From Phaeospirillum sp. (GTDB lineage Bacteria; Pseudomonadota; Alphaproteobacteria; Rhodospirillales; Magnetospirillaceae), in contig JAUSFB010000073.1 of NCBI GenBank assembly GCA_030651575.1, positions 1 through 64,000 of the forward strand: a stretch of DNA of 64,000 nucleotides. The letters are read 5' to 3'. The translations under genes and the position numbers were made by a program. The stretch's first letter is position 1; each line of letters opens with the position of its first letter. Of this stretch, positions 1 through 64,000 are shown piece after piece. The notes below the pieces were generated by a model. The model saw nothing but the letters and a program-made list of their open reading frames with translations. It was not told the DNA's origin and made no database searches.

Positions 1-2068
1 CGATCTCGCGGGCGAGACCTTCGATCACCTTCAGGTCCTGGCCCAGCACCTTGACGCCAACGGGGGTGCGGATACCGGTGGCGAGCATATCGATGCGCGC
101 CTTGATCGGCATGGTCCAGGCGTTCGATACGCCGGGGAATTGCAGCGCCTTGTCCATTTCGGCGATCAGCTTGTCGACGGTCATGCCCGGCCGCCATTGG
201 CTCTCGGGTTTGAGATTGATCACGGTCTCGAACATCTCGGTCGGCGCCGGGTCGGTCGCGGTCGAGGCGCGGCCGGCTTTGCCCCAGACCGAAGCGACCT
301 CCGGGAACGTCTTGATGATCTTGTCCTGCGTCTGCAACAGCTCGCCGGCCTTGGTGATCGACAAGCCGGGCAGGGTGGTGGGCATGTAGAACAGCGTTCC
401 TTCGTTCAGCGTCGGCATGAACTCGCTGCCCAGCTTGGACAACGGGTACCAGGAGACCGCCAGGGCCAACAGCGCGACCACGATGGTGACGATCTTGGCC
501 TTCATTACCCCGGTGATCATGGGGCGGTAGGCCCAGATCAGGGCGCGGTTGATGGGATTTTTGTGCTCGGGAATGATGTGACCCCGGATGAACAGCATCA
601 TCAGTACCGGCACCAGTGTCACCGACAGGATGGCGGCGCCAGCCATGGCGAAGGTCTTAGTGAAGGCCAATGGCTTGAACAGCCGTCCCTCCTGCGCCTC
701 CAGGGTGAACACCGGCAGAAACGACACGGTGATGATGAGGAGACCGAAGAACAGGCTCGGCCCCACCTCAATGGCGGCGGCGATCAGGGCCTCGGCGCGC
801 GAGTCGCCGGGCTTCATGCGCTCCAGATGCTTGTGGGCGTTCTCGATCATGACGATGGCTGCATCGACCATGGCACCGACCGCGATGGCGACACCACCCA
901 GGCTCATGATGTTCGAGGTCATGCCCAGGGCCTGCATGACAATAGCGGCGATCAGCACGCCCACCGGCAGCATGATGATGGCCACCAGGGCCGAACGCAG
1001 ATGGAGCAGGAACACCAGACAGACGGCGGCGACGATCAGGCTTTCCTCGATCAGGGTGTGCTTCAAGGTCTCGACGGCCCGCAGGATCAGGTCGGAGCGG
1101 TCATAGACCGCCTTGATGGTGACGCCTTCGGGCAGGCCGGAGGAAACCTCGGCGATCTTGGCCTTGACCCGCTCGATCACGTCGAGGGCGTTTTGGCCAA
1201 AGCGTTGCAGCACGATGCCGCTGACCACCTCGCCCTCGCCGTTCAGCTCGGTCAGGCCGCGCCGTTCGTCGGGGCCGAGCTCGACCCGGGCGACATCGCG
1301 CAGCAGCACCGGCGTGCCCCTCTCCGACTTCAGCACAAGTTGCTCGATGTCAGCGATGCCCCTCAGGTAACCCCGGCCGCGCACCACGAATTCGGTCTCG
1401 GCCAGCTCCACCACCCGGCCGCCCACGTCGATATTGCTCTTGCGGATGACGTCGGTGATCTTGGCTAGTGGGATGTTGTAGGCCTGGAGGCGCTGGGGAT
1501 CGACCACCACCTGATATTGCTGGACGAAGCCGCCGACACTGGCGATTTCGGCGACGCCCTCGGCCTTGGCCAGCTGATAGCGCAGATACCAGTCCTGGGT
1601 GGTGCGCAGTTCGGCCAGGGTACGATCCTTGGCCAGCACCACGTACTGGTAGACCCAGCCCACGCCGGTGGCATCCGGCCCCAGGGTGGGCGTGATACCG
1701 GGCGGCAGCCGTTTGGCGGCGAAACTGAGGTATTCCAGCACCCGTGAGCGGGCCCAGTAGATATCGGTGCCGTCCTCGAAGATGATGTAGACGAAGCTGA
1801 CGCCGAAGAACGAGAAGCCGCGCACCGTCTTGGAGCGCGGTACGCTCAGCATGGCGGTGGTCAGCGGATAGGTGACCTGATCCTCCACCACCTGGGGCGC
1901 CTGGCCGGGGACCTCGGTGTAGAGGATCACCTGCACGTCGGAGAGATCGGGTAGCGCGTCCAGCGGCAAGTGCTTCACCGCCAGGGTACCGGCGCCGACG
2001 ATGAACAGGGTGGCCAGCAGCACCAGGAAGGCGTTCTTGGCGGACCAGCGGATGATGGCGGCGATCAT
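1..2068 (-). CDS. cusA: Cu(I)/Ag(I) efflux RND transporter CusA (partial, C-terminus off window)
   Basis: Inner-membrane RND pump of the CusCBA type, exporting monovalent copper or silver by proton antiport. The first 689 codons are present, from ATG at 2068. Visible are the N-terminal membrane helix, the first porter region, and the membrane segment with [19 protein letters not shown], which carries the proton-relay Asp. Two methionines of the Cus metal triad are seen, in the contexts [11 protein letters not shown] and RIDMLATGI. This favours Cu/Ag over the Co/Zn/Cd (CzcA) subfamily. It lies 19 bp downstream of cusB in the same operon. The family is about 1040 residues, so roughly the last third lies beyond the left edge. 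Substrate choice is inferred from motifs. Confidence 0.93.
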
Positions 2069-2087
2069 GATCGGGCTCTCTCCGCGG

Positions 2088-3521
2088 TCAGTGGTTGTGG
2101 AAGCTCTGGAGCGCGGCGCGCAGATTGCTCTCGGCGTCGATCAGGAAGTTGGCGCTCACCACCACCTTCTCCCCTTCGGCCAGGCCTTCCTGGATCTGAA
2201 TCAGGCCACCGGCCCGGACGCCGACCTTGACCTCGCGCGGTTCGTAGCGGCCTTCGCCGCGCTCCACCAGCACCGCCTGCTTGGTGCCACTGTCCAGCAC
2301 CGCCGAGTCGGGGATGGTCAGGACCGGGTGGTCCGCCACCGGTGAGGCCAGTTCCACCGCGCCGTACAGGGCAGGCTTCAGGTGGCCGTCATGATTGGGC
2401 AGCTCGATCCGCACCTTGGCGGTGCGGGTCTCGGGCGTCACGGTGGGATAGAGGAAGGTGACCTTGCCGGTGAAGATCAGGCCCGGCAGGGCGTTGAAAT
2501 TGACGCGGGCGATCTGGCCGAGATTGACCTGGGCCAGATCCTGCTCGAACACCTCGGCGATCACCCAGACGGTGGAGAGATCGGCGATCTGATAGAGCAT
2601 TTCGCCCGGCATGAAGCGCATGCCCTGGATGGCCCGCTTCTCCAGCACGATACCTGAGGCCGGCGAGGTGAAGGACAGGGTGCGGGTGATCTGGCCACCC
2701 TGGCGCAGCTTCTCGATCTGGGAGGTGGGGATGTCCCAGTTCTTCAGCCGCGCCAGGGCGCCGTCGGCCAGGGACCGGGCGGCCTCGCGGGCCTCCGGGC
2801 TGGCGTTCTCCAGGGATTTCGCTCCCGTGGCGGCCACCAGGAACTCCTGCTGTGCCAGCACCAGATCGGGACTGTAGACCTCCATCAGCGACTGGCCGCG
2901 TTTGACCGCCTGCCCCGTCTGGTTGACGTTGAGGCGTTCGATGTAGCCTTCGAACTTGGACGCCACCACATGCAGGTTGCGCTCGTCCACCTGGACAGAA
3001 CCCACGGCGCGGATGGACCGGGCCAGGGTCGTCATCCGGGCGGCCTCTGTGCGGACACCCAGTTTCTGGACCTTGTCCAGGCCGACCTTCAGGGTGGTGC
3101 CATCGTCGTCCCCTTCGTAGACCGGGACGTAATCCATGCCCATCCCGTCCTTCTTCGGCACCGGGGAGGTGTCGGCCAGGCCCATGGGATTGCGGTAGAA
3201 GAGGATCTTGCCCTTGCCGGCCGGCTTGGTAGCAACGGGTCCCGGCTCGGGATCAGCATAGACCGGGGTGTAGTCGCGGCCCTTGTCGTCCTTCTTCGGC
3301 ACCGGCGAGGTGTCGGCACCGCCGTCGGGATGCTGGTAGAACAGGATTTGGCGTTCTTTCGCCACGTCGTGCCCAGCATGGGCATCGGTGGCGGCGGGCG
3401 ACGGAGCGACAATGGGCGCCGGGGGTTGATGCGGTTGGCCGGAACGGCCCAGCCAATAGCCGCCGCCCAGGGCGGCGACCACGGCGACACCGCCGAGCAG
3501 GAGGGTGCGGGTGGCGCTCAT
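2088..3521 (-). CDS. cusB: Periplasmic adaptor CusB with two heavy-metal-binding domains
   Basis: Membrane-fusion protein (477 aa) linking CusA to the outer-membrane channel. The ATG at 3521 is chosen because a signal-anchor ([20 protein letters not shown]) follows directly and its ATGA overlaps the stop of the upstream TolC gene. A longer in-frame start at 3608 would lie inside that gene. Two copies of a short metal-binding module follow (residues about 58-85 and 105-130), each with F/LFY-x-(H/N)[10 protein letters not shown] and a Y-x-PVY ending. After them come the lipoyl/beta-barrel adaptor domains. One such module is usual. It is translationally coupled to its neighbours and very likely co-regulated by the divergent two-component system. 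Confidence 0.92.
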
Positions 3522-4807
3522 AGGTCGCCTCCCACCAGCTTTTCCAACTCGACGAGGCGCATCTGCTGCTCGAACAGGACCTTGATCAGATCGATGTTGG
3601 ACTTCCACAGCTGCTGTTCGCTCAGCAGCACGTCGAGCAGTTCACTGCGGCCCAGCTCATAACCCTTGGCGGCTGCCTGGAAGCCGATCTCCGCCTGGGG
3701 CAACTGGCTTTCGCGCAGTAGCGTTTCCACCTCGCGGGCGGATTTCAGGCTGATCCAGGCGTCGGCGACCTCGTTGCCCAGTTCCAGGGCGCGCAGTTCG
3801 CGCCGGGTCCGGGCGGCACCGGCCATGGCCTTAGCCTCGCCGATCTCGGAGGTGCGCAGGTTCCATTGCAGCGGGATGTTCATGGCGACCATGGCCTCGT
3901 AGCCGCGCCATTCGCCTTCGCGCTTAACCGCTCCGGCGGTCAGCTCGAAATCGGGGTACCAGCCCTTCTCGGCCAGGGCGCGGGATTTCTCTGCCCCATC
4001 GATGGTGGCCAATTGGGCCACGATCTCTGGATTATTGCTTTGGGCACGGTCGGTCAGCGCCGCCAGATCAAGGGTTTCCATGGCGGGAATGGCGCGCGGC
4101 GCCGGGGCTTCCACCAGGGGAGCATTGAGGGGGCGGGCCAGCAGGCGGTTGATCTTGATCCGGGCCTTGCGCCGTTCGGCGTCCATGCGGACGATCTCGG
4201 TGTCCAGCACCGATTTTTCCACCTGCGCACGGGTGACGTCCTGCTGCTTGCCCAGGGCCTGTCCATAACGGGCCCCGGCCAGCTTGGTCAAGGTATCGAG
4301 GCGTGACCTGAGGTCGCGGGCGGCATCGATCGCCAGATGAGCTGAGTGGTACTCGGCGTAGGCGATCTTGACCTTCGCGACCAGTTCGTTTTCCACCTGT
4401 CGCTTGAGGATGGCCGCCTTGCGCGCCCCGGCCTCGGCGATCTCGCGCTTCAGGTCGCGCTTGCCCCAGAACGGCAGTTCTTGTGAAATCCGCAGCTTCT
4501 TTGTGGTCTGCGAGGCCGGATTGGAGGGGAAATTGCCGCCGTTGCGGTTGCTGCTCCAGTCCTCGATCGCCAGTGACACCTTGGGATCGGCCAGCGAACC
4601 GGCGCCATCGACCTTGGCCAGAGCGGCTGCGGCCTCCAGGGTGGAGATCTGCACCTCGGGGCTCATGGTTTTGGCGATGGAAATCAACTCATCCACCGTC
4701 GCCCCCACCGCGCCCGGGGCCTCGGCCCGCTGACCATGGTGGTCATGCTGAGCCCAGGCCGGACTTACCGCCATCATCATGGCGATGGCAAATATCCTGA
4801 TCCGCAT
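3518..4807 (-). CDS. TolC-family outer membrane efflux protein (CusC-like)
   Basis: Outer-membrane channel subunit (429 aa) of the tripartite efflux system. The start at 4807 gives a clean signal peptide (MRIRIFAIAMMMAVSPAWA) followed by a His-rich start of the mature protein (QHDHHGQ). A longer frame to 4927 runs into the upstream gene and is not used. Two OEP-type repeats are visible as long amphipathic helices around residues 60-240 and 260-425, including the typical SQELPFWGKRDLKREIA stretch. Its stop overlaps the cusB start by 4 bp. It belongs to the CusC/CzcC group by context. The symbol is withheld because the family alone does not separate the metals. Confidence 0.88.
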   Translation of the reverse strand: MRIRIFAIAMMMAVSPAWAQHDHHGQRAEAPGAVGATVDELISIAKTMSPEVQISTLEAAAALAKVDGAGSLADPKVSLAIEDWSSNRNGGNFPSNPASQTTKKLRISQELPFWGKRDLKREIAEAGARKAAILKRQVENELVAKVKIAYAEYHSAHLAIDAARDLRSRLDTLTKLAGARYGQALGKQQDVTRAQVEKSVLDTEIVRMDAERRKARIKINRLLARPLNAPLVEAPAPRAIPAMETLDLAALTDRAQSNNPEIVAQLATIDGAEKSRALAEKGWYPDFELTAGAVKREGEWRGYEAMVAMNIPLQWNLRTSEIGEAKAMAGAARTRRELRALELGNEVADAWISLKSAREVETLLRESQLPQAEIGFQAAAKGYELGRSELLDVLLSEQQLWKSNIDLIKVLFEQQMRLVELEKLVGGDL

Positions 4808-4824
4808 CGCCAAATCCTTCGGGG

Positions 4825-5232
4825 TCAGTGGTTGTGGGAATGACTGGCTGCTGCCGCCGTCAATGGGATCGAGGCGGTGAGGTTGGCGGTCTCGCTCTGG
4901 ACCTTGGCCGTCAGGACCAGGACCCATGGCCCGGCCATGGAAACATCGGCGACGAAGGGATAGACGCCCGCGCCGTCACCCGGTTGGGCGCTGATCTTGG
5001 TCGCCATGGGAGCCATGTTGGTCATGGGCATCTCCAGGCGGCTCTGGATGATGATGGCGCCGGGCACCGGCTTCTTGCTGGGGATATGGATGAGGCGCAC
5101 CGCCACCGGTGACGTGGGGGATACCGCGATCTGCTCGGAGACCGGTTCGAAGCGGTAATCCTTGGGACCGGCCAGAGCCGGCCCCGCCAGGAGAGCCATT
5201 CCCGCACCAACCATCATCATCTTGTACCGCAT
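4825..5232 (-). CDS. FixH/YtkA-like periplasmic protein of the cus operon
   Basis: Small secreted protein (135 aa), first gene of the efflux operon, 17 bp upstream of the TolC gene. A signal peptide (about residues 1-21, ending GPALA) precedes one beta-sandwich domain of the FixH/YtkA type. The domain has the characteristic PMTNMAPMATKI core, here Met-rich, followed by G-x-Y-x-F. The protein ends in a His-rich tail (SHSHNH). The Met and His residues make a periplasmic copper chaperone or sensor role attractive, but that is inference. The start ATG at 5232 is preceded by GGACAG. It begins just next to the repeats proposed as the regulator site. Confidence 0.75.
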   Translation of the reverse strand: MRYKMMMVGAGMALLAGPALAGPKDYRFEPVSEQIAVSPTSPVAVRLIHIPSKKPVPGAIIIQSRLEMPMTNMAPMATKISAQPGDGAGVYPFVADVSMAGPWVLVLTAKVQSETANLTASIPLTAAAASHSHNH

Positions 5233-5295
5233 GGCCTGTCCTTTCGCCGTGGCGTCGCTGCTCTATCCTGTATAGCTCTCCATCCAGGCGATTCC

Positions 5296-5335
5296 GTGTA
5301 AATTTATGTAAATGAAAGGGTTGCATAAATTTACC
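5296..5335. promoter_or_regulatory. Probable response-regulator box between divergent cus operon and two-component genes
   Basis: TGTAAAT occurs at 5297-5303 and again at 5307-5313, exactly 10 bp apart. An 11-bp arm GTAAATTTATG (5298-5308) is matched by its perfect complement CATAAATTTAC (5324-5334) across a 15-bp spacer. Direct repeats with a 10-bp period are typical for OmpR/PhoB-class regulators, and one such regulator is encoded at 6784. The AT-rich box stands out in GC-rich DNA and sits 64-103 bp upstream of the FixH-like start and about 75 bp upstream of the kinase start. Function is inferred. Confidence 0.65.
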
Positions 5336-5410
5336 AAGTCCCCCTCGCGCAGGCACGGAGCAGACTGTAATAATGGGGGCATAGGCTGGCGCGACTGGAG
5401 AACCCTGGGC

Positions 5411-6787
5411 ATGCGCGCGATTGTTCCCGATTCCATTGCCGCCCGGACCATGATCGTCCTGCTGGTCGGCCTGACCTTGTCACACATCGCCAGCACTTGG
5501 GTTCTGTCCAATGACCGCCACGACGCGGTGTTCGAGGCCAGCGAGCGGCTGTGCGCCGACCGGGTAGCCGTCATGGCCCGGCTGATCGATAAGACCTCGT
5601 CCCAGGATCGCGGCCGGCTGATCGATGATTCGAACTCCTCCCTTCTGGCAATCTCACTCAGCGACCGCCCCAAGGTGGGGGATGGCCATTTCGACACCGA
5701 CGATCTGCCTCGGATGCAGGCTGCGCTACAGCCCTATTTCGGCGCGGTCGAGCACAAGCGGCTCCATGTCACCCATCATCGGACCAGCAGCTCCAGCGAG
5801 CATTCCGGAATCTGGCATCGCCTGCTGAACGGGTTTCCCGAGGATCGGATCATGGAGGTGTCGTTCCAGCTCTCCGACGGTGGATGGGCCAATTTCGAAC
5901 TGGCCATGGCGCGGACCGCCAGTCTGTGGTCGCCGCACGCCATCCTCTCGACCCTGGTGATGATGGTGGCCGTCCTGGTGTTCGGTGCCTGGGCCACCGG
6001 ATGGATTGCGCGCCCCCTGGCAGCCTTCGCCGGGGCGGCGGGCCGGTTGGGCCGCGATGTCGCCGCGCCGCCGCTGCCCGAGGATGGCCCGCGTGAGGTG
6101 CGCCATGCCGTGGCCGCCTTCAATGAGATGCAAGGCCGTATCCGCCGCTTCGTCGAGGACCGGACCCAGATGCTGGCGGCCATCTCCCACGATCTGCGCA
6201 GCCCCATCACCCGGGTACGACTGCGGACCGAGGTACTGCCGCCGGGCGAGGGCCGTGACAAGATGCTGGCCGATCTCGACGAGATGGCGGCCATGGTGGC
6301 CTCCACCCTCGATTTCGCCCGCCAGGACGCCACCGACGAGCCCACCCAGGCCATCGATCTGGCCGCCACCCTGCAAGCCATCTGCGACAACGCCGTCGAT
6401 ATGGGGCTGGCCGCCGAATTCGATTGGTCGGGTCGTCTGGTCTGCACTTGCCGCCCCCTGGCGATCAAGCGGGCGCTGGCCAATCTGGTCGAGAACGGCT
6501 GTCGCTTCGGTGGCCAGGTTGCCGTCCATGCCGGCCATCACGGTTCCGGCATCAAGGTGGTGATCGAGGATCAGGGGCCGGGCATCCCCGAGGGTGAATT
6601 GGAGCGGGTGTTCGCCCCCTTCTTCCGCATCGAGACCTCGCGCAATCGCAAGACCGGGGGAATCGGCCTCGGTCTGTCCGTGGCCCGCACCATCATCCGT
6701 GCCCATGGCGGCGACGTCAGCTTGGAGAACCGGAAGGAAGGGGGGCTGCGGGTTACCGTCACTCTTCCTCAAGGGACGGCGTCATGA
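5411..6787 (+). CDS. Sensor histidine kinase (CusS-like, metal responsive by context)
   Basis: Membrane sensor kinase of 458 aa. The ATG at 5411 (MRAIVPDS) is chosen because the first membrane helix follows (about residues 14-33); an upstream frame to 5312 would translate the putative operator. A periplasmic sensor of about 130 residues lies before the second helix (residues 180-205), followed by HAMP and the DHp motif ISHDLRSPITRVRL. The ATPase motifs are NLVENG, DQGPGIP and GLGLS. Its stop overlaps the start of the response regulator by 4 bp. Placed divergently from the Cu/Ag efflux operon, it probably senses periplasmic copper or silver. Confidence 0.88.
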   Translation: MRAIVPDSIAARTMIVLLVGLTLSHIASTWVLSNDRHDAVFEASERLCADRVAVMARLIDKTSSQDRGRLIDDSNSSLLAISLSDRPKVGDGHFDTDDLPRMQAALQPYFGAVEHKRLHVTHHRTSSSSEHSGIWHRLLNGFPEDRIMEVSFQLSDGGWANFELAMARTASLWSPHAILSTLVMMVAVLVFGAWATGWIARPLAAFAGAAGRLGRDVAAPPLPEDGPREVRHAVAAFNEMQGRIRRFVEDRTQMLAAISHDLRSPITRVRLRTEVLPPGEGRDKMLADLDEMAAMVASTLDFARQDATDEPTQAIDLAATLQAICDNAVDMGLAAEFDWSGRLVCTCRPLAIKRALANLVENGCRFGGQVAVHAGHHGSGIKVVIEDQGPGIPEGELERVFAPFFRIETSRNRKTGGIGLGLSVARTIIRAHGGDVSLENRKEGGLRVTVTLPQGTAS

Positions 6788-7524
6788 GCGAAACCCCGCA
6801 TATCCTCATGGTCGACGATGACCAAGAGATTTGTGCCCTGGTGGCCGACTTCCTCGGGGCGCAAGGCTATCGCGTCACTATGGCGGGAGACGGCATCGCC
6901 ATGCGCCAAGCCTTGGCGGAGGACCCGGCCGATCTGATCATTCTCGACCTGATGCTGCCGGGTGAGGACGGGTTGTCGCTGCTGCGCCACCTGCGTGCCA
7001 CCACCAGCCTGCCGGTGATCATGCTGACCGCCATGGGCGGCGAAACGGACCGGGTGGTCGGCCTGGAAATGGGAGCCGACGACTATCTCGCCAAACCGTT
7101 CAGTATGCGCGAGCTGCTGGCCCGCATTCGGGCAGTTCTGCGCCGTGCCGTTCCGGCGGAATCGACCCAAGCGACACAGGAGGCGGCCCCTAGTTTGGAA
7201 GCCTTGGAATTCGTCGGCTGGCGGCTGGACACTTCCCGGCGTCGCCTGTTGTCACCCGATGGCGTGCTGGTGGAGATGACCAGCGGCGAATTCGATCTGC
7301 TGCTCGCCTTCCTGCGCCACCCCCATCAGGTGCTCAGCCGCGATCAGTTGCTGGACCTGGCTCGCGGACGCGTGTCGGGCCCGTTCGACCGAACTATCGA
7401 TGTCCAAGTCGGGCGCTTGCGGCGCAAGTTGGAAAGTGATCCTAAGAATCCCGAGATGTTCAAGACGATCCGCGGTGGGGGCTATATGTTAACGGTGGAT
7501 GTGAGGCGGGATTCCTGGCACTGA
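6784..7524 (+). CDS. OmpR-family response regulator
   Basis: Receiver plus winged-helix regulator, 246 aa. The receiver shows the acidic pocket VDDDQE, the phospho-acceptor Asp in LIILDLMLPGEDG, Thr in MLTAMG and Lys in LAKPF. The C-terminal domain (about residues 145-240) has the OmpR winged helix with SGEFDLLLAFLRHP and the recognition-helix region RTIDVQVGRLRRKLE. Translation is coupled to the kinase by an ATGA overlap. It is the natural candidate to bind the repeats at 5296-5335 and to switch the efflux genes. No clear terminator follows. Confidence 0.93.
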   Translation: MSETPHILMVDDDQEICALVADFLGAQGYRVTMAGDGIAMRQALAEDPADLIILDLMLPGEDGLSLLRHLRATTSLPVIMLTAMGGETDRVVGLEMGADDYLAKPFSMRELLARIRAVLRRAVPAESTQATQEAAPSLEALEFVGWRLDTSRRRLLSPDGVLVEMTSGEFDLLLAFLRHPHQVLSRDQLLDLARGRVSGPFDRTIDVQVGRLRRKLESDPKNPEMFKTIRGGGYMLTVDVRRDSWH

Positions 7525-7765
7525 TGCCGATTGCACGGCGATGCTGCGACTCTAAGAGTTTCCTGTAAATTGAATGTATTGCAGCTGAAACTGTGCATTT
7601 CCTAACCAAAATTTCTGACAGGAGCTTTGCTTTAGCGGTGCACGGTGCAGTCGTTAGTCAGGCCCGACAGGCGTTTGCCCAGGAATCCAGCATTTCCGCC
7701 CATGTGCCGAACGGTACTCTGATACCACAAAGCTAACTCATTGATATTCTGTTGTTTTATTATCG
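7525..7765. other. Intergenic region, no gene recognised
   Basis: About 240 bp of lower GC between the response regulator and the rplM promoter. A 66-codon frame on the minus strand lacks protein-like character. No tRNA or strong terminator was recognised. Confidence 0.5.
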
Positions 7766-7793
7766 TTGACTCATGCGCCCCCTGTGGCATACT
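7766..7793 (+). promoter_or_regulatory. Sigma70-type promoter of rplM-rpsI
   Basis: TTGACT (7766-7771), a 16-bp spacer, then CATACT (7788-7793), about 60 bp before the rplM start. Confidence 0.65.
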
Positions 7794-7805
7794 CCGCGAC
7801 CTCGA

Positions 7806-7825
7806 CGCAGGGGCTATTCCCTGCG
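7806..7825 (+). promoter_or_regulatory. Leader hairpin before rplM
   Basis: CGCAGGG and CCCTGCG form a perfect 7-bp stem with loop GCTATT, between the promoter and the rplM start (28 bp away). It could be an L13 autoregulatory leader; this is only inference. Confidence 0.4.
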
Positions 7826-7852
7826 ACGCCAACTGGTTTTGCCGTGGGTGCC

Positions 7853-8311
7853 ATGAAGACCTATAACGCCAAACCGTCCGAAGTTCAGAAGAAGTGGGTT
7901 GTGATCGACGCGGACGGCGTCGTGCTAGGCCGCCTCGCCAGCATCGTTTCGATGCGGCTGCGCGGAAAGCATCTTCCGACCTACACCCCGAATGTGGACA
8001 TGGGTGACAATATCATTGTCATCAATGCCGAGAAGGTCAAGCTGACCGGCAACAAGCTCGCCGACAAGCGCTTCTACTGGCATACCGGCCACCCCGGCGG
8101 TATCAAGGACCGTACCATGGGTCAGCTGCTGTCCGGCCGCTTCCCCGAGCGGGTCGTTGAGAAGGCGATCGAACGCATGATCACCCGTGGTCCGCTCGGC
8201 CGTCAGCAGATGAAGAATCTGCGCGTCTATGCCGGTCCCGCCCACCCGCACGAGGCTCAGGCTCCCGACACGTTGGATGTCGGCGCCTTGAACCCGAAGA
8301 ATAAGAGGTAG
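7853..8311 (+). CDS. rplM: 50S ribosomal protein L13
   Basis: Large-subunit ribosomal protein, 152 aa, the usual length. The ATG at 7853 ([11 protein letters not shown]) matches the family N-terminus; a longer in-frame start at 7766 lies in the promoter and is rejected. Family hallmarks are [16 protein letters not shown] near the N-terminus, [13 protein letters not shown] in the middle, and [21 protein letters not shown]. It is 4 bp from rpsI, the conserved bacterial pair, and shares its promoter and terminator. Confidence 0.98.
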
Positions 8312-8315
8312 TCCC

Positions 8316-8786
8316 ATGGCCGATCTCTCCAGTTTGGCCGACCTGCAGGCCGCGACCACGGCCCAGGTTCACCCCGTCCACGTCCGCAAGGTCGATGCTC
8401 AGGGCCGCTCCTACGCGACCGGCAAGCGCAAGAACGCCATTGCCCGCGTCTGGATTAAGCCCGGCTCCGGCAAGATCATCGTCAACGGCCGCGAACTGCC
8501 GGTGTACTTTGCTCGTCCGGTGCTGCGCATGATCATCAACCAGCCGTTCCAGACCGCCCGGACCGAGGGTCAGTTCGACGTGAACTGCACCGTCTCCGGT
8601 GGCGGCCTGTCCGGCCAGGCCGGTGCTCTGCGTCACGGCATCAGCAAGGCGCTGACCTACTTCGACCCGGCCCTGCGCCCGGCGCTGAAGGCCGGCGGCT
8701 TCCTCACCCGCGACCCTCGCGTGGTCGAGCGCAAGAAGTACGGCAAGCACAAGGCTCGCCGCTCCACCCAGTTCTCGAAGCGTTAA
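8316..8786 (+). CDS. rpsI: 30S ribosomal protein S9
   Basis: Small-subunit ribosomal protein, 156 aa, second gene of the L13-S9 pair. An N-terminal extension of about 25 residues precedes the conserved core: [20 protein letters not shown], then the Gly-rich [20 protein letters not shown]. The C-terminal tail ends in RRSTQFSKR, whose final Arg reaches the P-site tRNA in known ribosomes. A strong terminator follows 21 bp after the stop. Confidence 0.98.
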
Positions 8787-8807
8787 TCCGCTTTCGAAAC
8801 CGGACGG

Positions 8808-8841
8808 AAAAAGGCCCTGGGAGCGATCCCAGGGCCTTTTT
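8808..8841 (+). terminator. Intrinsic terminator of rplM-rpsI
   Basis: A perfect 15-bp stem (8808-8822 with 8827-8841) around the tetraloop GCGA. The core is GGCCCTGGGA, flanked by A and T runs, so it would also work on the minus strand. Confidence 0.93.
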
Positions 8842-8866
8842 TCATGACGGCGGCTTTACCTCTTGC

Positions 8867-9049
8867 TCAGTATCCCACCTCCACCGCATGAGTCAGGGTG
8901 AACCGGAATTGCGGGCATTCCCCGCTCCGGGTGTCCTGACCCTGCAACCGTGCCGTGGCGTTGCAGCAGCGGTCATGGGTGAAGTAGCGGCAGGCGCCGC
9001 ATCGAAGCTGAATATTTTGAACCTCTGTGAGCGCGTTGGTCGCGAGCAT
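8867..9049 (-). CDS. Small cysteine-rich protein (hypothetical)
   Basis: Frame of 60 aa with five Cys: a CGAC pair near residue 18, a CC pair near residue 28, and a single Cys in SGECPQF near residue 45. The spacing could hold a zinc or iron-sulfur site. A purine-rich GGAGAGG lies about 13 bp before the ATG at 9049. No family is recognised. A 65-codon frame overlaps on the opposite strand but looks less protein-like. It ends about 25 bp from the rpsI terminator, which could serve both strands. Confidence 0.4.
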   Translation of the reverse strand: MLATNALTEVQNIQLRCGACRYFTHDRCCNATARLQGQDTRSGECPQFRFTLTHAVEVGY

Positions 9050-9237
9050 TTTTTGGGTTTCCTCTCCCTGATGCGCCCCCTCTAACGCAAAGGCGGCGGG
9101 GCGGCAATAGGGTCAGCACCCGAAATTGGCGATTTTTTACATCGACATACCAATGCGCCGTGCCTATGCGAAGGTAGCGCCTTCCTTGGCTGACATGCTA
9201 CCAGTACTTGGAAATCACCGTTCCCCAGGGAGACATC

Positions 9238-9645
9238 ATGGGCACCATATACGTCGCCAAAAGCAAGACCCTGCAAGCCTGGGGCGGCGATGTCGGGCTG
9301 GGCAAGCATCTCTACAAGATCGGGGTGGTCGAAGACGACTCACCCGCCGAATTGCTGGCCGGCGGACTGGCCGGGGTGACCGATTGGGAGTTAATCAAGG
9401 CCCAGGAGGTGGAGGGCGTCAGCGAGGCCGACGCCCTGGCGCGGCTCGGCCGCAAGGAAAAGCTGGTCGACCCCACCTACTACCCCAAGATCAAGGGCGC
9501 CCTTGGAGTGGTCAAGGTCGATCCGATGAAGGTCGAGAACTCCATGCGCATCCGCATCGCGCTGGAAACCAATCAGGAGCCCAAGGATATCAAGGTCAAG
9601 CCGGCCGATATCGCCCAGTACCTGATCAACAATTCCCTGAGCTGA
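9238..9645 (+). CDS. Hypothetical protein with possible GIY-YIG/T5orf172-like N-terminus
   Basis: Protein of 135 aa. The start at 9238 is preceded by AGGGAGAC; a TTG 30 bp upstream is less likely. The N-terminal IYVAKSK followed by HLYKIGVVEDDSPAELLAG resembles the first two strands of T5orf172/GIY-YIG-like domains (Y-x-Y ... KIG-x-T). The usual Arg/Glu catalytic positions are not clear, so nuclease activity is not claimed. The rest is Lys-rich and probably globular. It stands alone between two terminators. Confidence 0.6.
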   Translation: MGTIYVAKSKTLQAWGGDVGLGKHLYKIGVVEDDSPAELLAGGLAGVTDWELIKAQEVEGVSEADALARLGRKEKLVDPTYYPKIKGALGVVKVDPMKVENSMRIRIALETNQEPKDIKVKPADIAQYLINNSLS

Positions 9646-9649
9646 AACG

Positions 9650-9691
9650 GGTTTGCCCGCCCCCGGCCTTGTGACCGGGGGCGGGCAAACC
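9650..9691. terminator. Bidirectional terminator between 9238 gene and clpA
   Basis: Perfect 17-bp arms (9650-9666 and 9675-9691) with an 8-nt loop. The core is TTTGCCCGCCCCCGG, placed between convergent genes. Confidence 0.8.
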
Positions 9692-9702
9692 TTGACTGGC
9701 CT

Positions 9703-12009
<2,307 letters not shown>

Positions 12010-12028
12010 TGGCCGATCCTTTCTGGGG

Positions 12029-12355
12029 CTATTCCTTCTCGATCGTACACTGCAGCGGATGTTGGTTCTGGCGCGCCAGATCCATGACCTGTGTCACCTT
12101 GGTCTCCGCCACTTCGTATGTGTAGACGCCACAGATGCCGACGCCCCGTGTGTGAACGTTCAACATGACGCGCGTCGCATCGTCGCGATTCTTGTTAAAG
12201 AACCGCTCCAGGACGTGAATGACGAACTCCATGGGAGTGTAGTCGTCATTCAGCATCAGCACCTTGTACATGGACGGCTTTTTGGTCTTGGGGCGGGTCT
12301 TGATGACCACCCCGGTCTGGTTGCCGTCGTCGTTGCGCTTATCGTCGTCGCTCAT
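12029..12355 (-). CDS. clpS: ClpS adaptor, N-end rule
   Basis: Adaptor of 108 aa that hands N-degron proteins to ClpA. A disordered N-terminal stretch of about 30 residues is followed by the family core: [22 protein letters not shown], with the substrate-pocket NDD and M residues, then [19 protein letters not shown]. It is first in a two-gene minus-strand unit with clpA. Confidence 0.96.
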
Positions 12356-12479
12356 AGCCTCGGCTGCTCAGTGGTCCCACTCGCTACTCCCCTATCATAT
12401 TGGGTGTGGGTAGCGGAGGAAAAGGCCCCAGATGCCCGAAGGCGAAGCCCGTTGATAAAAAGTTCGACGCCACCCGACA

Positions 12480-12512
12480 AAAACGGCCCGGCAGGTTTCC
12501 CCACCGGGCCGC
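12480..12512 (-). terminator. Terminator of the phasin gene
   Basis: On the minus strand CGGCCCGG pairs with CCGGGCCG (plus 12505-12512 and 12485-12492), then TTTTTG. It lies 33 bp past the phasin stop. Confidence 0.8.
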
Positions 12513-12544
12513 CGATGCGGTCGACGTATCGGTAAGGCGACCTA

Positions 12545-13432
12545 TTAGGCCGCCCGCTTGACCAACTTGTCCACGGCTACCTTGACCCGCTCGCTGATGG
12601 GGGCCAGGGACTGCTCGACCAGCTTGACCGACTGCTCGGACAGACGGGTGGCTTCGTGGACGGCCTTATCCACGTTGGACTTGGCGACATTGGTCTGCAA
12701 ATCGATGAATTCGCGCAGGGTCTTGACGCCCAGCAGCGCCTTGGACGCGGCCACGTTCTCCTCGATGGCGGCCTGGGTCAGGGCGACGAACGCCTTGCTC
12801 ATATCCTGGAAGCCCTTGGTGAAGATGCTGCCGGCCTGGACGATGGCCTCGACGTTTTCCTTGCCAAAGGACACGACATCCTCGTAGCCCTTATAAGCGA
12901 CGGTCTGGGCCTTCACGGCGGCCTCGACCTGCTCCTTGCCGAGGGTCACGGCCTTGTCATAGCCCTTGGCGGCAACGTCGGTGGAGGCCTTGACCACGGT
13001 GTCCAGGGCTTCCTTGCCGGCGGCGACGGCGGCTTCGACCTGCTCCTTGCCGGCGGCGACAACCTGAGCTGCCTTGTCGTAGCCCTTGGCGGCGGCCTCG
13101 GTGGAGGCCTTGACCACGGTGTCCAGGGTTTCCTTGCCGACGGAGACCGCGGCCTCGATCGTCTTCACGGCATCGGCCTGAACGGCGGCGACCGGCGAAA
13201 GAACGACGGGGGCGGACACGACCGGGGCAGCGGCCGGAGCGGGCGCGGCGGCAGTGGGAGCGACCGGCGCAGCGACGGCGACGGGGGCGACCGCCGGAGC
13301 GGGAGCGGCGACGGTGGCCTTGACGACTGGGGCCGGGGCGGCGGTCGCCTTGGCGGCCGGGGCGGGAGCGGCGGCGGCCTTGGCGGCAACGGCCTTGACG
13401 GGGGCGGCGGACTTGGCTTTGACGGTGGTCAT
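12545..13432 (-). CDS. Phasin family protein (PHA granule-associated)
   Basis: Granule-coating protein, 295 aa. The ATG at 13432 is preceded by GAGGAG; an upstream frame would translate the operator region. The first ~90 residues are an Ala/Pro/Lys-rich, disordered PAKA-type segment. A helical region follows with an internal 40-residue duplication (repeat units such as GKEALDTVVKAST and AAKGYDKA; DNA period 120 bp, 12953 and 13073). The C-terminal phasin_2 domain has GYEDVVSFGKENVEAIVQAG and KTLREFIDLQTNVAKSNVD. Strong promoter and palindromic TGC sites lie upstream. Such proteins limit PHB granule size in relatives. Confidence 0.92.
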   Translation of the reverse strand: MTTVKAKSAAPVKAVAAKAAAAPAPAAKATAAPAPVVKATVAAPAPAVAPVAVAAPVAPTAAAPAPAAAPVVSAPVVLSPVAAVQADAVKTIEAAVSVGKETLDTVVKASTEAAAKGYDKAAQVVAAGKEQVEAAVAAGKEALDTVVKASTDVAAKGYDKAVTLGKEQVEAAVKAQTVAYKGYEDVVSFGKENVEAIVQAGSIFTKGFQDMSKAFVALTQAAIEENVAASKALLGVKTLREFIDLQTNVAKSNVDKAVHEATRLSEQSVKLVEQSLAPISERVKVAVDKLVKRAA

Positions 13433-13486
13433 GGAGGTGGCTCCTCGGGGCTGACGTGGCGCAGCGGTCCGCACGCGAAGCGGATA

Positions 13487-13560
13487 TGCTGCAATGCAAC
13501 ATATCCGCACTATGCGATACCCCCGCCCCGGGAGTCAATATGACTTTTTGCAGTGCAGCA
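13487..13560 (-). promoter_or_regulatory. Phasin promoter with two PhaR-like TGC operators
   Basis: On the minus strand TTGACT (plus 13533-13538), an 18-bp spacer, then CATAGT (13509-13514). TGC palindromes bracket it: TGCTGCAATGCAACA at 13487-13501, just downstream of the -10, and the complement of TGCTGCACTGCAAAA at 13546-13560, just upstream of the -35. The first also lies inside a 9-bp inverted repeat (GCGGATATG at 13480, CATATCCGC at 13500). PhaR repressors of alphaproteobacteria are known to bind TGC-rich sites at phasin promoters; assignment here is by similarity. Confidence 0.65.
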
Positions 13561-13566
13561 TACCGC

Positions 13567-14241
13567 CTAGCGGACCATCCCGCCGGCCCCGACCTTCAAG
13601 GTAAAATCGGTGGAGGCTCCGCGCTGCCGGTTGTATTCCGCCATGACATCCAGCGGCACCACCCTGGCCTGACGGACGCCGTCGCGTCCCGGGTCCAGGG
13701 CGAACAGGGCGGAGGGAAAGCGCGCAGCATCGAAGACGGCGGAGGGATAAACCCAGCCGGTAAAGGTAAAGCGACCCTGGCGGCAGGTCGCCGCCGCCCA
13801 GTAATACGACCGTGACGGCATCTCGACCCCCACCGCCGGGGGGCCAAAAGCCCCGCTTGCGGCCAGGGCGGCAGTCAGCCCGTCATAGGCGGCGGCGTCG
13901 AGCGGCACCGTGACCTCACTGGCCCGCCAGGCCGCCACCGGATCGGTCAGACGAATGTCGCGGACATCGCCGGAACCGATCACCCGCACCCGCAGGCTTC
14001 GCCGGACCGAATCCCATTCGTAGATCCGAATCTGCTCGCCCCAGACGGCGTTATAGACCAATCGGACGCGGTCGGGTAGATCGGGGCTGCAACTGGCGGC
14101 GATATCATCTCCGGCAACGAACGAGAACCAATGAAACTTCCGATGAATCGGGTCCCCGATATCTCCTCCTGTGTAGGCGCATCCGCCCAACAGGGTCAGC
14201 CCGACGAACAATGTGGATAACCGCAAAAGGCGTTTCATCAT
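13567..14241 (-). CDS. Putative lipoprotein, unknown function
   Basis: Secreted lipoprotein of 224 aa. The ATG at 14241 has an AAGGA box 3 bp away and begins MMKRLLRLSTLF, with lipobox LLGGC, so it is a lipid-anchored envelope protein. A 48-codon longer frame has no such support. The mature part is mostly beta-type with several aromatic residues (HRKFHWFSF, SRSYYWAAATCRQGRFTFTG) and a few Cys. No family is recognised. It lies next to, but is transcribed away from, the carboxypeptidase gene. Confidence 0.72.
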   Translation of the reverse strand: MMKRLLRLSTLFVGLTLLGGCAYTGGDIGDPIHRKFHWFSFVAGDDIAASCSPDLPDRVRLVYNAVWGEQIRIYEWDSVRRSLRVRVIGSGDVRDIRLTDPVAAWRASEVTVPLDAAAYDGLTAALAASGAFGPPAVGVEMPSRSYYWAAATCRQGRFTFTGWVYPSAVFDAARFPSALFALDPGRDGVRQARVVPLDVMAEYNRQRGASTDFTLKVGAGGMVR

Positions 14242-14456
14242 GAGTCCTTGCCATGGAGGGGGCATCATTGGAGTCCGCCACGCGAGTCTGTCGACCGAGA
14301 CCTTGGCGATACTCCCCTTGGCCAAGCCGAAACATTGAATCGCCGACAAATACGGCAAAATTCGGGTGTCGCGAAAGCTGGACACGGATTCGTAAAATCT
14401 TTAAGGTTACCGCGATATCTTAATCCATATGTGAAGCTGAACGGAAGGTCGAGACG

Positions 14457-15752
14457 TTGCACCTGAGCCGCACAGGATTCCTCCCCACCCTTCGCTCCAC
14501 CCTGGTCGGAGCGGCGTTCGGTCTGCTCGGCCTCGTCCTGTCGGCGCAAACGGCCTTGGCCGGGCGCTACGCCTCCATCGTGATCGACGCCAACAGCGGC
14601 GCGGTCCTGCACGCCTCCAATCCCGACACCCGCAGCTATCCGGCGTCACTGACCAAGGTCATGACGCTGTTCCTGCTGTTCGACGAGTTGGAGTCCGGTC
14701 GCCTGCACCTGAACTCCAAGCTGGCGGTCTCGGCCCATGCCTCGGGCCAGGCGCCCTCCAAGCTGGGCCTCGAACCGGGTGAGCGGATTTCAGTCCAGGA
14801 CGCCGTCCTGGCGCTGGTGACCAAATCGGCCAACGACGTCGCGGTGGTGGTGGGAGAGGCGATTGGTGGAACCGAGGCCGGGTTCGCCCAGATGATGACC
14901 CGCAAGGCCAAGGCCCTGGGCATGCGCAGCACCACCTACCGCAACGCGTCCGGCCTGCCCGATCTGGGGCAGATGTCGACGGTGCGCGATCAGGCCACCC
15001 TGGCCCGCGCCCTGATCACCTCCCATGCCGGCTATTACAAATATTTCTCGACCCGCCAGTTTGTCTACGAGGGCCACCCCATCACCACCCATAACCGGTT
15101 GATGCTGCGCTATCCCGGCGCCGACGGCATCAAGACCGGCTATATCCATGCCTCCGGCTTCAACCTGATTTCCTCGGCCAAGCGCGCCGACAACCGGATC
15201 ATCGGCGTGGTGTTCGGCGGCGCCACCGGCGCATCGCGCGACAAGCATATGGGACAACTGCTGGACAAGGGCTTCGCCAAGTTGAAGCGGGGCGAGTCGG
15301 TCGAGATGGCCGAGGCCGAATCCAACGAGGACCTTCCCAATATCGACGATCTGGTCGCCGCCGCCCAGTCGGCCAAGGCGCCGACCAAGCCCATCGCCAA
15401 GGCGAAACCGGCCAAACCCGCCGCCAAGAAGGTCGCCATGCGCGGGCCGGCCAACAGCGATGATGACGACGACGACGACGACGCGGTGGGCGATGCCGAC
15501 CCGCCATCCTGGGCGATTCAGGTCGGCGCTTTCAACGAGTACCGCCCCGCCCACAAGGCCGCCACCGACGCCGCCAAGAAACTGGGCGGGCTGGTGTCCA
15601 AGGGCTCCATTGATATCGACAAGGCCGGCAGCAAGAAGAAGCCGCTCTACCGGGCTCGCATTTCCGGCTTCAACGAGGATCAGGCCCGCGCCGCCTGCAA
15701 ACGGCTGGAACGTGCCGGCAAGTCCTGCAAACTGGTCAACCCAAACACCTGA
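14457..15752 (+). CDS. D-alanyl-D-alanine carboxypeptidase (PBP5/6-type) with C-terminal SPOR domain
   Basis: Periplasmic peptidoglycan enzyme removing the terminal D-Ala of stem peptides, 431 aa. It starts at TTG 14457, 8 bp after GGAAGG, and has a signal peptide to about residue 36. The catalytic S-x-x-K is SLTK at 64-67, S-x-N is SAN at 124-126, and KTG is at 226-228. After the S11 domain come a Lys/Ala/Pro linker, an eight-Asp run (about 335-343) and a SPOR domain (about 350-428) that should target septal, denuded glycan. This fusion is common in alphaproteobacteria. Confidence 0.92.
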   Translation: MHLSRTGFLPTLRSTLVGAAFGLLGLVLSAQTALAGRYASIVIDANSGAVLHASNPDTRSYPASLTKVMTLFLLFDELESGRLHLNSKLAVSAHASGQAPSKLGLEPGERISVQDAVLALVTKSANDVAVVVGEAIGGTEAGFAQMMTRKAKALGMRSTTYRNASGLPDLGQMSTVRDQATLARALITSHAGYYKYFSTRQFVYEGHPITTHNRLMLRYPGADGIKTGYIHASGFNLISSAKRADNRIIGVVFGGATGASRDKHMGQLLDKGFAKLKRGESVEMAEAESNEDLPNIDDLVAAAQSAKAPTKPIAKAKPAKPAAKKVAMRGPANSDDDDDDDDAVGDADPPSWAIQVGAFNEYRPAHKAATDAAKKLGGLVSKGSIDIDKAGSKKKPLYRARISGFNEDQARAACKRLERAGKSCKLVNPNT

Positions 15753-15764
15753 CCTTCTTAGCCG

Positions 15765-16229
15765 TCAGGCCCCCGAGACCCGCACGAAGCGCGCCATGGT
15801 CTCGACCGCTGCCGCCAGGGCTTCGGCCTTGTGCTTGCGCTGCCAGAAGTCCAGCTTCCAGTCCCGGTTCTCCGACAGCACGCCGGGAGGACAGGTGAAC
15901 ATTTCGGTCTCCACGGTCCGACCCGACAAGGTCCGGACCTGGACCGGAGCCGTCACATACTCCCAACCTTCATAAAAGCCCAGCCGGTCATATTCGCGCT
16001 CGCCGAGGCCGCTGACCAGCAGGCCCTCAACCCGCCCTCCCGCCAGGGGGATCAGCATTGGATAGGGCCGGCCGGCCACGAAAACACGCCGCCACCCCCG
16101 CACATACGCGACATCGCGATCCTTGGCGGCGGGAACTCGGCCCAGCACGGTGGCGAGCACCTCGCCATCCATCAGGCTGCCGAAAAAGAACATGCTTCGG
16201 GTGGGAACGTCTTCGATCATGGGGGGCAT
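15765..16229 (-). CDS. Gamma-glutamylcyclotransferase-like (AIG2/GGCT fold) protein
   Basis: Protein of 154 aa with the GGCT-fold signature FFFGSLMDGEVL near the N-terminus (substrate loop Y/F-GSLM). The central GRVEGLLVSGLGEREYDRLGFYEG holds the conserved acidic region around the putative catalytic Glu. Members cleave gamma-glutamyl amines or have unknown substrates. The substrate is not predictable. It is monocistronic, 28 bp from the GAF gene upstream on the same strand. Confidence 0.78.
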   Translation of the reverse strand: MPPMIEDVPTRSMFFFGSLMDGEVLATVLGRVPAAKDRDVAYVRGWRRVFVAGRPYPMLIPLAGGRVEGLLVSGLGEREYDRLGFYEGWEYVTAPVQVRTLSGRTVETEMFTCPPGVLSENRDWKLDFWQRKHKAEALAAAVETMARFVRVSGA

Positions 16230-16257
16230 GATAGCAGCGGAATCGAAGAAGACAACC

Positions 16258-16797
16258 TTAGGCGGTAACCTCGTCGATGGCGCGCGAAATCAGAATGGCG
16301 AAGGCTTCGGCATAGGTTTCCAGCACATCGCGGGCCGGCGGGACAAAGAAGCCCGGTACGGCGGCGCCAAAAATCACGAAGCCCAGAAACTCGCCATCCT
16401 GATGAATCGGAACCGTCATGCAGGACCGGCACTCCGACGACCGGGAACCGGTGGCCTGGTAGTGGCTGGAGGCCCCGAATTCGGCAAGGTTGTCGATGAT
16501 GCGCGACTCGACTGTTCCCACCATCAGGGACAGTGACGGCGCATTGACCATCTCGATCTCGTGAACCTCCGGCGCTCCCCCTTGCGGATCGCTACAGGCA
16601 AAGGCCCACAGCATATCGGTGGCGGTTTCATGGACCGACAGCGAGACATGGCGCAAGGCGGAGAAATCGGGCATATCGCGAAGCATGCGCGACAACCGGT
16701 AGGCCGGATCGCCCAACCACGCCACCACCTTGTCCATGGGGAGCTTGGCCGGCGGATTGGCCGCTCCATAGGATCTGGACAGTGAAACCTGGGACAT
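16258..16797 (-). CDS. GAF domain protein
   Basis: Cytoplasmic protein of 179 aa with one GAF domain covering about residues 25-175. The pattern is a helix with LSRMLRDMPDF, beta strands including MLWAFACSD, then ECRSCMTVPIHQDGEFLGFVIFGA, the conserved final strands. No output domain is attached, so it may be a small-ligand or redox sensor acting through a partner. Cys in ECRSC could be relevant. The function is unknown. Confidence 0.75.
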   Translation of the reverse strand: MSQVSLSRSYGAANPPAKLPMDKVVAWLGDPAYRLSRMLRDMPDFSALRHVSLSVHETATDMLWAFACSDPQGGAPEVHEIEMVNAPSLSLMVGTVESRIIDNLAEFGASSHYQATGSRSSECRSCMTVPIHQDGEFLGFVIFGAAVPGFFVPPARDVLETYAEAFAILISRAIDEVTA

Positions 16798-16909
16798 GGA
16801 CGACCTGCGCTGACGATTGACGATACGTCTATATTCCGCGCATCAGGCCACCAGCACCACCCACGGATGGTGTTTCAATGTAACGAAACCGATCCGACCG
16901 GAAATCCGA

Positions 16910-17809
16910 CTACCGCCCGATCACCAGTGTCGCCCAGCCATCGATGACGAAGCGCCGCTTGAGGGTCAGGCCCTGACGCTCGTGATTGGCCATGACCATG
17001 CGCTCTTGGCGTTCCAGCAGCCCCGACAGCACCGCCAGCCCGTTAGGCGCCAGATGGGCAGCCAAATCGGGGGCAAAGCGGCACAAGGGACGCGCCAGAA
17101 TGTTGGAGAACACCAGATCATAGGGCCGCCCCTTGCCCACCACCGGATTACGATAGCCGTCGCTGACCACGGCGGTGACCAGGGCGGCCTCGCCATTATT
17201 GGCGGCGTTGCCGGCGCAGACCTTGACCGCCGCCGGGTCGATATCGGTGCAGATCACCTTGGCCGCCCAGACCTTGGCGGCGGCGATGCCCAAAATCCCC
17301 GAGCCCGAGCCCAGGTCCAACACCCGCGTCCTGCGCCCGCGCTTGGCGACGGCGTCAAGCGCCAGCAGGCACCCGCGCGTTGTGGCGTGCTCGCCCGAGC
17401 CGAACGCGGTCCCGGCATCGATTTCGATGGCGTGACTGCCGGTCGGGGGCCTTCCCTGCCAGTGCGAGCCGTGCACGAAAAAGCGGCCGGCGCGGATGGG
17501 GGGGAAGTCGCGCAGATTCTCCAGCACCCAATCCACGTTGGGCAGGCGCTCGATCTCCAGCGGCGGCACCGAGATGCCGTTGGCGGCGGCCATGGCCGAC
17601 AGGGCGGAGACGATGGCGACCCGTTCGGGCGGCGTGCGCGAAAACCCTTCGAGAAACCAGTCGCAATCCCCGTCGGAAATGCCCGAGCGATCCTCCATGA
17701 ACATGGTGACCGCCTCAGCGAAGCGCTCGAACACCTCTTCGAACACCGGCAGGGTGTCCATGGTGACGGTCAGGCGCAAACGCCAGATTTCCGGGAAGAC
17801 GGGGGGCAT
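16910..17809 (-). CDS. prmA: Ribosomal protein L11 methyltransferase
   Basis: SAM-dependent methyltransferase that trimethylates L11, 299 aa. The C-terminal catalytic domain has motif I VLDLGSGSGILGIAAAKVWA, an acidic residue in ICTDIDPAAV, and the PrmA hallmark SNILARPL. An N-terminal substrate-recognition domain of about 110 residues is present. Upstream GSHWQGRPPTGSHAIEIDAG and FGSGEHATTRGCL are also typical. It follows the helicase gene on the same strand by about 60 bp. Confidence 0.95.
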   Translation of the reverse strand: MPPVFPEIWRLRLTVTMDTLPVFEEVFERFAEAVTMFMEDRSGISDGDCDWFLEGFSRTPPERVAIVSALSAMAAANGISVPPLEIERLPNVDWVLENLRDFPPIRAGRFFVHGSHWQGRPPTGSHAIEIDAGTAFGSGEHATTRGCLLALDAVAKRGRRTRVLDLGSGSGILGIAAAKVWAAKVICTDIDPAAVKVCAGNAANNGEAALVTAVVSDGYRNPVVGKGRPYDLVFSNILARPLCRFAPDLAAHLAPNGLAVLSGLLERQERMVMANHERQGLTLKRRFVIDGWATLVIGR

Positions 17810-17871
17810 TCAATGGTCTCCTGTCAGAACCAGTCCTGATGCGGCGTTGCGTGAATTCGGCAGGACCGTTT

Positions 17872-20193
17872 TCAAACCGCCACGATGTAGCTATCCAATA
17901 CCTTCTTGGTATCGGACTTGTCGAAGGCGATTTCCAGTTTGTTGCCATCCACCGACAAGACTGTGCCGTTGCCGAACTTATCGTGGAACACCCGCGCGCC
18001 CGGCTTGAAGGCGCTGGGCTTGGCGTCCTTGACGGGTTCGCGCGCCGCCGCCTTCCAGGTGGGCGCCGCGGCCGGCTTGGTCCGGCTGCCGCCCCAGCGG
18101 GCGTTGCTCCAGGCGGGATCGTTCCAGGCGGCCCGCGATTCCTCCTGCCCGCCATTGCCGCCGCCGCCGTACAGACCGCGATCGGCCGAACGCTCCACAT
18201 GCGCGTCGGGCAATTCCTCGACAAAGCGGCTGGGAAGCTGCGACTTCCACTGGTTATAGATGCGCCGGTTGGCGGCGAAGGTGATCAGCACCCGCTTCCT
18301 GGCGCGCGTCAGCCCCACATAGGCCAGCCGCCGCTCCTCTTCCAGCCCCTGGGTACCGGTCTCGGCCAGGGCGCGGGCATGGGGGAAAACCTCCTCCTCC
18401 CAGCCGGGCAGGAACACGGTATCGAATTCCAACCCCTTGGCCCCGTGCAGGGTCATGATGACCACCCGGTCCAGGTCGGCCTTCTCGTCATTGTCCATCA
18501 CCAGAGCGACGTGTTCGAGGAACGAGGCCAGCGACTCGTATCCCTCCAGCGCCACCACCAGTTCCTTCAGATTCTCCACCCGGCCGGGGGCGTCGGGCGA
18601 CTTGTCGTTGCGCCACATATCCACATAGCCGGACTCGTCCAAGATGGTTTCGGCCAGCTCGGCCTGAGGCATGGAGTCCAGCAGCGAGCGCCAGCGGGCG
18701 ATGTCGGCGACGAACTTGGCCAGGGCCTGACGCGGCTTTGGCTTCAGCTCGGCGGTCTCCACCAGCCGCCGCGCCGCCTCCAGCAGCGGCACATCGTGCT
18801 CGCGCGCCAGGATATGGACCGTTTGCAACGCCGCCTCGCCCAGGCCGCGCTTTGGCGTATTGACGATGCGCTCGAAGGCCAACCCATCCATGGGCGAGGC
18901 CACCAGCCGCAGATAGGCCATGGCGTCGCGGATCTCCAGCCGCTCGTAAAAGCGCGGGCCGCCGACCACCCGATAGGGCACCCCGGTGGTGATCAGGCGT
19001 TCCTCGAACTCGCGGGTCTGAAAGCCGGCGCGGACCAGGATGGCCATGGTGGCCAGCCGGTCGCCCCGGCGCTGGAAGGTCTCGATCTCCTCGACCACGA
19101 CGCGGGCCTCGGCCTCGCCGTCCCACACCGCTCGGGTGCGGATCTTCTCGATATCGTCGGCCTCGTGCGTGAGGCCAGAGCGCAGCGTCTTGCCCAGCCG
19201 ATCGGCATTGTTGGCGATCAGGGTCGAGGCCGCCGCCAGGATATGCGGCGTCGAGCGGTAGTTGCTCTCCAACCGCACCACCTTCGCTCCGGGGAAGTCC
19301 TTGTCGAAGCGCAAGATGTTGCCGACCTCGGCCCCACGCCAGGAATAGATCGACTGGTCGTCATCGCCGACACAGCAGATATTGCGGTGAGTCTGGGCCA
19401 GCAGGCGCAGCCACAGATACTGGGCGACGTTGGTGTCCTGGTACTCGTCCACCAGCAGATAGCGGAAATGCTTCTGCCAATGCTCCAGCACCGCCCGATC
19501 CGCCAGAAAAACAGTCAGCGTGTGCAGCAACAGGTCGCCGAAGTCACAGGCGTTCAGGCTCCGCAGCCGCTCCTGATACAGCCGGTACAGGTCGCGTGCC
19601 CGCCCGCCGGCCATCTCGGAACCCGGCTCGCCCCCCAGCTTGTCGGGGGTCTGCGCCCGGTCCTTCCAACGCTGGATGATGGCCATCAGCGCCTGGGGCG
19701 GTGTCGCCTTGGCGTCGATATGCTCGGCCTCCATCACCTGCTTTAGCACCCGCAGCTGATCGTCGGAGTCCAAAATGGTGAAGTCGCTGGTCAGCCCCAC
19801 CGCCGAGGCGTGGCGGCGCAAAATCTTGAGACACAGCGAGTGGAACGTCCCCAGCCACAGATCCTGGGCCAGCGGCCCGACCAGCCCGGCGATGCGCAGC
19901 TTCATCTCGCGCGCCGCCCGGTTGGTGAAGGTCACCGCCAGACACTGCCAGGGCTGCGCCCGGCGCGACGCCAGGATATGGGCGATACGGGCGGTCAGCA
20001 CCTTGGTCTTGCCGGTTCCCGCGCCGGACAGCACCAGCACCGGGCCGTCGACGCTGGTGACCGCCTCCAACTGCTCGGGATTAAGCCCCAGCAGCCACGG
20101 CGCGTCCTCCGCCACCGGCAGCGGCCCGGCAGGCCGCGCCGCCTGCGGGGCGGGAAACGGGATATCGTCGTCGAGGGCGAAGGGATCGGTCAT
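17872..20193 (-). CDS. ATP-dependent DNA helicase of the UvrD/PcrA group
   Basis: SF1A 3'-5' helicase, 773 aa, for repair and replication-fork work. It shows Walker A LSGAGTGKTKVLTARIAHIL, Walker B LLVDEYQDTN, motif III GDDDQSIYSWRGAE, motif IV VRLESNYRS, motif V VIMTLHGAKGLEFDTVFLPG and motif VI RRLAYVGLTRAR. The C-terminal ~70 residues form the tudor-like tail (GARVFHDKFGNGTVLSVDGN) typical of UvrD/PcrA. UvrD is the likely identity, but Rep/PcrA cannot be excluded, so no symbol is given. Confidence 0.95.
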   Translation of the reverse strand: MTDPFALDDDIPFPAPQAARPAGPLPVAEDAPWLLGLNPEQLEAVTSVDGPVLVLSGAGTGKTKVLTARIAHILASRRAQPWQCLAVTFTNRAAREMKLRIAGLVGPLAQDLWLGTFHSLCLKILRRHASAVGLTSDFTILDSDDQLRVLKQVMEAEHIDAKATPPQALMAIIQRWKDRAQTPDKLGGEPGSEMAGGRARDLYRLYQERLRSLNACDFGDLLLHTLTVFLADRAVLEHWQKHFRYLLVDEYQDTNVAQYLWLRLLAQTHRNICCVGDDDQSIYSWRGAEVGNILRFDKDFPGAKVVRLESNYRSTPHILAAASTLIANNADRLGKTLRSGLTHEADDIEKIRTRAVWDGEAEARVVVEEIETFQRRGDRLATMAILVRAGFQTREFEERLITTGVPYRVVGGPRFYERLEIRDAMAYLRLVASPMDGLAFERIVNTPKRGLGEAALQTVHILAREHDVPLLEAARRLVETAELKPKPRQALAKFVADIARWRSLLDSMPQAELAETILDESGYVDMWRNDKSPDAPGRVENLKELVVALEGYESLASFLEHVALVMDNDEKADLDRVVIMTLHGAKGLEFDTVFLPGWEEEVFPHARALAETGTQGLEEERRLAYVGLTRARKRVLITFAANRRIYNQWKSQLPSRFVEELPDAHVERSADRGLYGGGGNGGQEESRAAWNDPAWSNARWGGSRTKPAAAPTWKAAAREPVKDAKPSAFKPGARVFHDKFGNGTVLSVDGNKLEIAFDKSDTKKVLDSYIVAV

Positions 20194-20243
20194 GATCGCC
20201 GAGATATAGTGCGAACCGGACGATATCGCAGCAAGATTTCACT

Positions 20244-20822
20244 CTACAGCAACCGGACCGCCATCAGCTTGGCCTCGGCGGCGGCGGTGGCGTCGCCGGC
20301 GATGGTGGCGTCGGCAATGGCGCCTTCCTTCAGCAAGGCCAGCCGGCGGGCCAGCCGCTCGGGCTCGGGCAATTGCGCCGCGTGGCACATCTCGCCCAGA
20401 GTCTCGATGATCCGCCGCTTGTGATCGGCCGCCAGCTTGTGGATGGGATCCTCGATATCGGCGTATTCCGCCGCCGCCTTGACGAAGGGGCAACCGCAGA
20501 ACAGCTCGGCCTCGCCGGCTCCGATCACCGCCTCGCCCCGGAACCACTCGCCCAGGGCGTCGAACATGGCGAACACCTGGGCGCGCGGCGTGCCGCCCAG
20601 CACCCGCATGCGGGCGAACAGCCAATCGCGAAAGCGTTGGTCGCGCAGACTCAGCGCCGCCTGGATCAGCTCTTCCTTGGACTGGAAGTGGTGATACAGC
20701 GTCATCTTGCTGACCTCGGCCTCTTCCAGCACGGCGGCGATGCCGGTGGCGTGAAAGCCGTCGCGCAGAAACAGGCGCAGAGCGGCTTCAACCAGATCCT
20801 CGCGGCGCGATTTCGGGGGCAT
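20244..20822 (-). CDS. TetR family transcriptional regulator
   Basis: Repressor of 192 aa. The ATG at 20822 (MPPKSRREDLVEAALRLF) is used; a longer frame to 20912 would cross its promoter. The HTH is GFHATGIAAVLEEAEVSKMTLYHHFQSKEEL. The ligand domain includes a Cys (FCGCPF) and resembles the YcdC/TetR_C group. It is divergent from the permease gene; the 111-bp gap contains an operator-like palindrome and its own promoter. It may respond to a toxic compound exported by the neighbour. Confidence 0.85.
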   Translation of the reverse strand: MPPKSRREDLVEAALRLFLRDGFHATGIAAVLEEAEVSKMTLYHHFQSKEELIQAALSLRDQRFRDWLFARMRVLGGTPRAQVFAMFDALGEWFRGEAVIGAGEAELFCGCPFVKAAAEYADIEDPIHKLAADHKRRIIETLGEMCHAAQLPEPERLARRLALLKEGAIADATIAGDATAAAEAKLMAVRLL

Positions 20823-20840
20823 GGGCTGTCTCCTGGATCT

Positions 20841-20892
20841 TAGACCGACCGGTAATGCATGTAAAAATATGCCGACTCGTGTTGCAGTGCAA
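20841..20892. promoter_or_regulatory. TetR promoter/operator region with a TGC palindrome
   Basis: On the minus strand TTGCAC (plus 20887-20892), a 17-bp spacer, TATTTT (20864-20869). TAGACCGACCGGTAAT (20841-20856) is an imperfect palindrome of the TetR/NemR type, TAGACC-N4-GGT. TTGCAGTGCAA (20882-20892) is a perfect 11-mer palindrome overlapping the -35 and resembles the phasin operators. Confidence 0.5.
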
Positions 20893-20933
20893 GAGGCTTG
20901 CCGAGGCCGCAATCAAGGGTCATAACGGAAAGC

Positions 20934-22163
20934 ATGGATACCTTCGTCATTCTCATCTTCCTGGCGACCTATCTCGGCATGGCCTTCGGCAGCGTGCGGG
21001 GGCTGAAGCTCGACCGTACCGGCATCGCCCTGCTGGCGGTGGTGGTGCTGTTGGTGTCGGGCAAGGTCGGCGTCAAGGCCATGGGCAGCTCCATCGACGT
21101 GCCCACCTTGCTGCTGCTGTTCGCGCTGATGATCGTCTCGGCCCAGTTCCAACTGGCCGGAGTCTACGGCGCCGTGGCGGCCAAGGTGGCGACGGCCTCG
21201 GGCTCGCCCCGCCGGCTGCTGGCGCTGGTGATCGTCGCGGCGGGAGGATTGTCGGCGGTGCTGGCCAATGACGTAGTCTGCTTCGCCATGACCCCGATCG
21301 TCGCCGAGGGAATCCGCCGGCGCGGCCTCGACCCCCGCCCCTATCTGCTGGGTCTGGTGGGGGCCGCCAATGCCGGCAGCGCCGCCACCCTGATCGGCAA
21401 CCCCCAGAATATCCTGATCGGACAGGTGGGAGGCCTCGACTTCTGGAGCTTCCTGGCCGCCTGCGCCGTGCCGGCGGCCCTGTCGCTGGTGGTGGTGCAT
21501 GTGGCGATCTGTCGGGTCTGGAGGCGGGAACTTGCCTTGGTTCCGACCGATATCGCGACCATCGAGCACCCCCACCTCAACCGCTGGCAGGCCGCCAAGG
21601 GAATCGGCGCCCTGATCGGACTGCTGCTGCTGTTCGCGGCGCCGCTGCCGCGCGAGGTCGGCGCCATGGTCATCGCCGGGCTGCTGCTGGCCAGCCGCCG
21701 CATGTCGTCGCGCGAGATGATCGGTCTGGTGGACTGGCACTTGCTGCTGCTGTTCGCCTGCCTGTTCGTGGTGACCGGCGCCTTCGCCGACACCGATCTG
21801 GCCCGCCAGTGGGTAGAGGCCATGGCCGATCGCGGCCTGTTCCCCGAAACGCTGCGGACCATGTTGCCGCTGGCGCTGGCTGCGTCCAACTCCATCGGCA
21901 ACGTGCCGGCAGTGATGCTGATCCTGGCGGTGTGGCACACCCCGGACCCGGGAGCCTTGACCGGTCTGGCGCTGCTGTCCACCCTGGCCGGCAACTTCCT
22001 GCTGGTCGGCAGCATGGCCAACATCATTGTCGCCGAGCGGGCGGCCATGGCGGGAACCCGGCTGTCGTTCGGCGATTTCGCCAAGGCCGGTATTCCCATG
22101 ACACTGGCCACCATGGCCATCGCCACGCTGTGGCTGTGGGCCGGCGGATGGATGGGATGGTAA
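20934..22163 (+). CDS. ArsB/NhaD/CitMHS-type ion permease
   Basis: Polytopic inner-membrane protein, 409 aa, with about 11 hydrophobic segments. The start at 20934 (MDTFVIL) follows GGAAAG. Ion-transporter superfamily signatures are present: GNPQNILIG in the middle, ANDVVCFAMTPIV, and SNSIGNVPAVM in the second repeat. Candidates are arsenite, sodium/proton or dicarboxylate transport; no residue decides between them. Divergent from a TetR gene, which probably controls it. Confidence 0.82.
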   Translation: MDTFVILIFLATYLGMAFGSVRGLKLDRTGIALLAVVVLLVSGKVGVKAMGSSIDVPTLLLLFALMIVSAQFQLAGVYGAVAAKVATASGSPRRLLALVIVAAGGLSAVLANDVVCFAMTPIVAEGIRRRGLDPRPYLLGLVGAANAGSAATLIGNPQNILIGQVGGLDFWSFLAACAVPAALSLVVVHVAICRVWRRELALVPTDIATIEHPHLNRWQAAKGIGALIGLLLLFAAPLPREVGAMVIAGLLLASRRMSSREMIGLVDWHLLLLFACLFVVTGAFADTDLARQWVEAMADRGLFPETLRTMLPLALAASNSIGNVPAVMLILAVWHTPDPGALTGLALLSTLAGNFLLVGSMANIIVAERAAMAGTRLSFGDFAKAGIPMTLATMAIATLWLWAGGWMGW

Positions 22164-22167
22164 AATA

Positions 22168-22590
22168 ATGAACGCCGCGAATACCCTGCCCCACGTCACC
22201 GCCGGGCTGAACGCCCTGGCGCTGTGTTTCCTGATCGCCGGCTTCACCTTCATCCGGCGCGGGCGCAAGGACCTGCACAAGCGGGCCATGCTGGGAGCGG
22301 TAGCGACCTCGACCCTGTTTCTGGGCTTTTATATCGTCTACCACTTTGCCGCGCCCATCTTCGTGTTCCGGGGAACCGGACCGGTGCGGCCGGTCTACTA
22401 CGCCCTTCTGATCAGCCATGTGGTGCTGGCGGCCCTGGTCACCCCCATGATCGCGATCACCCTGTTGCGGGCGTTGAAGGGCGACTTCAAGGCCCATCCG
22501 AGGATCGCACGCTGGACGCTGCCCATATGGCTATACGTTTCCGTCACGGGCATCGTTGTGTACCTTATGCTATACCATATATACCTTTGA
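22168..22590 (+). CDS. DUF420 membrane protein (CtaM-like)
   Basis: Membrane protein of 140 aa with four hydrophobic helices. Conserved His residues lie in the helix borders: PHVTAGLNALAL, IVYHFAAP, ISHVVLAALVTPM and MLYHIYL. This is the pattern of DUF420, whose Gram-positive member CtaM is needed for haem-copper oxidase maturation. It is 4 bp downstream of the permease and 40 bp before haem O synthase, which supports an oxidase assembly role. That role is inference. Confidence 0.78.
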   Translation: MNAANTLPHVTAGLNALALCFLIAGFTFIRRGRKDLHKRAMLGAVATSTLFLGFYIVYHFAAPIFVFRGTGPVRPVYYALLISHVVLAALVTPMIAITLLRALKGDFKAHPRIARWTLPIWLYVSVTGIVVYLMLYHIYL

Positions 22591-22630
22591 TCCTCGGCCA
22601 AGCCGGGGATAATCGACGGCGGAGGCGGAT

Positions 22631-23482
22631 GTGACGGTCAAGCAATACATCGAACTGTTCAAGCCGCGCATCGCCCTGATGATCGCGCTGACCGCCATTA
22701 CCGGCTATGGCGCGGTCGCCGACAAGGTGGACCTGGGCGCGCTAGGACTGCTGACCCTGGCCATGGTGCTGGGCTCCGCCGCCTCGGCGGTGTTCAACCA
22801 TGTCTGGGACCGCGATATCGACCGGTTGATGCGCCGCACTTCCAAACGCCCCATGGCCACCGGAGACGGCACGCCAAAGGTGGGATTTCTGATGGCTGCC
22901 GTGCTGATGGTCGCCGGAATGGCGGTGGCCCACCAAGCCTTTAACTGGGTGGTGGCGCTGCACCTGTTCCTGGGCGGTTTCGTCTATGTGGCGATCTATA
23001 CCGTCTGGCTGAAGCGACGCCACTGGACCAACATCATCCTGGGCGGCGCCGCTGGCAGCTTCGCCATCCTGGCCGGAGCCGCCGCGGTCAATCAGACCGA
23101 GTGGCTGCTGCCCATGGTGCTGGCGCTGGTGCTGTTCCTGTGGACGCCCAGCCATTTCTGGGCCTTGGCCATCCTGCTGACTGACGACTACCGCAAGGCC
23201 GGCGTGCCCATGTTGCCGGTGGTGGTGGGCGAGCAACAGACCGCGTATTGGATTTTGGCCAACAGCATCGCCCTGGTGGGCTCTTCCCTCCTGCCCTGGA
23301 GCATGGGGCTGCTGGGGCCGCTCTATGGCGGCGTCGCGATCGTCATGGGACTGGCGCTGCTGGCCTTCAACTTCAAACTGGCCATGACGCCGACCAGATT
23401 CTGGGCCGGCTGGAACTTTGCCGCCTCCATGCCCTATCTGTTGATTTTGTTTGTTGGAGTTTTCCTCGACAAGCATTGGTAA
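22631..23482 (+). CDS. ctaB: Protohaem IX farnesyltransferase (haem O synthase)
   Basis: UbiA-superfamily membrane enzyme converting haem B to haem O for terminal oxidases, 283 aa. It begins at GTG 22631, after GGAGG. The polyprenyl-diphosphate motif is NHVWDRDIDRLMRRTSKRPMATG near residue 60, and the second is ILLTDDYRKAGVPMLPVVVG near residue 190. Nine hydrophobic segments are apparent. No oxidase subunit genes lie nearby, so it works in trans, with the DUF420 gene as its neighbour. Confidence 0.93.
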   Translation: MTVKQYIELFKPRIALMIALTAITGYGAVADKVDLGALGLLTLAMVLGSAASAVFNHVWDRDIDRLMRRTSKRPMATGDGTPKVGFLMAAVLMVAGMAVAHQAFNWVVALHLFLGGFVYVAIYTVWLKRRHWTNIILGGAAGSFAILAGAAAVNQTEWLLPMVLALVLFLWTPSHFWALAILLTDDYRKAGVPMLPVVVGEQQTAYWILANSIALVGSSLLPWSMGLLGPLYGGVAIVMGLALLAFNFKLAMTPTRFWAGWNFAASMPYLLILFVGVFLDKHW

Positions 23483-23547
23483 ATACCTGTTGTGGGGCCT
23501 CTCCCCATTGCATAGGCTTGAACCCTTGATGCGAATTGGAAGCAGAC

Positions 23548-25233
23548 ATGGGCGTGGATAAGGACGATCTCGGCCGCTCCAGCGACGTTTATGTCGCATT
23601 CGCCTTTGCCGCAGCCGACGTGCTGCTTGAAACCGATCCCGAGGGCACGACCCTGTTCGCGGTCGGCGCCGCCATGGCCCTGGTCGGGCGCGGGGCGCGG
23701 GCGTTGACCGGCCAGCCGCTGCGCAAGATCATCCACCCCGCCGACCAGCCATTGCTGACCCGGTCGCTGGCCCAGATGGCCAAGGGCGAGCGGGTTCGCA
23801 ACATCATGATCCGCGTACTGATCCCCGAGGGTCGGGCGATCAGCCTGGCCATGTCGGGCTATCGCCATCCCAGCACCCCCGAACGGCTGCTGGTGGCGCT
23901 GAGTCACCCCGGCGGCCTGCCGCCGCTGGAGGACAAGCGGGTATCGGGGGCGGGCCTGCTGGACAAGGACAGCTTTCAGGCCATGGCGGCCCAACTGCTG
24001 GACTCCGCCACCCCGGACGAACCCTATCAGTTGACCTTGGTCGAACTGCCCGAGATTCCCGCCTTTCACGCCGAGGGCGGGGCCGAGGCTCAGGCGGCCC
24101 TGACCACCGAGCTGGGCAACCGCTTGAAATCGCTGTCGGTGGGCGGCGACGCTGTCGGCCAGTTGGACAGCGGCAAATTCGGCGTCTTGCACTCCACCGC
24201 CATTTCCGCCGACAAGATCAGCCAGTCGGTTGCCCAGGCCTCCCGAACGGTGATGCCCGACGCGCCGCCCATCGAGGCCAAGCTGGCCACCCTGGTGCTG
24301 GATATCGCCGACATCCCGCCCGAGGAGGCGGCCCGCGCCCTGACCTATACCCTGAACCGCTTTGCCCGCGATTCCGAGAATGGCGGCGACCTCACCAGCC
24401 TGATGAAGGACCTTCAGCCCCGCCTGTCGGCCACCGTCAAGCAGATGAACGATGTCCGCCAGACGGTTGCCACCGGCGACTTCAATCTGATGTACCAGCC
24501 CATCGTCGATCTGTGGACCAATGTGGTGCACCATTTCGAGTGTCTGGTCCGCTTCAAGGGCGAGGACAACAAATCGCCTTACGAGACCGTGGCCTTCGCC
24601 GAGGATGTGGGTATGGCCGGCATGCTGGACATGGCGCTGCTGGAGCGCGCCATCGGCACCATGCGCTCTGCCGTAGCCAATACCGAATCGCTGCGCTTCG
24701 CCGTCAATCTATCGGGCCGGTCGCTGTCCGACCCGGCGGTGGTGGCGCGGCTGCGCGGCATCCTCAAGACCACTGGCGATCTGCGCAAGCGGCTGGTGTT
24801 CGAGATGACGGAATCCGCCGAGGTCCGCGACCTCGCGGCGGTCAACGACGTGATCCAGAGCATCCGCAACCAGGGCCATGAAGTCTGCCTCGACGATTTC
24901 GGCGCCGGCCATGCCGCCTTCCACTATCTGCGGGCGTTGAAGGTCGACAACGTCAAGATCGACGGCAGCTATATCAAGGACGCCATGCGCAGCAACGAGG
25001 ATGTCTCGTTCATCAAGGCCATCGTCCAGCTGTGCACCGAATTGGGCGTCACCACCACCGCCGAATATGTGGAGGACTCCGAGACCGCCAACCTGCTGAA
25101 GCTGCTGAAGGTCCGCTTTGGCCAGGGCTGGTATTTCGGCAAACCGGCCCACCCCGCCAGCGACGACATCCGCACCGCCTGGAAGACCCCGACGCTGGAA
25201 TGGCGCAAGGGGCTGCTCTACTTCAAGGGATAG
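23548..25233 (+). CDS. EAL domain protein (possible c-di-GMP phosphodiesterase)
   Basis: Cytoplasmic protein of 561 aa. The ATG at 23548 has GGAAG upstream. The first ~300 residues contain a PAS-like N-terminus and an acidic, GGDEF-like or unrecognised middle. The C-terminal EAL domain has YQPIVDL, ECLVRF (replacing the EAL signature but keeping its Glu), VNLSGRSL, EMTESAEV, LDDFGAGHAAFHYLRAL, VKIDGSYI and AEYVED. The metal- and base-type residues are therefore mostly present, so activity is possible. It stands alone between ctaB and ubiA. Confidence 0.85.
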   Translation: MGVDKDDLGRSSDVYVAFAFAAADVLLETDPEGTTLFAVGAAMALVGRGARALTGQPLRKIIHPADQPLLTRSLAQMAKGERVRNIMIRVLIPEGRAISLAMSGYRHPSTPERLLVALSHPGGLPPLEDKRVSGAGLLDKDSFQAMAAQLLDSATPDEPYQLTLVELPEIPAFHAEGGAEAQAALTTELGNRLKSLSVGGDAVGQLDSGKFGVLHSTAISADKISQSVAQASRTVMPDAPPIEAKLATLVLDIADIPPEEAARALTYTLNRFARDSENGGDLTSLMKDLQPRLSATVKQMNDVRQTVATGDFNLMYQPIVDLWTNVVHHFECLVRFKGEDNKSPYETVAFAEDVGMAGMLDMALLERAIGTMRSAVANTESLRFAVNLSGRSLSDPAVVARLRGILKTTGDLRKRLVFEMTESAEVRDLAAVNDVIQSIRNQGHEVCLDDFGAGHAAFHYLRALKVDNVKIDGSYIKDAMRSNEDVSFIKAIVQLCTELGVTTTAEYVEDSETANLLKLLKVRFGQGWYFGKPAHPASDDIRTAWKTPTLEWRKGLLYFKG

Positions 25234-25274
25234 AGCCACTTTCCTCGCGCCCCGGTTTCCGCTATCCATATGCC

Positions 25275-26192
25275 ATGAACACCACCGAGACCCTGCAAGG
25301 CGACATTCCGGTCGGCAACTGGATCGACCGCTGGATGCCGCCGGCGTCGCGCCCCTATTTCCGGCTGATGCGCCTTGACCGCCCCATCGGCACCTGGCTG
25401 CTACTGTTCCCCTGCTGGTGGAGCGCCGCCCTGGCCGCCGATGGCCTGCCCGACCCGTGGCTGTTCGCCCTGTTCGCCGTCGGCGCCATGGTGATGCGGG
25501 GCGCCGGGTGCACCTTCAACGACTGGGCCGACCGCGACTTTGACGGCCGCGTCGCCCGCACCGCGTCCCGTCCGATCCCATCCGGCGCCATCAGCCCCAC
25601 CCAGGCGCTGGCCTTCCTGGGGCTGCAACTGGGGCTGGGGTTGCTGATCTTGCTGCAACTGAACGCCTTCGCCATCATGGTGGGGGTCGCCTCGCTGCTG
25701 CTGGTGTTCCCCTACCCCTTCATGAAGCGGATCACCTATTGGCCGCAGGCCTGGCTGGGGCTGACCTTCAATTGGGGCGCCCTGCTGGGCTGGGCGGCGG
25801 TACGCGGCCAGATCGACCTGCCCGCCCTGCTGCTCTACGCCGCCGGGCCGTTCTGGACGCTGGGCTACGACACCATCTACGCCCATCAGGACAAGGAGGA
25901 CGACGCCCTGATCGGGGTCAAGTCCACCGCCCTGGCGCTGGGCGATTCGACTCCCAAATGGCTGTGGCTGTTCTATGGAATGACCCTGGCATTGGTGGGG
26001 GCCGCTGGCTGGACCGCGGGGCTGGGCTGGCCGTTCTGGCCGCTGCTAGCGCTGGCGGGAGGTCATCTGGTCTGGCAGATCCTGCGGGTCGATATCCACG
26101 ACTCGTCCGACTGCCTCGCCAAGTTCAAATCCAACCGCCATTTCGGCTGGCTGCTGCTGGCCGCCATCGTCGCCGGGCGGCTGGCGTCGTGA
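25275..26192 (+). CDS. ubiA: 4-hydroxybenzoate polyprenyltransferase
   Basis: Membrane prenyltransferase of ubiquinone biosynthesis, 305 aa. The ATG at 25275 (MNTTETLQG) is used. Asp-rich motif 1 is NDWADRDFDGRVARTASRP and motif 2 is GYDTIYAHQDKEDDALIGVKST. About eight hydrophobic helices lie around them. Its stop overlaps the GTG of the methyltransferase gene by 4 bp (GTGA), so the two are co-translated. Confidence 0.95.
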   Translation: MNTTETLQGDIPVGNWIDRWMPPASRPYFRLMRLDRPIGTWLLLFPCWWSAALAADGLPDPWLFALFAVGAMVMRGAGCTFNDWADRDFDGRVARTASRPIPSGAISPTQALAFLGLQLGLGLLILLQLNAFAIMVGVASLLLVFPYPFMKRITYWPQAWLGLTFNWGALLGWAAVRGQIDLPALLLYAAGPFWTLGYDTIYAHQDKEDDALIGVKSTALALGDSTPKWLWLFYGMTLALVGAAGWTAGLGWPFWPLLALAGGHLVWQILRVDIHDSSDCLAKFKSNRHFGWLLLAAIVAGRLAS

Positions 26193-26854
26193 GCCCCGTT
26201 TCCGCCACCTTCGAAGCCGCCACCGCCTTCATCCAGGCCAATACCGAAATCGCCACCCCGCCGGCCTGTCCCGAGGTCAGGCTGTGGACCGCCACCGAGG
26301 TGACGCCGCTGTGGGAGGCGACCGAGCAGGCCCTTCTGCGGGTCAACCTGCCGCCGCCCTATTGGGCGTTCTGCTGGGCCGGCGGTCAGGCGCTGACCCG
26401 CTGGGTGCTGGATCATCCCGAACTGGTGCGGGGCAAGCGGGTTCTGGACTTCGCCGCCGGTTCGGGCGTCACCGCCATGGCGGCGGCCCAATGCGGCGCG
26501 GCCAGGGTCGAGGCCGCCGATATCGACCCCATGGCCTGCTACGCCATCCGGCTGAACGCCGAACTGAACGGCGTCGCGGTCGAGGTATTGAAGGACGACG
26601 TGGTCGGCGCCGCCTGCCGCTGGGACGTGGTGGTGGCCGGCGATGTCTGCTACGAGGCCCCCATGACCGCCCATATCTGGCCGTGGCTGCGGCAATTGGC
26701 CGCCGATGGCGCCACCGTGGTGATGGCCGACCCCGGCCGCGCCTATCTGCCCAAGACCGGCCTGCTGAAAGTCGGCGCCTACACGGTCCAGACCAGCCTG
26801 GACCTGGAGGACCGCGCCCAGCGCGAGGTGGTGGTGTTCCAGATCGTCGGATAG
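26189..26854 (+). CDS. METTL20/ETFBKMT-like protein lysine methyltransferase
   Basis: SAM-dependent methyltransferase of 221 aa, starting at GTG 26189 within the ubiA stop. It shows PPPYWAFCWAGGQALTRWVLD, the hallmark of the METTL20 group, motif I VLDFAAGSGVTAMAAAQCGA, then EAADIDPMACYA. Relatives methylate the beta subunit of electron-transfer flavoprotein. No etf genes are in the window, so the substrate is unverified. Coupling to ubiA fits an electron-transfer theme but is not proof. Confidence 0.75.
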   Translation: MSPVSATFEAATAFIQANTEIATPPACPEVRLWTATEVTPLWEATEQALLRVNLPPPYWAFCWAGGQALTRWVLDHPELVRGKRVLDFAAGSGVTAMAAAQCGAARVEAADIDPMACYAIRLNAELNGVAVEVLKDDVVGAACRWDVVVAGDVCYEAPMTAHIWPWLRQLAADGATVVMADPGRAYLPKTGLLKVGAYTVQTSLDLEDRAQREVVVFQIVG

Positions 26855-26860
26855 GCGAGC

Positions 26861-27283
26861 CTACCGGAAGATCATCTTGTTGATCAACAGATCAAGTATC
26901 TTGTCGCCGCCCGGCTCTTTGCGGGCCAGATCGAGCATGCTGGCCTTGATCATCGGGGCGGGATTGGCACGCATATACTCCTCGTAGGGAGTGGCGTTCA
27001 AGGTCCGCTTCATCTTGTCCGCCAACGCCTTCTCCGCCAGCTTGGCGTCCTCGGTCACCAGCAGCAGCAGGTCCACCGACGACATGCGGAAATTGCCGTC
27101 CCTGTCCCACAGTTCCAGCACGATGGTGGGCAGCCGGACATAGCGCTGGCCCTTGGCCGGAACCGGCAGCTGGGACGGTTTCTTGTCCTCCTTCTTCTTT
27201 TCGTCCTTCTTTTCCGCGGCGAAGGCGGCGGGGGGCATCGCCAGGGCGGCGGACAGGGCGACAACGAAGCGGCGGCGGAGCAT
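26861..27283 (-). CDS. Secreted FliL-like small protein
   Basis: Exported protein of 140 aa with a signal peptide (MLRRRFVVALSAALAMPPAAFA) and a Lys-rich linker (KKDEKKKEDKKP). The remaining ~95 residues show LPTIVLELWDRDG, a long helix LAEKALADKMKRTLN, and a closing strand KILDLLINKMIFR, resembling the stomatin/FliL periplasmic fold. FliL itself stays membrane-anchored by its first helix, so this is at best a divergent relative. It is last in the nad operon, 4 bp after the cNMP-binding gene. Confidence 0.62.
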   Translation of the reverse strand: MLRRRFVVALSAALAMPPAAFAAEKKDEKKKEDKKPSQLPVPAKGQRYVRLPTIVLELWDRDGNFRMSSVDLLLLVTEDAKLAEKALADKMKRTLNATPYEEYMRANPAPMIKASMLDLARKEPGGDKILDLLINKMIFR

Positions 27284-27287
27284 GGGG

Positions 27288-27674
27288 CTATTCCTTGTCC
27301 TGGGCGAGGATGACCGTGGCCTGGGCCAATTCGGTCCCCATGGCGCGGATGTTGCCCAGCAAGGCGCTGACGATCACCCGAACCCCCTTGGGAGCCTTCG
27401 CCATCTGCTCGAACAGACGGGTCTTGCCGATGATGACGCAGGCGGTTTCCTGGGTCGCCATGGCCGAGGCCATACGGGGATGATCGTCGATCAGCGCCAT
27501 TTCGCCGAAGATTCCCCCCTGTTCGACCTCGCCGATCTCGATCCGTTTGCCATTGACCGTCTTGTAGACGGTGACCGCGCCGGATTCGACCACATAGGCG
27601 GTGTCGCCGGATTCACCCTCGGCGAAGATGACGGCTCCGGCGGGAAAAATGACTCTGCGGCTGGTGTTGTCCAT
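27288..27674 (-). CDS. Cyclic nucleotide-binding domain protein
   Basis: Single-domain protein of 128 aa, from ATG at 27674, 2 bp after the nadB stop. It is a CAP-type beta-roll: VIFPAGAVIFAEGESGDTAYVVESG, then GGIFGEMALIDDHPRMASAMA (phosphate-binding cassette with FGEMAL and PR-x-ASA), then a C-terminal helix. No DNA-binding domain is attached, so it is a free-standing ligand binder, maybe a partner of another protein. It sits between nadB and the FliL-like gene in one operon. Confidence 0.88.
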   Translation of the reverse strand: MDNTSRRVIFPAGAVIFAEGESGDTAYVVESGAVTVYKTVNGKRIEIGEVEQGGIFGEMALIDDHPRMASAMATQETACVIIGKTRLFEQMAKAPKGVRVIVSALLGNIRAMGTELAQATVILAQDKE

Positions 27675-27676
27675 GG

Positions 27677-29299
27677 TCAGGCCACCCGACGGATCGAGAA
27701 ATTCTTGGGCACCAGAATCGTATTCTGCGGCGGCGCCACCGCGTCCGGGGCCGGGAAATCGATGGTGTAGTGCAGGCCCCGGCTTTCGCGCCGCGCCAGG
27801 GCCGAGCGGATGATCAGATCGGCCACCAGCGACAGATTGCGCAGCTCCAGCAGGTCGTTGGTGACACGGAAACTGCCATAATACTCGTCGATCTCGTCGC
27901 GCAGCAGCCGGACCCGATGCTTGGCCCGCTCCAGCCGCTTGGTCGAGCGCACGATGCCCACATAGTCCCACATGAAGCGGCGCAGCTCGTCCCAGTTATG
28001 GGCGACCACCACTTCCTCGTCGGAATCGGTGACCCAGGTCTCGTCCCAGGGCGATAGCTCGGGCAGGTCGGCGACATTGCCGATCTTGGCGCAAATGTCG
28101 CGGCCGGCGGCGGCCCCCAGCACCAGACATTCCAGCAACGAGTTCGACGCCATGCGGTTGGCGCCGTGCAGGCCGGTGAAGGCGACCTCGCCCACCGCGT
28201 AGAGATTCTCCACATCGGTCCGCCCCGCCAGATCGGTCAGCACGCCACCGCAGGTGTAGTGCGCCGCCGGCACCACCGGCAGCGGCTCCTTGGTCATGTC
28301 GATGCCGAATTTCAGCGCCTCGGCATAAACCGTGGGGAAATGGCTGGTGACGAACTCGGCCGGCTTGTGGCTGATGTCGAGATAGACGCACTCGCAGCCC
28401 AACCGCTTCATCACATCGTCGATGGCGCGGGCCACGATATCGCGCGGGGCCAACTCGGCGCGTGGATCGTAATCGTCCATGAAACGGGTGCCGTCGGGAC
28501 GCAGCAACAGACCGCCCTCGCCCCGCACCGCCTCGGTCACCAGGAACGACTTGGCCTTGGGGTGATAGAGGCAGGTGGGGTGGAACTGGCTGAACTCCAT
28601 ATTGGCGACCCGGCAGCCGGCGCGCCAGGCCATGGCGATGCCGTCGCCGGTGGAGCCGTCGGGGTTGGAGGAATACAGATAGACCCGCGACGCACCGCCG
28701 GTGGCCAGGACCACGGTGCGGGCGGGAAACAGCTTGACCCTGCCGTCGCGGCGATCCAGTCCATAGGCGCCGACACAGCGGCCCAGGCGGCCCTGGGGCA
28801 GCTTTTCACGGATCAGGTCGATGGCGTTGTGGTGCTCGAACAGCTCGGCGCCGCTGTCGCGGATGCGAGCCTCCAGGGAGACCTGGACCGCCTTGCCGGT
28901 GGCGTCGGCGGAGTGGACGATGCGGCGGTGGGAATGCCCCCCCTCCCGCGTCAGGTGAAGCCCGCCATTCTCCTGATCGAACATCACGCCATTGGCGATC
29001 AGCCATTGGATGGCGTCGCGAGCCCCCTCGACCACGGCGCGCACCGCCGGCTCGACGCAGATGCCGGCGCCGGCGTCCAGGGTGTCGGCCACATGGGATT
29101 CGGTGGAATCGGTGGAATCGAGCACGGCGGCGATGCCGCCCTGGGCATAGCGGGTGCTGCCCTCCGACAGATCGTTCTTGGCCAGGACCGCCACCCGCGC
29201 CGAGGGATGCTTCGCCAGCACGCCCAACGCCACCGACAGCCCGGCCGCGCCGGAACCGATCACCAGCAGGTCGTAGGGGGGCTTCGCCATCTTGCCCAT
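27677..29299 (-). CDS. nadB: L-aspartate oxidase
   Basis: FAD enzyme of de novo NAD synthesis (540 aa), oxidising L-aspartate to iminoaspartate. ADP-binding [13 protein letters not shown] opens the protein; [17 protein letters not shown] and [14 protein letters not shown] follow, with the C-terminal succinate-dehydrogenase-type helical domain. Start at 29299 has GGAG 8 bp upstream. It is third in the nadA-nadC-nadB order and 59 bp after nadC. Confidence 0.97.
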
Positions 29300-29358
29300 C
29301 TCAGTACTCCACCAAACGGGTCTCCGACCCGTGACGGATGAAACGCCGGGGTTTCATC

Positions 29359-30202
<844 letters not shown>

Positions 30203-30213
<11 letters not shown>

Positions 30214-31225
30214 CGATCGCGGCCCCGGACATGGGAACCGACTTGCTCATCTCCAGCATACGCTCCAGCGGCTTCAGGGCTGCGAGGCGCAGTTCCTCCG
30301 GCACGGTGATGGCCGGCGCGTCGTTGCGGAGACAGAGATAGATCTTCTCCAGGGTGTTCAACGCCATATACGGGCAGTTAGAGCAAGAACAGCCGCCATC
30401 GGCGCCCGGCGCCGGGATGAAGGTCTTGTGCGGCGCCGCCTTTTGCATCTGGTGGATGATGTGTTGTTCGGTGGCGATGATGAATTCCGGAGCCTCCGAG
30501 CCCAACACGAAGTCCAGGATATTGCGGGTCGAGCCCACATGATCGGCGTGGAGCAGGATGCTTTCCGGGCATTCGGGATGCGCCGCCACCTTGGCCTGGG
30601 GATGGCGCACCTTCAGCTTGACCAGTTCCTTTTCGGAAAACTGCTCGTGAATGATGCAGCTGCCCGGCCACAGAGTCATCTCGCGCCCGGTTTTCCTTTG
30701 CATATAAGCGCCCAGATGGCGGTCGGGAGCGAACAGGATCGGTCGGTCGGCCGGCAACTGACGGATGATGGTCTCGGCATTGGACGAGGTGACGATCACG
30801 TCCGACAGGGCTTTGACCTCGGCCGAGCAGTTGATGTAGGTGACCGCGATATGGTCGGGGTGCTTGTCGCGAAACGCCTTGAAGGCCTCAGGCCGGCAGG
30901 CTTCCTCCAACGAACAGCCAGCGTCGGCGTCGGGAATCACCACCAGCTTGGACGGCGACAGGATCTTGGCCACCTCGCCCATGAAGCGCACGCCGCAGAA
31001 CACGATCATATCGGCGTCGGTGGCGGCGGCCTTGCGCGACAGATCCAGCGAATCTCCGACGAAGTCGGCCAAATCCTGAATCTCCCCATCCTGATAGTAG
31101 TGAGCCAGAATCACCGCGTTGCGCTCCTTGCGCAGACGATCGATCTCGGCATGGAGGTCGAGAGTGGGGTCGATATCGCCCTCGGTCAGGGCGCCCTTGG
31201 ACGGCAGAACAATGGTCTCGGTCAT
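30203..31225 (-). CDS. nadA: Quinolinate synthase
   Basis: 4Fe-4S enzyme joining iminoaspartate with dihydroxyacetone phosphate, 340 aa. Cluster Cys contexts are FCGVRFMGE, PGSCIIHE and CSNCPYMALN. NAVILAHYYQDGEIQDLADFVGDSL is the family's opening. It begins at 31225 and is the first gene of the five-gene minus-strand operon, so its promoter lies in 31226-31366; no clear promoter was recognised there. Confidence 0.97.
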
Positions 31226-31405
31226 CGGATCGGCTTTCTCTATGGCCCGGAAAATTCATGAGGGAGGAGTAAAGGACAAATCCACCGACCAAAGCAACCC
31301 CGCCATCCACCTGCCTTATGCATAGTTCCATATGACGACTGGGAGCTTCCGTAAGCTGTAACAATCTTGCATGATCAGAAAGGGTTGATAGATGGGCTTA
31401 TTACA

Positions 31406-31834
31406 ATGGTTCTTGAGGGTCACAAGGTGTCCGGGCCACCCTCGACGGGTGCTATCCAACAGGTGATCGTCGTCATCGAGGACGAGGCCATCGTCCTGGC
31501 TGGCTATCAGATGCTGTTTGAAAGCTGGGACTACCACGTCATCGCCGCCCAGACGGTCGAGGAGGCGATCGAGGGTCTGACCGAGGAGGCCAGCGCCCCC
31601 GGCTTCATCCTGGCCGACTTCCGCCTGCGCGACGGCCAGACCGGCATCGAGGCCATCGAACGCCTGCGCCGGGCCTATGGTGCCGAAATTCCCGGCGTGG
31701 TGGTGACCGGCGACACCACCGTCACCGTCGACGGCCTGCGTCACGCCCTGGCGGCGGGCATGCCGGTGCTGCACAAGCCGGTCAACGGCCGCCAGTTGCA
31801 AGACATCCTGTCACGATCATTCGGTAGGGCCTAG
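31406..31834 (+). CDS. Single-domain response regulator (receiver)
   Basis: Receiver of 142 aa, no output domain. Acid pocket IEDEA, acceptor Asp in LADFRLRDG, Thr in VVVTGDTT and Lys in LHKPVNG are present. The ATG at 31406 is used; a TTG at 31367 is possible. The 3' end overlaps the hemerythrin gene by 18 bp, tail to tail. It resembles receiver domains of hybrid kinases; its partner is not in the window. Confidence 0.8.
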   Translation: MVLEGHKVSGPPSTGAIQQVIVVIEDEAIVLAGYQMLFESWDYHVIAAQTVEEAIEGLTEEASAPGFILADFRLRDGQTGIEAIERLRRAYGAEIPGVVVTGDTTVTVDGLRHALAAGMPVLHKPVNGRQLQDILSRSFGRA

Positions 31835-32239
31835 GCCGGGGCCGCCGGTCCCTTTCAACTGGGCAACCAGGTCGTTGTCCTCGCGGAACAACCGCCGGAT
31901 CCACTCGGTCACCAGTTCCGCCACCAGCCGCTCCGCCAACGGCAGATCGCCCGCCCCACCGATGGCGACGCGCAGCCGCCCGACCAGATCGGCGGTGTCG
32001 CGGTGGCTCTGGCGATGCTGATCGGCGTTGATGGCGAAAATCTGGGCAAGAAAGCCCTCCTCGCTGGCGAAATGGCGGGTCAAAACGCCGGAGAACTCGT
32101 CAAGGGCGAGGGCGGCAGCGGGAAGATTGCGGTATTGCAGCGCCAGACAGACGGAATCGAGCAAGGCGACCATGTGCTTATGCTCGTCGTCCACCTGCGC
32201 CAGCCCAAGACTCATATTGTCCTGCCAAAAAATTCGCAT
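31817..32239 (-). CDS. Hemerythrin-like protein with two substituted iron ligands
   Basis: Four-helix bundle protein, 140 aa (ATG at 32239). Ligand positions of bacteriohemerythrin fall at H20 (VDDEHKHM), H56 and E60 (RHFASEE), H75 and H79 (HRQSH). The last pair, normally His in WLxxHI and Asp five residues on, is L117 and N122 here (WIRRLFREDN). An intact di-iron oxygen site is therefore doubtful. The start has GGGAAAA upstream. It is convergent with the receiver gene. Oxygen sensing or storage is the family role. Confidence 0.82.
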   Translation of the reverse strand: MRIFWQDNMSLGLAQVDDEHKHMVALLDSVCLALQYRNLPAAALALDEFSGVLTRHFASEEGFLAQIFAINADQHRQSHRDTADLVGRLRVAIGGAGDLPLAERLVAELVTEWIRRLFREDNDLVAQLKGTGGPGLGPTE

Positions 32240-32444
32240 GGATTTTCCCGGCCACCCGCCTAAAAGGACTCTTTCGCCCTCATGGTAGTACGAGACCGGA
32301 CGATATATGCCCTTCAAAGTGTCGCCAACCGCAACGATTCATGACACCGCCGCGACGGAGCTTCCGTTATAGACGGCGACGCCCGCCTGAGCCAAACTCC
32401 ACCGGACGGCAACGGCGCCACCAGACCCAAGGACCCTTCTCGGC

Positions 32445-32699
32445 ATGAAAACGCGCTCTCCGGCATGGAAATGGTTCGCCCTGGGCGCTACGGTCAGCGT
32501 CGTGCTGTCGGTGGTGGCGACCTTTTATCTCGTCAGCGCGAAGCTTGGCCAGGCCGGCGCCGACCCCGCCCTGGCCCCCCCGCCCCTGGCGGTGGCGGCT
32601 TCGGCGGGAATAACCTTCTTCAGTATGCTGATCCCGGCATTGGGCCTGTGCGGCGCGGTGATCGTCATCATCGACGGCTATACCCGCAAGGCCGGCTGA
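32445..32699 (+). CDS. Small two-helix membrane protein
   Basis: 84 aa, with hydrophobic stretches at about residues 10-32 and 50-76, Lys/Arg flanking them. No family is recognised; the position between the hemerythrin and the DNA methylase gives no firm clue. Confidence 0.6.
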   Translation: MKTRSPAWKWFALGATVSVVLSVVATFYLVSAKLGQAGADPALAPPPLAVAASAGITFFSMLIPALGLCGAVIVIIDGYTRKAG

Positions 32700-32726
32700 T
32701 CCAGCCCGCCGCCGCCGGTTTTCCGG

Positions 32727-34349
32727 ATGTCCCCTCCACGTCTTCACCCGCGCGACCCATCAATGCTGAACCGGGATGGCATCGAGGCCGAGCTTGGCCT
32801 GCTGGAAGCCGAAACCTGGCCGCCCCGCCACAACGTCCATAAATACTGGGGCAAGAAGCCGGCCAACGTGGTCCGCTCGTATATCGAATATTTCAGCGCG
32901 GCCGGCGACACGGTCCTCGACCCGTTCTGCGGCAGCGGCGTCACCCCCATCGAGGCGGCCCTGCTGGGACGCAGAGCCATCGGATTCGACTTCAACCCGT
33001 TCGCGGTCGCGCTGGGCCAGGCCCTGGCCACGCCCCCCGACCCACGGGAGTTCAAACACGCGGCCGCCGCGATCCTGAAGGCCGTCGAACCCGAGATCGC
33101 CGACCTGTTCCACACCCGATGCCGGGACTGCGGCCGTCCCGTGGTGGTGCGAAGCTTTGGCTATGACGGGGACCGCCTTGCCGCCGTCCGCTACCGCTGC
33201 GCCTGCACCCGCAAGTCTTGCGACGTCGCCCCGGACGACGACGATATCCAGCTGGCGGCGCGGGTGATCGACCCTGTTCCCGGAACCCCGGACGCCGACA
33301 TCATGTTCGGCTGGGAGATGCGCAAGCTGAAATCCATCCGGCGATGGAGCCAATTGTTCACGCCGCGCAATTACCGCATCGCCGGAGCGATCCGGGCCGA
33401 GATTCAGAAATACGGCTCTTCGCCCGCGCTGCATGGCTGGCTGTCGCTGACCCTGACGGCGGGGCTGGCGCAGTTTACCCGGATGATCGCCGATTCATCG
33501 GGGGCCGGGGGCGGCCCCAGCTGGAAAATCAACAGCTACTGGATGCCGGAAAAGTGGCAGGAGCTTAATCCACACTGGTACTTCGAGAACCGGGCCGCCA
33601 AGAGTCTGACCGGGATTGTCGATCTCTTCCACCGCCCCATCGCGGAGCGGGCGGATATCCGGCAATGCGACAGCCGCAGCCTGCCCCTGGCCGATCACAG
33701 CGTCGACTACATCTTCACCGACCCGCCCTATGGCGGCGAGGGCATCCAGTACGGCGAACTGTCCATGCTGTGGAATCTCTGGCTGGGGACCGAGGCCCCC
33801 CTGCCCCGCGAGATCGCCTTCAACCCGGTGCGCAAGCTATCGGCGGAGCATTATGGCGACGGCCTGAGCGCGGTGTTCGCCGAGGCGGCCAGGGTGCTGC
33901 GCCCCGAACGTTGGTTGACCGTCACCTTCGCCAACAAGACGCCAGAGGTCTGGGACGCCCTGATGGGGGCCTGCCGCAACGCCGGCTTCCAACTGGTCAC
34001 CGCCGCCCCCATGAAACGCTCGGCCCCCTCGCTGACCGAAACCACCATGCGCCAAGCTCCCAAGGCCGACCTGATCCTCAGCTTTCGCAAAGGCCGCCGC
34101 CGTGCCGCCAGCCGTGCCCCCTCGGATCGCTACCTGCTGCCCCGCCGGGTCGAAAAAATCGTCACGGCCATGCGGGCGGCCGGGCGCCCCGTGACCGCCT
34201 CCACCGTCTTCGACCGGGTCACCATCGACTGGTTTTCCTGGTTCTACGACGGCGGCGATCGGCCAGAGACCGTGACTCCGACCCTGGACGAAGTCGAAAA
34301 AACCCTGACCGCCCTGGGGGTGGAGCCACCCGTATCAAAAGAGGAATAA
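32727..34349 (+). CDS. Solitary DNA methyltransferase (N6/N4-type)
   Basis: DNA base methyltransferase, 540 aa from ATG 32727 (or 528 aa from ATG 32763; neither has a good ribosome site). The SAM-binding motif DPFCGSGVTPIEA (residues about 72-84) comes before the catalytic DPPYGGEG (about 333). A Cys-rich insert (CRDCGRPVVV to CACTRKSC) between them may bind zinc. HKYWGKKPANVVRSYIEYF is a typical pre-SAM segment. No restriction endonuclease or specificity gene is adjacent, so it looks like an orphan or regulatory methylase. Its target is unknown. Confidence 0.82.
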   Translation: MSPPRLHPRDPSMLNRDGIEAELGLLEAETWPPRHNVHKYWGKKPANVVRSYIEYFSAAGDTVLDPFCGSGVTPIEAALLGRRAIGFDFNPFAVALGQALATPPDPREFKHAAAAILKAVEPEIADLFHTRCRDCGRPVVVRSFGYDGDRLAAVRYRCACTRKSCDVAPDDDDIQLAARVIDPVPGTPDADIMFGWEMRKLKSIRRWSQLFTPRNYRIAGAIRAEIQKYGSSPALHGWLSLTLTAGLAQFTRMIADSSGAGGGPSWKINSYWMPEKWQELNPHWYFENRAAKSLTGIVDLFHRPIAERADIRQCDSRSLPLADHSVDYIFTDPPYGGEGIQYGELSMLWNLWLGTEAPLPREIAFNPVRKLSAEHYGDGLSAVFAEAARVLRPERWLTVTFANKTPEVWDALMGACRNAGFQLVTAAPMKRSAPSLTETTMRQAPKADLILSFRKGRRRAASRAPSDRYLLPRRVEKIVTAMRAAGRPVTASTVFDRVTIDWFSWFYDGGDRPETVTPTLDEVEKTLTALGVEPPVSKEE

Positions 34350-34382
34350 TCCGAATATCAAGCAGATCGGATGCTCCTATCC

Positions 34383-34412
34383 TTGCAAATTCCATAAATT
34401 TTTAAGTATATA
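34383..34412 (+). promoter_or_regulatory. Probable promoter of the PAS-MCP pair
   Basis: TTGCAA (34383-34388), an 18-bp spacer, TATATA (34407-34412), in an AT-rich island 60-90 bp before the PAS start. TTAAG and CTTAA form a small inverted repeat overlapping the -10. Confidence 0.5.
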
Positions 34413-34473
34413 CCCTTAAGGTTCGAACTCTCCCGATGCCAGTCAATCACGGGACGTCAATAAGGGGAAAGGC

Positions 34474-34992
34474 ATGGTAAGCCTGCATCTTTCGGGTACG
34501 GAAAGAACCGTCCGCGACGATGAGATCATCGTCAGCAAAACCGACACCAAGGGCCGCATAACGTATTGCAACGACACGTTCATGAGCCTGTCCGGCTATA
34601 AAGAATCCGAGCTTATCGGCCAACCTCATAGCATCATCCGCCATCCGGCGATGCCGCGTTGCGCATTCAAGCTGGTGTGGGACACCATCGAATCCGGCAA
34701 GGAGGTCTTCGCCTATGTGATCAACCGGTCCAAGAATGGAGACCACTACTGGGTCTTCGCGCATGTCACTCCGGACCTGGACGATTCGGGCAAGATCGTC
34801 GGGTACCACTCGTTCCGGCGCTCGGTCAGCCGCCAGGCCGTCGCGGCGGTCGAACCCCTCTACGCCACTCTGCTGGCCGAAGAGGCGCGGCATTCCGACA
34901 GCAAGGTCGGAATGAACGCCGCCTTCCAGATGCTGGTGTCCCTCCTCGACGACAAGGGTGTTTCCTATGATCAGTTTATCCTCGGCCTCTAA
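34474..34992 (+). CDS. PAS domain energy/aerotaxis sensor (CetB/Aer-PAS-like)
   Basis: Cytoplasmic PAS protein, 172 aa. The PAS core covers about residues 12-120: [33 protein letters not shown], then [32 protein letters not shown]. This is the Aer-type PAS that binds FAD in E. coli. AAGGGGAAAGGC precedes the ATG. The stop lies inside the start region of the MCP gene, so the two are co-translated. It probably signals redox or oxygen state to that chemoreceptor; FAD is inferred. Confidence 0.85.
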
Positions 34993-36658
34993 GGCGCAGG
35001 CCGCGAGCTTCGCATCCGCGCTGCTGATGGCGGGGATCGCCGTCTGGGCAGGCACTCAAGGGACATTCACCACGGCGGCCGTGGCGGCGGCCGGAGCCGG
35101 CCTGTCCACCATGTCCGTCCTGTGGCTGATCAGGACCAACCGGAGCCTGAACAAAGCCATCGTAGCATTGGCCGATGCCGCCGATGGCAAGCTCCGCTCC
35201 CGCGTTCTCGGAATCCGCGGCGCCGGCACCATCGGTAGAATGCTGTGCAACATCAACCGCCTCCTCGACCAGATGGAGGCGTTCTCCAAGGAGACGCACG
35301 CCGCCATGGAGGCCGCCTCCGAGGGGCGCTTTTATCGCAAAATTCAGCAGCGCGGCCTGCGCGGCGATTTTGCCCGCTTCGCCGGCAGCGTGAACAACAC
35401 CTTGGCCACCATGGACGAAAAATCCCAGCGATTGATGAGCTTCGAGGCTCGCATGCTGAAGGACGCCGTGACCATCACCATGACGGTCAACGAAGGGGCT
35501 ATCGCCAATGCACGGATCGTCGGCGGCATTCGCCGTGCCGTGAACGAAGCGCAGGGAATGGCGGCGGCAACCGAGGAGATGGTCTCCGGCATCCAGGAGA
35601 TCAGCCACAACAGCGACGACGCCGCCCGGTTGTCGATCAAGGCCCATGACTTGACCGATTCGGCACGGCATGTCGTCGAGAACGCCATGTCCGAATTCGC
35701 CGCCATCGAAGCCGCCGTCGCCGATGCCGCCAATCGGGTGGAAGCCCTGGGCGCATCATCCCAAGCGATCGGCGAGGTCGTAACCCTGATCAACGACATC
35801 GCCAGCCAAACCAATCTGCTGGCGCTGAACGCCACCATCGAAGCCGCCCGGGCGGGTGACGCCGGCAAAGGCTTCGCCGTGGTCGCCAACGAGGTCAAGA
35901 ACCTCTCCAACCAGACCGCCAAGGCGACGGAAGACATCGGTAAGCGCGTGGCGGAACTGCGTCAGGAGATGAACGGCATCATCGTCACCATGAAACGCGG
36001 CACCGAAGCCATCGCCAACGGCCGGGACGCCATGCAGTCCATGGGGGGCCGCATGGGCGAGGTCAGTCAGACCGTGGCGGAGGCGACCAGTCGGATGACC
36101 GACGTCTCTCGGGTGCTGGCCGAGCAGGCCGCCGCCGCCAACCAGATTTCGGGGGGCGTCCAGACGGTTGCGGCGCAGGCCAAGGACAACGCCGTCGCCA
36201 TCGAGCAAAGCTCCAACGCGCTGGAGGGGGTCGAGACCGAGATGACCTCCCTGCTCTCCACCTTGGCCGACCGCGAAATCCCAAACAAGATCATCATGTT
36301 GGCGAAGTCCGACCACGTCATCTGGAAGAAGCGGCTGGCGGACATGATGACGGGCAAGTCAAAGTTGTCCGCCGACGAACTCGCCAGCGAGAAAAGCTGC
36401 CGCCTCGGCAAATGGTGCCTTGGGCCGGGGTCCATGCCGTATCGGGATCATCCGGCCTTCCACGACCTCGAAGAACCCCATCGCACGGTTCACCAGAACG
36501 GCATCGAGGCGGTTCGGGCCTTTAATGGCGGCCAGATCGAAGAGGCCATGCGGCGGGTGGAAATTGTCGAGCAGGCATCGACCCGGGTTCTGTCCTGCCT
36601 GGATCGGTTGATGACCGAAAAGGCGCCGGCTTCCAAGGGAGGCAACGCCCGCTTTTAA
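34967..36658 (+). CDS. Methyl-accepting chemotaxis protein with CZB domain (CetA-like partner)
   Basis: Chemoreceptor of 563 aa; the ATG at 34967 has AAGGG 9 bp away. Two close hydrophobic helices (about 10-50) form a membrane hairpin without a periplasmic sensor, as in Aer and CetA. HAMP-like regions follow, then the signalling tip [23 protein letters not shown]. The C-terminus is a chemoreceptor zinc-binding domain with H-x-x-W (DHVIWKKRL), CRLGKWC and [15 protein letters not shown]. The start overlaps the PAS gene by 26 bp. Sensing is probably done by the PAS protein. Confidence 0.9.
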
Positions 36659-36770
36659 TGATGGCGAACGCAGTCAAGCCGGCAGTATACACCGGCTTGG
36701 CTGCGACGACCGCCTTTGCCGACGATCCGACCAGTGTCCTTGAAATCGCCCCCATCGACGCAAGGTCACG

Positions 36771-37190
36771 ATGATCCACATCACCCACCGCATCGCCATC
36801 GACGAGAAGGAAATCGACGAAAGCTTCGTCCGCTCGTCCGGTCCGGGCGGCCAGAACGTCAACAAGGTTGAAACCGCCGTTCAACTGCGGTTCGACGCCC
36901 GCCGCTCGCCGTCGCTGCCCGATGATGTCAGCGTGCGGCTGCAAAAGCTGGCGGGAAGCCGCCTGACCCTGGACGGCGTCATCGTCATCATCGCCCAGAC
37001 TCACCGCAGCCAGGAGCGCAACCGTGCTGACGCCCTGTCGCGATTGGTGGAACTGATTCGCGAGGCCGCCAAGCCGCCTCCCCCCAAACGCCGCCCAACC
37101 AAGCCCACCAAGGGATCCAAGGAGCGCCGGCTGGAGGGCAAGGCCAAGCGGTCCGATACCAAAAAATTGCGGTCGGAGCGCCCGGAGTAA
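36771..37190 (+). CDS. arfB: Alternative ribosome-rescue factor ArfB (YaeJ)
   Basis: 139-aa peptidyl-tRNA hydrolase that frees ribosomes stalled without a stop codon. The catalytic GGQ is in VRSSGPGGQNVNKVETAVQL near residue 28. The Lys/Arg-rich C-terminal tail (KRRPTKPTKGSKERRLEG) enters the empty mRNA channel in the known structure. Monocistronic; length typical. Confidence 0.93.
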   Translation: MIHITHRIAIDEKEIDESFVRSSGPGGQNVNKVETAVQLRFDARRSPSLPDDVSVRLQKLAGSRLTLDGVIVIIAQTHRSQERNRADALSRLVELIREAAKPPPPKRRPTKPTKGSKERRLEGKAKRSDTKKLRSERPE

Positions 37191-37297
37191 TCCGACGGGC
37201 CGGCAAATCCCGAAGCGGGCCTATTCACGCGGACGGGGAATTCTGTCGGTGGGTCTGGACATGGTGTATATGTCTTACAGGTACTTCTATTGAGGAC

Positions 37298-37942
37298 ATG
37301 ATGCTGGGCGCACCACCCTCCCCTTTCGTCGTTGCCATAGTTGATGACGACCCCGACTTCCGTGAAATCGTCCGTTGGCTCCTCGCCTCGGCCGGATACG
37401 ACGTCCGCGATTACAGTACGGGGGAAGCGTTTATTGACGGACACGACACCATGGCCGTGGGATGCTCGCTCATCGACCTCAGACTTTTCGGTGAAAGCGG
37501 GATCGATGTTTTGGTAAAAGCCCGTCTGAATGGGCATGATGCCCCCGCCCTCATTCTCACAGGCCAAGGCGATATTCCGACGGCGGTTCTGTCCATGCAG
37601 ATGGGCGCATTTGGCTTTATCGAAAAACGAATCGCCAATGAAACGCTTCTGGCGAACGTGGCTGATACGTGTAACCAGCACAAGATCATCCGACAGGCCA
37701 ATGGAACGGCCCTTGATGCAATCCGCAAGTACAAGTGCCTGACAAACCGGGAGGCTGAGGTTTACTGGATGCTTACAGATGGCATCTCGTCAAAAGAAAT
37801 CGCGGCACGCCTTGATATTAGCGTCAGGACCGTTGAATCTCACAGAAACAGTATAAATGTAAAAATGTGTATTCGCGGGACGATTGATATTGTCCGCTCC
37901 GCTTTTTATCTGAAACCGCTATTCGGCCGTTCGGCCCCATAA
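37298..37942 (+). CDS. FixJ/NarL-family response regulator
   Basis: Receiver plus LuxR-type HTH, 214 aa. Acid pocket VDDDPD, Asp in LIDLRLFGESG, Thr in ILTGQGD, Lys in FIEKRI. The HTH is LTNREAEVYWMLTDGISSKEIAARLDISVRTVESHR. GAGG sits just before the ATG at 37298. It is convergent with the cache kinase gene at 38016; whether they form a pair is not shown. Base composition is less GC-rich than its neighbours, which may mark recent transfer. Confidence 0.88.
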   Translation: MMLGAPPSPFVVAIVDDDPDFREIVRWLLASAGYDVRDYSTGEAFIDGHDTMAVGCSLIDLRLFGESGIDVLVKARLNGHDAPALILTGQGDIPTAVLSMQMGAFGFIEKRIANETLLANVADTCNQHKIIRQANGTALDAIRKYKCLTNREAEVYWMLTDGISSKEIAARLDISVRTVESHRNSINVKMCIRGTIDIVRSAFYLKPLFGRSAP

Positions 37943-38015
37943 CGACAACGCCTGCGAGCCAACAAATTGACTCGCCTCATTGTTCCTCGGTCGCCGGAGC
38001 GGGCGCGACCCGGGA

Positions 38016-39740
38016 TCAAGCCTCCGGCAAGGTATCGAGAGCGACCGCATAGGGCCATGCATCGGGCAGGTTGAATAAAAAGCGGCTGCCGCTGGCCGGC
38101 TCCGACTCGATCCAAATCCGACCGCCATATTTGTCGACGATCTTACTGCATATGCTCAAACCGATGCCGGTGCCTTCGGGGGCATTGCGCGGATCAAGGC
38201 GTTGAAACAAGACGAAGATCTTCTCGAAATATTCGGCCTCGATCCCCTGGCCGTTATCCTCGACGCAAAACACCCACTCGCCATCGCGCCATTGCGCGTG
38301 AATGCTCACCACCGGCGGCCGTTCGGGGTGGCGGTGCTTGAGGGCATTATCGAGCAGATGCCAAAATAGCTGGGCCAGATCGTCCTCGTACAAAAACAAC
38401 GGCGGCATGGTCGGATCGATCCGGACCACGGCGCCGGTTTCCCTCACCAGATCGTCCAGCCGCGCCAGCGCCTGGGTCGCGGCCTCGCCGGGCAGAATCA
38501 TGGCGGGCTTGCCGCCGCAATTCCCGGCCTGGGTATAGTCCAGCAGGTCGAGAACCACCCGATTGGCGCGCATGGCGCCATCACGGGCGAACTGGATGAA
38601 GGCGCGTCCGTCCTCGTCCAACTGCCCGCCATAGCGGCGTTCGATCAGGCTGACATAGGTGCTGACGGCGCGCAGCGGCTCGCGCAGGTCGTGGGAGGAA
38701 ACGGTGGCGAACATATTCAACTCGGCATTACGCTTGCCCAAGGTCCGCACCGACGCGCTCAATTCCTGATTGGTGGCCGCCAGTTCGGCGGTGCGAAGGC
38801 TGACCTTCTCCTCCAGCCCCCTCATATTGCGCCAGTCGCGACGGGCCAGGACAAGCCCGATGGCGCCAAGCAGCAAGACCGGCAGAATCAGATAGGGCAA
38901 CAAACCGCCATCCTTGAGATATTGGCGCAGGCCGTAGGGGCCGGGATGGAACGTGACCACCCGCCAGGTGCCCTCGAACAGATCCTCGGCCATGAACAAA
39001 AAATCCTCCCGAATGGATACGCTGCCTTCGGGGCGGTTCAGTTCGGCGACCACCCGCGCCATCTCGGCTTCGGGTAGGCCATCGACAAAATCAAGGTCAT
39101 GGCTGGAGAAGATGATCTTGCGGTTGCGGTCGAGCAACAAGACGGAGACATCGTCATTCGGTGGCCGGACCCCGTCCCAAAGAGTCCGCAACTCGGCAAA
39201 TCGGGTCGAAATGCCGATGACGCCATCGAAGGCGCCTTGCGCATCACGCAACGGCACCGTGAATCCAACCACCGGTTCGCCGGTCAGCGGCCCCCGATGG
39301 GGGTCCATGACATACATCCCCAGGCCGCCGGCCAGTTCGGAGAAAAAGGGCCGTCCGGACGCATCGAGGGGGCCGGAGGCCGGAAGCGGCTGACCGGACG
39401 CGAAGAACTGGCCGTTACGGTCGGTCGCGGCGAAATTGACCACGCCGGGAAAGCGATCATTCAGCCGCTGGAACAGATCGACGCAGTTCCGGGGATCGCG
39501 CGAGCGGATGCAGTCGGTCTCGGAAATGGCGGTGACCGCCGCTTCGTAAGAGCGGAAATAAGCCCGGGTGGCGGAGGTGAAATTATCCAACCCGGACCGG
39601 AGATCGCGACGCATCAACTCGTGCCGCGCGGCGTAATCCACCGCGACGATCATTCCCGCATAGACCATCGTCATCACCATGATCATGACGATGGCCATCG
39701 ATGGCCCGTGCTGCGGAAGCCTCCTCATCGGCCCTCTCAT
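38016..39740 (-). CDS. Cache-domain sensor histidine kinase
   Basis: Membrane kinase of 574 aa. Helix 1 is near residues 14-35, followed by a dCACHE-type periplasmic sensor (about 40-280), helix 2 (285-305), then a coiled coil. HisKA motif is VSSHDLREPLRAVSTYVSL; the ATPase has LLDNALKHRH, VEDNGQGIEAEYFEKIFVLF and GTGIGLSICSKIVDKYGG. The nearest regulator is convergent (37298). The ligand is unknown; cache domains usually bind small metabolites. Confidence 0.9.
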   Translation of the reverse strand: MRGPMRRLPQHGPSMAIVMIMVMTMVYAGMIVAVDYAARHELMRRDLRSGLDNFTSATRAYFRSYEAAVTAISETDCIRSRDPRNCVDLFQRLNDRFPGVVNFAATDRNGQFFASGQPLPASGPLDASGRPFFSELAGGLGMYVMDPHRGPLTGEPVVGFTVPLRDAQGAFDGVIGISTRFAELRTLWDGVRPPNDDVSVLLLDRNRKIIFSSHDLDFVDGLPEAEMARVVAELNRPEGSVSIREDFLFMAEDLFEGTWRVVTFHPGPYGLRQYLKDGGLLPYLILPVLLLGAIGLVLARRDWRNMRGLEEKVSLRTAELAATNQELSASVRTLGKRNAELNMFATVSSHDLREPLRAVSTYVSLIERRYGGQLDEDGRAFIQFARDGAMRANRVVLDLLDYTQAGNCGGKPAMILPGEAATQALARLDDLVRETGAVVRIDPTMPPLFLYEDDLAQLFWHLLDNALKHRHPERPPVVSIHAQWRDGEWVFCVEDNGQGIEAEYFEKIFVLFQRLDPRNAPEGTGIGLSICSKIVDKYGGRIWIESEPASGSRFLFNLPDAWPYAVALDTLPEA

Positions 39741-39839
39741 TCCGAACCGAGAATATGATTAGGTCGCGCCCGACATTCCTGGTGAAATGACTCTAGTCGC
39801 AATACCTGCCGCTGTCACGCGCCCCCCAACGGAGCAATC

Positions 39840-40892
39840 ATGCCCCCCAGCCGCCTTTCCCGTCCGGCTTTGGCCGCCACGCTGAGTCTGTGGCACGCGG
39901 CCGCCCTCGCCGCTCCCGCCCTGCCGGCCATGGGAAGCGACCCGCAAGGCGTCACAGTTTCCGGCCTGTCATCGGGGGGCTTCATGGCGGTCCAGTTCCA
40001 GATCGCCCATTCCAGTCTGGTGCGCGGGGCCGGAATCCTGGCCGGTGGCCCCTATTACTGCGCGGCGGGGAGCGTCTCGCGGGCGCTGGCCAATTGCATG
40101 GCGCCGTCGCCCCAGGCCCCGCCGCCTTCGGTGACCGAACAACGTCAGACCCTGGACGAATTGGCGAAAGCGGGTCGCATCGACCTTCCGGAGCGCCTGA
40201 AGGAGCACCGCGTCTGGCTGTTCTCGGGCAAGAACGATCACACCGTCGCCCCTCCGGTGATGGACGCCCTGGCGGCGTTTTACGCCCAGTTGCTGCCGGC
40301 CCAGGCCATTCACTACGCCCAGCATCCCGAGGCGGGCCACGCCATGATTTCGGTGGCCGACGCCAAGCCCAATGCCTGCGCCGCATCGGAGCCTCCCTTC
40401 ATCAACCGCTGCCAGGACCTGGACGCCGCCGGCCAGTTGCTCGCCCACCTGCTGGGGCCGTTACGCCCCATGGCCGCCACCGCCGATAGCCTGCAAAGCT
40501 TCGATCAGCGTCCCTTCGTGGCGGGCAAGGCCGTGGACAGCAGTCTGGCCGATGAAGGCTATGTCTATGTCCCCAAGGCTTGCCTCGAAGGCGGCTGCCG
40601 GGTCCATGTGGTCTTCCACGGCTGCCGGCAGGGGGCGGCCGAAATTGGGCGCCGCTTCGTCGATGGCGCCGGCTACAACGCCTGGGCCGAAAGCAACCGG
40701 CTGATCGTCCTCTACCCCCAGGCCATCGCCCGCAGCGGGCCGGCGCTGGGCTCCTGGAGCGTGTTGTACAACCCCAAGGGCTGCTGGGACTGGTGGGGTT
40801 ATTCCGGCGCCGACTACCACACCCGCGACGGGGCACAGATCCGGGCGGTGAAGGCCATGACCGACCGCCTCGCGGAGCCGCTGGCCCACTGA
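39840..40892 (+). CDS. Secreted PHB depolymerase-family esterase
   Basis: 350-aa hydrolase with a signal peptide ending about residue 25 (ALAAPALPA). The lipase box is GLSSGGFMAVQ near residue 45, and the nucleophile Ser is in it. VWLFSGKNDHTVAPPV carries the acid Asp candidate. A C-terminal part from FHGCRQGAAEIG to NPKGCWDWWGYSG is typical of extracellular/periplasmic PHB depolymerases. The host also has a phasin (12545), consistent with PHB metabolism. The polymer has not been proven as substrate. Confidence 0.82.
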   Translation: MPPSRLSRPALAATLSLWHAAALAAPALPAMGSDPQGVTVSGLSSGGFMAVQFQIAHSSLVRGAGILAGGPYYCAAGSVSRALANCMAPSPQAPPPSVTEQRQTLDELAKAGRIDLPERLKEHRVWLFSGKNDHTVAPPVMDALAAFYAQLLPAQAIHYAQHPEAGHAMISVADAKPNACAASEPPFINRCQDLDAAGQLLAHLLGPLRPMAATADSLQSFDQRPFVAGKAVDSSLADEGYVYVPKACLEGGCRVHVVFHGCRQGAAEIGRRFVDGAGYNAWAESNRLIVLYPQAIARSGPALGSWSVLYNPKGCWDWWGYSGADYHTRDGAQIRAVKAMTDRLAEPLAH

Positions 40893-40918
40893 GTCGGGAT
40901 CATCGAGATTTAGCCGGG

Positions 40919-42409
40919 CTACTCCGGCCGAGGGCGGTAGAACCGGCCGGACAGGCCGATGCGCTCGACGACGTATTCTCGCCTCAGCACCTCGAACACC
41001 TCGTCCTGGAAATCGGTGAAGCGGGACGGCATGCCTTGAACGCCGGGATTGTCGTCCTCGCCATGCTTGGGCGGATCGCTGATCTCGACCACCGCGATCT
41101 CGTGGCGGCGCAGCATCCCGGTCAGGGTATCGGCGGGCAGCGAGCCGGCGATCATGGCCTGAAGGCTGTTGATCGGGTCGTAGAAGGGGGGCTTGCCCGC
41201 CCGCAGGCACAACAGATGCGACTGGCACAGCGCCGTGCCCGGAATGGCCGCCAGATAGGCCACGTCATCGTGGAACAACCGTTCCCGGCTGTCCATCTCA
41301 CCCAGGATATCGACGCCGAACCGGCCAAGGCAGAACGGCGCGTAGAACAGCACGCCGGCATTGATGGCCAGCGCCATGGCGGCGCGCGCCCTCGGCAGCC
41401 TGATCATGTGAAGCGACAGACCGGCCCCGATGGCCAGGGCGATGAAGACGTCGAAAAAGACGTTGATGTCGGTCCCGGCTCCACCGGAGAAGAACACGCC
41501 CAGGGCCAGGGCGCCCGCCAGATAGGCCAGCGCCAGCCCGGCGGGCCGGCGGCGGCGCAGATGCGACAGCGTCAGGCCGACCACCGCCATGGGGGCCTGA
41601 TACTGGCCCAGAACCTCGGTCGTGAACAAAAACGAACGCGCCACGTCCCAGGTTCGTGGGGCCAGCAATTGGGTGAAGAACGCCTTGCCGACCAGCGCCC
41701 ACAAACCGGCCACGCTGACCGCCGCCAGCCCCAGGCCGGTGGCGAAGAACGCCAGACGGGCGCGGCCGTTCCCCCGGATCAGCATATCCGCCGCCACCAG
41801 CAACGGCACGCAGATCAGGTTGTGCTTGGTCATCACCCCGATGGAAAACAGCACCGCCGTCAGCGCCGCCCGACCGGCCGCCGGACTGCCGCCCAGATGC
41901 GCCGCCAAACCGGCCATGACAAAGGCCTGCCCCAGCAGCTGCGGATTGTTCTTGCCCACGTAATCGGTGACGAAGGCGGCGAAAAACAAGGCGCAGGTGG
42001 TGGCCGCGAACAGACCGTCCAGCCGCGATCCACCCGCCGACCGCACGATGGCCCCCACCGAAACACAGATGGAAAACACCGCCAGCAGCGAAATCAAGCG
42101 GCCCGCCAGAACCGGATCGCCCAGGGGAACCGACAACGCCCCCACCATGTAGAAGGACAGCGGCGGATAGTTGTTGAAGAAATAGGGCGAGCCCACATCG
42201 TAGACCGACAGGCCGGCGATGGCGCGCAACTGATAGAAGGCGTTCCAACCCTCGGTATTGTCGATCTCGAAGTCCCAGGCCATGCGCAGCGCCGGATAGG
42301 CCAACAGCGCCAGGGCCAGCCCCAACAGGCAGAAAACCACCAGCCGATAGGACCGCAACCCCGCATCCGGCTCGGTCGCGGCGGGAAACTGGGCGATTTC
42401 ATGGGCCAT
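40919..42409 (-). CDS. Polytopic membrane glycosyltransferase-like protein
   Basis: 496 aa, about 10-11 hydrophobic segments. The ATG at 42409 (MAHEIAQF) is chosen since the longer frame would run through the tRNA gene. A loop after the first helix has DFEIDNTEGWNAFYQLR and SPYFFNNYPPLSFYMVG, similar to the acidic catalytic loop of GT-C/ArnT- or DUF2029-type glycosyltransferases using polyprenyl sugar donors. The donor and target are unknown. The C-terminal ~110 residues are soluble. Confidence 0.65.
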   Translation of the reverse strand: MAHEIAQFPAATEPDAGLRSYRLVVFCLLGLALALLAYPALRMAWDFEIDNTEGWNAFYQLRAIAGLSVYDVGSPYFFNNYPPLSFYMVGALSVPLGDPVLAGRLISLLAVFSICVSVGAIVRSAGGSRLDGLFAATTCALFFAAFVTDYVGKNNPQLLGQAFVMAGLAAHLGGSPAAGRAALTAVLFSIGVMTKHNLICVPLLVAADMLIRGNGRARLAFFATGLGLAAVSVAGLWALVGKAFFTQLLAPRTWDVARSFLFTTEVLGQYQAPMAVVGLTLSHLRRRRPAGLALAYLAGALALGVFFSGGAGTDINVFFDVFIALAIGAGLSLHMIRLPRARAAMALAINAGVLFYAPFCLGRFGVDILGEMDSRERLFHDDVAYLAAIPGTALCQSHLLCLRAGKPPFYDPINSLQAMIAGSLPADTLTGMLRRHEIAVVEISDPPKHGEDDNPGVQGMPSRFTDFQDEVFEVLRREYVVERIGLSGRFYRPRPE

Positions 42410-42438
42410 GAGAGAAATCGCCCCGGCAGGAATAGGGT

Positions 42439-42514
42439 TGGTGGGCCCGGCAGGACTCGAACCTGCAACCAGACCGTTATGAGCGGCCTGCTCTAACCAT
42501 TGAGCTACAGGCCC
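42439..42514 (-). tRNA. tRNA-Ile2 (CAU anticodon), 76 nt with encoded CCA
   Basis: On the minus strand a full cloverleaf: acceptor GGGCCTG/CGGGCCC, D-arm AGCTCAATGGTTAGAGC, anticodon stem GGCCG/CGGTC around loop CTCATAA, T-arm GCAGGTTCGAGTCCTGC, discriminator A and CCA. The CAU anticodon with an ileX-like D-arm and body indicates the lysidine-modified isoleucine tRNA that reads AUA, not methionine. Confidence 0.93.
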
Positions 42515-42565
42515 CACCGGCCCCCGACCACGACCGACGGCCGGGGGATTGCAAAAGAGGGCCTG

Positions 42566-44575
42566 CTAGGTGTCCAGGAAGCTCCGCAACTTGCGCGAGC
42601 GGGACGGGTGCTTCAGCTTGCGCAGCGCCTTCGCCTCGATCTGGCGGATACGTTCGCGGGTCACGCTGAACTGCTGGCCGACCTCTTCCAGGGTGTGGTC
42701 GGTGTTCATGCCGATGCCGAACCGCATGCGCAGCACCCGCTCCTCGCGCGGCGTCAGGCTGGCCAGGACGCGGGTGGTGGTCTCGCGCAGATTGGCCTGG
42801 ATGGCGGCGTCCAGCGGCAGGACCGCGTTCTTGTCCTCGATGAAGTCGCCGAGATGGGAGTCTTCCTCGTCGCCGATGGGCGTCTCCAGCGAGATGGGCT
42901 CCTTGGCGATCTTGAGGACCTTGCGGACCTTCTCCAGCGGCATGGACAGCTTCTCCGCCAGTTCTTCCGGGGTCGGCTCGCGGCCGATCTCGTGCAGCAT
43001 CTGGCGGGAGGTGCGGACCAGCTTATTGATGGTCTCGATCATGTGCACCGGAATGCGGATGGTGCGGGCCTGATCGGCGATGGAACGGGTGATGGCCTGG
43101 CGAATCCACCAGGTGGCGTAGGTGGAGAACTTGTAGCCACGGCGGTATTCGAACTTATCCACCGCCTTCATCAGGCCGATATTGCCCTCTTGGATCAGGT
43201 CGAGGAATTGCAGGCCGCGATTGGTGTATTTCTTGGCGATGGAGATCACCAGACGCAGATTGGCCTCGATCATCTCCTTCTTGGCGCGGCTGGCCTCGCG
43301 CTCACCGCGCTGCACCGTCTGGACGATGCGGCGATACTCGCTGATGGGCAGACCGGCTTCACCGGAGATCACCCCGATATTGCCGCGAATCTCGCCGATC
43401 TCGCGGACATGCTTGGTGCCGAAATCCTTCCAATGCTTGCTGCGGGTGACGATCTGCTCGCCCCAGTTGGGGTCAAGCTCCGAGCCATAGTAAGCGTCGA
43501 GGAAGTCCTGGCGCTTGACCTTGCACGATTCGGCCAGACGCAACAGCCGGCCTTCCTGGGACATCAGGCGGCGGTTAAGGCCGTTCAACTGCTCGACCAA
43601 CTGTTCGATGCGGGCGTTGTTGAGATGGATGCCATCCATCAGGCGCACCAGCTCGGTCTTCAGCTTCTCGTACTTCTTTTCCATGGCCGGGGTGACCGGC
43701 TCGCCCTTGGATAGCAGCGCCAGACGCTGGTCCTGGACCTTTTCCAGCTTGTGATGGGTGGCGGCGATGGACTCGAAGGTCTCCAGCACCACCGGCAGCA
43801 GCTGGATTTCCATGGCGGCCAGCGAGATGGAGTTCTCCTCGCCTTCCTCGGCCTCACCCTCGACCTCGCCTTCACCCTCGGGCCGGCCTTCCACGGCTTC
43901 CGATTCCTCGGCTGGTTCGGCCGGCGGAGCGGCGCCCTCGGCGACCGGGAGTTCGGGACCACGTTCGAGATCTTCTTCCGACAGTTCCGCACCGGGGCCG
44001 GAGCCATAGGTGGCGTCGAGATCGATGATGTCGCGCAGCAGCATCTTGCCCTCGACCAGGGCATCATGCCAATCAACCACGGCGCGCAGCGTCAACGGGC
44101 TTTCGCAGATGCCGCCGATCATCATCTCGCGGCCGGCCTCGATGCGCTTGGCGATGGCGATTTCGCCCTCGCGGCTCAACAGCTCGACCGAGCCCATTTC
44201 ACGCAGATACATGCGGACGGGGTCGTCGGTGCGGCCAAGGTCTTCCTCGTCCACATTGCCGGCGGCGGAATAGCCCTCGCTGGGTTCGGCGGCCTCTTCC
44301 TCGGTGGCCTCGGCGGCGACTTCCTCGCCTTCCTCGCTTTCCACCACATTGACGCCAAGCTCGCTCAGCATCGACATGGTGTCCTCGATCTGCTCGGAGG
44401 ACACCTCTTCGGGCGGCAGGGCGGCGTTCAGCTCATCATAGGTGACGTAGCCGCGCTCCTTGCCGCGCGCGACCATCTTCTTGACGGCGACGCCAAGGGT
44501 GTCGAGCAATGGGCCATCCATGGCCTCATCCTGGTTCTCGGAGACTTCCGCGGTATTCGTCGATTTGGTCGCCAT
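42566..44575 (-). CDS. rpoD: RNA polymerase sigma factor RpoD (sigma70)
   Basis: Housekeeping sigma factor, 669 aa; the ATG at 44575 ([11 protein letters not shown]) is preferred. Region 1.1 and an acidic non-conserved insert (about 130-260) are followed by region 2 ([38 protein letters not shown], with [21 protein letters not shown]), region 3, and the region 4 HTH ([40 protein letters not shown]). The order yqeY-dnaG-rpoD is a relic of the macromolecular-synthesis operon. It is 56 bp after dnaG. Confidence 0.98.
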
Positions 44576-44631
44576 GAAAAACGATGCTCCTGAAGAATCC
44601 TGCACCCCGAAACCGGTTGCCCGGCCGTACC

Positions 44632-46488
44632 CTAATCCTCGTTCCGACCCTCTGCGGCCTGCTCGTGGCGTTTTACGGCCTCGAAGCGCGCCCAGGCCGC
44701 CTGCGAACCGTCCCGAGCGAGCCGGGAATAGGCTTCGCTCACATCGGCCAGCAGTTCCTTCCTGGTGTAATGATGGAAGACGTCTTCCCAGAGGGCCTTG
44801 GCTTCCCCGATCCCGTCATAGCCCCGAACGGAGCGCATGCGCCGCTCGCTCGCGTCAAGCAAGGTGTCCAGCATCGAAGAAAAACCATCCGTCCGCAGAT
44901 GGGCGGCAAGCCCCTCCGAATCAAGTCCACGCGTAGCCCCAAGGTGCTTTAGAATCCCACGTCGAAGGTTGTCAAGCGACTCGTTGGAAAACAGGCACCG
45001 GCCGAGGTCCTCGTGGGCCAGGTCGAACAGCCCCGGATTGGCCAAAAGCAGGCCCAGCATCACCCGTTCCTGCATCTCGTAGGGCGGGCGAAGCAAAGTG
45101 GGAGAGCCCACCCCGGCGATCCGCCCGTCCATGCCGCGCAGCGCCGTCTGGCCGGGCGGCGGGCGGCGCTTGCCCCATGTCGCGCCACCGCCGGGACGTC
45201 CGACGGGCGCGGCCGGACGCTGGGGGCGAAAGGCCTGCCACAGCTTGTCCTTCAAGGTCCGGACATACTGCCACTTCACCGTCTCGTCGGCGATGGCGTG
45301 GACCTTTTCCATCAACTCTTTTTCCAGGGCGGCGCGGCGCTCGGGAGTGTCGAGCGGCCTGCCTTCCACCGCCAGCCTCCAGGCGACCTCCACCAGCGGC
45401 TGGGCCGCGTCCAACACCGCGGTCATCGCCGCCGGCCCCTTGGCCTTGATCAGCGAGTCGGGATCTTCCGGGGCGGGCAGCACCGCAAAGCGCAGCGACA
45501 GGCCCGGCTTCAGGATGGGAAAGGCGCGGTCCAGGGCGCGGGCCATGGCGCGCTGCCCGGCATTGTCGCCGTCCAGGCACAAGATCGGCTCGGGAGCCAG
45601 ACGCCACAGCTCCTCGATCTGCTGCTCGGTCACCGCCGTGCCCAGCGGGGCCACCGCGAAGGCAAAGCCCGCCTGATGCAGAGCGATGACGTCCATATAG
45701 CCCTCGACCACCACCACGGTGTTGCGCTCCCGCGCCGCCTCGCGGGCATGGGCGAGGCCGTAAAGGGTGCCACCCTTGTGGAACAGGGGCGTTTCCGGCG
45801 AGTTGAGGTATTTGGGCTGGCCGTCGCCCAGGGTGCGGGCGCCAAAGGCCACCACCCGGCCGCGCCGGTCGGTGATGGGAAACATCACCCGGCCGCGAAA
45901 ATAGTCGAAGGCCGCGCCGCCGCCATCGGGCTTCTTCAGCAGGCCGGCCTCGGCCAGCAGGCTTTCCGGGCATTCCTTGCTCATCAAGGCGGTCCGCAAC
46001 GCCTCGCGCGAGTCCGGCGCCCAGCCCAGGCGGAAGCGGGCGATGGTCTCGTCGGTCAGACCGCGCCCCTTGAGATAGGCGAAGCCGTCGCGGCCGGAGG
46101 CCGAGCGCAACTGAGTCTCGAAGAAGGCGCAGGCGGCCTCCAGCGCGTCGTGGAGCGAGGCGCGGCGCTGCTCGCGCACCCGTTCCTCCGGCGTCGCCTT
46201 GGGCACGTCCAGCCCGGCCTCGCCGGCCAGCCGCTCCACCGCCTCGGTAAAGGACAAGTGTCCGATCCGCATCTCGAAGCCGATGGCGTCGCCATGAGCG
46301 CCGCAGCCAAAGCAGTGGTAGAACCCCTTGTCCTCGTTGACGGTGAAGGACGGAGTCTTTTCATTGTGGAATGGGCACAAGCCCTGCTGTTCGCGCCCCT
46401 TGCGCGTCAGCTTGACCCGGCGTCCGACCACCGAACCGACGGGGACGCGTGTTCGCAGTTCGTCGAGGAATTGCGGCGGAAACGCCAT
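44632..46488 (-). CDS. dnaG: DNA primase
   Basis: Primer-synthesising enzyme of replication, 618 aa. The N-terminal zinc finger is [32 protein letters not shown] (about residues 37-65). The TOPRIM catalytic region has [16 protein letters not shown] and LCLDGDNAG. The C-terminal helicase-binding domain is reduced in similarity. Upstream of rpoD in the same transcription unit. Confidence 0.97.
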
Positions 46489-46557
46489 GGATGCGGTTTC
46501 CTAGCTTCGTCGATCGGGACATGAGTCCAGAAGAAATGGGGTGGAAAACAGATTCCG

Positions 46558-47022
46558 CTAGGCCCCAAGTTCCGCTTTGGTCACCGCGCTGGCCTTGGTG
46601 AAGTCCATCTGGCCGGAATAACGCTCCTTCAGGACCGCCATCACCCGCCCCATATCCTTGACCGAACCGGCACCGGTCTCGGCGATGGCGGCCTTGACCG
46701 CCGCCGTGATTTCCGCCTCGTCGAACTGACGCGGCAGAAAAGCCTCGATAATGGCGATTTCCTCGGCTTCCTGCTGGGCCAGCTCGGGACGGCCGCCCTG
46801 CTCGTACATGGTGATGCTTTCGCGGCGCTGCTTGATCATGGTCTGAAACATCTGGCGAATCTCGTCCTCGCCGATGCCGTCGGCCAGCCCCTTGGGCCGG
46901 GCGGCGATGTCGCGATCCTTCAGCGCCGCCAGGATCAGGCGCACCGTCGAAACCGTCCGCTTGTCCTTGGCCAGCATCGCCGTCTTGAGCGCATCGTTCA
47001 ACTGCTGCCGCAGCATGGCCAT
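46558..47022 (-). CDS. yqeY: GatB/YqeY domain protein
   Basis: 154 aa. The frame reads further upstream, but the domain starts at MAMLRQQLNDALKTAML, preceded by a GGAACGGGGG box; ATG at 47022 or the next at 47016 are both possible. It has a typical YqeY body: MFQTMIKQRRESITMYEQGGRPELAQQEAEEIAIIEAFLP and KDMGRVMAVLKERYSGQMDFTKAS. It is related to the tRNA-binding tail of GatB; the exact role is unknown. First gene before dnaG and rpoD. Confidence 0.9.
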   Translation of the reverse strand: MAMLRQQLNDALKTAMLAKDKRTVSTVRLILAALKDRDIAARPKGLADGIGEDEIRQMFQTMIKQRRESITMYEQGGRPELAQQEAEEIAIIEAFLPRQFDEAEITAAVKAAIAETGAGSVKDMGRVMAVLKERYSGQMDFTKASAVTKAELGA

Positions 47023-47146
47023 CCCCCGTTCCACATCCCCTTGCGGGAAAGCGCACAGGCTAACGCAAAACCCCCTGGAAAGATAGCAGATCCGCCGCAT
47101 ACCACACCGTTGAAAAGGCTTGCCTTTTCCGGGTGCCTCGGAAGAC

Positions 47147-47175
47147 TTGACTCCTGTCCGGGGGCTCATTATAAG
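47147..47175 (+). promoter_or_regulatory. Promoter of carA-carB
   Basis: TTGACT (47147-47152), a 17-bp spacer and TATAAG (47170-47175). This is the best sigma70-like match seen here. It gives a leader of about 175 nt before carA. Confidence 0.75.
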
Positions 47176-47356
47176 GCGGCCGTTTACCTATTCACCGACC
47201 GGGCCACCATGCGGCCTTGCCCCCGGAGATCTTGCCCATCGCGAGATATTCCGGTGGCTTTCCGCGACCCAAGTCTGGCGGCGGGAGCCTGCCTCCCATA
47301 TCATGCACTTCCGCGACCGGAGCCCCCCCGGTCACGCCCGAGACAAAAGGACCGAC
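47176..47356 (+). other. carA 5' leader, no gene
   Basis: About 180 nt between promoter and start. GACCGG and CCGGTC form a short stem near 47317-47336. It is not a recognised riboswitch. Confidence 0.4.
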
Positions 47357-48562
<1,206 letters not shown>

Positions 48563-48621
48563 CAGCCCCGTTTTTCTCATCCCCTCGGCCGCACAAGACT
48601 GACAGAAAAGAAGCGTTCGCC

Positions 48622-51879
<3,258 letters not shown>

Positions 51880-51894
51880 GGCAGGGGTTTCCTA

Positions 51895-52368
51895 ATGGAA
51901 AAAATTCCGATGACGCCGGCCGGGTTCTCCAGCCTGGAGGACGAGCTGAGGACCCTCAAGTCCATCGAGCGTCCGGCGGTTATCCGGGCCATCGCCGAGG
52001 CGCGCGAACACGGCGACCTCTCGGAAAACGCCGAGTATCACGCGGCGCGCGAACGGCAGAGCTTTATCGAGGGCCGGGTCTCCGAGTTGGAGGACGTCAT
52101 CTCCCGCGCCCATGTGATCGACATCACCACCATGTCGGGCGATCAGGTGCGGTTCGGCGCCACCGTGACCCTGGCGGACGAGGATTCCGACGACGAGGTG
52201 GTCTATACCATCGTCGGCGCCCACGAGGCCGATATCAAGTCAGGCCGGATGTCGGTTCATTCCCCCCTGGCCCGCGCCCTGATCGGCAAGCATCTCGGCG
52301 ATACCGTCGAGGTCACCGCGCCGGGCGGCTCCAAATCCTACGAGATCGTCGACGTCCGCTTCGGATAA
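51895..52368 (+). CDS. greA: Transcription elongation factor GreA
   Basis: 157 aa. The N-terminal coiled coil carries acidic tip [15 protein letters not shown], which rescues backtracked RNA polymerase; the C-terminal FKBP-like part has [24 protein letters not shown]. It lies 16 bp after carB and is probably in the same unit. Confidence 0.97.
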
Positions 52369-52372
52369 CGTC

Positions 52373-53287
52373 ATGCCCCAACCGCAATCCGCCATCTGCG
52401 CCGAGACCGGATGCTTTGGGGTGTTTCTTACCCTGACTCTGGCCGGGGAAGACTTCTGCGCCGTTCGCCAGGCCTTGGCCGCCATCCCGGAGCTGACCAG
52501 CTCCGTCGCCGGTGACATGGCCGAACCGGCCCTGGTCAGTTCGGTCGCCATCGGGCACGCGGTCTGGCCGCACCTGATGGGCGCGTCCATGCCGGCGGGA
52601 TTGGCTCCGTTCCAGGCGCTGGCCGATGGCCCGCGCCGTGCGCCCGCCACTCCCGCAGATCTGTTCATCCACATCCACTCCCCCCGCCACGACGCCAATT
52701 TCGCCCTGGCCCGCCGGATCATGGATCGCTTGGGCGTCCATGTGCGGCTGGTGGAGGAAATCCACGGCTTCAAGCATAAGGCCGGCCGCGACCTGACCGG
52801 CTTCGTCGATGGCACGGAGAACCCCAAGGGCGACGACCGCGCCGGAGTCGCCCTGGTGGGCGACGAGGAGCCCGCCTTCGCCGGCGGCAGCTATATCAGC
52901 CTGCAACGTTATGCCCACCAGTTGTCCCGTTGGGAGACTTTGGCGGTCACCGATCAGGAAGCAGTGATCGGCCGCACCAAGGAAACCGACGAGGAATTGG
53001 CGGACGAGGTCAAGCCGCCCGACGCCCATATCGCCCGAGTGGTGATCGAGGAAGACGGCGAGGAACTGGAAATCCTCCGCCACAGCCTGCCCTATGGCGC
53101 CACCGCCGAAGCCGGCCTTTATTTTGTCGCCTATGGCCGCAGCCCCGCGCCGTTCCGCAAGATGCTGGAGCGCATGGTGCTGTGCGATGCCGACGGCCAT
53201 TATGACCGGCTGCTGGATTTCAGCCAACCGATGACCGGGGCCGCCTTCTTCGCTCCATCGCTGGACCTGCTGACGGCGCCGATCTGA
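52373..53287 (+). CDS. DyP-type haem peroxidase
   Basis: 304 aa. It has the signature GFVDGTENPKGDDRA near residue 140 with its catalytic Asp, a proximal His candidate in DAHIARVVI, and Arg in LPYGATAEAGLYFVAYGRSP. No Tat or Sec signal, so it is cytosolic, the YfeX-like group. Immediately follows greA by 4 bp. The physiological substrate is unknown. Confidence 0.88.
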   Translation: MPQPQSAICAETGCFGVFLTLTLAGEDFCAVRQALAAIPELTSSVAGDMAEPALVSSVAIGHAVWPHLMGASMPAGLAPFQALADGPRRAPATPADLFIHIHSPRHDANFALARRIMDRLGVHVRLVEEIHGFKHKAGRDLTGFVDGTENPKGDDRAGVALVGDEEPAFAGGSYISLQRYAHQLSRWETLAVTDQEAVIGRTKETDEELADEVKPPDAHIARVVIEEDGEELEILRHSLPYGATAEAGLYFVAYGRSPAPFRKMLERMVLCDADGHYDRLLDFSQPMTGAAFFAPSLDLLTAPI

Positions 53288-53358
53288 CATGACCCAAGTC
53301 AAGCCGCGACCTTCGGTGGCGGGGTAGCATGCCACCGTTCCGATCCGGGGGAAATTTC

Positions 53359-54708
53359 ATGTCGCGCCTTGTTCCATCCGTCGCCTTGCTGCTGCTCATC
53401 GCCACCCCCGCCCTGGCGGCTCTGGAGCCCAAGCACTATGTGGCCCGCCGATTGACCGCCGATTTCCACCTTCAGGTCGAGACCGCCGCCGTCGAGGAAC
53501 AGGCCGGCGGCTGCCGCGTCGAAGGTCGGGTGGTCCGCCGCTTCGCCTCCACCGCCGAGGCGTTGGCTCCGGGGGATGCCGTCGCCTTTGCGATCCCCTG
53601 CCCCGCCGATGGATTTTGGCCCGCGACGCGACTGAAGGCAGCCAAACTGCTGGAAGTGTTCCTGCGCACGGTTCCCGGCGGCTTCGAAGCCGCCGACGAC
53701 GGGGAAGGCATGGCGGCGCTGGACGCTGCCACCGAAACGCCGACGGTGCGTGACGACCCCGCCCTGGTGCGGGAGATGACCGAGAGCATCGCCATCTACA
53801 GCATCGATTCCGAGGCCAAGCGCAGCAACCCCAGGGGAGCCCTGGCCCTGGCGCGCGTGGCCGATCCCGTGCTGCGCGTCCGTCTGCTGGCCCATGCCGC
53901 CGGCCTCTTCGCCACCAAGAAAATGGCGGATGCCGATGCAACCGGCGCCGAGGCCCTCGACGCCTTCGCAAGTCTGCCGCCGGGCGACCTGCGGCTGGAA
54001 ACCGGGCTGGCCGCCCTGGAATCGCTGGCCATGGGCGGCGCCAAACCGGCGACCCTCCGTCTGGCCGATCAGTTGACGCCCGAGATCGACGCCCTGACCC
54101 TGCCGACCCGCCGCGACACCGCCTTGCTGACCCTGTACGGGGCGCGGATTCGGTCCGACGACGCCACGGCGGCGCTGGCGGCGCTGGCCAAGGTGGGCAA
54201 TCCCAAGATCCGGCGCGAACGGCTGGACGACATGCCGTTCGCCCAAAAGGATTTCGGCCCCGCCAACCCCGCCTCGGTCGCCTGGATGGATCGGCTGTTG
54301 ACCGCCGCCGAGGCCCAGACCGACGCCGCCTTCAAACGCGAAGCCCTCACCGCGCTGTGCCGCACCGCCTACCGCGCCGCCGCCGGTCTGGTGGAGCGTC
54401 CCGAGCTGATCGCCAAGGCGACACCCATGGCGGAACTGGCGGCGCGACGCCACCACGGCCCCGCCGCCGTCCTGATGGCGGTGCTGATGGAAGTGACCCA
54501 AGGCGCAGCCGGCCGGGCCGAGGCGGCGCGATGGTACGCCGTAGCCGGCTCCGGCTTTGACTTGGAGGTCGGGGCGGCCACCGAAGCGGCCCGGACCCTG
54601 GCCGGCTTTACCCCGGCTGAACGCGCGACCGCGGCCCGCCTGCTGGGCAGCACGACCCCCGGCGCGGTGACGCCGAAAAAGCTGCTGGATCTGGCGGCGA
54701 GAAAGTAG
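53359..54708 (+). CDS. Hypothetical secreted alpha-helical protein
   Basis: 449 aa. The ATG at 53359 follows GGGGGAAA and a signal peptide MSRLVPSVALLLLIATPALA. The mature part holds an N-terminal mixed domain with Cys (GGCRVEGRVV and IPCPADG), then many Ala-rich helical repeats resembling TPR/SEL-type solenoids without clear consensus. No family is recognised. It stands alone between DyP and the convergent Lrp gene. Confidence 0.7.
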   Translation: MSRLVPSVALLLLIATPALAALEPKHYVARRLTADFHLQVETAAVEEQAGGCRVEGRVVRRFASTAEALAPGDAVAFAIPCPADGFWPATRLKAAKLLEVFLRTVPGGFEAADDGEGMAALDAATETPTVRDDPALVREMTESIAIYSIDSEAKRSNPRGALALARVADPVLRVRLLAHAAGLFATKKMADADATGAEALDAFASLPPGDLRLETGLAALESLAMGGAKPATLRLADQLTPEIDALTLPTRRDTALLTLYGARIRSDDATAALAALAKVGNPKIRRERLDDMPFAQKDFGPANPASVAWMDRLLTAAEAQTDAAFKREALTALCRTAYRAAAGLVERPELIAKATPMAELAARRHHGPAAVLMAVLMEVTQGAAGRAEAARWYAVAGSGFDLEVGAATEAARTLAGFTPAERATAARLLGSTTPGAVTPKKLLDLAARK

Positions 54709-54753
54709 CCCCGTCGGCGGGCCGGTCACCAAGCTGGACTTTGCTGCCCCCCC

Positions 54754-55254
54754 CTACTCCCCATCGGACTCCGACCCGGCATCCACGTCGATGGGCACAC
54801 CAGGTTGCAACTTGGAAGTGCGGATCGCCAGCGCGCTTTTGACGTGGCTGATATTGGGGGCGGCGGTCAGGCGGGTGGTCAGAAAGCGCTGATAATCGTC
54901 CCAGTCATGGGCCACCACCTTTAACAGGAAATCGGTTTCCCCCGCCAGCATGTGGCACTCGCGCACCTCGGGCCAGCCCTTGACCAGATCCTCGAAGGCC
55001 TTCAAGTCGGCTTCCGCCTGACTGTTGAGGCCGACATGGGCAAAGACGGTAACGTTATAACCCAGCGCCCCCGGATCGATCTCGGCATGATAGCCCTTGA
55101 TGAAGCCGGCTTCCTCCAACGCCCGCACCCGGCGTAGGCAAGGCGGGGCGGAAATTCCCGCACGGCGGGCCAGCTCGACGTTTGTCATGCGACCATCGGC
55201 CTGGAGATCGGCAAGAATGCGGCGGTCGATCCGGTCGAGCTTGACCCGTTGCAT
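54754..55254 (-). CDS. Lrp/AsnC family transcriptional regulator
   Basis: 166 aa. The N-terminal HTH is DRIDRRILADLQADGRMTNVELARRAGIS; the C-terminal RAM domain has VRECHMLAGETDFLLKVVAHDWDDY. Longer than usual by an acidic tail (DVDAGSESDGE). Divergent from the peroxiredoxin gene, with a 244-bp gap. It may regulate amino-acid or redox genes; the target is unknown. Confidence 0.9.
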   Translation of the reverse strand: MQRVKLDRIDRRILADLQADGRMTNVELARRAGISAPPCLRRVRALEEAGFIKGYHAEIDPGALGYNVTVFAHVGLNSQAEADLKAFEDLVKGWPEVRECHMLAGETDFLLKVVAHDWDDYQRFLTTRLTAAPNISHVKSALAIRTSKLQPGVPIDVDAGSESDGE

Positions 55255-55498
55255 AAGAGAACTCCAAATTTCCCGAACTCTGCGTAATTATATTACAAAA
55301 TTTCCGTCCAGCAAGCTCGACTTTGCCGGCCTCCGCATGTAACAGACCTTTAACCCTGGCGGTGTTGTGAGTTAAAATCGTTACACAACCTTACCCTGGG
55401 GCGGTCATTAAAATCATTCCATATTGCACTCCCCGCCAAGACCGACTAAATTGATCGCCACAGATCATCCACCCCAGCCTTCCAAGGGAGCCACAAGA
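55255..55498. promoter_or_regulatory. Divergent promoter region with a GTTGTG palindrome
   Basis: GTTGTG (55364-55369) and CACAAC (55384-55389) form a 6-bp inverted repeat with a 14-bp AT-rich spacer, about 110 bp from the peroxiredoxin start. An operator is likely; its protein is not known. Confidence 0.45.
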
Positions 55499-56122
55499 AT
55501 GTCCGACAATTGCCAGAGCCCGTGCGTATTGGTAGGGCAGTCCGCCCCCGACTTCACCGCGCCGGCGGTGATGCCGAACAACGAGATCAACCCGACCTTC
55601 AACCTGAAGTCCTATCTCCAGGGGTCCTACGGTCTGGTGTTCTTCTACCCGCTGGACTTCACCTTTGTGTGCCCGTCCGAGATTCTGGCCCATGACCACC
55701 GGGTCGCGGCCTTTGCCGAACGCAACACCAAGGTCATCGCGGTCAGCGTCGACTCCCACTTCACCCATCTGGCGTGGAAGAACACGCCGGTGGAAAAGGG
55801 CGGCCTGGGCAATGTCCAGTTCCCCATGGTCGCCGATCTGACCAAAAGCATCGCCCGCGATTACGGCGTTCTGCTGCCGGGCGGCGTCGCGCTCCGCGGC
55901 ACCTTCCTGATCGACAAGAATGGCGTGGTGCAGTCCCAGCATGTCAACAACCTGCCGCTGGGCCGTAATGTGGACGAGGCGCTGCGCTTGGTCGACGCGC
56001 TACAGTTCTCGGAAGAGCATGGCGAAGTCTGCCCCGCCGGCTGGAACAAGGGCAAGGCCGGCATGAAGCCCAATCCCAACGGCGTCGCCGACTATCTGGC
56101 CAAGCACGCCTCCGAGCTGTAA
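55499..56122 (+). CDS. 2-Cys peroxiredoxin (AhpC/Prx1 type)
   Basis: Thiol peroxidase of 207 aa; ATG at 55499 after AAGGGAG. The peroxidatic Cys is in DFTFVCPSEI, the resolving Cys in EEHGEVCPAGW, so it is a typical 2-Cys enzyme forming intersubunit disulfides. Adjacent trxB offers the reducing route. It detoxifies H2O2 and organic hydroperoxides. Confidence 0.93.
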   Translation: MSDNCQSPCVLVGQSAPDFTAPAVMPNNEINPTFNLKSYLQGSYGLVFFYPLDFTFVCPSEILAHDHRVAAFAERNTKVIAVSVDSHFTHLAWKNTPVEKGGLGNVQFPMVADLTKSIARDYGVLLPGGVALRGTFLIDKNGVVQSQHVNNLPLGRNVDEALRLVDALQFSEEHGEVCPAGWNKGKAGMKPNPNGVADYLAKHASEL

Positions 56123-56144
56123 TCCAAGCGTCAGGGACTATTGA

Positions 56145-57182
<1,038 letters not shown>

Positions 57183-57257
57183 GTTGCGGCACAGTGATCA
57201 TCCAAAGGCATAAGGGCGGATCGAACCGCCTCCTTGGGCAGGAGCCTTCTCGTCGTT

Positions 57258-58151
57258 ATGGATTGGGATAAGCTGAGGGTTTTCCATGCGGTTGCCGAGG
57301 CGGGCAGCTTCACTCATGCGGGTGAGGTGCTGAACCTCAGTCAATCGGCCGTGAGTCGGCAGATCAGCGCGCTGGAGGAAAGCCTCAACCTGCCGCTGTT
57401 CCACCGCCATGCCCGCGGCCTGATCCTGACCGAGCAGGGCGAGCTGCTGTACCGCACCGCCCGCGACGTGTTTTCCAAGCTCGCCATGACCGAAGCGCTG
57501 CTGACCGAAAGCCGCGAGCGGGCGCAAGGCCCGCTGAAGATCACCACCACGGTGGCGTTCGGCTCACTGTGGCTGACGCCCCGGATCAAGGACTTCCTCG
57601 ACCGCTATCCCGATATCTCGGTGACCATGGTCCTGTTCGACGGTGAACTGGACCTGGCCATGCGCGAGGCCGATATCGCCATCCGCATGATGCCGCCGCG
57701 CCAGCCCGATCTGGTGCAACGCCACCTACTGTCCATGAACTACAGCGTCTACGCCGCCCCCGCTTATCTGGAAACGCACGGCGTGCCAAAGTCGCCCGAC
57801 GACCTCGACAACCACCGGATCATCGTCTATGGCGACGATACCCGCGTCTCGGCCCCCGTTTCCAACGTCAACTGGCTGCTGGACGCCGGAGCCTCGCCGG
57901 ACCGCCCGCGCCGGCCAGTGCTGGAGGTCAACAACATCTATGGCATCTACCGGGCCGTCAAAAGCGGTCTCGGCATCGCCGCCATGCCCGACTACCTCAG
58001 CAGCGAGACCGATTCCCTGGTCCATATCCTGCCCGAGTTGAAGGGGCCAAAGATCGACGCCTATTTTGTCTATCCGGAAGAGTTGCGCAACTCAAAGCGC
58101 ATCACCGTGTTCCGCGACTTCCTGCTGGCCAAGATCGCCGAAACCCTCTGA
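57258..58151 (+). CDS. LysR family transcriptional regulator
   Basis: 297 aa, ATG at 57258. The HTH is FHAVAEAGSFTHAGEVLNLSQSAVSRQISALEE; the substrate domain has the typical two-lobed pattern (GPLKITTTVAFGSLWLTP). Transcribed in the same direction as trxB, 75 bp downstream, so it could be co-transcribed. The effector is unknown. Confidence 0.92.
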   Translation: MDWDKLRVFHAVAEAGSFTHAGEVLNLSQSAVSRQISALEESLNLPLFHRHARGLILTEQGELLYRTARDVFSKLAMTEALLTESRERAQGPLKITTTVAFGSLWLTPRIKDFLDRYPDISVTMVLFDGELDLAMREADIAIRMMPPRQPDLVQRHLLSMNYSVYAAPAYLETHGVPKSPDDLDNHRIIVYGDDTRVSAPVSNVNWLLDAGASPDRPRRPVLEVNNIYGIYRAVKSGLGIAAMPDYLSSETDSLVHILPELKGPKIDAYFVYPEELRNSKRITVFRDFLLAKIAETL

Positions 58152-58171
58152 TTTGCTGGGTTTGGCCGAGT

Positions 58172-58205
58172 CATGCGGTCTACGCATGCCCCCACCTTGT
58201 TTTTT
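58172..58205 (+). terminator. Possible terminator after the LysR gene
   Basis: CATGCG and CGCATG (58172-58177, 58183-58188) with a 5-nt loop, followed by CCCCCACCTTG and a run of six T to 58205. The stem is short and not directly joined to the T-run. Confidence 0.4.
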
Positions 58206-58249
58206 GGTGTGGTTACAATCCCCAACATGGCTTACATCAGTAATCACTA

Positions 58250-58410
58250 CTTGCTGCATTGCAGCAGGTCACGAGTTCCAGCGGGGCCTCCCCGCCCTCT
58301 CGTTCCCGGGTGCAACGCCCGGGTTTCGGGTCTTTGGACCCTACGTCTCCTAGACGTGAAGCCTCCCTGTTTGACTTAGCCCCTGGTGAATAACCAGGGG
58401 CTTTCTTTTT
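58250..58410 (+). ncRNA. Candidate structured small RNA with exposed CCU/CUCC loops
   Basis: Six perfect or near-perfect hairpins follow one another. They are TGCTGC/GCAGCA (58252-58266); GCGGGG/CCCCGC with loop CCT (58281-58295); CCCGGGTG/CGCCCGGG with loop CAA (58305-58323); GGGTC/GACCC (58328-58341); ACGTCT/AGACGT with loop CCT (58343-58357); and a terminator at 58378. Two loops and a single-stranded GCCTCCC (58361-58367) resemble the anti-Shine-Dalgarno motifs of alphaproteobacterial sRNAs. No protein frame is credible. The strand is set by the terminator; the promoter is not clear. Confidence 0.6.
58378..58410 (+). terminator. Strong intrinsic terminator
   Basis: AGCCCCTGG and CCAGGGGCT (58378-58386, 58394-58402) with loop TGAATAA, followed by TTCTTTTT. 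It ends the candidate small RNA. Confidence 0.9.
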
Positions 58411-58527
58411 GGCTTGAATGCTGGGGTTTTGAGGATTTCCGCCGTTGCTTGCTGCGGTCTGGCCGGACTGCTATGAAGCTTCGGCTGGGTCTGGGGCTTC
58501 GCTGGGGCTTCGCTTTGCCTCGGCTGC

Positions 58528-58908
58528 CTACGCCACAAGCTCGTCAAGCTTCATCCCCAGCGCCGAGGACAGGCGAACCAGCTCCAGCATCCGCAGATCG
58601 GCGGTGCCTGCTTCGGCCTGATCTACCCGCCGCTTGGTCATGCCGAGAATTCCGGCGGCTTCCCGCAAGCTGTAATCGTTGGTCAGGGTTCTCCATCTGG
58701 CGATTTTTCGGGCAACGCTGGCGAGTTCCGGCCCCAGCCTCGCCTCATCGTTTTTCCGCACCGGTCCGGGTTTGGCCCTGGCGGGGACGATGCCTTCTTG
58801 CCGGGCGACCTTAGCGACATATACAGGGGTGACTTCCTCGCGCCGGGCGATGGCGCTGACGGGCTTCCCGGACTTCAAGGCGGCGATAATTCGGTTTCGG
58901 CGGTTCAT
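58528..58908 (-). CDS. Regulator with two HTH segments (XRE-type C-terminus)
   Basis: 126 aa; the ATG at 58908 follows GGAAG. The N-terminus resembles a recombinase-like HTH (KSGKPVSAIARREEVTPVYVAKVARQEG); the C-terminus is an XRE HTH (SLREAAGILGMTKRRVDQAEAG). A Lys/Pro-rich linker joins them. Last gene on the mobile element's minus strand; probably a regulator of it. Confidence 0.7.
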   Translation of the reverse strand: MNRRNRIIAALKSGKPVSAIARREEVTPVYVAKVARQEGIVPARAKPGPVRKNDEARLGPELASVARKIARWRTLTNDYSLREAAGILGMTKRRVDQAEAGTADLRMLELVRLSSALGMKLDELVA

Positions 58909-58972
58909 GGTGCTTCCTTCATGAAAAAGCCCGCCAGCGAGTCGCTGGCGGGGTTGGTGAGCCCGTCGCGGG

Positions 58973-59263
58973 TCATGTCGACGTGGTCGATACAATCGAT
59001 GCCATGTAAGTCTTTGATAACATTGGCTGAAAAGTGAGCCGGGCGCGCAGCTCGGCTTCCATCTTGTTGAAGGCGGTGATGTAGGCGAGCTTGAACTTCA
59101 AGGCCTTGAGGCCTTTGAAGCCCATGATCAGATAGCTGAGACCGTCGCGGGTCATGTCCACCGAGGGTCGGGTTTCCCCCTTGCTGTCCTGATACTCAAC
59201 GGGTCGAAAGTTCGACCCGTTGAATTCCGAGCTACAATCCAGGTTGCGGATCGCTTCGAGCAC
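58973..59263 (-). pseudogene. Rha-family phage regulator, N-terminus without a normal start
   Basis: 96 aa from GTG 59263. Core matches Rha antirepressors: EYQDSKGETRPSVDMTRDGLSYLIMGFKGLKALKF and AYITAFNKMEAEL. The same frame continues open upstream to about 59365 and encodes Rha-like YANSREVAEAFGKEHKH. It has no ATG, GTG or TTG there before a TGA. The upstream part overlaps the HTH gene's end. Either a rare start or frameshift is used, or the start has been lost. Confidence 0.6.
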
Positions 59264-59331
59264 ATGCTTGTGCTCCTTCCCGAACGCCTCGGCGACCTCG
59301 CGGCTATTGGCGTAGATCGCGCCGTCGAGGT

Positions 59332-59556
59332 CTACTTGTACCCGAAAGCCTTCATGGCCTCATTCATACCTTCCGCTCCTCCTACAGCGGCAACTCCACC
59401 AAGCCCTTCTATCCATCGGTCCACGGCAACCCGATCATACCGGCGACACCGTCCGATCTGGACATGAGCGGGGCCATGCTTGCGAAGCTGACCCACACTG
59501 ACGGCGGCGTAAGCAGCGGCTTCCTTGACGGTCAACAGGCGGGGTTCCAGGGTCAT
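59332..59556 (-). CDS. Excisionase/MerR-type HTH protein
   Basis: 74 aa with the helix-turn-helix_17 pattern: LLTVKEAAAYAAVSVGQLRKH then GRCRRYDRVAVDRWIEG. Such proteins act as recombination directionality factors or small regulators. Its ATG overlaps the stop of the tail-I-like gene (ATGA), and its end overlaps the Rha frame. Confidence 0.72.
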   Translation of the reverse strand: MTLEPRLLTVKEAAAYAAVSVGQLRKHGPAHVQIGRCRRYDRVAVDRWIEGLGGVAAVGGAEGMNEAMKAFGYK

Positions 59557-60167
59557 ACCGCCACGTCCTTAGCGTCGATGTTGATGGATAGCACCTGCCC
59601 ATAGAGGCGGTGACGCCCATATCCGATAGGGATGCGGGTGCCGGACTTCGAGGTGTTCTTGGGCGCACCGAGATACTTGGAGGCATCGGGGTTCATCGCG
59701 GAACCCGAGTTATTCCAGGTGGGGGTATCCATCTGTGGGGCGGGGGAGAGCGCGGCGAGCACACCGGCCCCCATCATGCCGACGCCTGCCATGAGGACGC
59801 TGGAGGCGCTCAACGAGACAGCCTCAGCGCCGGCCCCCCACAGAGGCACCGTCGCGGGCATCATGACGGCAACGGCCACCAGCACGACCCCAATCACGAT
59901 CTGGATCATGCCCGCCTGTTTAGAGCCCGAGAAGTCAGGGTGGAGGTGGATATCGACTTCATCGTCTCGGAGGGGGCGGTATAGATCCTCTCGGGTGGAA
60001 TACCCTCGAACCCGCATCTGGTGACGCTGCTGTCCAGGGATGGGGTTGAAGGCATTGGTCATGAGACATAAGGCATTGATCGCCTCAGCCACGGTTGCAG
60101 CGTCGAACTCCAACCCACTAGGGCAGAGCTTTTTCAGCCTTCCATGCAGAATAATTTTCCGCTTCAT
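59553..60167 (-). CDS. Lambda-type tail assembly protein I homologue
   Basis: 204 aa from ATG 60167. Resembles phage tail assembly protein I (MKRKIILHGRLKKLCPSG, then NPIPGQQRHQMRVRG, DEVDIHLHPDFSGS). Two hydrophobic helices follow (MIQIVIGVVLVAVAVMMPATV and GAGAEAVSLSASSVLMAGVGMM). It is a lone structural-type gene among regulatory genes, with overlaps at both ends. Ending GTRIPIGYGRHRLYGQVL is typical of the family. Confidence 0.78.
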   Translation of the reverse strand: MKRKIILHGRLKKLCPSGLEFDAATVAEAINALCLMTNAFNPIPGQQRHQMRVRGYSTREDLYRPLRDDEVDIHLHPDFSGSKQAGMIQIVIGVVLVAVAVMMPATVPLWGAGAEAVSLSASSVLMAGVGMMGAGVLAALSPAPQMDTPTWNNSGSAMNPDASKYLGAPKNTSKSGTRIPIGYGRHRLYGQVLSINIDAKDVAV

Positions 60168-60379
60168 CACGCTTCGAGCCTCCGGTAAACTTGAAGGTCG
60201 ATCTCGGTCAGCTGCCCTTCCGGCAAGGGCGTAACCCCGAGGTCTACCCCCGCGATTTCCTGGAGGATGGCTCTGCGGATATCGGTGCCAATCCATACAC
60301 TCTGAGGCCCGAGTCCGGCCCGGAGGTGCCGAACGGCGTTGAGCAATTTCAGGTCCAACGGGGGGATAATCTGGGTCAC
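60167..60379 (-). CDS. Hypothetical small protein
   Basis: 70 aa, starting MTQIIPPLDLKLLNAVRHLRAG. No family recognised. Stop overlaps the ATG of the tail-I gene (ATGA), and its own start overlaps the preceding gene's stop. Confidence 0.55.
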   Translation of the reverse strand: MTQIIPPLDLKLLNAVRHLRAGLGPQSVWIGTDIRRAILQEIAGVDLGVTPLPEGQLTEIDLQVYRRLEA

Positions 60380-60666
60380 TTGAATACCTCGGAAATGGCG
60401 GCGGGCAACATGTCGAATGCCCGCAGCATGTCGTCAGCCTCGACCGAGCCGAAACGGTGGCGCAGATGTGTCAATAAGCCTTGCCGAGAGCCGTGCCCAC
60501 CATGGTCGGTAATGTTGGCAATCTCGTCGGCAAGTTGCCGCTGAAATCTGACTAGACGACGAGTGGCCTCGACGGTGTTGGCGGCGGGGCTGGCGAGACC
60601 CACCCCGCCGCCGGATGCGCCTGCGAAAGCCAGATCCGACATGGATTTCGCGGCACAACTGGTCAT
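60376..60666 (-). CDS. Hypothetical protein of the element
   Basis: 96 aa, Gly/Ala-rich near the N-terminus and helical later (VRFQRQLADEIANITDHGG, LLTHLRHRFGS). No family recognised. It overlaps both neighbours by 4 bp. Confidence 0.5.
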   Translation of the reverse strand: MTSCAAKSMSDLAFAGASGGGVGLASPAANTVEATRRLVRFQRQLADEIANITDHGGHGSRQGLLTHLRHRFGSVEADDMLRAFDMLPAAISEVFK

Positions 60667-60881
60667 CGCCGGAGCCGAAAGGCGGCGAGATTAATCTTCC
60701 GGGCCGGGGCCAGTCCGAAGGCTTCCCGGACATGGTCCGGGGCGTCGGCCATGGCCCTGAGGACCATGCTCTCATCGGCCCCCAAGAAGCCCGCCAACCG
60801 GGCGATGGTGGGCGGACTCTTGGGGCTCAACTTGACGATTTCGACAGCCTTGCTGACGACCCAAGCATGTTCGGCGTTCAT
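60663..60881 (-). CDS. Hypothetical small protein
   Basis: 72 aa; the segment TIARLAGFLGADESMVLRAMAD could be an HTH-like helix pair. Its ATG overlaps the upstream stop at 60878. Confidence 0.5.
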   Translation of the reverse strand: MNAEHAWVVSKAVEIVKLSPKSPPTIARLAGFLGADESMVLRAMADAPDHVREAFGLAPARKINLAAFRLRR

Positions 60882-61759
60882 TGGAACCTCGCGGCAATGG
60901 CACGGCCCAGATCATCGCCAAATTCGGCGGCGGCTGCCTTGAGACGGGCCTGGATTTCGGGTGGAATGTTAACCACGGTCGGCTTGGCCCGGTTGCTGGT
61001 CAGCAAGCGGTGTCGCCGGAAATCCAACGCTCCTTCAGGGATCAGGAACCCGTCGCCGGTCTGGGGGTGGGCAGCAATCCACATACCGTCCGTGCCTGCA
61101 AGTTGGTCCGCGAGTCGCTCGGTGGACTTGCGGAGGTAGATATCTCCGTCGCGGTCTTCCCAATTCTGCGCGTCGAATTCCTTGGCGAAGCTGGCATCGA
61201 TCACGACGGTGGTTAGGCCGATGCCCCTGGTGGCAATGACCTTAGCCATGCTGCCGGTCAGCAGGCCGACCGACTTTGCCAGCAAAGCCGCAATCAGGTT
61301 GGCGTCGGCTTCAGCGTCGCTACCATCGGCATGTTGGGCGGTGAGAATGGTCCGGCGTTTGAGGGGGTGGCCCTCCACTTCGGCGGGGCAACCGATCTCA
61401 TGGGCACCATTGGCATCAGGGCCGGTGGTCACCCGAGCAAGCTCCAATACAAGTTTGTCATTGTGGCCGTTCGCGGGGCCAATGGCAGCCCGGACGGCGC
61501 GACGGGACAGTTCCCAGTTTACGGGAGAGATGCTGCCGTCCGTGAGGGCCGGGAGGTGGGTGTGCAAGGCGACGATGGCGTCGGCCAAGGCGTCGGTTCG
61601 GGCGATGGCGAGGCATTTGTGGGAGACGTGTTGCTCGACCACCTCATAAACCTTCGCAGGGCAGGCCGGGGCGAAGTTGCTGAGAATTCGACCATGGTGG
61701 AGGTCAATTTCGGGGCGGGTCCAGGGGCCGGGTGTTGCGGCGTTGCGGGCGGCGATCAT
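60878..61759 (-). CDS. Hypothetical protein of the mobile element
   Basis: 293 aa from ATG 61759 (MIAARNAATPGPWTRP), overlapping the previous stop as ATGA. C-terminal part may be a ribbon-helix-helix-like end (KPTVVNIPPEIQARLKAAAAEF). Otherwise no recognised domain; no signal or membrane segment. Confidence 0.65.
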   Translation of the reverse strand: MIAARNAATPGPWTRPEIDLHHGRILSNFAPACPAKVYEVVEQHVSHKCLAIARTDALADAIVALHTHLPALTDGSISPVNWELSRRAVRAAIGPANGHNDKLVLELARVTTGPDANGAHEIGCPAEVEGHPLKRRTILTAQHADGSDAEADANLIAALLAKSVGLLTGSMAKVIATRGIGLTTVVIDASFAKEFDAQNWEDRDGDIYLRKSTERLADQLAGTDGMWIAAHPQTGDGFLIPEGALDFRRHRLLTSNRAKPTVVNIPPEIQARLKAAAAEFGDDLGRAIAARFQ

Positions 61760-62001
61760 CGGATAGACCTTTTCTTTCCATCGGCTCGGCGAACCTGTTT
61801 GTTCATGGCATCGCCGAAGCGCCCCCGGACGGCGAAAGGCGAGGCGTTCTCGCCATACATGCCAATCCAAGCGCGTTCGAGCAGAACACCAACCAAGGCG
61901 GATACGGTCAAGGCCTCGTCCTCTGCGAGGATTTGGGCCTTTAGTTTTTGAACCTCAGTCGGGTAGTACGTTGAAGCGGTCCTTGTCATCTTGAACACCA
62001 C
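61756..62001 (-). CDS. Possible ribbon-helix-helix protein
   Basis: 81 aa from GTG 62001 or 77 aa from ATG 61989; no strong ribosome site decides. YYPTEVQKLKAQILAEDEALTVSALVGVLLERAWI has the strand-helix-helix rhythm of small RHH regulators. First gene of the tightly overlapping set. Confidence 0.5.
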   Translation of the reverse strand: MVFKMTRTASTYYPTEVQKLKAQILAEDEALTVSALVGVLLERAWIGMYGENASPFAVRGRFGDAMNKQVRRADGKKRSIR

Positions 62002-62310
62002 TTAATGCATTTACGCACCTACAGTGCCACGAGGTATTTTGATATTCAAGGAATTTTGTTTATGTGATGCATCGGCGTTACTGAACGTATACTAGTACAT
62101 ATCTCAAACAAACTTGTTGCTAGATGCATTTACAGGCCAAACATCTTGTGTAACTCGTGGTTCGGCCTCGCTGACGGGCCAAACCGAGGTCGTCGGTGTC
62201 CCCGCCCCTGCCGTTGGTGTCTGACGTTGCCCTCGGACAGTCCCCGTCTTCTCCGAGCCCGTCGGATAGGCCACGGGTGGCCCCTCGGTGGTGAGGTGGT
62301 GCGGGTGGCA
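62002..62310. other. AT-rich non-coding stretch carrying a recombinase-type repeat
   Basis: No gene is supported. ATGCATTTAC is repeated directly at 62005 and 62124. The left 18-bp inverted repeat lies at 62083-62100. Short frames antisense to the recombinase tail are not credible. Confidence 0.55.
62083..62100 (+). repeat. Inverted repeat, left copy
   Basis: GAACGTATACTAGTACAT. It agrees at 15 of 18 positions with the complement of 63199-63216, the last 10 bases being identical. The two copies flank the serine recombinase. Confidence 0.55.
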
Positions 62311-63000
62311 TCAGGTGACGGCAGTGGCCTCCAGCCGGACCAGCAGACGCCGTACGGCTCCGAATGACCACTCTGCCTTGCCGGTGGCGGTCGGGACATT
62401 CGCGGTTGTCAGCCAGTCGCCAATGGCCCGGATCGAGGTCTCTCCGCACGCGCAGGAATCGACGACGATCTGGCACAGGTCGGCATCCATCGACGCCCTG
62501 GCCGACGCCTTGGCCGCTCGTGCGGCCAATGTATCGACGTTCCGGCACTCGGCCAGCCTGGGGTTGCCCAGCACCACGCCACGGGCGCGGGCGGCGGCAA
62601 GGGCGGCTTTGGTGCGGGCCGATATCATCCGCCGTTCCTCGTCGGCGACCATCGCCATGATACCGATGGTCAACCGGTTCGCGTTCGGCATGTCGGCACA
62701 GACGAACTCGACGCCTGCCTTTTCAAGTCCGAGGAGGAAGTGAGCGTCACGGCTCAGTCGGTCGAGCTTGGCGATCAGCAGTACTGCGCGATGGCGGCGG
62801 GCGGCAGCAAGGGCGAGTTGGAGTTGGGGGCGATCTGATCGCTTTCCACTTTCGATCTCCGTGAACTCGGACACCAGTTCCCAGCTTCCTCCATTGAGGA
62901 ACTCGGTAACGGCATGGCGCTGGCCTTCCAGCCCCAGACCGGAACGCCCCTGCTGTTGGGTCGAGACTCGGTAGTAACTCACGAACTTGCCCGATGCCAT
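62311..63000 (-). CDS. Serine recombinase (resolvase/invertase family)
   Basis: 229 aa; ATG 63000 follows GGAG. Catalytic Ser lies in FVSYYRVSTQQQGRSGLG. Further motifs are LLIAKLDRLSRDAHFLLGLE, ANRLTIGIMAMVADEERRMISARTKAAL and a C-terminal HTH (TSIRAIGDWLTTANVPTATG). It resolves or inverts DNA by a double-strand-break mechanism. Inverted 18-bp repeats lie on both sides. Confidence 0.9.
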   Translation of the reverse strand: MASGKFVSYYRVSTQQQGRSGLGLEGQRHAVTEFLNGGSWELVSEFTEIESGKRSDRPQLQLALAAARRHRAVLLIAKLDRLSRDAHFLLGLEKAGVEFVCADMPNANRLTIGIMAMVADEERRMISARTKAALAAARARGVVLGNPRLAECRNVDTLAARAAKASARASMDADLCQIVVDSCACGETSIRAIGDWLTTANVPTATGKAEWSFGAVRRLLVRLEATAVT

Positions 63001-63009
63001 GCTGGCCAC

Positions 63010-63364
63010 TCCAGTTGATCGCCTTCGCCCTGGTATGATCCCGCCTGCTATACGGTCGTTTTGCAGGAAGGATCAGAGGTAGGACGACGAAAACAGAGCG
63101 AGCGTGACTGGCAGGAGTGTGTCCGGCAAGCTGACCGTATTCACAGTACATATGGAGAATGTTGGCGCTTATATGTGTCAAGCGCAAAGATTAGGATGAT
63201 GTACTAGTTGACATTCTCGAAGGAGTACACCTTTTTTGTGGCGTAGGAATTAGTTTCTACAGCCACAACTCGCCTCTAACTCCGGTGAATTTTTGCAAAT
63301 TTTGAATGCTATTACAATACTTTCTTTATTCACCATGGGTTTGCTTGGTGGCGCTCTCGCGGGA
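63010..63364. other. Non-coding region with recombinase-site-like repeats
   Basis: GTACATATG-GAGAATGT (63146-63162) and its approximate complement ACATTCTC...GTAC (63211-63228) are seen, with AGTACATAT also at 62094. AT-rich stretches with poly-T follow near 63230 and 63285. It may hold the recombinase promoter and binding sites. Confidence 0.5.
63199..63216 (-). repeat. Inverted repeat, right copy
   Basis: ATGTACTAGTTGACATTC, complement partner of the copy at 62083. It is upstream of the recombinase gene. Confidence 0.55.
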
Positions 63365-63496
63365 GGGGGATAAGGGGGTTACGGGGGTCACTCCCAGCCT
63401 AACTCCCCAAACTGTCATTTCACTATTGATCTACCTGAGTAAATGACAGTTTCGGGCGTAGTAGTAAAAGTGACCCCTTTATCCCCCTTATCCCCC
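63365..63496. repeat. Nested inverted repeat with two layers
   Basis: Outer arms GGGGGATAAGGGGG (63365-63378) and CCCCCTTATCCCCC (63483-63496) are perfect complements, extended by GGGGTCACT (63384-63392) against AGTGACCCC (63469-63477). Inner arms AAACTGTCATTT (63409-63420) and AAATGACAGTTT (63441-63452) are also perfect, with a 20-nt loop. The right outer arm runs over the stop of the primase-like gene. It could be a replication or transfer origin, or a large bidirectional terminator. Confidence 0.75.
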
Positions 63497-64000
63497 TAAA
63501 TTGACGAGCCGCCAGAGCGCGACCCCCCCGCGCACACCGGCATGCTCAATTTTCATGCTCTCGATGATGCGACCTTTAATACCGCTGAGCCATTCACCAA
63601 GAGCGCGGCCATGAACGCTACCACCCCGGCCCGCGACAGATAGAAGCGCTTCCCGGAATTCAGGCTTAACAAAGTTCCTGGTCCCAGGTGTGATGGCAAG
63701 GTGTTGATCCGTGACTACCGTAATGACCCGATTCACGGTAACGGGCTCCTCTCCAAGGACCTCATTCCACTGAGAAAGAACCTCAATGGCACTTTTCCTT
63801 TCGGGGTCATCTTCCCTGAGTTGGACCTGAGTACCAACGGCATCGGGCTCATCCAGCCACACCAGCGCATCCCGAACCCGCCGAGACCAGTTTGCGAAGC
63901 TGTTCAACGGCTGAACCTTCAGCGAGGAACCAGACACGGCATAGGCCCTAAGGATGGTCAGGGCTGCAATGACGTATTTCCCCCGCTCGCCCTCCACGGC
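63488..64000 (-). CDS. Primase/helicase-like protein of a mobile element (C-terminal part)
   Basis: At least 169 codons, open to the right edge. The segment AALTILRAYAVSG, then LNSFANWSRRVRDALVWL and DAVGTQVQLREDDPER resembles the C-terminal region of element-borne primase/helicase (DUF927/D5-like) proteins. No catalytic motif is visible in this part, so the assignment is tentative. Its stop lies in the nested inverted repeat. Confidence 0.6.
   Translation of the reverse strand, partial: AVEGERGKYVIAALTILRAYAVSGSSLKVQPLNSFANWSRRVRDALVWLDEPDAVGTQVQLREDDPERKSAIEVLSQWNEVLGEEPVTVNRVITVVTDQHLAITPGTRNFVKPEFREALLSVAGRGGSVHGRALGEWLSGIKGRIIESMKIEHAGVRGGVALWRLVNLGG

Follow-up and report, generated by a model that had tools for sequence, protein, structure and literature searches.

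Genes and Features at the Locus

In the window (the whole stretch of 64,000 nt analysed here, positions 1 to 64,000 of contig JAUSFB010000073.1), a composite palindrome lies between a serine resolvase gene and a primase-helicase gene, the stop codon of the latter being located inside the palindrome. The following features were recognised.

62311–63009, minus strand: serine resolvase gene adjoining the palindrome
63140–63346, no strand: AT-rich stretch adjoining the palindrome (AT 0.58–0.68 per 50-bp bin from 63150 to 63349), a possible unwinding region
63347–63524, no strand: candidate third, outermost inverted repeat, weaker than the others (16-nt arms 63347–63362 and 63509–63524, 88%)
63365–63391, plus strand: outer iteron array A, three 9-bp repeats GGGGGATAA, GGGGGTTAC, GGGGGTCAC (from the sequence and the inverted-repeat arm 63364–63392)
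63393–63468, no strand: spacer between the arrays, 76 nt (AT 0.57 vs. a window mean of 0.359)
63402–63459, no strand: inner core hairpin of the AAACTGTCA/TGACAGTTT type (perfect 12-bp arms 63409–63420 and 63441–63452, 20-nt loop)
63453–63459, minus strand: core flank with the sequence ACGCCCG, weakly similar to the ACGCG-type flank of the relatives
63470–63496, minus strand: outer iteron array B, inverted, GGGGGATAA, GGGGGATAA, AGGGGTCAC (from the sequence and the inverted-repeat arm)
63488–64000, minus strand: 3′ part of the primase-helicase gene, the predicted initiator (954 aa; whole gene at contig positions 63488–66352)

The outer arms (63364–63392 and 63469–63497, 29 nt each, 90% complementary) form, read inward, 15 pairs, a short mismatched stretch and 9 pairs, where the first-pass annotation had described 14 bp plus 9 further bases; the separate 12-bp perfect palindrome with a 20-nt loop that it had placed inside was recovered as AAACTGTCATTT/AAATGACAGTTT, nested in inner arms of 19 nt each (63402–63420 and 63441–63459, 89% complementary). 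Each outer arm is made of three 9-bp direct repeats, and the first repeat of array B (63496–63488) is the primase gene’s own Gly-Gly-stop, i.e., its last two codons and the stop.

Folded as single strands, the two strands of the palindrome reach −89.7 and −94.8 kcal/mol (z −8.9 and −9.0), a stability attained by 0 of 200 dinucleotide shuffles of either strand. A search of its own genome matched a single place, on both strands because the sequence is palindromic. No match to plasmids and phages was returned by blastn, which is the expected outcome if the sequence of the palindrome is free to change. At E up to 10, Rfam gave no match over the palindrome, only two chance-level microRNA matches elsewhere, and no DnaA boxes were found in the 20-kb locus.

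The Host Element

A 32-bp perfect direct repeat is present at window positions 58346–58377 (plus strand) and at contig positions 68249–68280 (8249–8280 of locus L003); the two copies are likely the att sites, and hence the ends, of an element of ~9.9 kb. Of 15 loci read in relatives, 14 contain the same 32-mer with at most three mismatches, and in eight relatives a further short match to it lies at another place in the genome, which suggests an integration hotspot. The 32-mer is situated inside a stretch weakly resembling the suhB/mmgR sRNA family (32.3 bits vs. a gathering score of 41), so that the insertion point of the element appears to be the end of an sRNA-like locus.

Upstream of the primase-helicase gene, the element carries an HTH_17/AlpA-like gene and a tyrosine integrase gene. 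A tail-assembly gene (phrog_32, E 7.2e-34; 59556–60296) is found inside this small element, and no other phage structural genes were recognised among the ORFs scanned. Near its left end, a Rha-like/anti-repressor gene (58973–59263) shows a partial family match and looks truncated. Between the resolvase and the tail gene, there is an ORF of 330 aa (60881–61870) with no Pfam, PHROGs or PADLOC match at the cut-offs used; a family search for defence genes among four small neighbouring ORFs likewise returned nothing.

The Primase-Helicase

The neighbouring gene, noted earlier as a primase-like replication gene with the palindrome at its 3′ end, proved to encode a Prim-Pol domain (PF09250, E 8.5e-18, residues 65–219). 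The C-terminal half of the protein resembles phrog_29234 (E 1.6e-164), a PHROG without assigned function. The structure model of this half has a pLDDT of 93.7 and a pTM of 0.91, and the best Foldseek match for it was SaPI5 PriRep1 with dsDNA (E 2.9e-7, with a TM-score of only 0.35), followed by ASFV PrimPol, poxvirus D5/E5 and NrS-1; the TM-scores of the helicase-half matches are low, 0.30–0.41 on query length. VIA-align gave Z 13.9 for vaccinia D5 (rmsd 5.5 over 317 residues), Z 13.8 for the SaPI5 primase-helicase and Z from 11.3 for MCM chains, and a sequence search against solved structures returned nothing convincing (best E 0.0074, a designed ATPase). Thus, an SF3-type helicase domain is predicted in the protein by fold, not by activity.

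The last 125 residues, modelled alone (pLDDT 86.3), form four helices followed by a two-strand hairpin. Their structural matches are weak (best Z 6.8), several bacterial winged-helix regulators lie near Z 5, and Foldseek returned no match at E ≤ 0.001. Judging from the model, the C-terminal domain is probably a winged helix, though this assignment is weak.

Relatives and the Survey of Their 3′ Flanks

Homologs of the primase-helicase were detected in 33 of the 297 genomes searched (own genome included), in 68 phage and 24 plasmid records, and in 113 confirmed stretches of viral contigs, 80 of which were kept; a protein scan of genome contigs with the primase-helicase (P0001) yielded 38 pattern matches, none confirmed as a relative. 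From the 92 matching plasmid and phage records, 18 were taken. After 8 of the 80 viral loci had been dropped for lack of a full 3′ flank, together with 8 near-duplicates, the survey set comprised 110 non-redundant flanks (70 viral, 18 plasmid/phage and 22 genome), the window’s own being one of them. Genome hits L010, L019 and L029–L033 were not entered (partial, or with the C-terminal end missing from the locus), nor were L132–L142 (places already covered by earlier loci), L143 and L001–L003 (the window’s own place).

The score of a flank is that of the best inverted repeat, without gaps, in the interval between −30 and +200 nt relative to the stop codon (Table 1).

Table 1. Flanks and comparison sets with a strong inverted repeat or repeated 7-mers.
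Signal; flanks; control segments elsewhere in the same loci; shuffles
Score of at least 12; 55/110; 16/1100; 1/1100
Score of at least 14; 42/110; 5/1100; 0/1100
Exact 7-mers, at least 5 copies over both strands; 22/110; 6/1100; 2/1100

Half of the flanks therefore pass the strict threshold of 12, which control segments almost never do. By group, 45/70 viral, 7/18 plasmid/phage and 3/22 genome flanks pass, and 55/110 score below it (25/70, 11/18 and 19/22, respectively). Medians over the 55 passing flanks are +6 nt from the stop for the start of the left arm, +126 for the end of the right arm and 72 nt for the spacer. Among the 45 arms of at least 18 nt, 33 have a best internal period of 9 and 9 have one of 10; arm self-match at the best lag is at least 0.75 in 29/45, compared with 39/900 shuffled arms. 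The mean AT content has its maximum (0.536) at +50 to +100 and is ~0.39 in the gene. When one mismatch was allowed in the 7-mers, counted over both strands, the discrimination was lost, the controls reaching the thresholds equally or more often.

Unblinded inspection by eye of the 22 viral flanks with neither signal revealed imperfect arrays or a core in 16, the other six looking empty (L060, L066, L092, L099, L105, L116). Imperfect arrays were also seen by eye in the below-threshold genome loci L007, L011, L014, L015 and L025. Among the plasmid/phage loci, L039, L040, L042, L045 and L051 were without an array by eye, L048 was ambiguous and L050 was scored only.

The repeat units differ among the elements, e.g., (AGTGGGTTT)x3, (AGGTAGGGAT)x3, GGTGATGGT and TTGGTTTCTTGG. 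Behind the homolog’s stop in Azospirillum AZO_p2, (AGTGGGTTT)x3 stands opposite (AAACCCACT)x3; the Psychrobacter plasmid pA32H2, 6.5 kb long and with 4 genes listed in a table that is incomplete, has the homolog together with an array of AGGTAGGGA repeats opposite their complement. G6 blocks follow the homolog in pMNOD06, and pMt-1 features two 18-bp repeats in an imperfect arm of 48 nt. Hence, what is conserved among the related elements is position, geometry and repeat period, the sequence changing on both arms together; this is the pattern of conserved arms with compensating bases beside primase genes for which the first-pass annotation had proposed to look.

At the same time, no link was apparent between iteron similarity and the similarity of the C-terminal protein part: the partial rank correlation was −0.06, a value reached by 243 of 300 permutations, with slightly higher rank correlations in windows 381–420 (0.20) and 401–440 (0.16).

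The Inner Core

Core tallies were made in the spacers of 52 of the 55 passing loci, three being too short. An inner hairpin score of at least 9 was found in 12/52 spacers vs. 10/1040 shuffled spacers. The motif ACG[CT]G occurs in 23 of the 52 (6.2 expected), TATAG in 22 (4.8 expected) and TATAGAG in 9 (0.45 expected). The common form of the core is ACGCGNGG-AAACTGTCA...TGACAGTTT-ATAGAG, and its arms co-vary, as in ATTTCGCA/TGCGAAAT, TAACTCGCA/TGCGAGTTA, AAACTCTCA/TGAGAGTTT and AAGTGTCA/TGACACTT.

The table of core arms was anchored by hand and holds 29 arm pairs, L007 and L067 being left out of the pairing test; loci without a clear ACTGTCA-like hairpin never entered it. In the 27 hand-picked pairs, 224 of 243 positions pair, a count reached by none of 5000 permutations of the right arms, and in the 17 distinct arm pairs 135 of 153 positions pair (again 0/5000). 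One position is G-C in 20 pairs and C-G in 7. Since hand-picking favours pairing, these figures support compensating change in the core but do not prove it.

A scan for AAACTGTCA N3-33 TGACAGTTT N0-2 ATAG was run without reference to any gene. It returned eight hits in viral contigs, seven of which follow a homologous gene of their contig at a distance of 26–80 nt; three of the seven contigs already belonged to the set (L168, L171, L172), so that four of five new contigs agree, the fifth (L166) having no homolog in its 3.6 kb. In cellular genomes, one of eight hits adjoins the gene, lying 83 nt past its stop in Neoroseomonas soli (L176); the other seven have no homolog in the stretches examined, of at most 8 kb, and resemble unrelated hairpins, a rough estimate predicting a few chance hits of the core pattern in a cellular-genome collection this large. 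The core in L167 and L169, as read from the sequence, appears inverted relative to the gene and the iterons, which fits a DNA site better than an RNA.

Comparison with Known Replicons

The replication locus of the Streptomyces theta plasmid pWTY27 consists of repAB and an adjacent iteron sequence; its RepA binds specifically to an inverted repeat of ~105 bp, as documented by EMSA and footprinting, and the authors infer bidirectional replication (PMC3583192, available part). The RepA region of this plasmid is homologous to residues 552–952 of the primase-helicase (tblastn E 1e-23, 27.2% identity, 42% of the protein), and directly behind repA GTGGGAA is present in 10 copies on both strands within 420 bp. 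The two systems thus share a homologous Rep and two-strand repeats that add up to a long inverted repeat immediately after the rep gene. Unlike the window, pWTY27 has its primase (RepB) and RepA as two genes, more repeat copies and no ACTGTCA-type inner core discernible by eye, whereas the window combines a single fused protein with a compact 3 + 3 array around the core hairpin.

In the Sulfolobus plasmid pRN1, replication depends on a stem-loop of ~100 nt that lies 3′ of the rep gene but also functions when relocated on the plasmid; the structure of this stem-loop is conserved, its sequence is not, and its GTG motifs tolerate mutation. Its authors describe the origin function as lacking direct proof, rolling-circle replication being argued by another group (PMC4234260, available part). 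Both pRN1 and the window feature a Prim-Pol + SF3 helicase initiator and a long stem-loop directly 3′ of the rep gene, with diverging sequence and a persisting structure; at the same time, the pRN1 origin is, according to PMC4234260, devoid of iteron structure, whereas the stem in the window is made of iterons and encloses a second hairpin. The same source, in that part, proposes that AEP-SF3-winged-helix proteins assemble at 3′ stem-loops, with phage BIP-1 as an example. The Bordetella phage BIP-1/BPP-1 resembles the window in the proposed assembly of a PrimPol-SF3-winged-helix protein at a stem-loop 3′ of its own gene, but its iteron repeats are reported away from the proposed origin (PMC4234260, available part).

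The origins of SaPIs are described as iterons directly downstream of the helicase gene; in SCCmec, the C-terminal domain of Cch2 binds the origin, and this binding was abolished by deletion of the direct repeats and unaffected by deletion of inverted repeats (PMC7581432, available part). The window shares with these elements the iterons directly behind a helicase gene and the fold match to SaPI5, and its element has the tyrosine integrase and the 32-bp att repeats along with the iteron-like array behind rep; it differs in the inner core hairpin, of which there is no mention for SaPI/SCCmec in the available part of PMC7581432. This likeness to SaPI/PICI-like phage satellites lies in genes and repeats; induction by a helper phage and packaging through it are further features of such satellites. 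For PLE, a different initiator is described (PMC7145576, available part).

The Palindrome as a Putative Replication Origin

The palindrome is very probably the replication origin of the small integrative element, with the primase-helicase whose stop codon lies inside it as the initiator. Its anatomy is that of two inverted arrays around a core; its position and geometry are conserved among relatives, with compensating change; and the initiator is homologous to Reps whose downstream origins are known or have been proposed. These observations are best read as an iteron-type origin served by a PrimPol-helicase initiator, although the function as an origin rests on homology to published replicons, and we infer every binding, melting and priming step in the element. 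The earlier suggestion of an origin or single-strand initiation site is thereby strengthened by the survey, as far as function can be taken over from those replicons. Counted against it are the flanks without structure, the missing sequence link between iterons and protein, the single gene-adjoining hit among eight in cellular genomes, the lack of a DnaA box, the weak winged-helix assignment and the low TM-scores of the helicase half.

The initiation may proceed as follows. The C-terminal domain of the initiator would bind the two face-to-face arrays of three 9-bp iterons, so that each side would receive one helicase hexamer, oriented inward. The SF3-type motor could then melt the AT-richer core between the hexamers, where the inner palindrome may extrude as a hairpin, and the N-terminal Prim-Pol domain would lay primers on the exposed strands, to be extended bidirectionally by host enzymes (theta mode). 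The last step is the least certain because the authors of the pRN1 study report missing direct proof and a rolling-circle counter-view. Likewise, the palindromic form itself may be irrelevant to binding, since Cch2 binding survives deletion of inverted repeats in the SCCmec origin.

Several other functions could be assigned to such a structure. The arrays might serve as an operator or a copy-number control, where the initiator represses the operon or handcuffs copies and synthesis starts elsewhere. Control roles are common for iteron arrays, and the repeats would be bound under either reading, as the pWTY27 precedent illustrates (PMC3583192, available part); but here the arrays lie behind the stop codon, not at the promoter of the gene, an inner core with flanks of its own would be superfluous for an operator, and the pRN1 stem-loop in the same place is needed for replication, also when relocated (PMC4234260, available part). 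Taken together, we consider control as the sole function improbable. A bidirectional transcription terminator or a structured RNA ending the primase transcript would account for the very stable fold of both strands at the 3′ end of the gene. Still, neither arm is followed by a T-run, Rfam is silent over the palindrome, the arms are built from direct repeats of 9–10 bp and the core is turned around relative to the gene in L167 and L169, which makes this explanation very unlikely. A search for intrinsic terminators (a short G+C-rich hairpin with a T-run) gave 0 sites in 62000–64000, which leaves a plain terminator unsupported.

No better are the prospects of a site for another DNA transaction, such as packaging, partition or, at a res site, the action of the neighbouring serine resolvase. 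The resolvase gene does start 355 bp away (63009), and the tail-assembly gene shows phage kinship, but the loci were found via the primase-helicase and their other neighbours vary: the recombinase gene of pMNOD06 is ~5 kb away, and the gene tables of L035–L038, incomplete as they are, list no resolvase beside the array. Least credible of all is a chance structure or a transposon remnant (a MITE-like inverted repeat). Inverted repeats are common in bacterial genomes, but the rates in shuffles and controls and the tight position behind one gene family already contradict such an origin of the palindrome. A MITE or another repeated element was also considered and rejected, the palindrome being single-copy in its own genome.

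A Possible Class of Origins

Iteron origins behind PrimPol-helicase genes have been proposed before, and in part tested, in other systems. In the literature searched, which covered few subscription papers, no description of inverted iterons combined with a conserved inner core was found; what seems new is this composite build of outer iterons and inner core, along with its spread. Tentatively, and with rather less assurance than for the origin itself, one may envisage a widespread unnamed class of bacterial phage and plasmid origins, in which two inverted arrays of two to three iterons of 9–10 bp frame a separate conserved core (an ACGCG-type flank, a AAACTGTCA/TGACAGTTT-type hairpin and a TATAGAG-type flank). 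The iteron sequences would diversify freely under a kept symmetry, copy number and phase, so that each element has its own address; the core, invertible with respect to the gene, would be where the Prim-Pol initiator primes single strands or unwinds the DNA.

If the reading as an origin is correct, two separately published ideas, the stem-loop of pRN1 and the inverted iteron repeat of pWTY27, would be joined, and the origins of many uncultured phages, satellites and small plasmids would become readable directly from sequence, the sign to look for being a core hairpin framed by inverted 9–10-bp repeats, immediately past the end of a PrimPol-helicase gene. Two questions would become testable as well: how a single initiator fold holds the geometry when the iterons diverge in sequence, and whether Prim-Pol starts at the inner hairpin. 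In addition, compact candidate origin/initiator pairs would be available for vectors of Alphaproteobacteria.

Variants in Distant Relatives

In a plasmid of Legionella adelaidensis (L039, 5531–5610), the homologous gene is followed by a lone AACTGTCAT, with no iteron array by eye. In the Actinobacteria plasmids L043, L041, L044 and L047, the primase and the helicase/Rep are encoded by separate neighbouring genes, and the array is located behind the Rep part. In the archaeal-host phage vir525 (L049), GCGGGTA is present in nine copies on both strands within the first 420 nt after the stop of a distant homolog, a hint that the arrangement extends to archaeal viruses.
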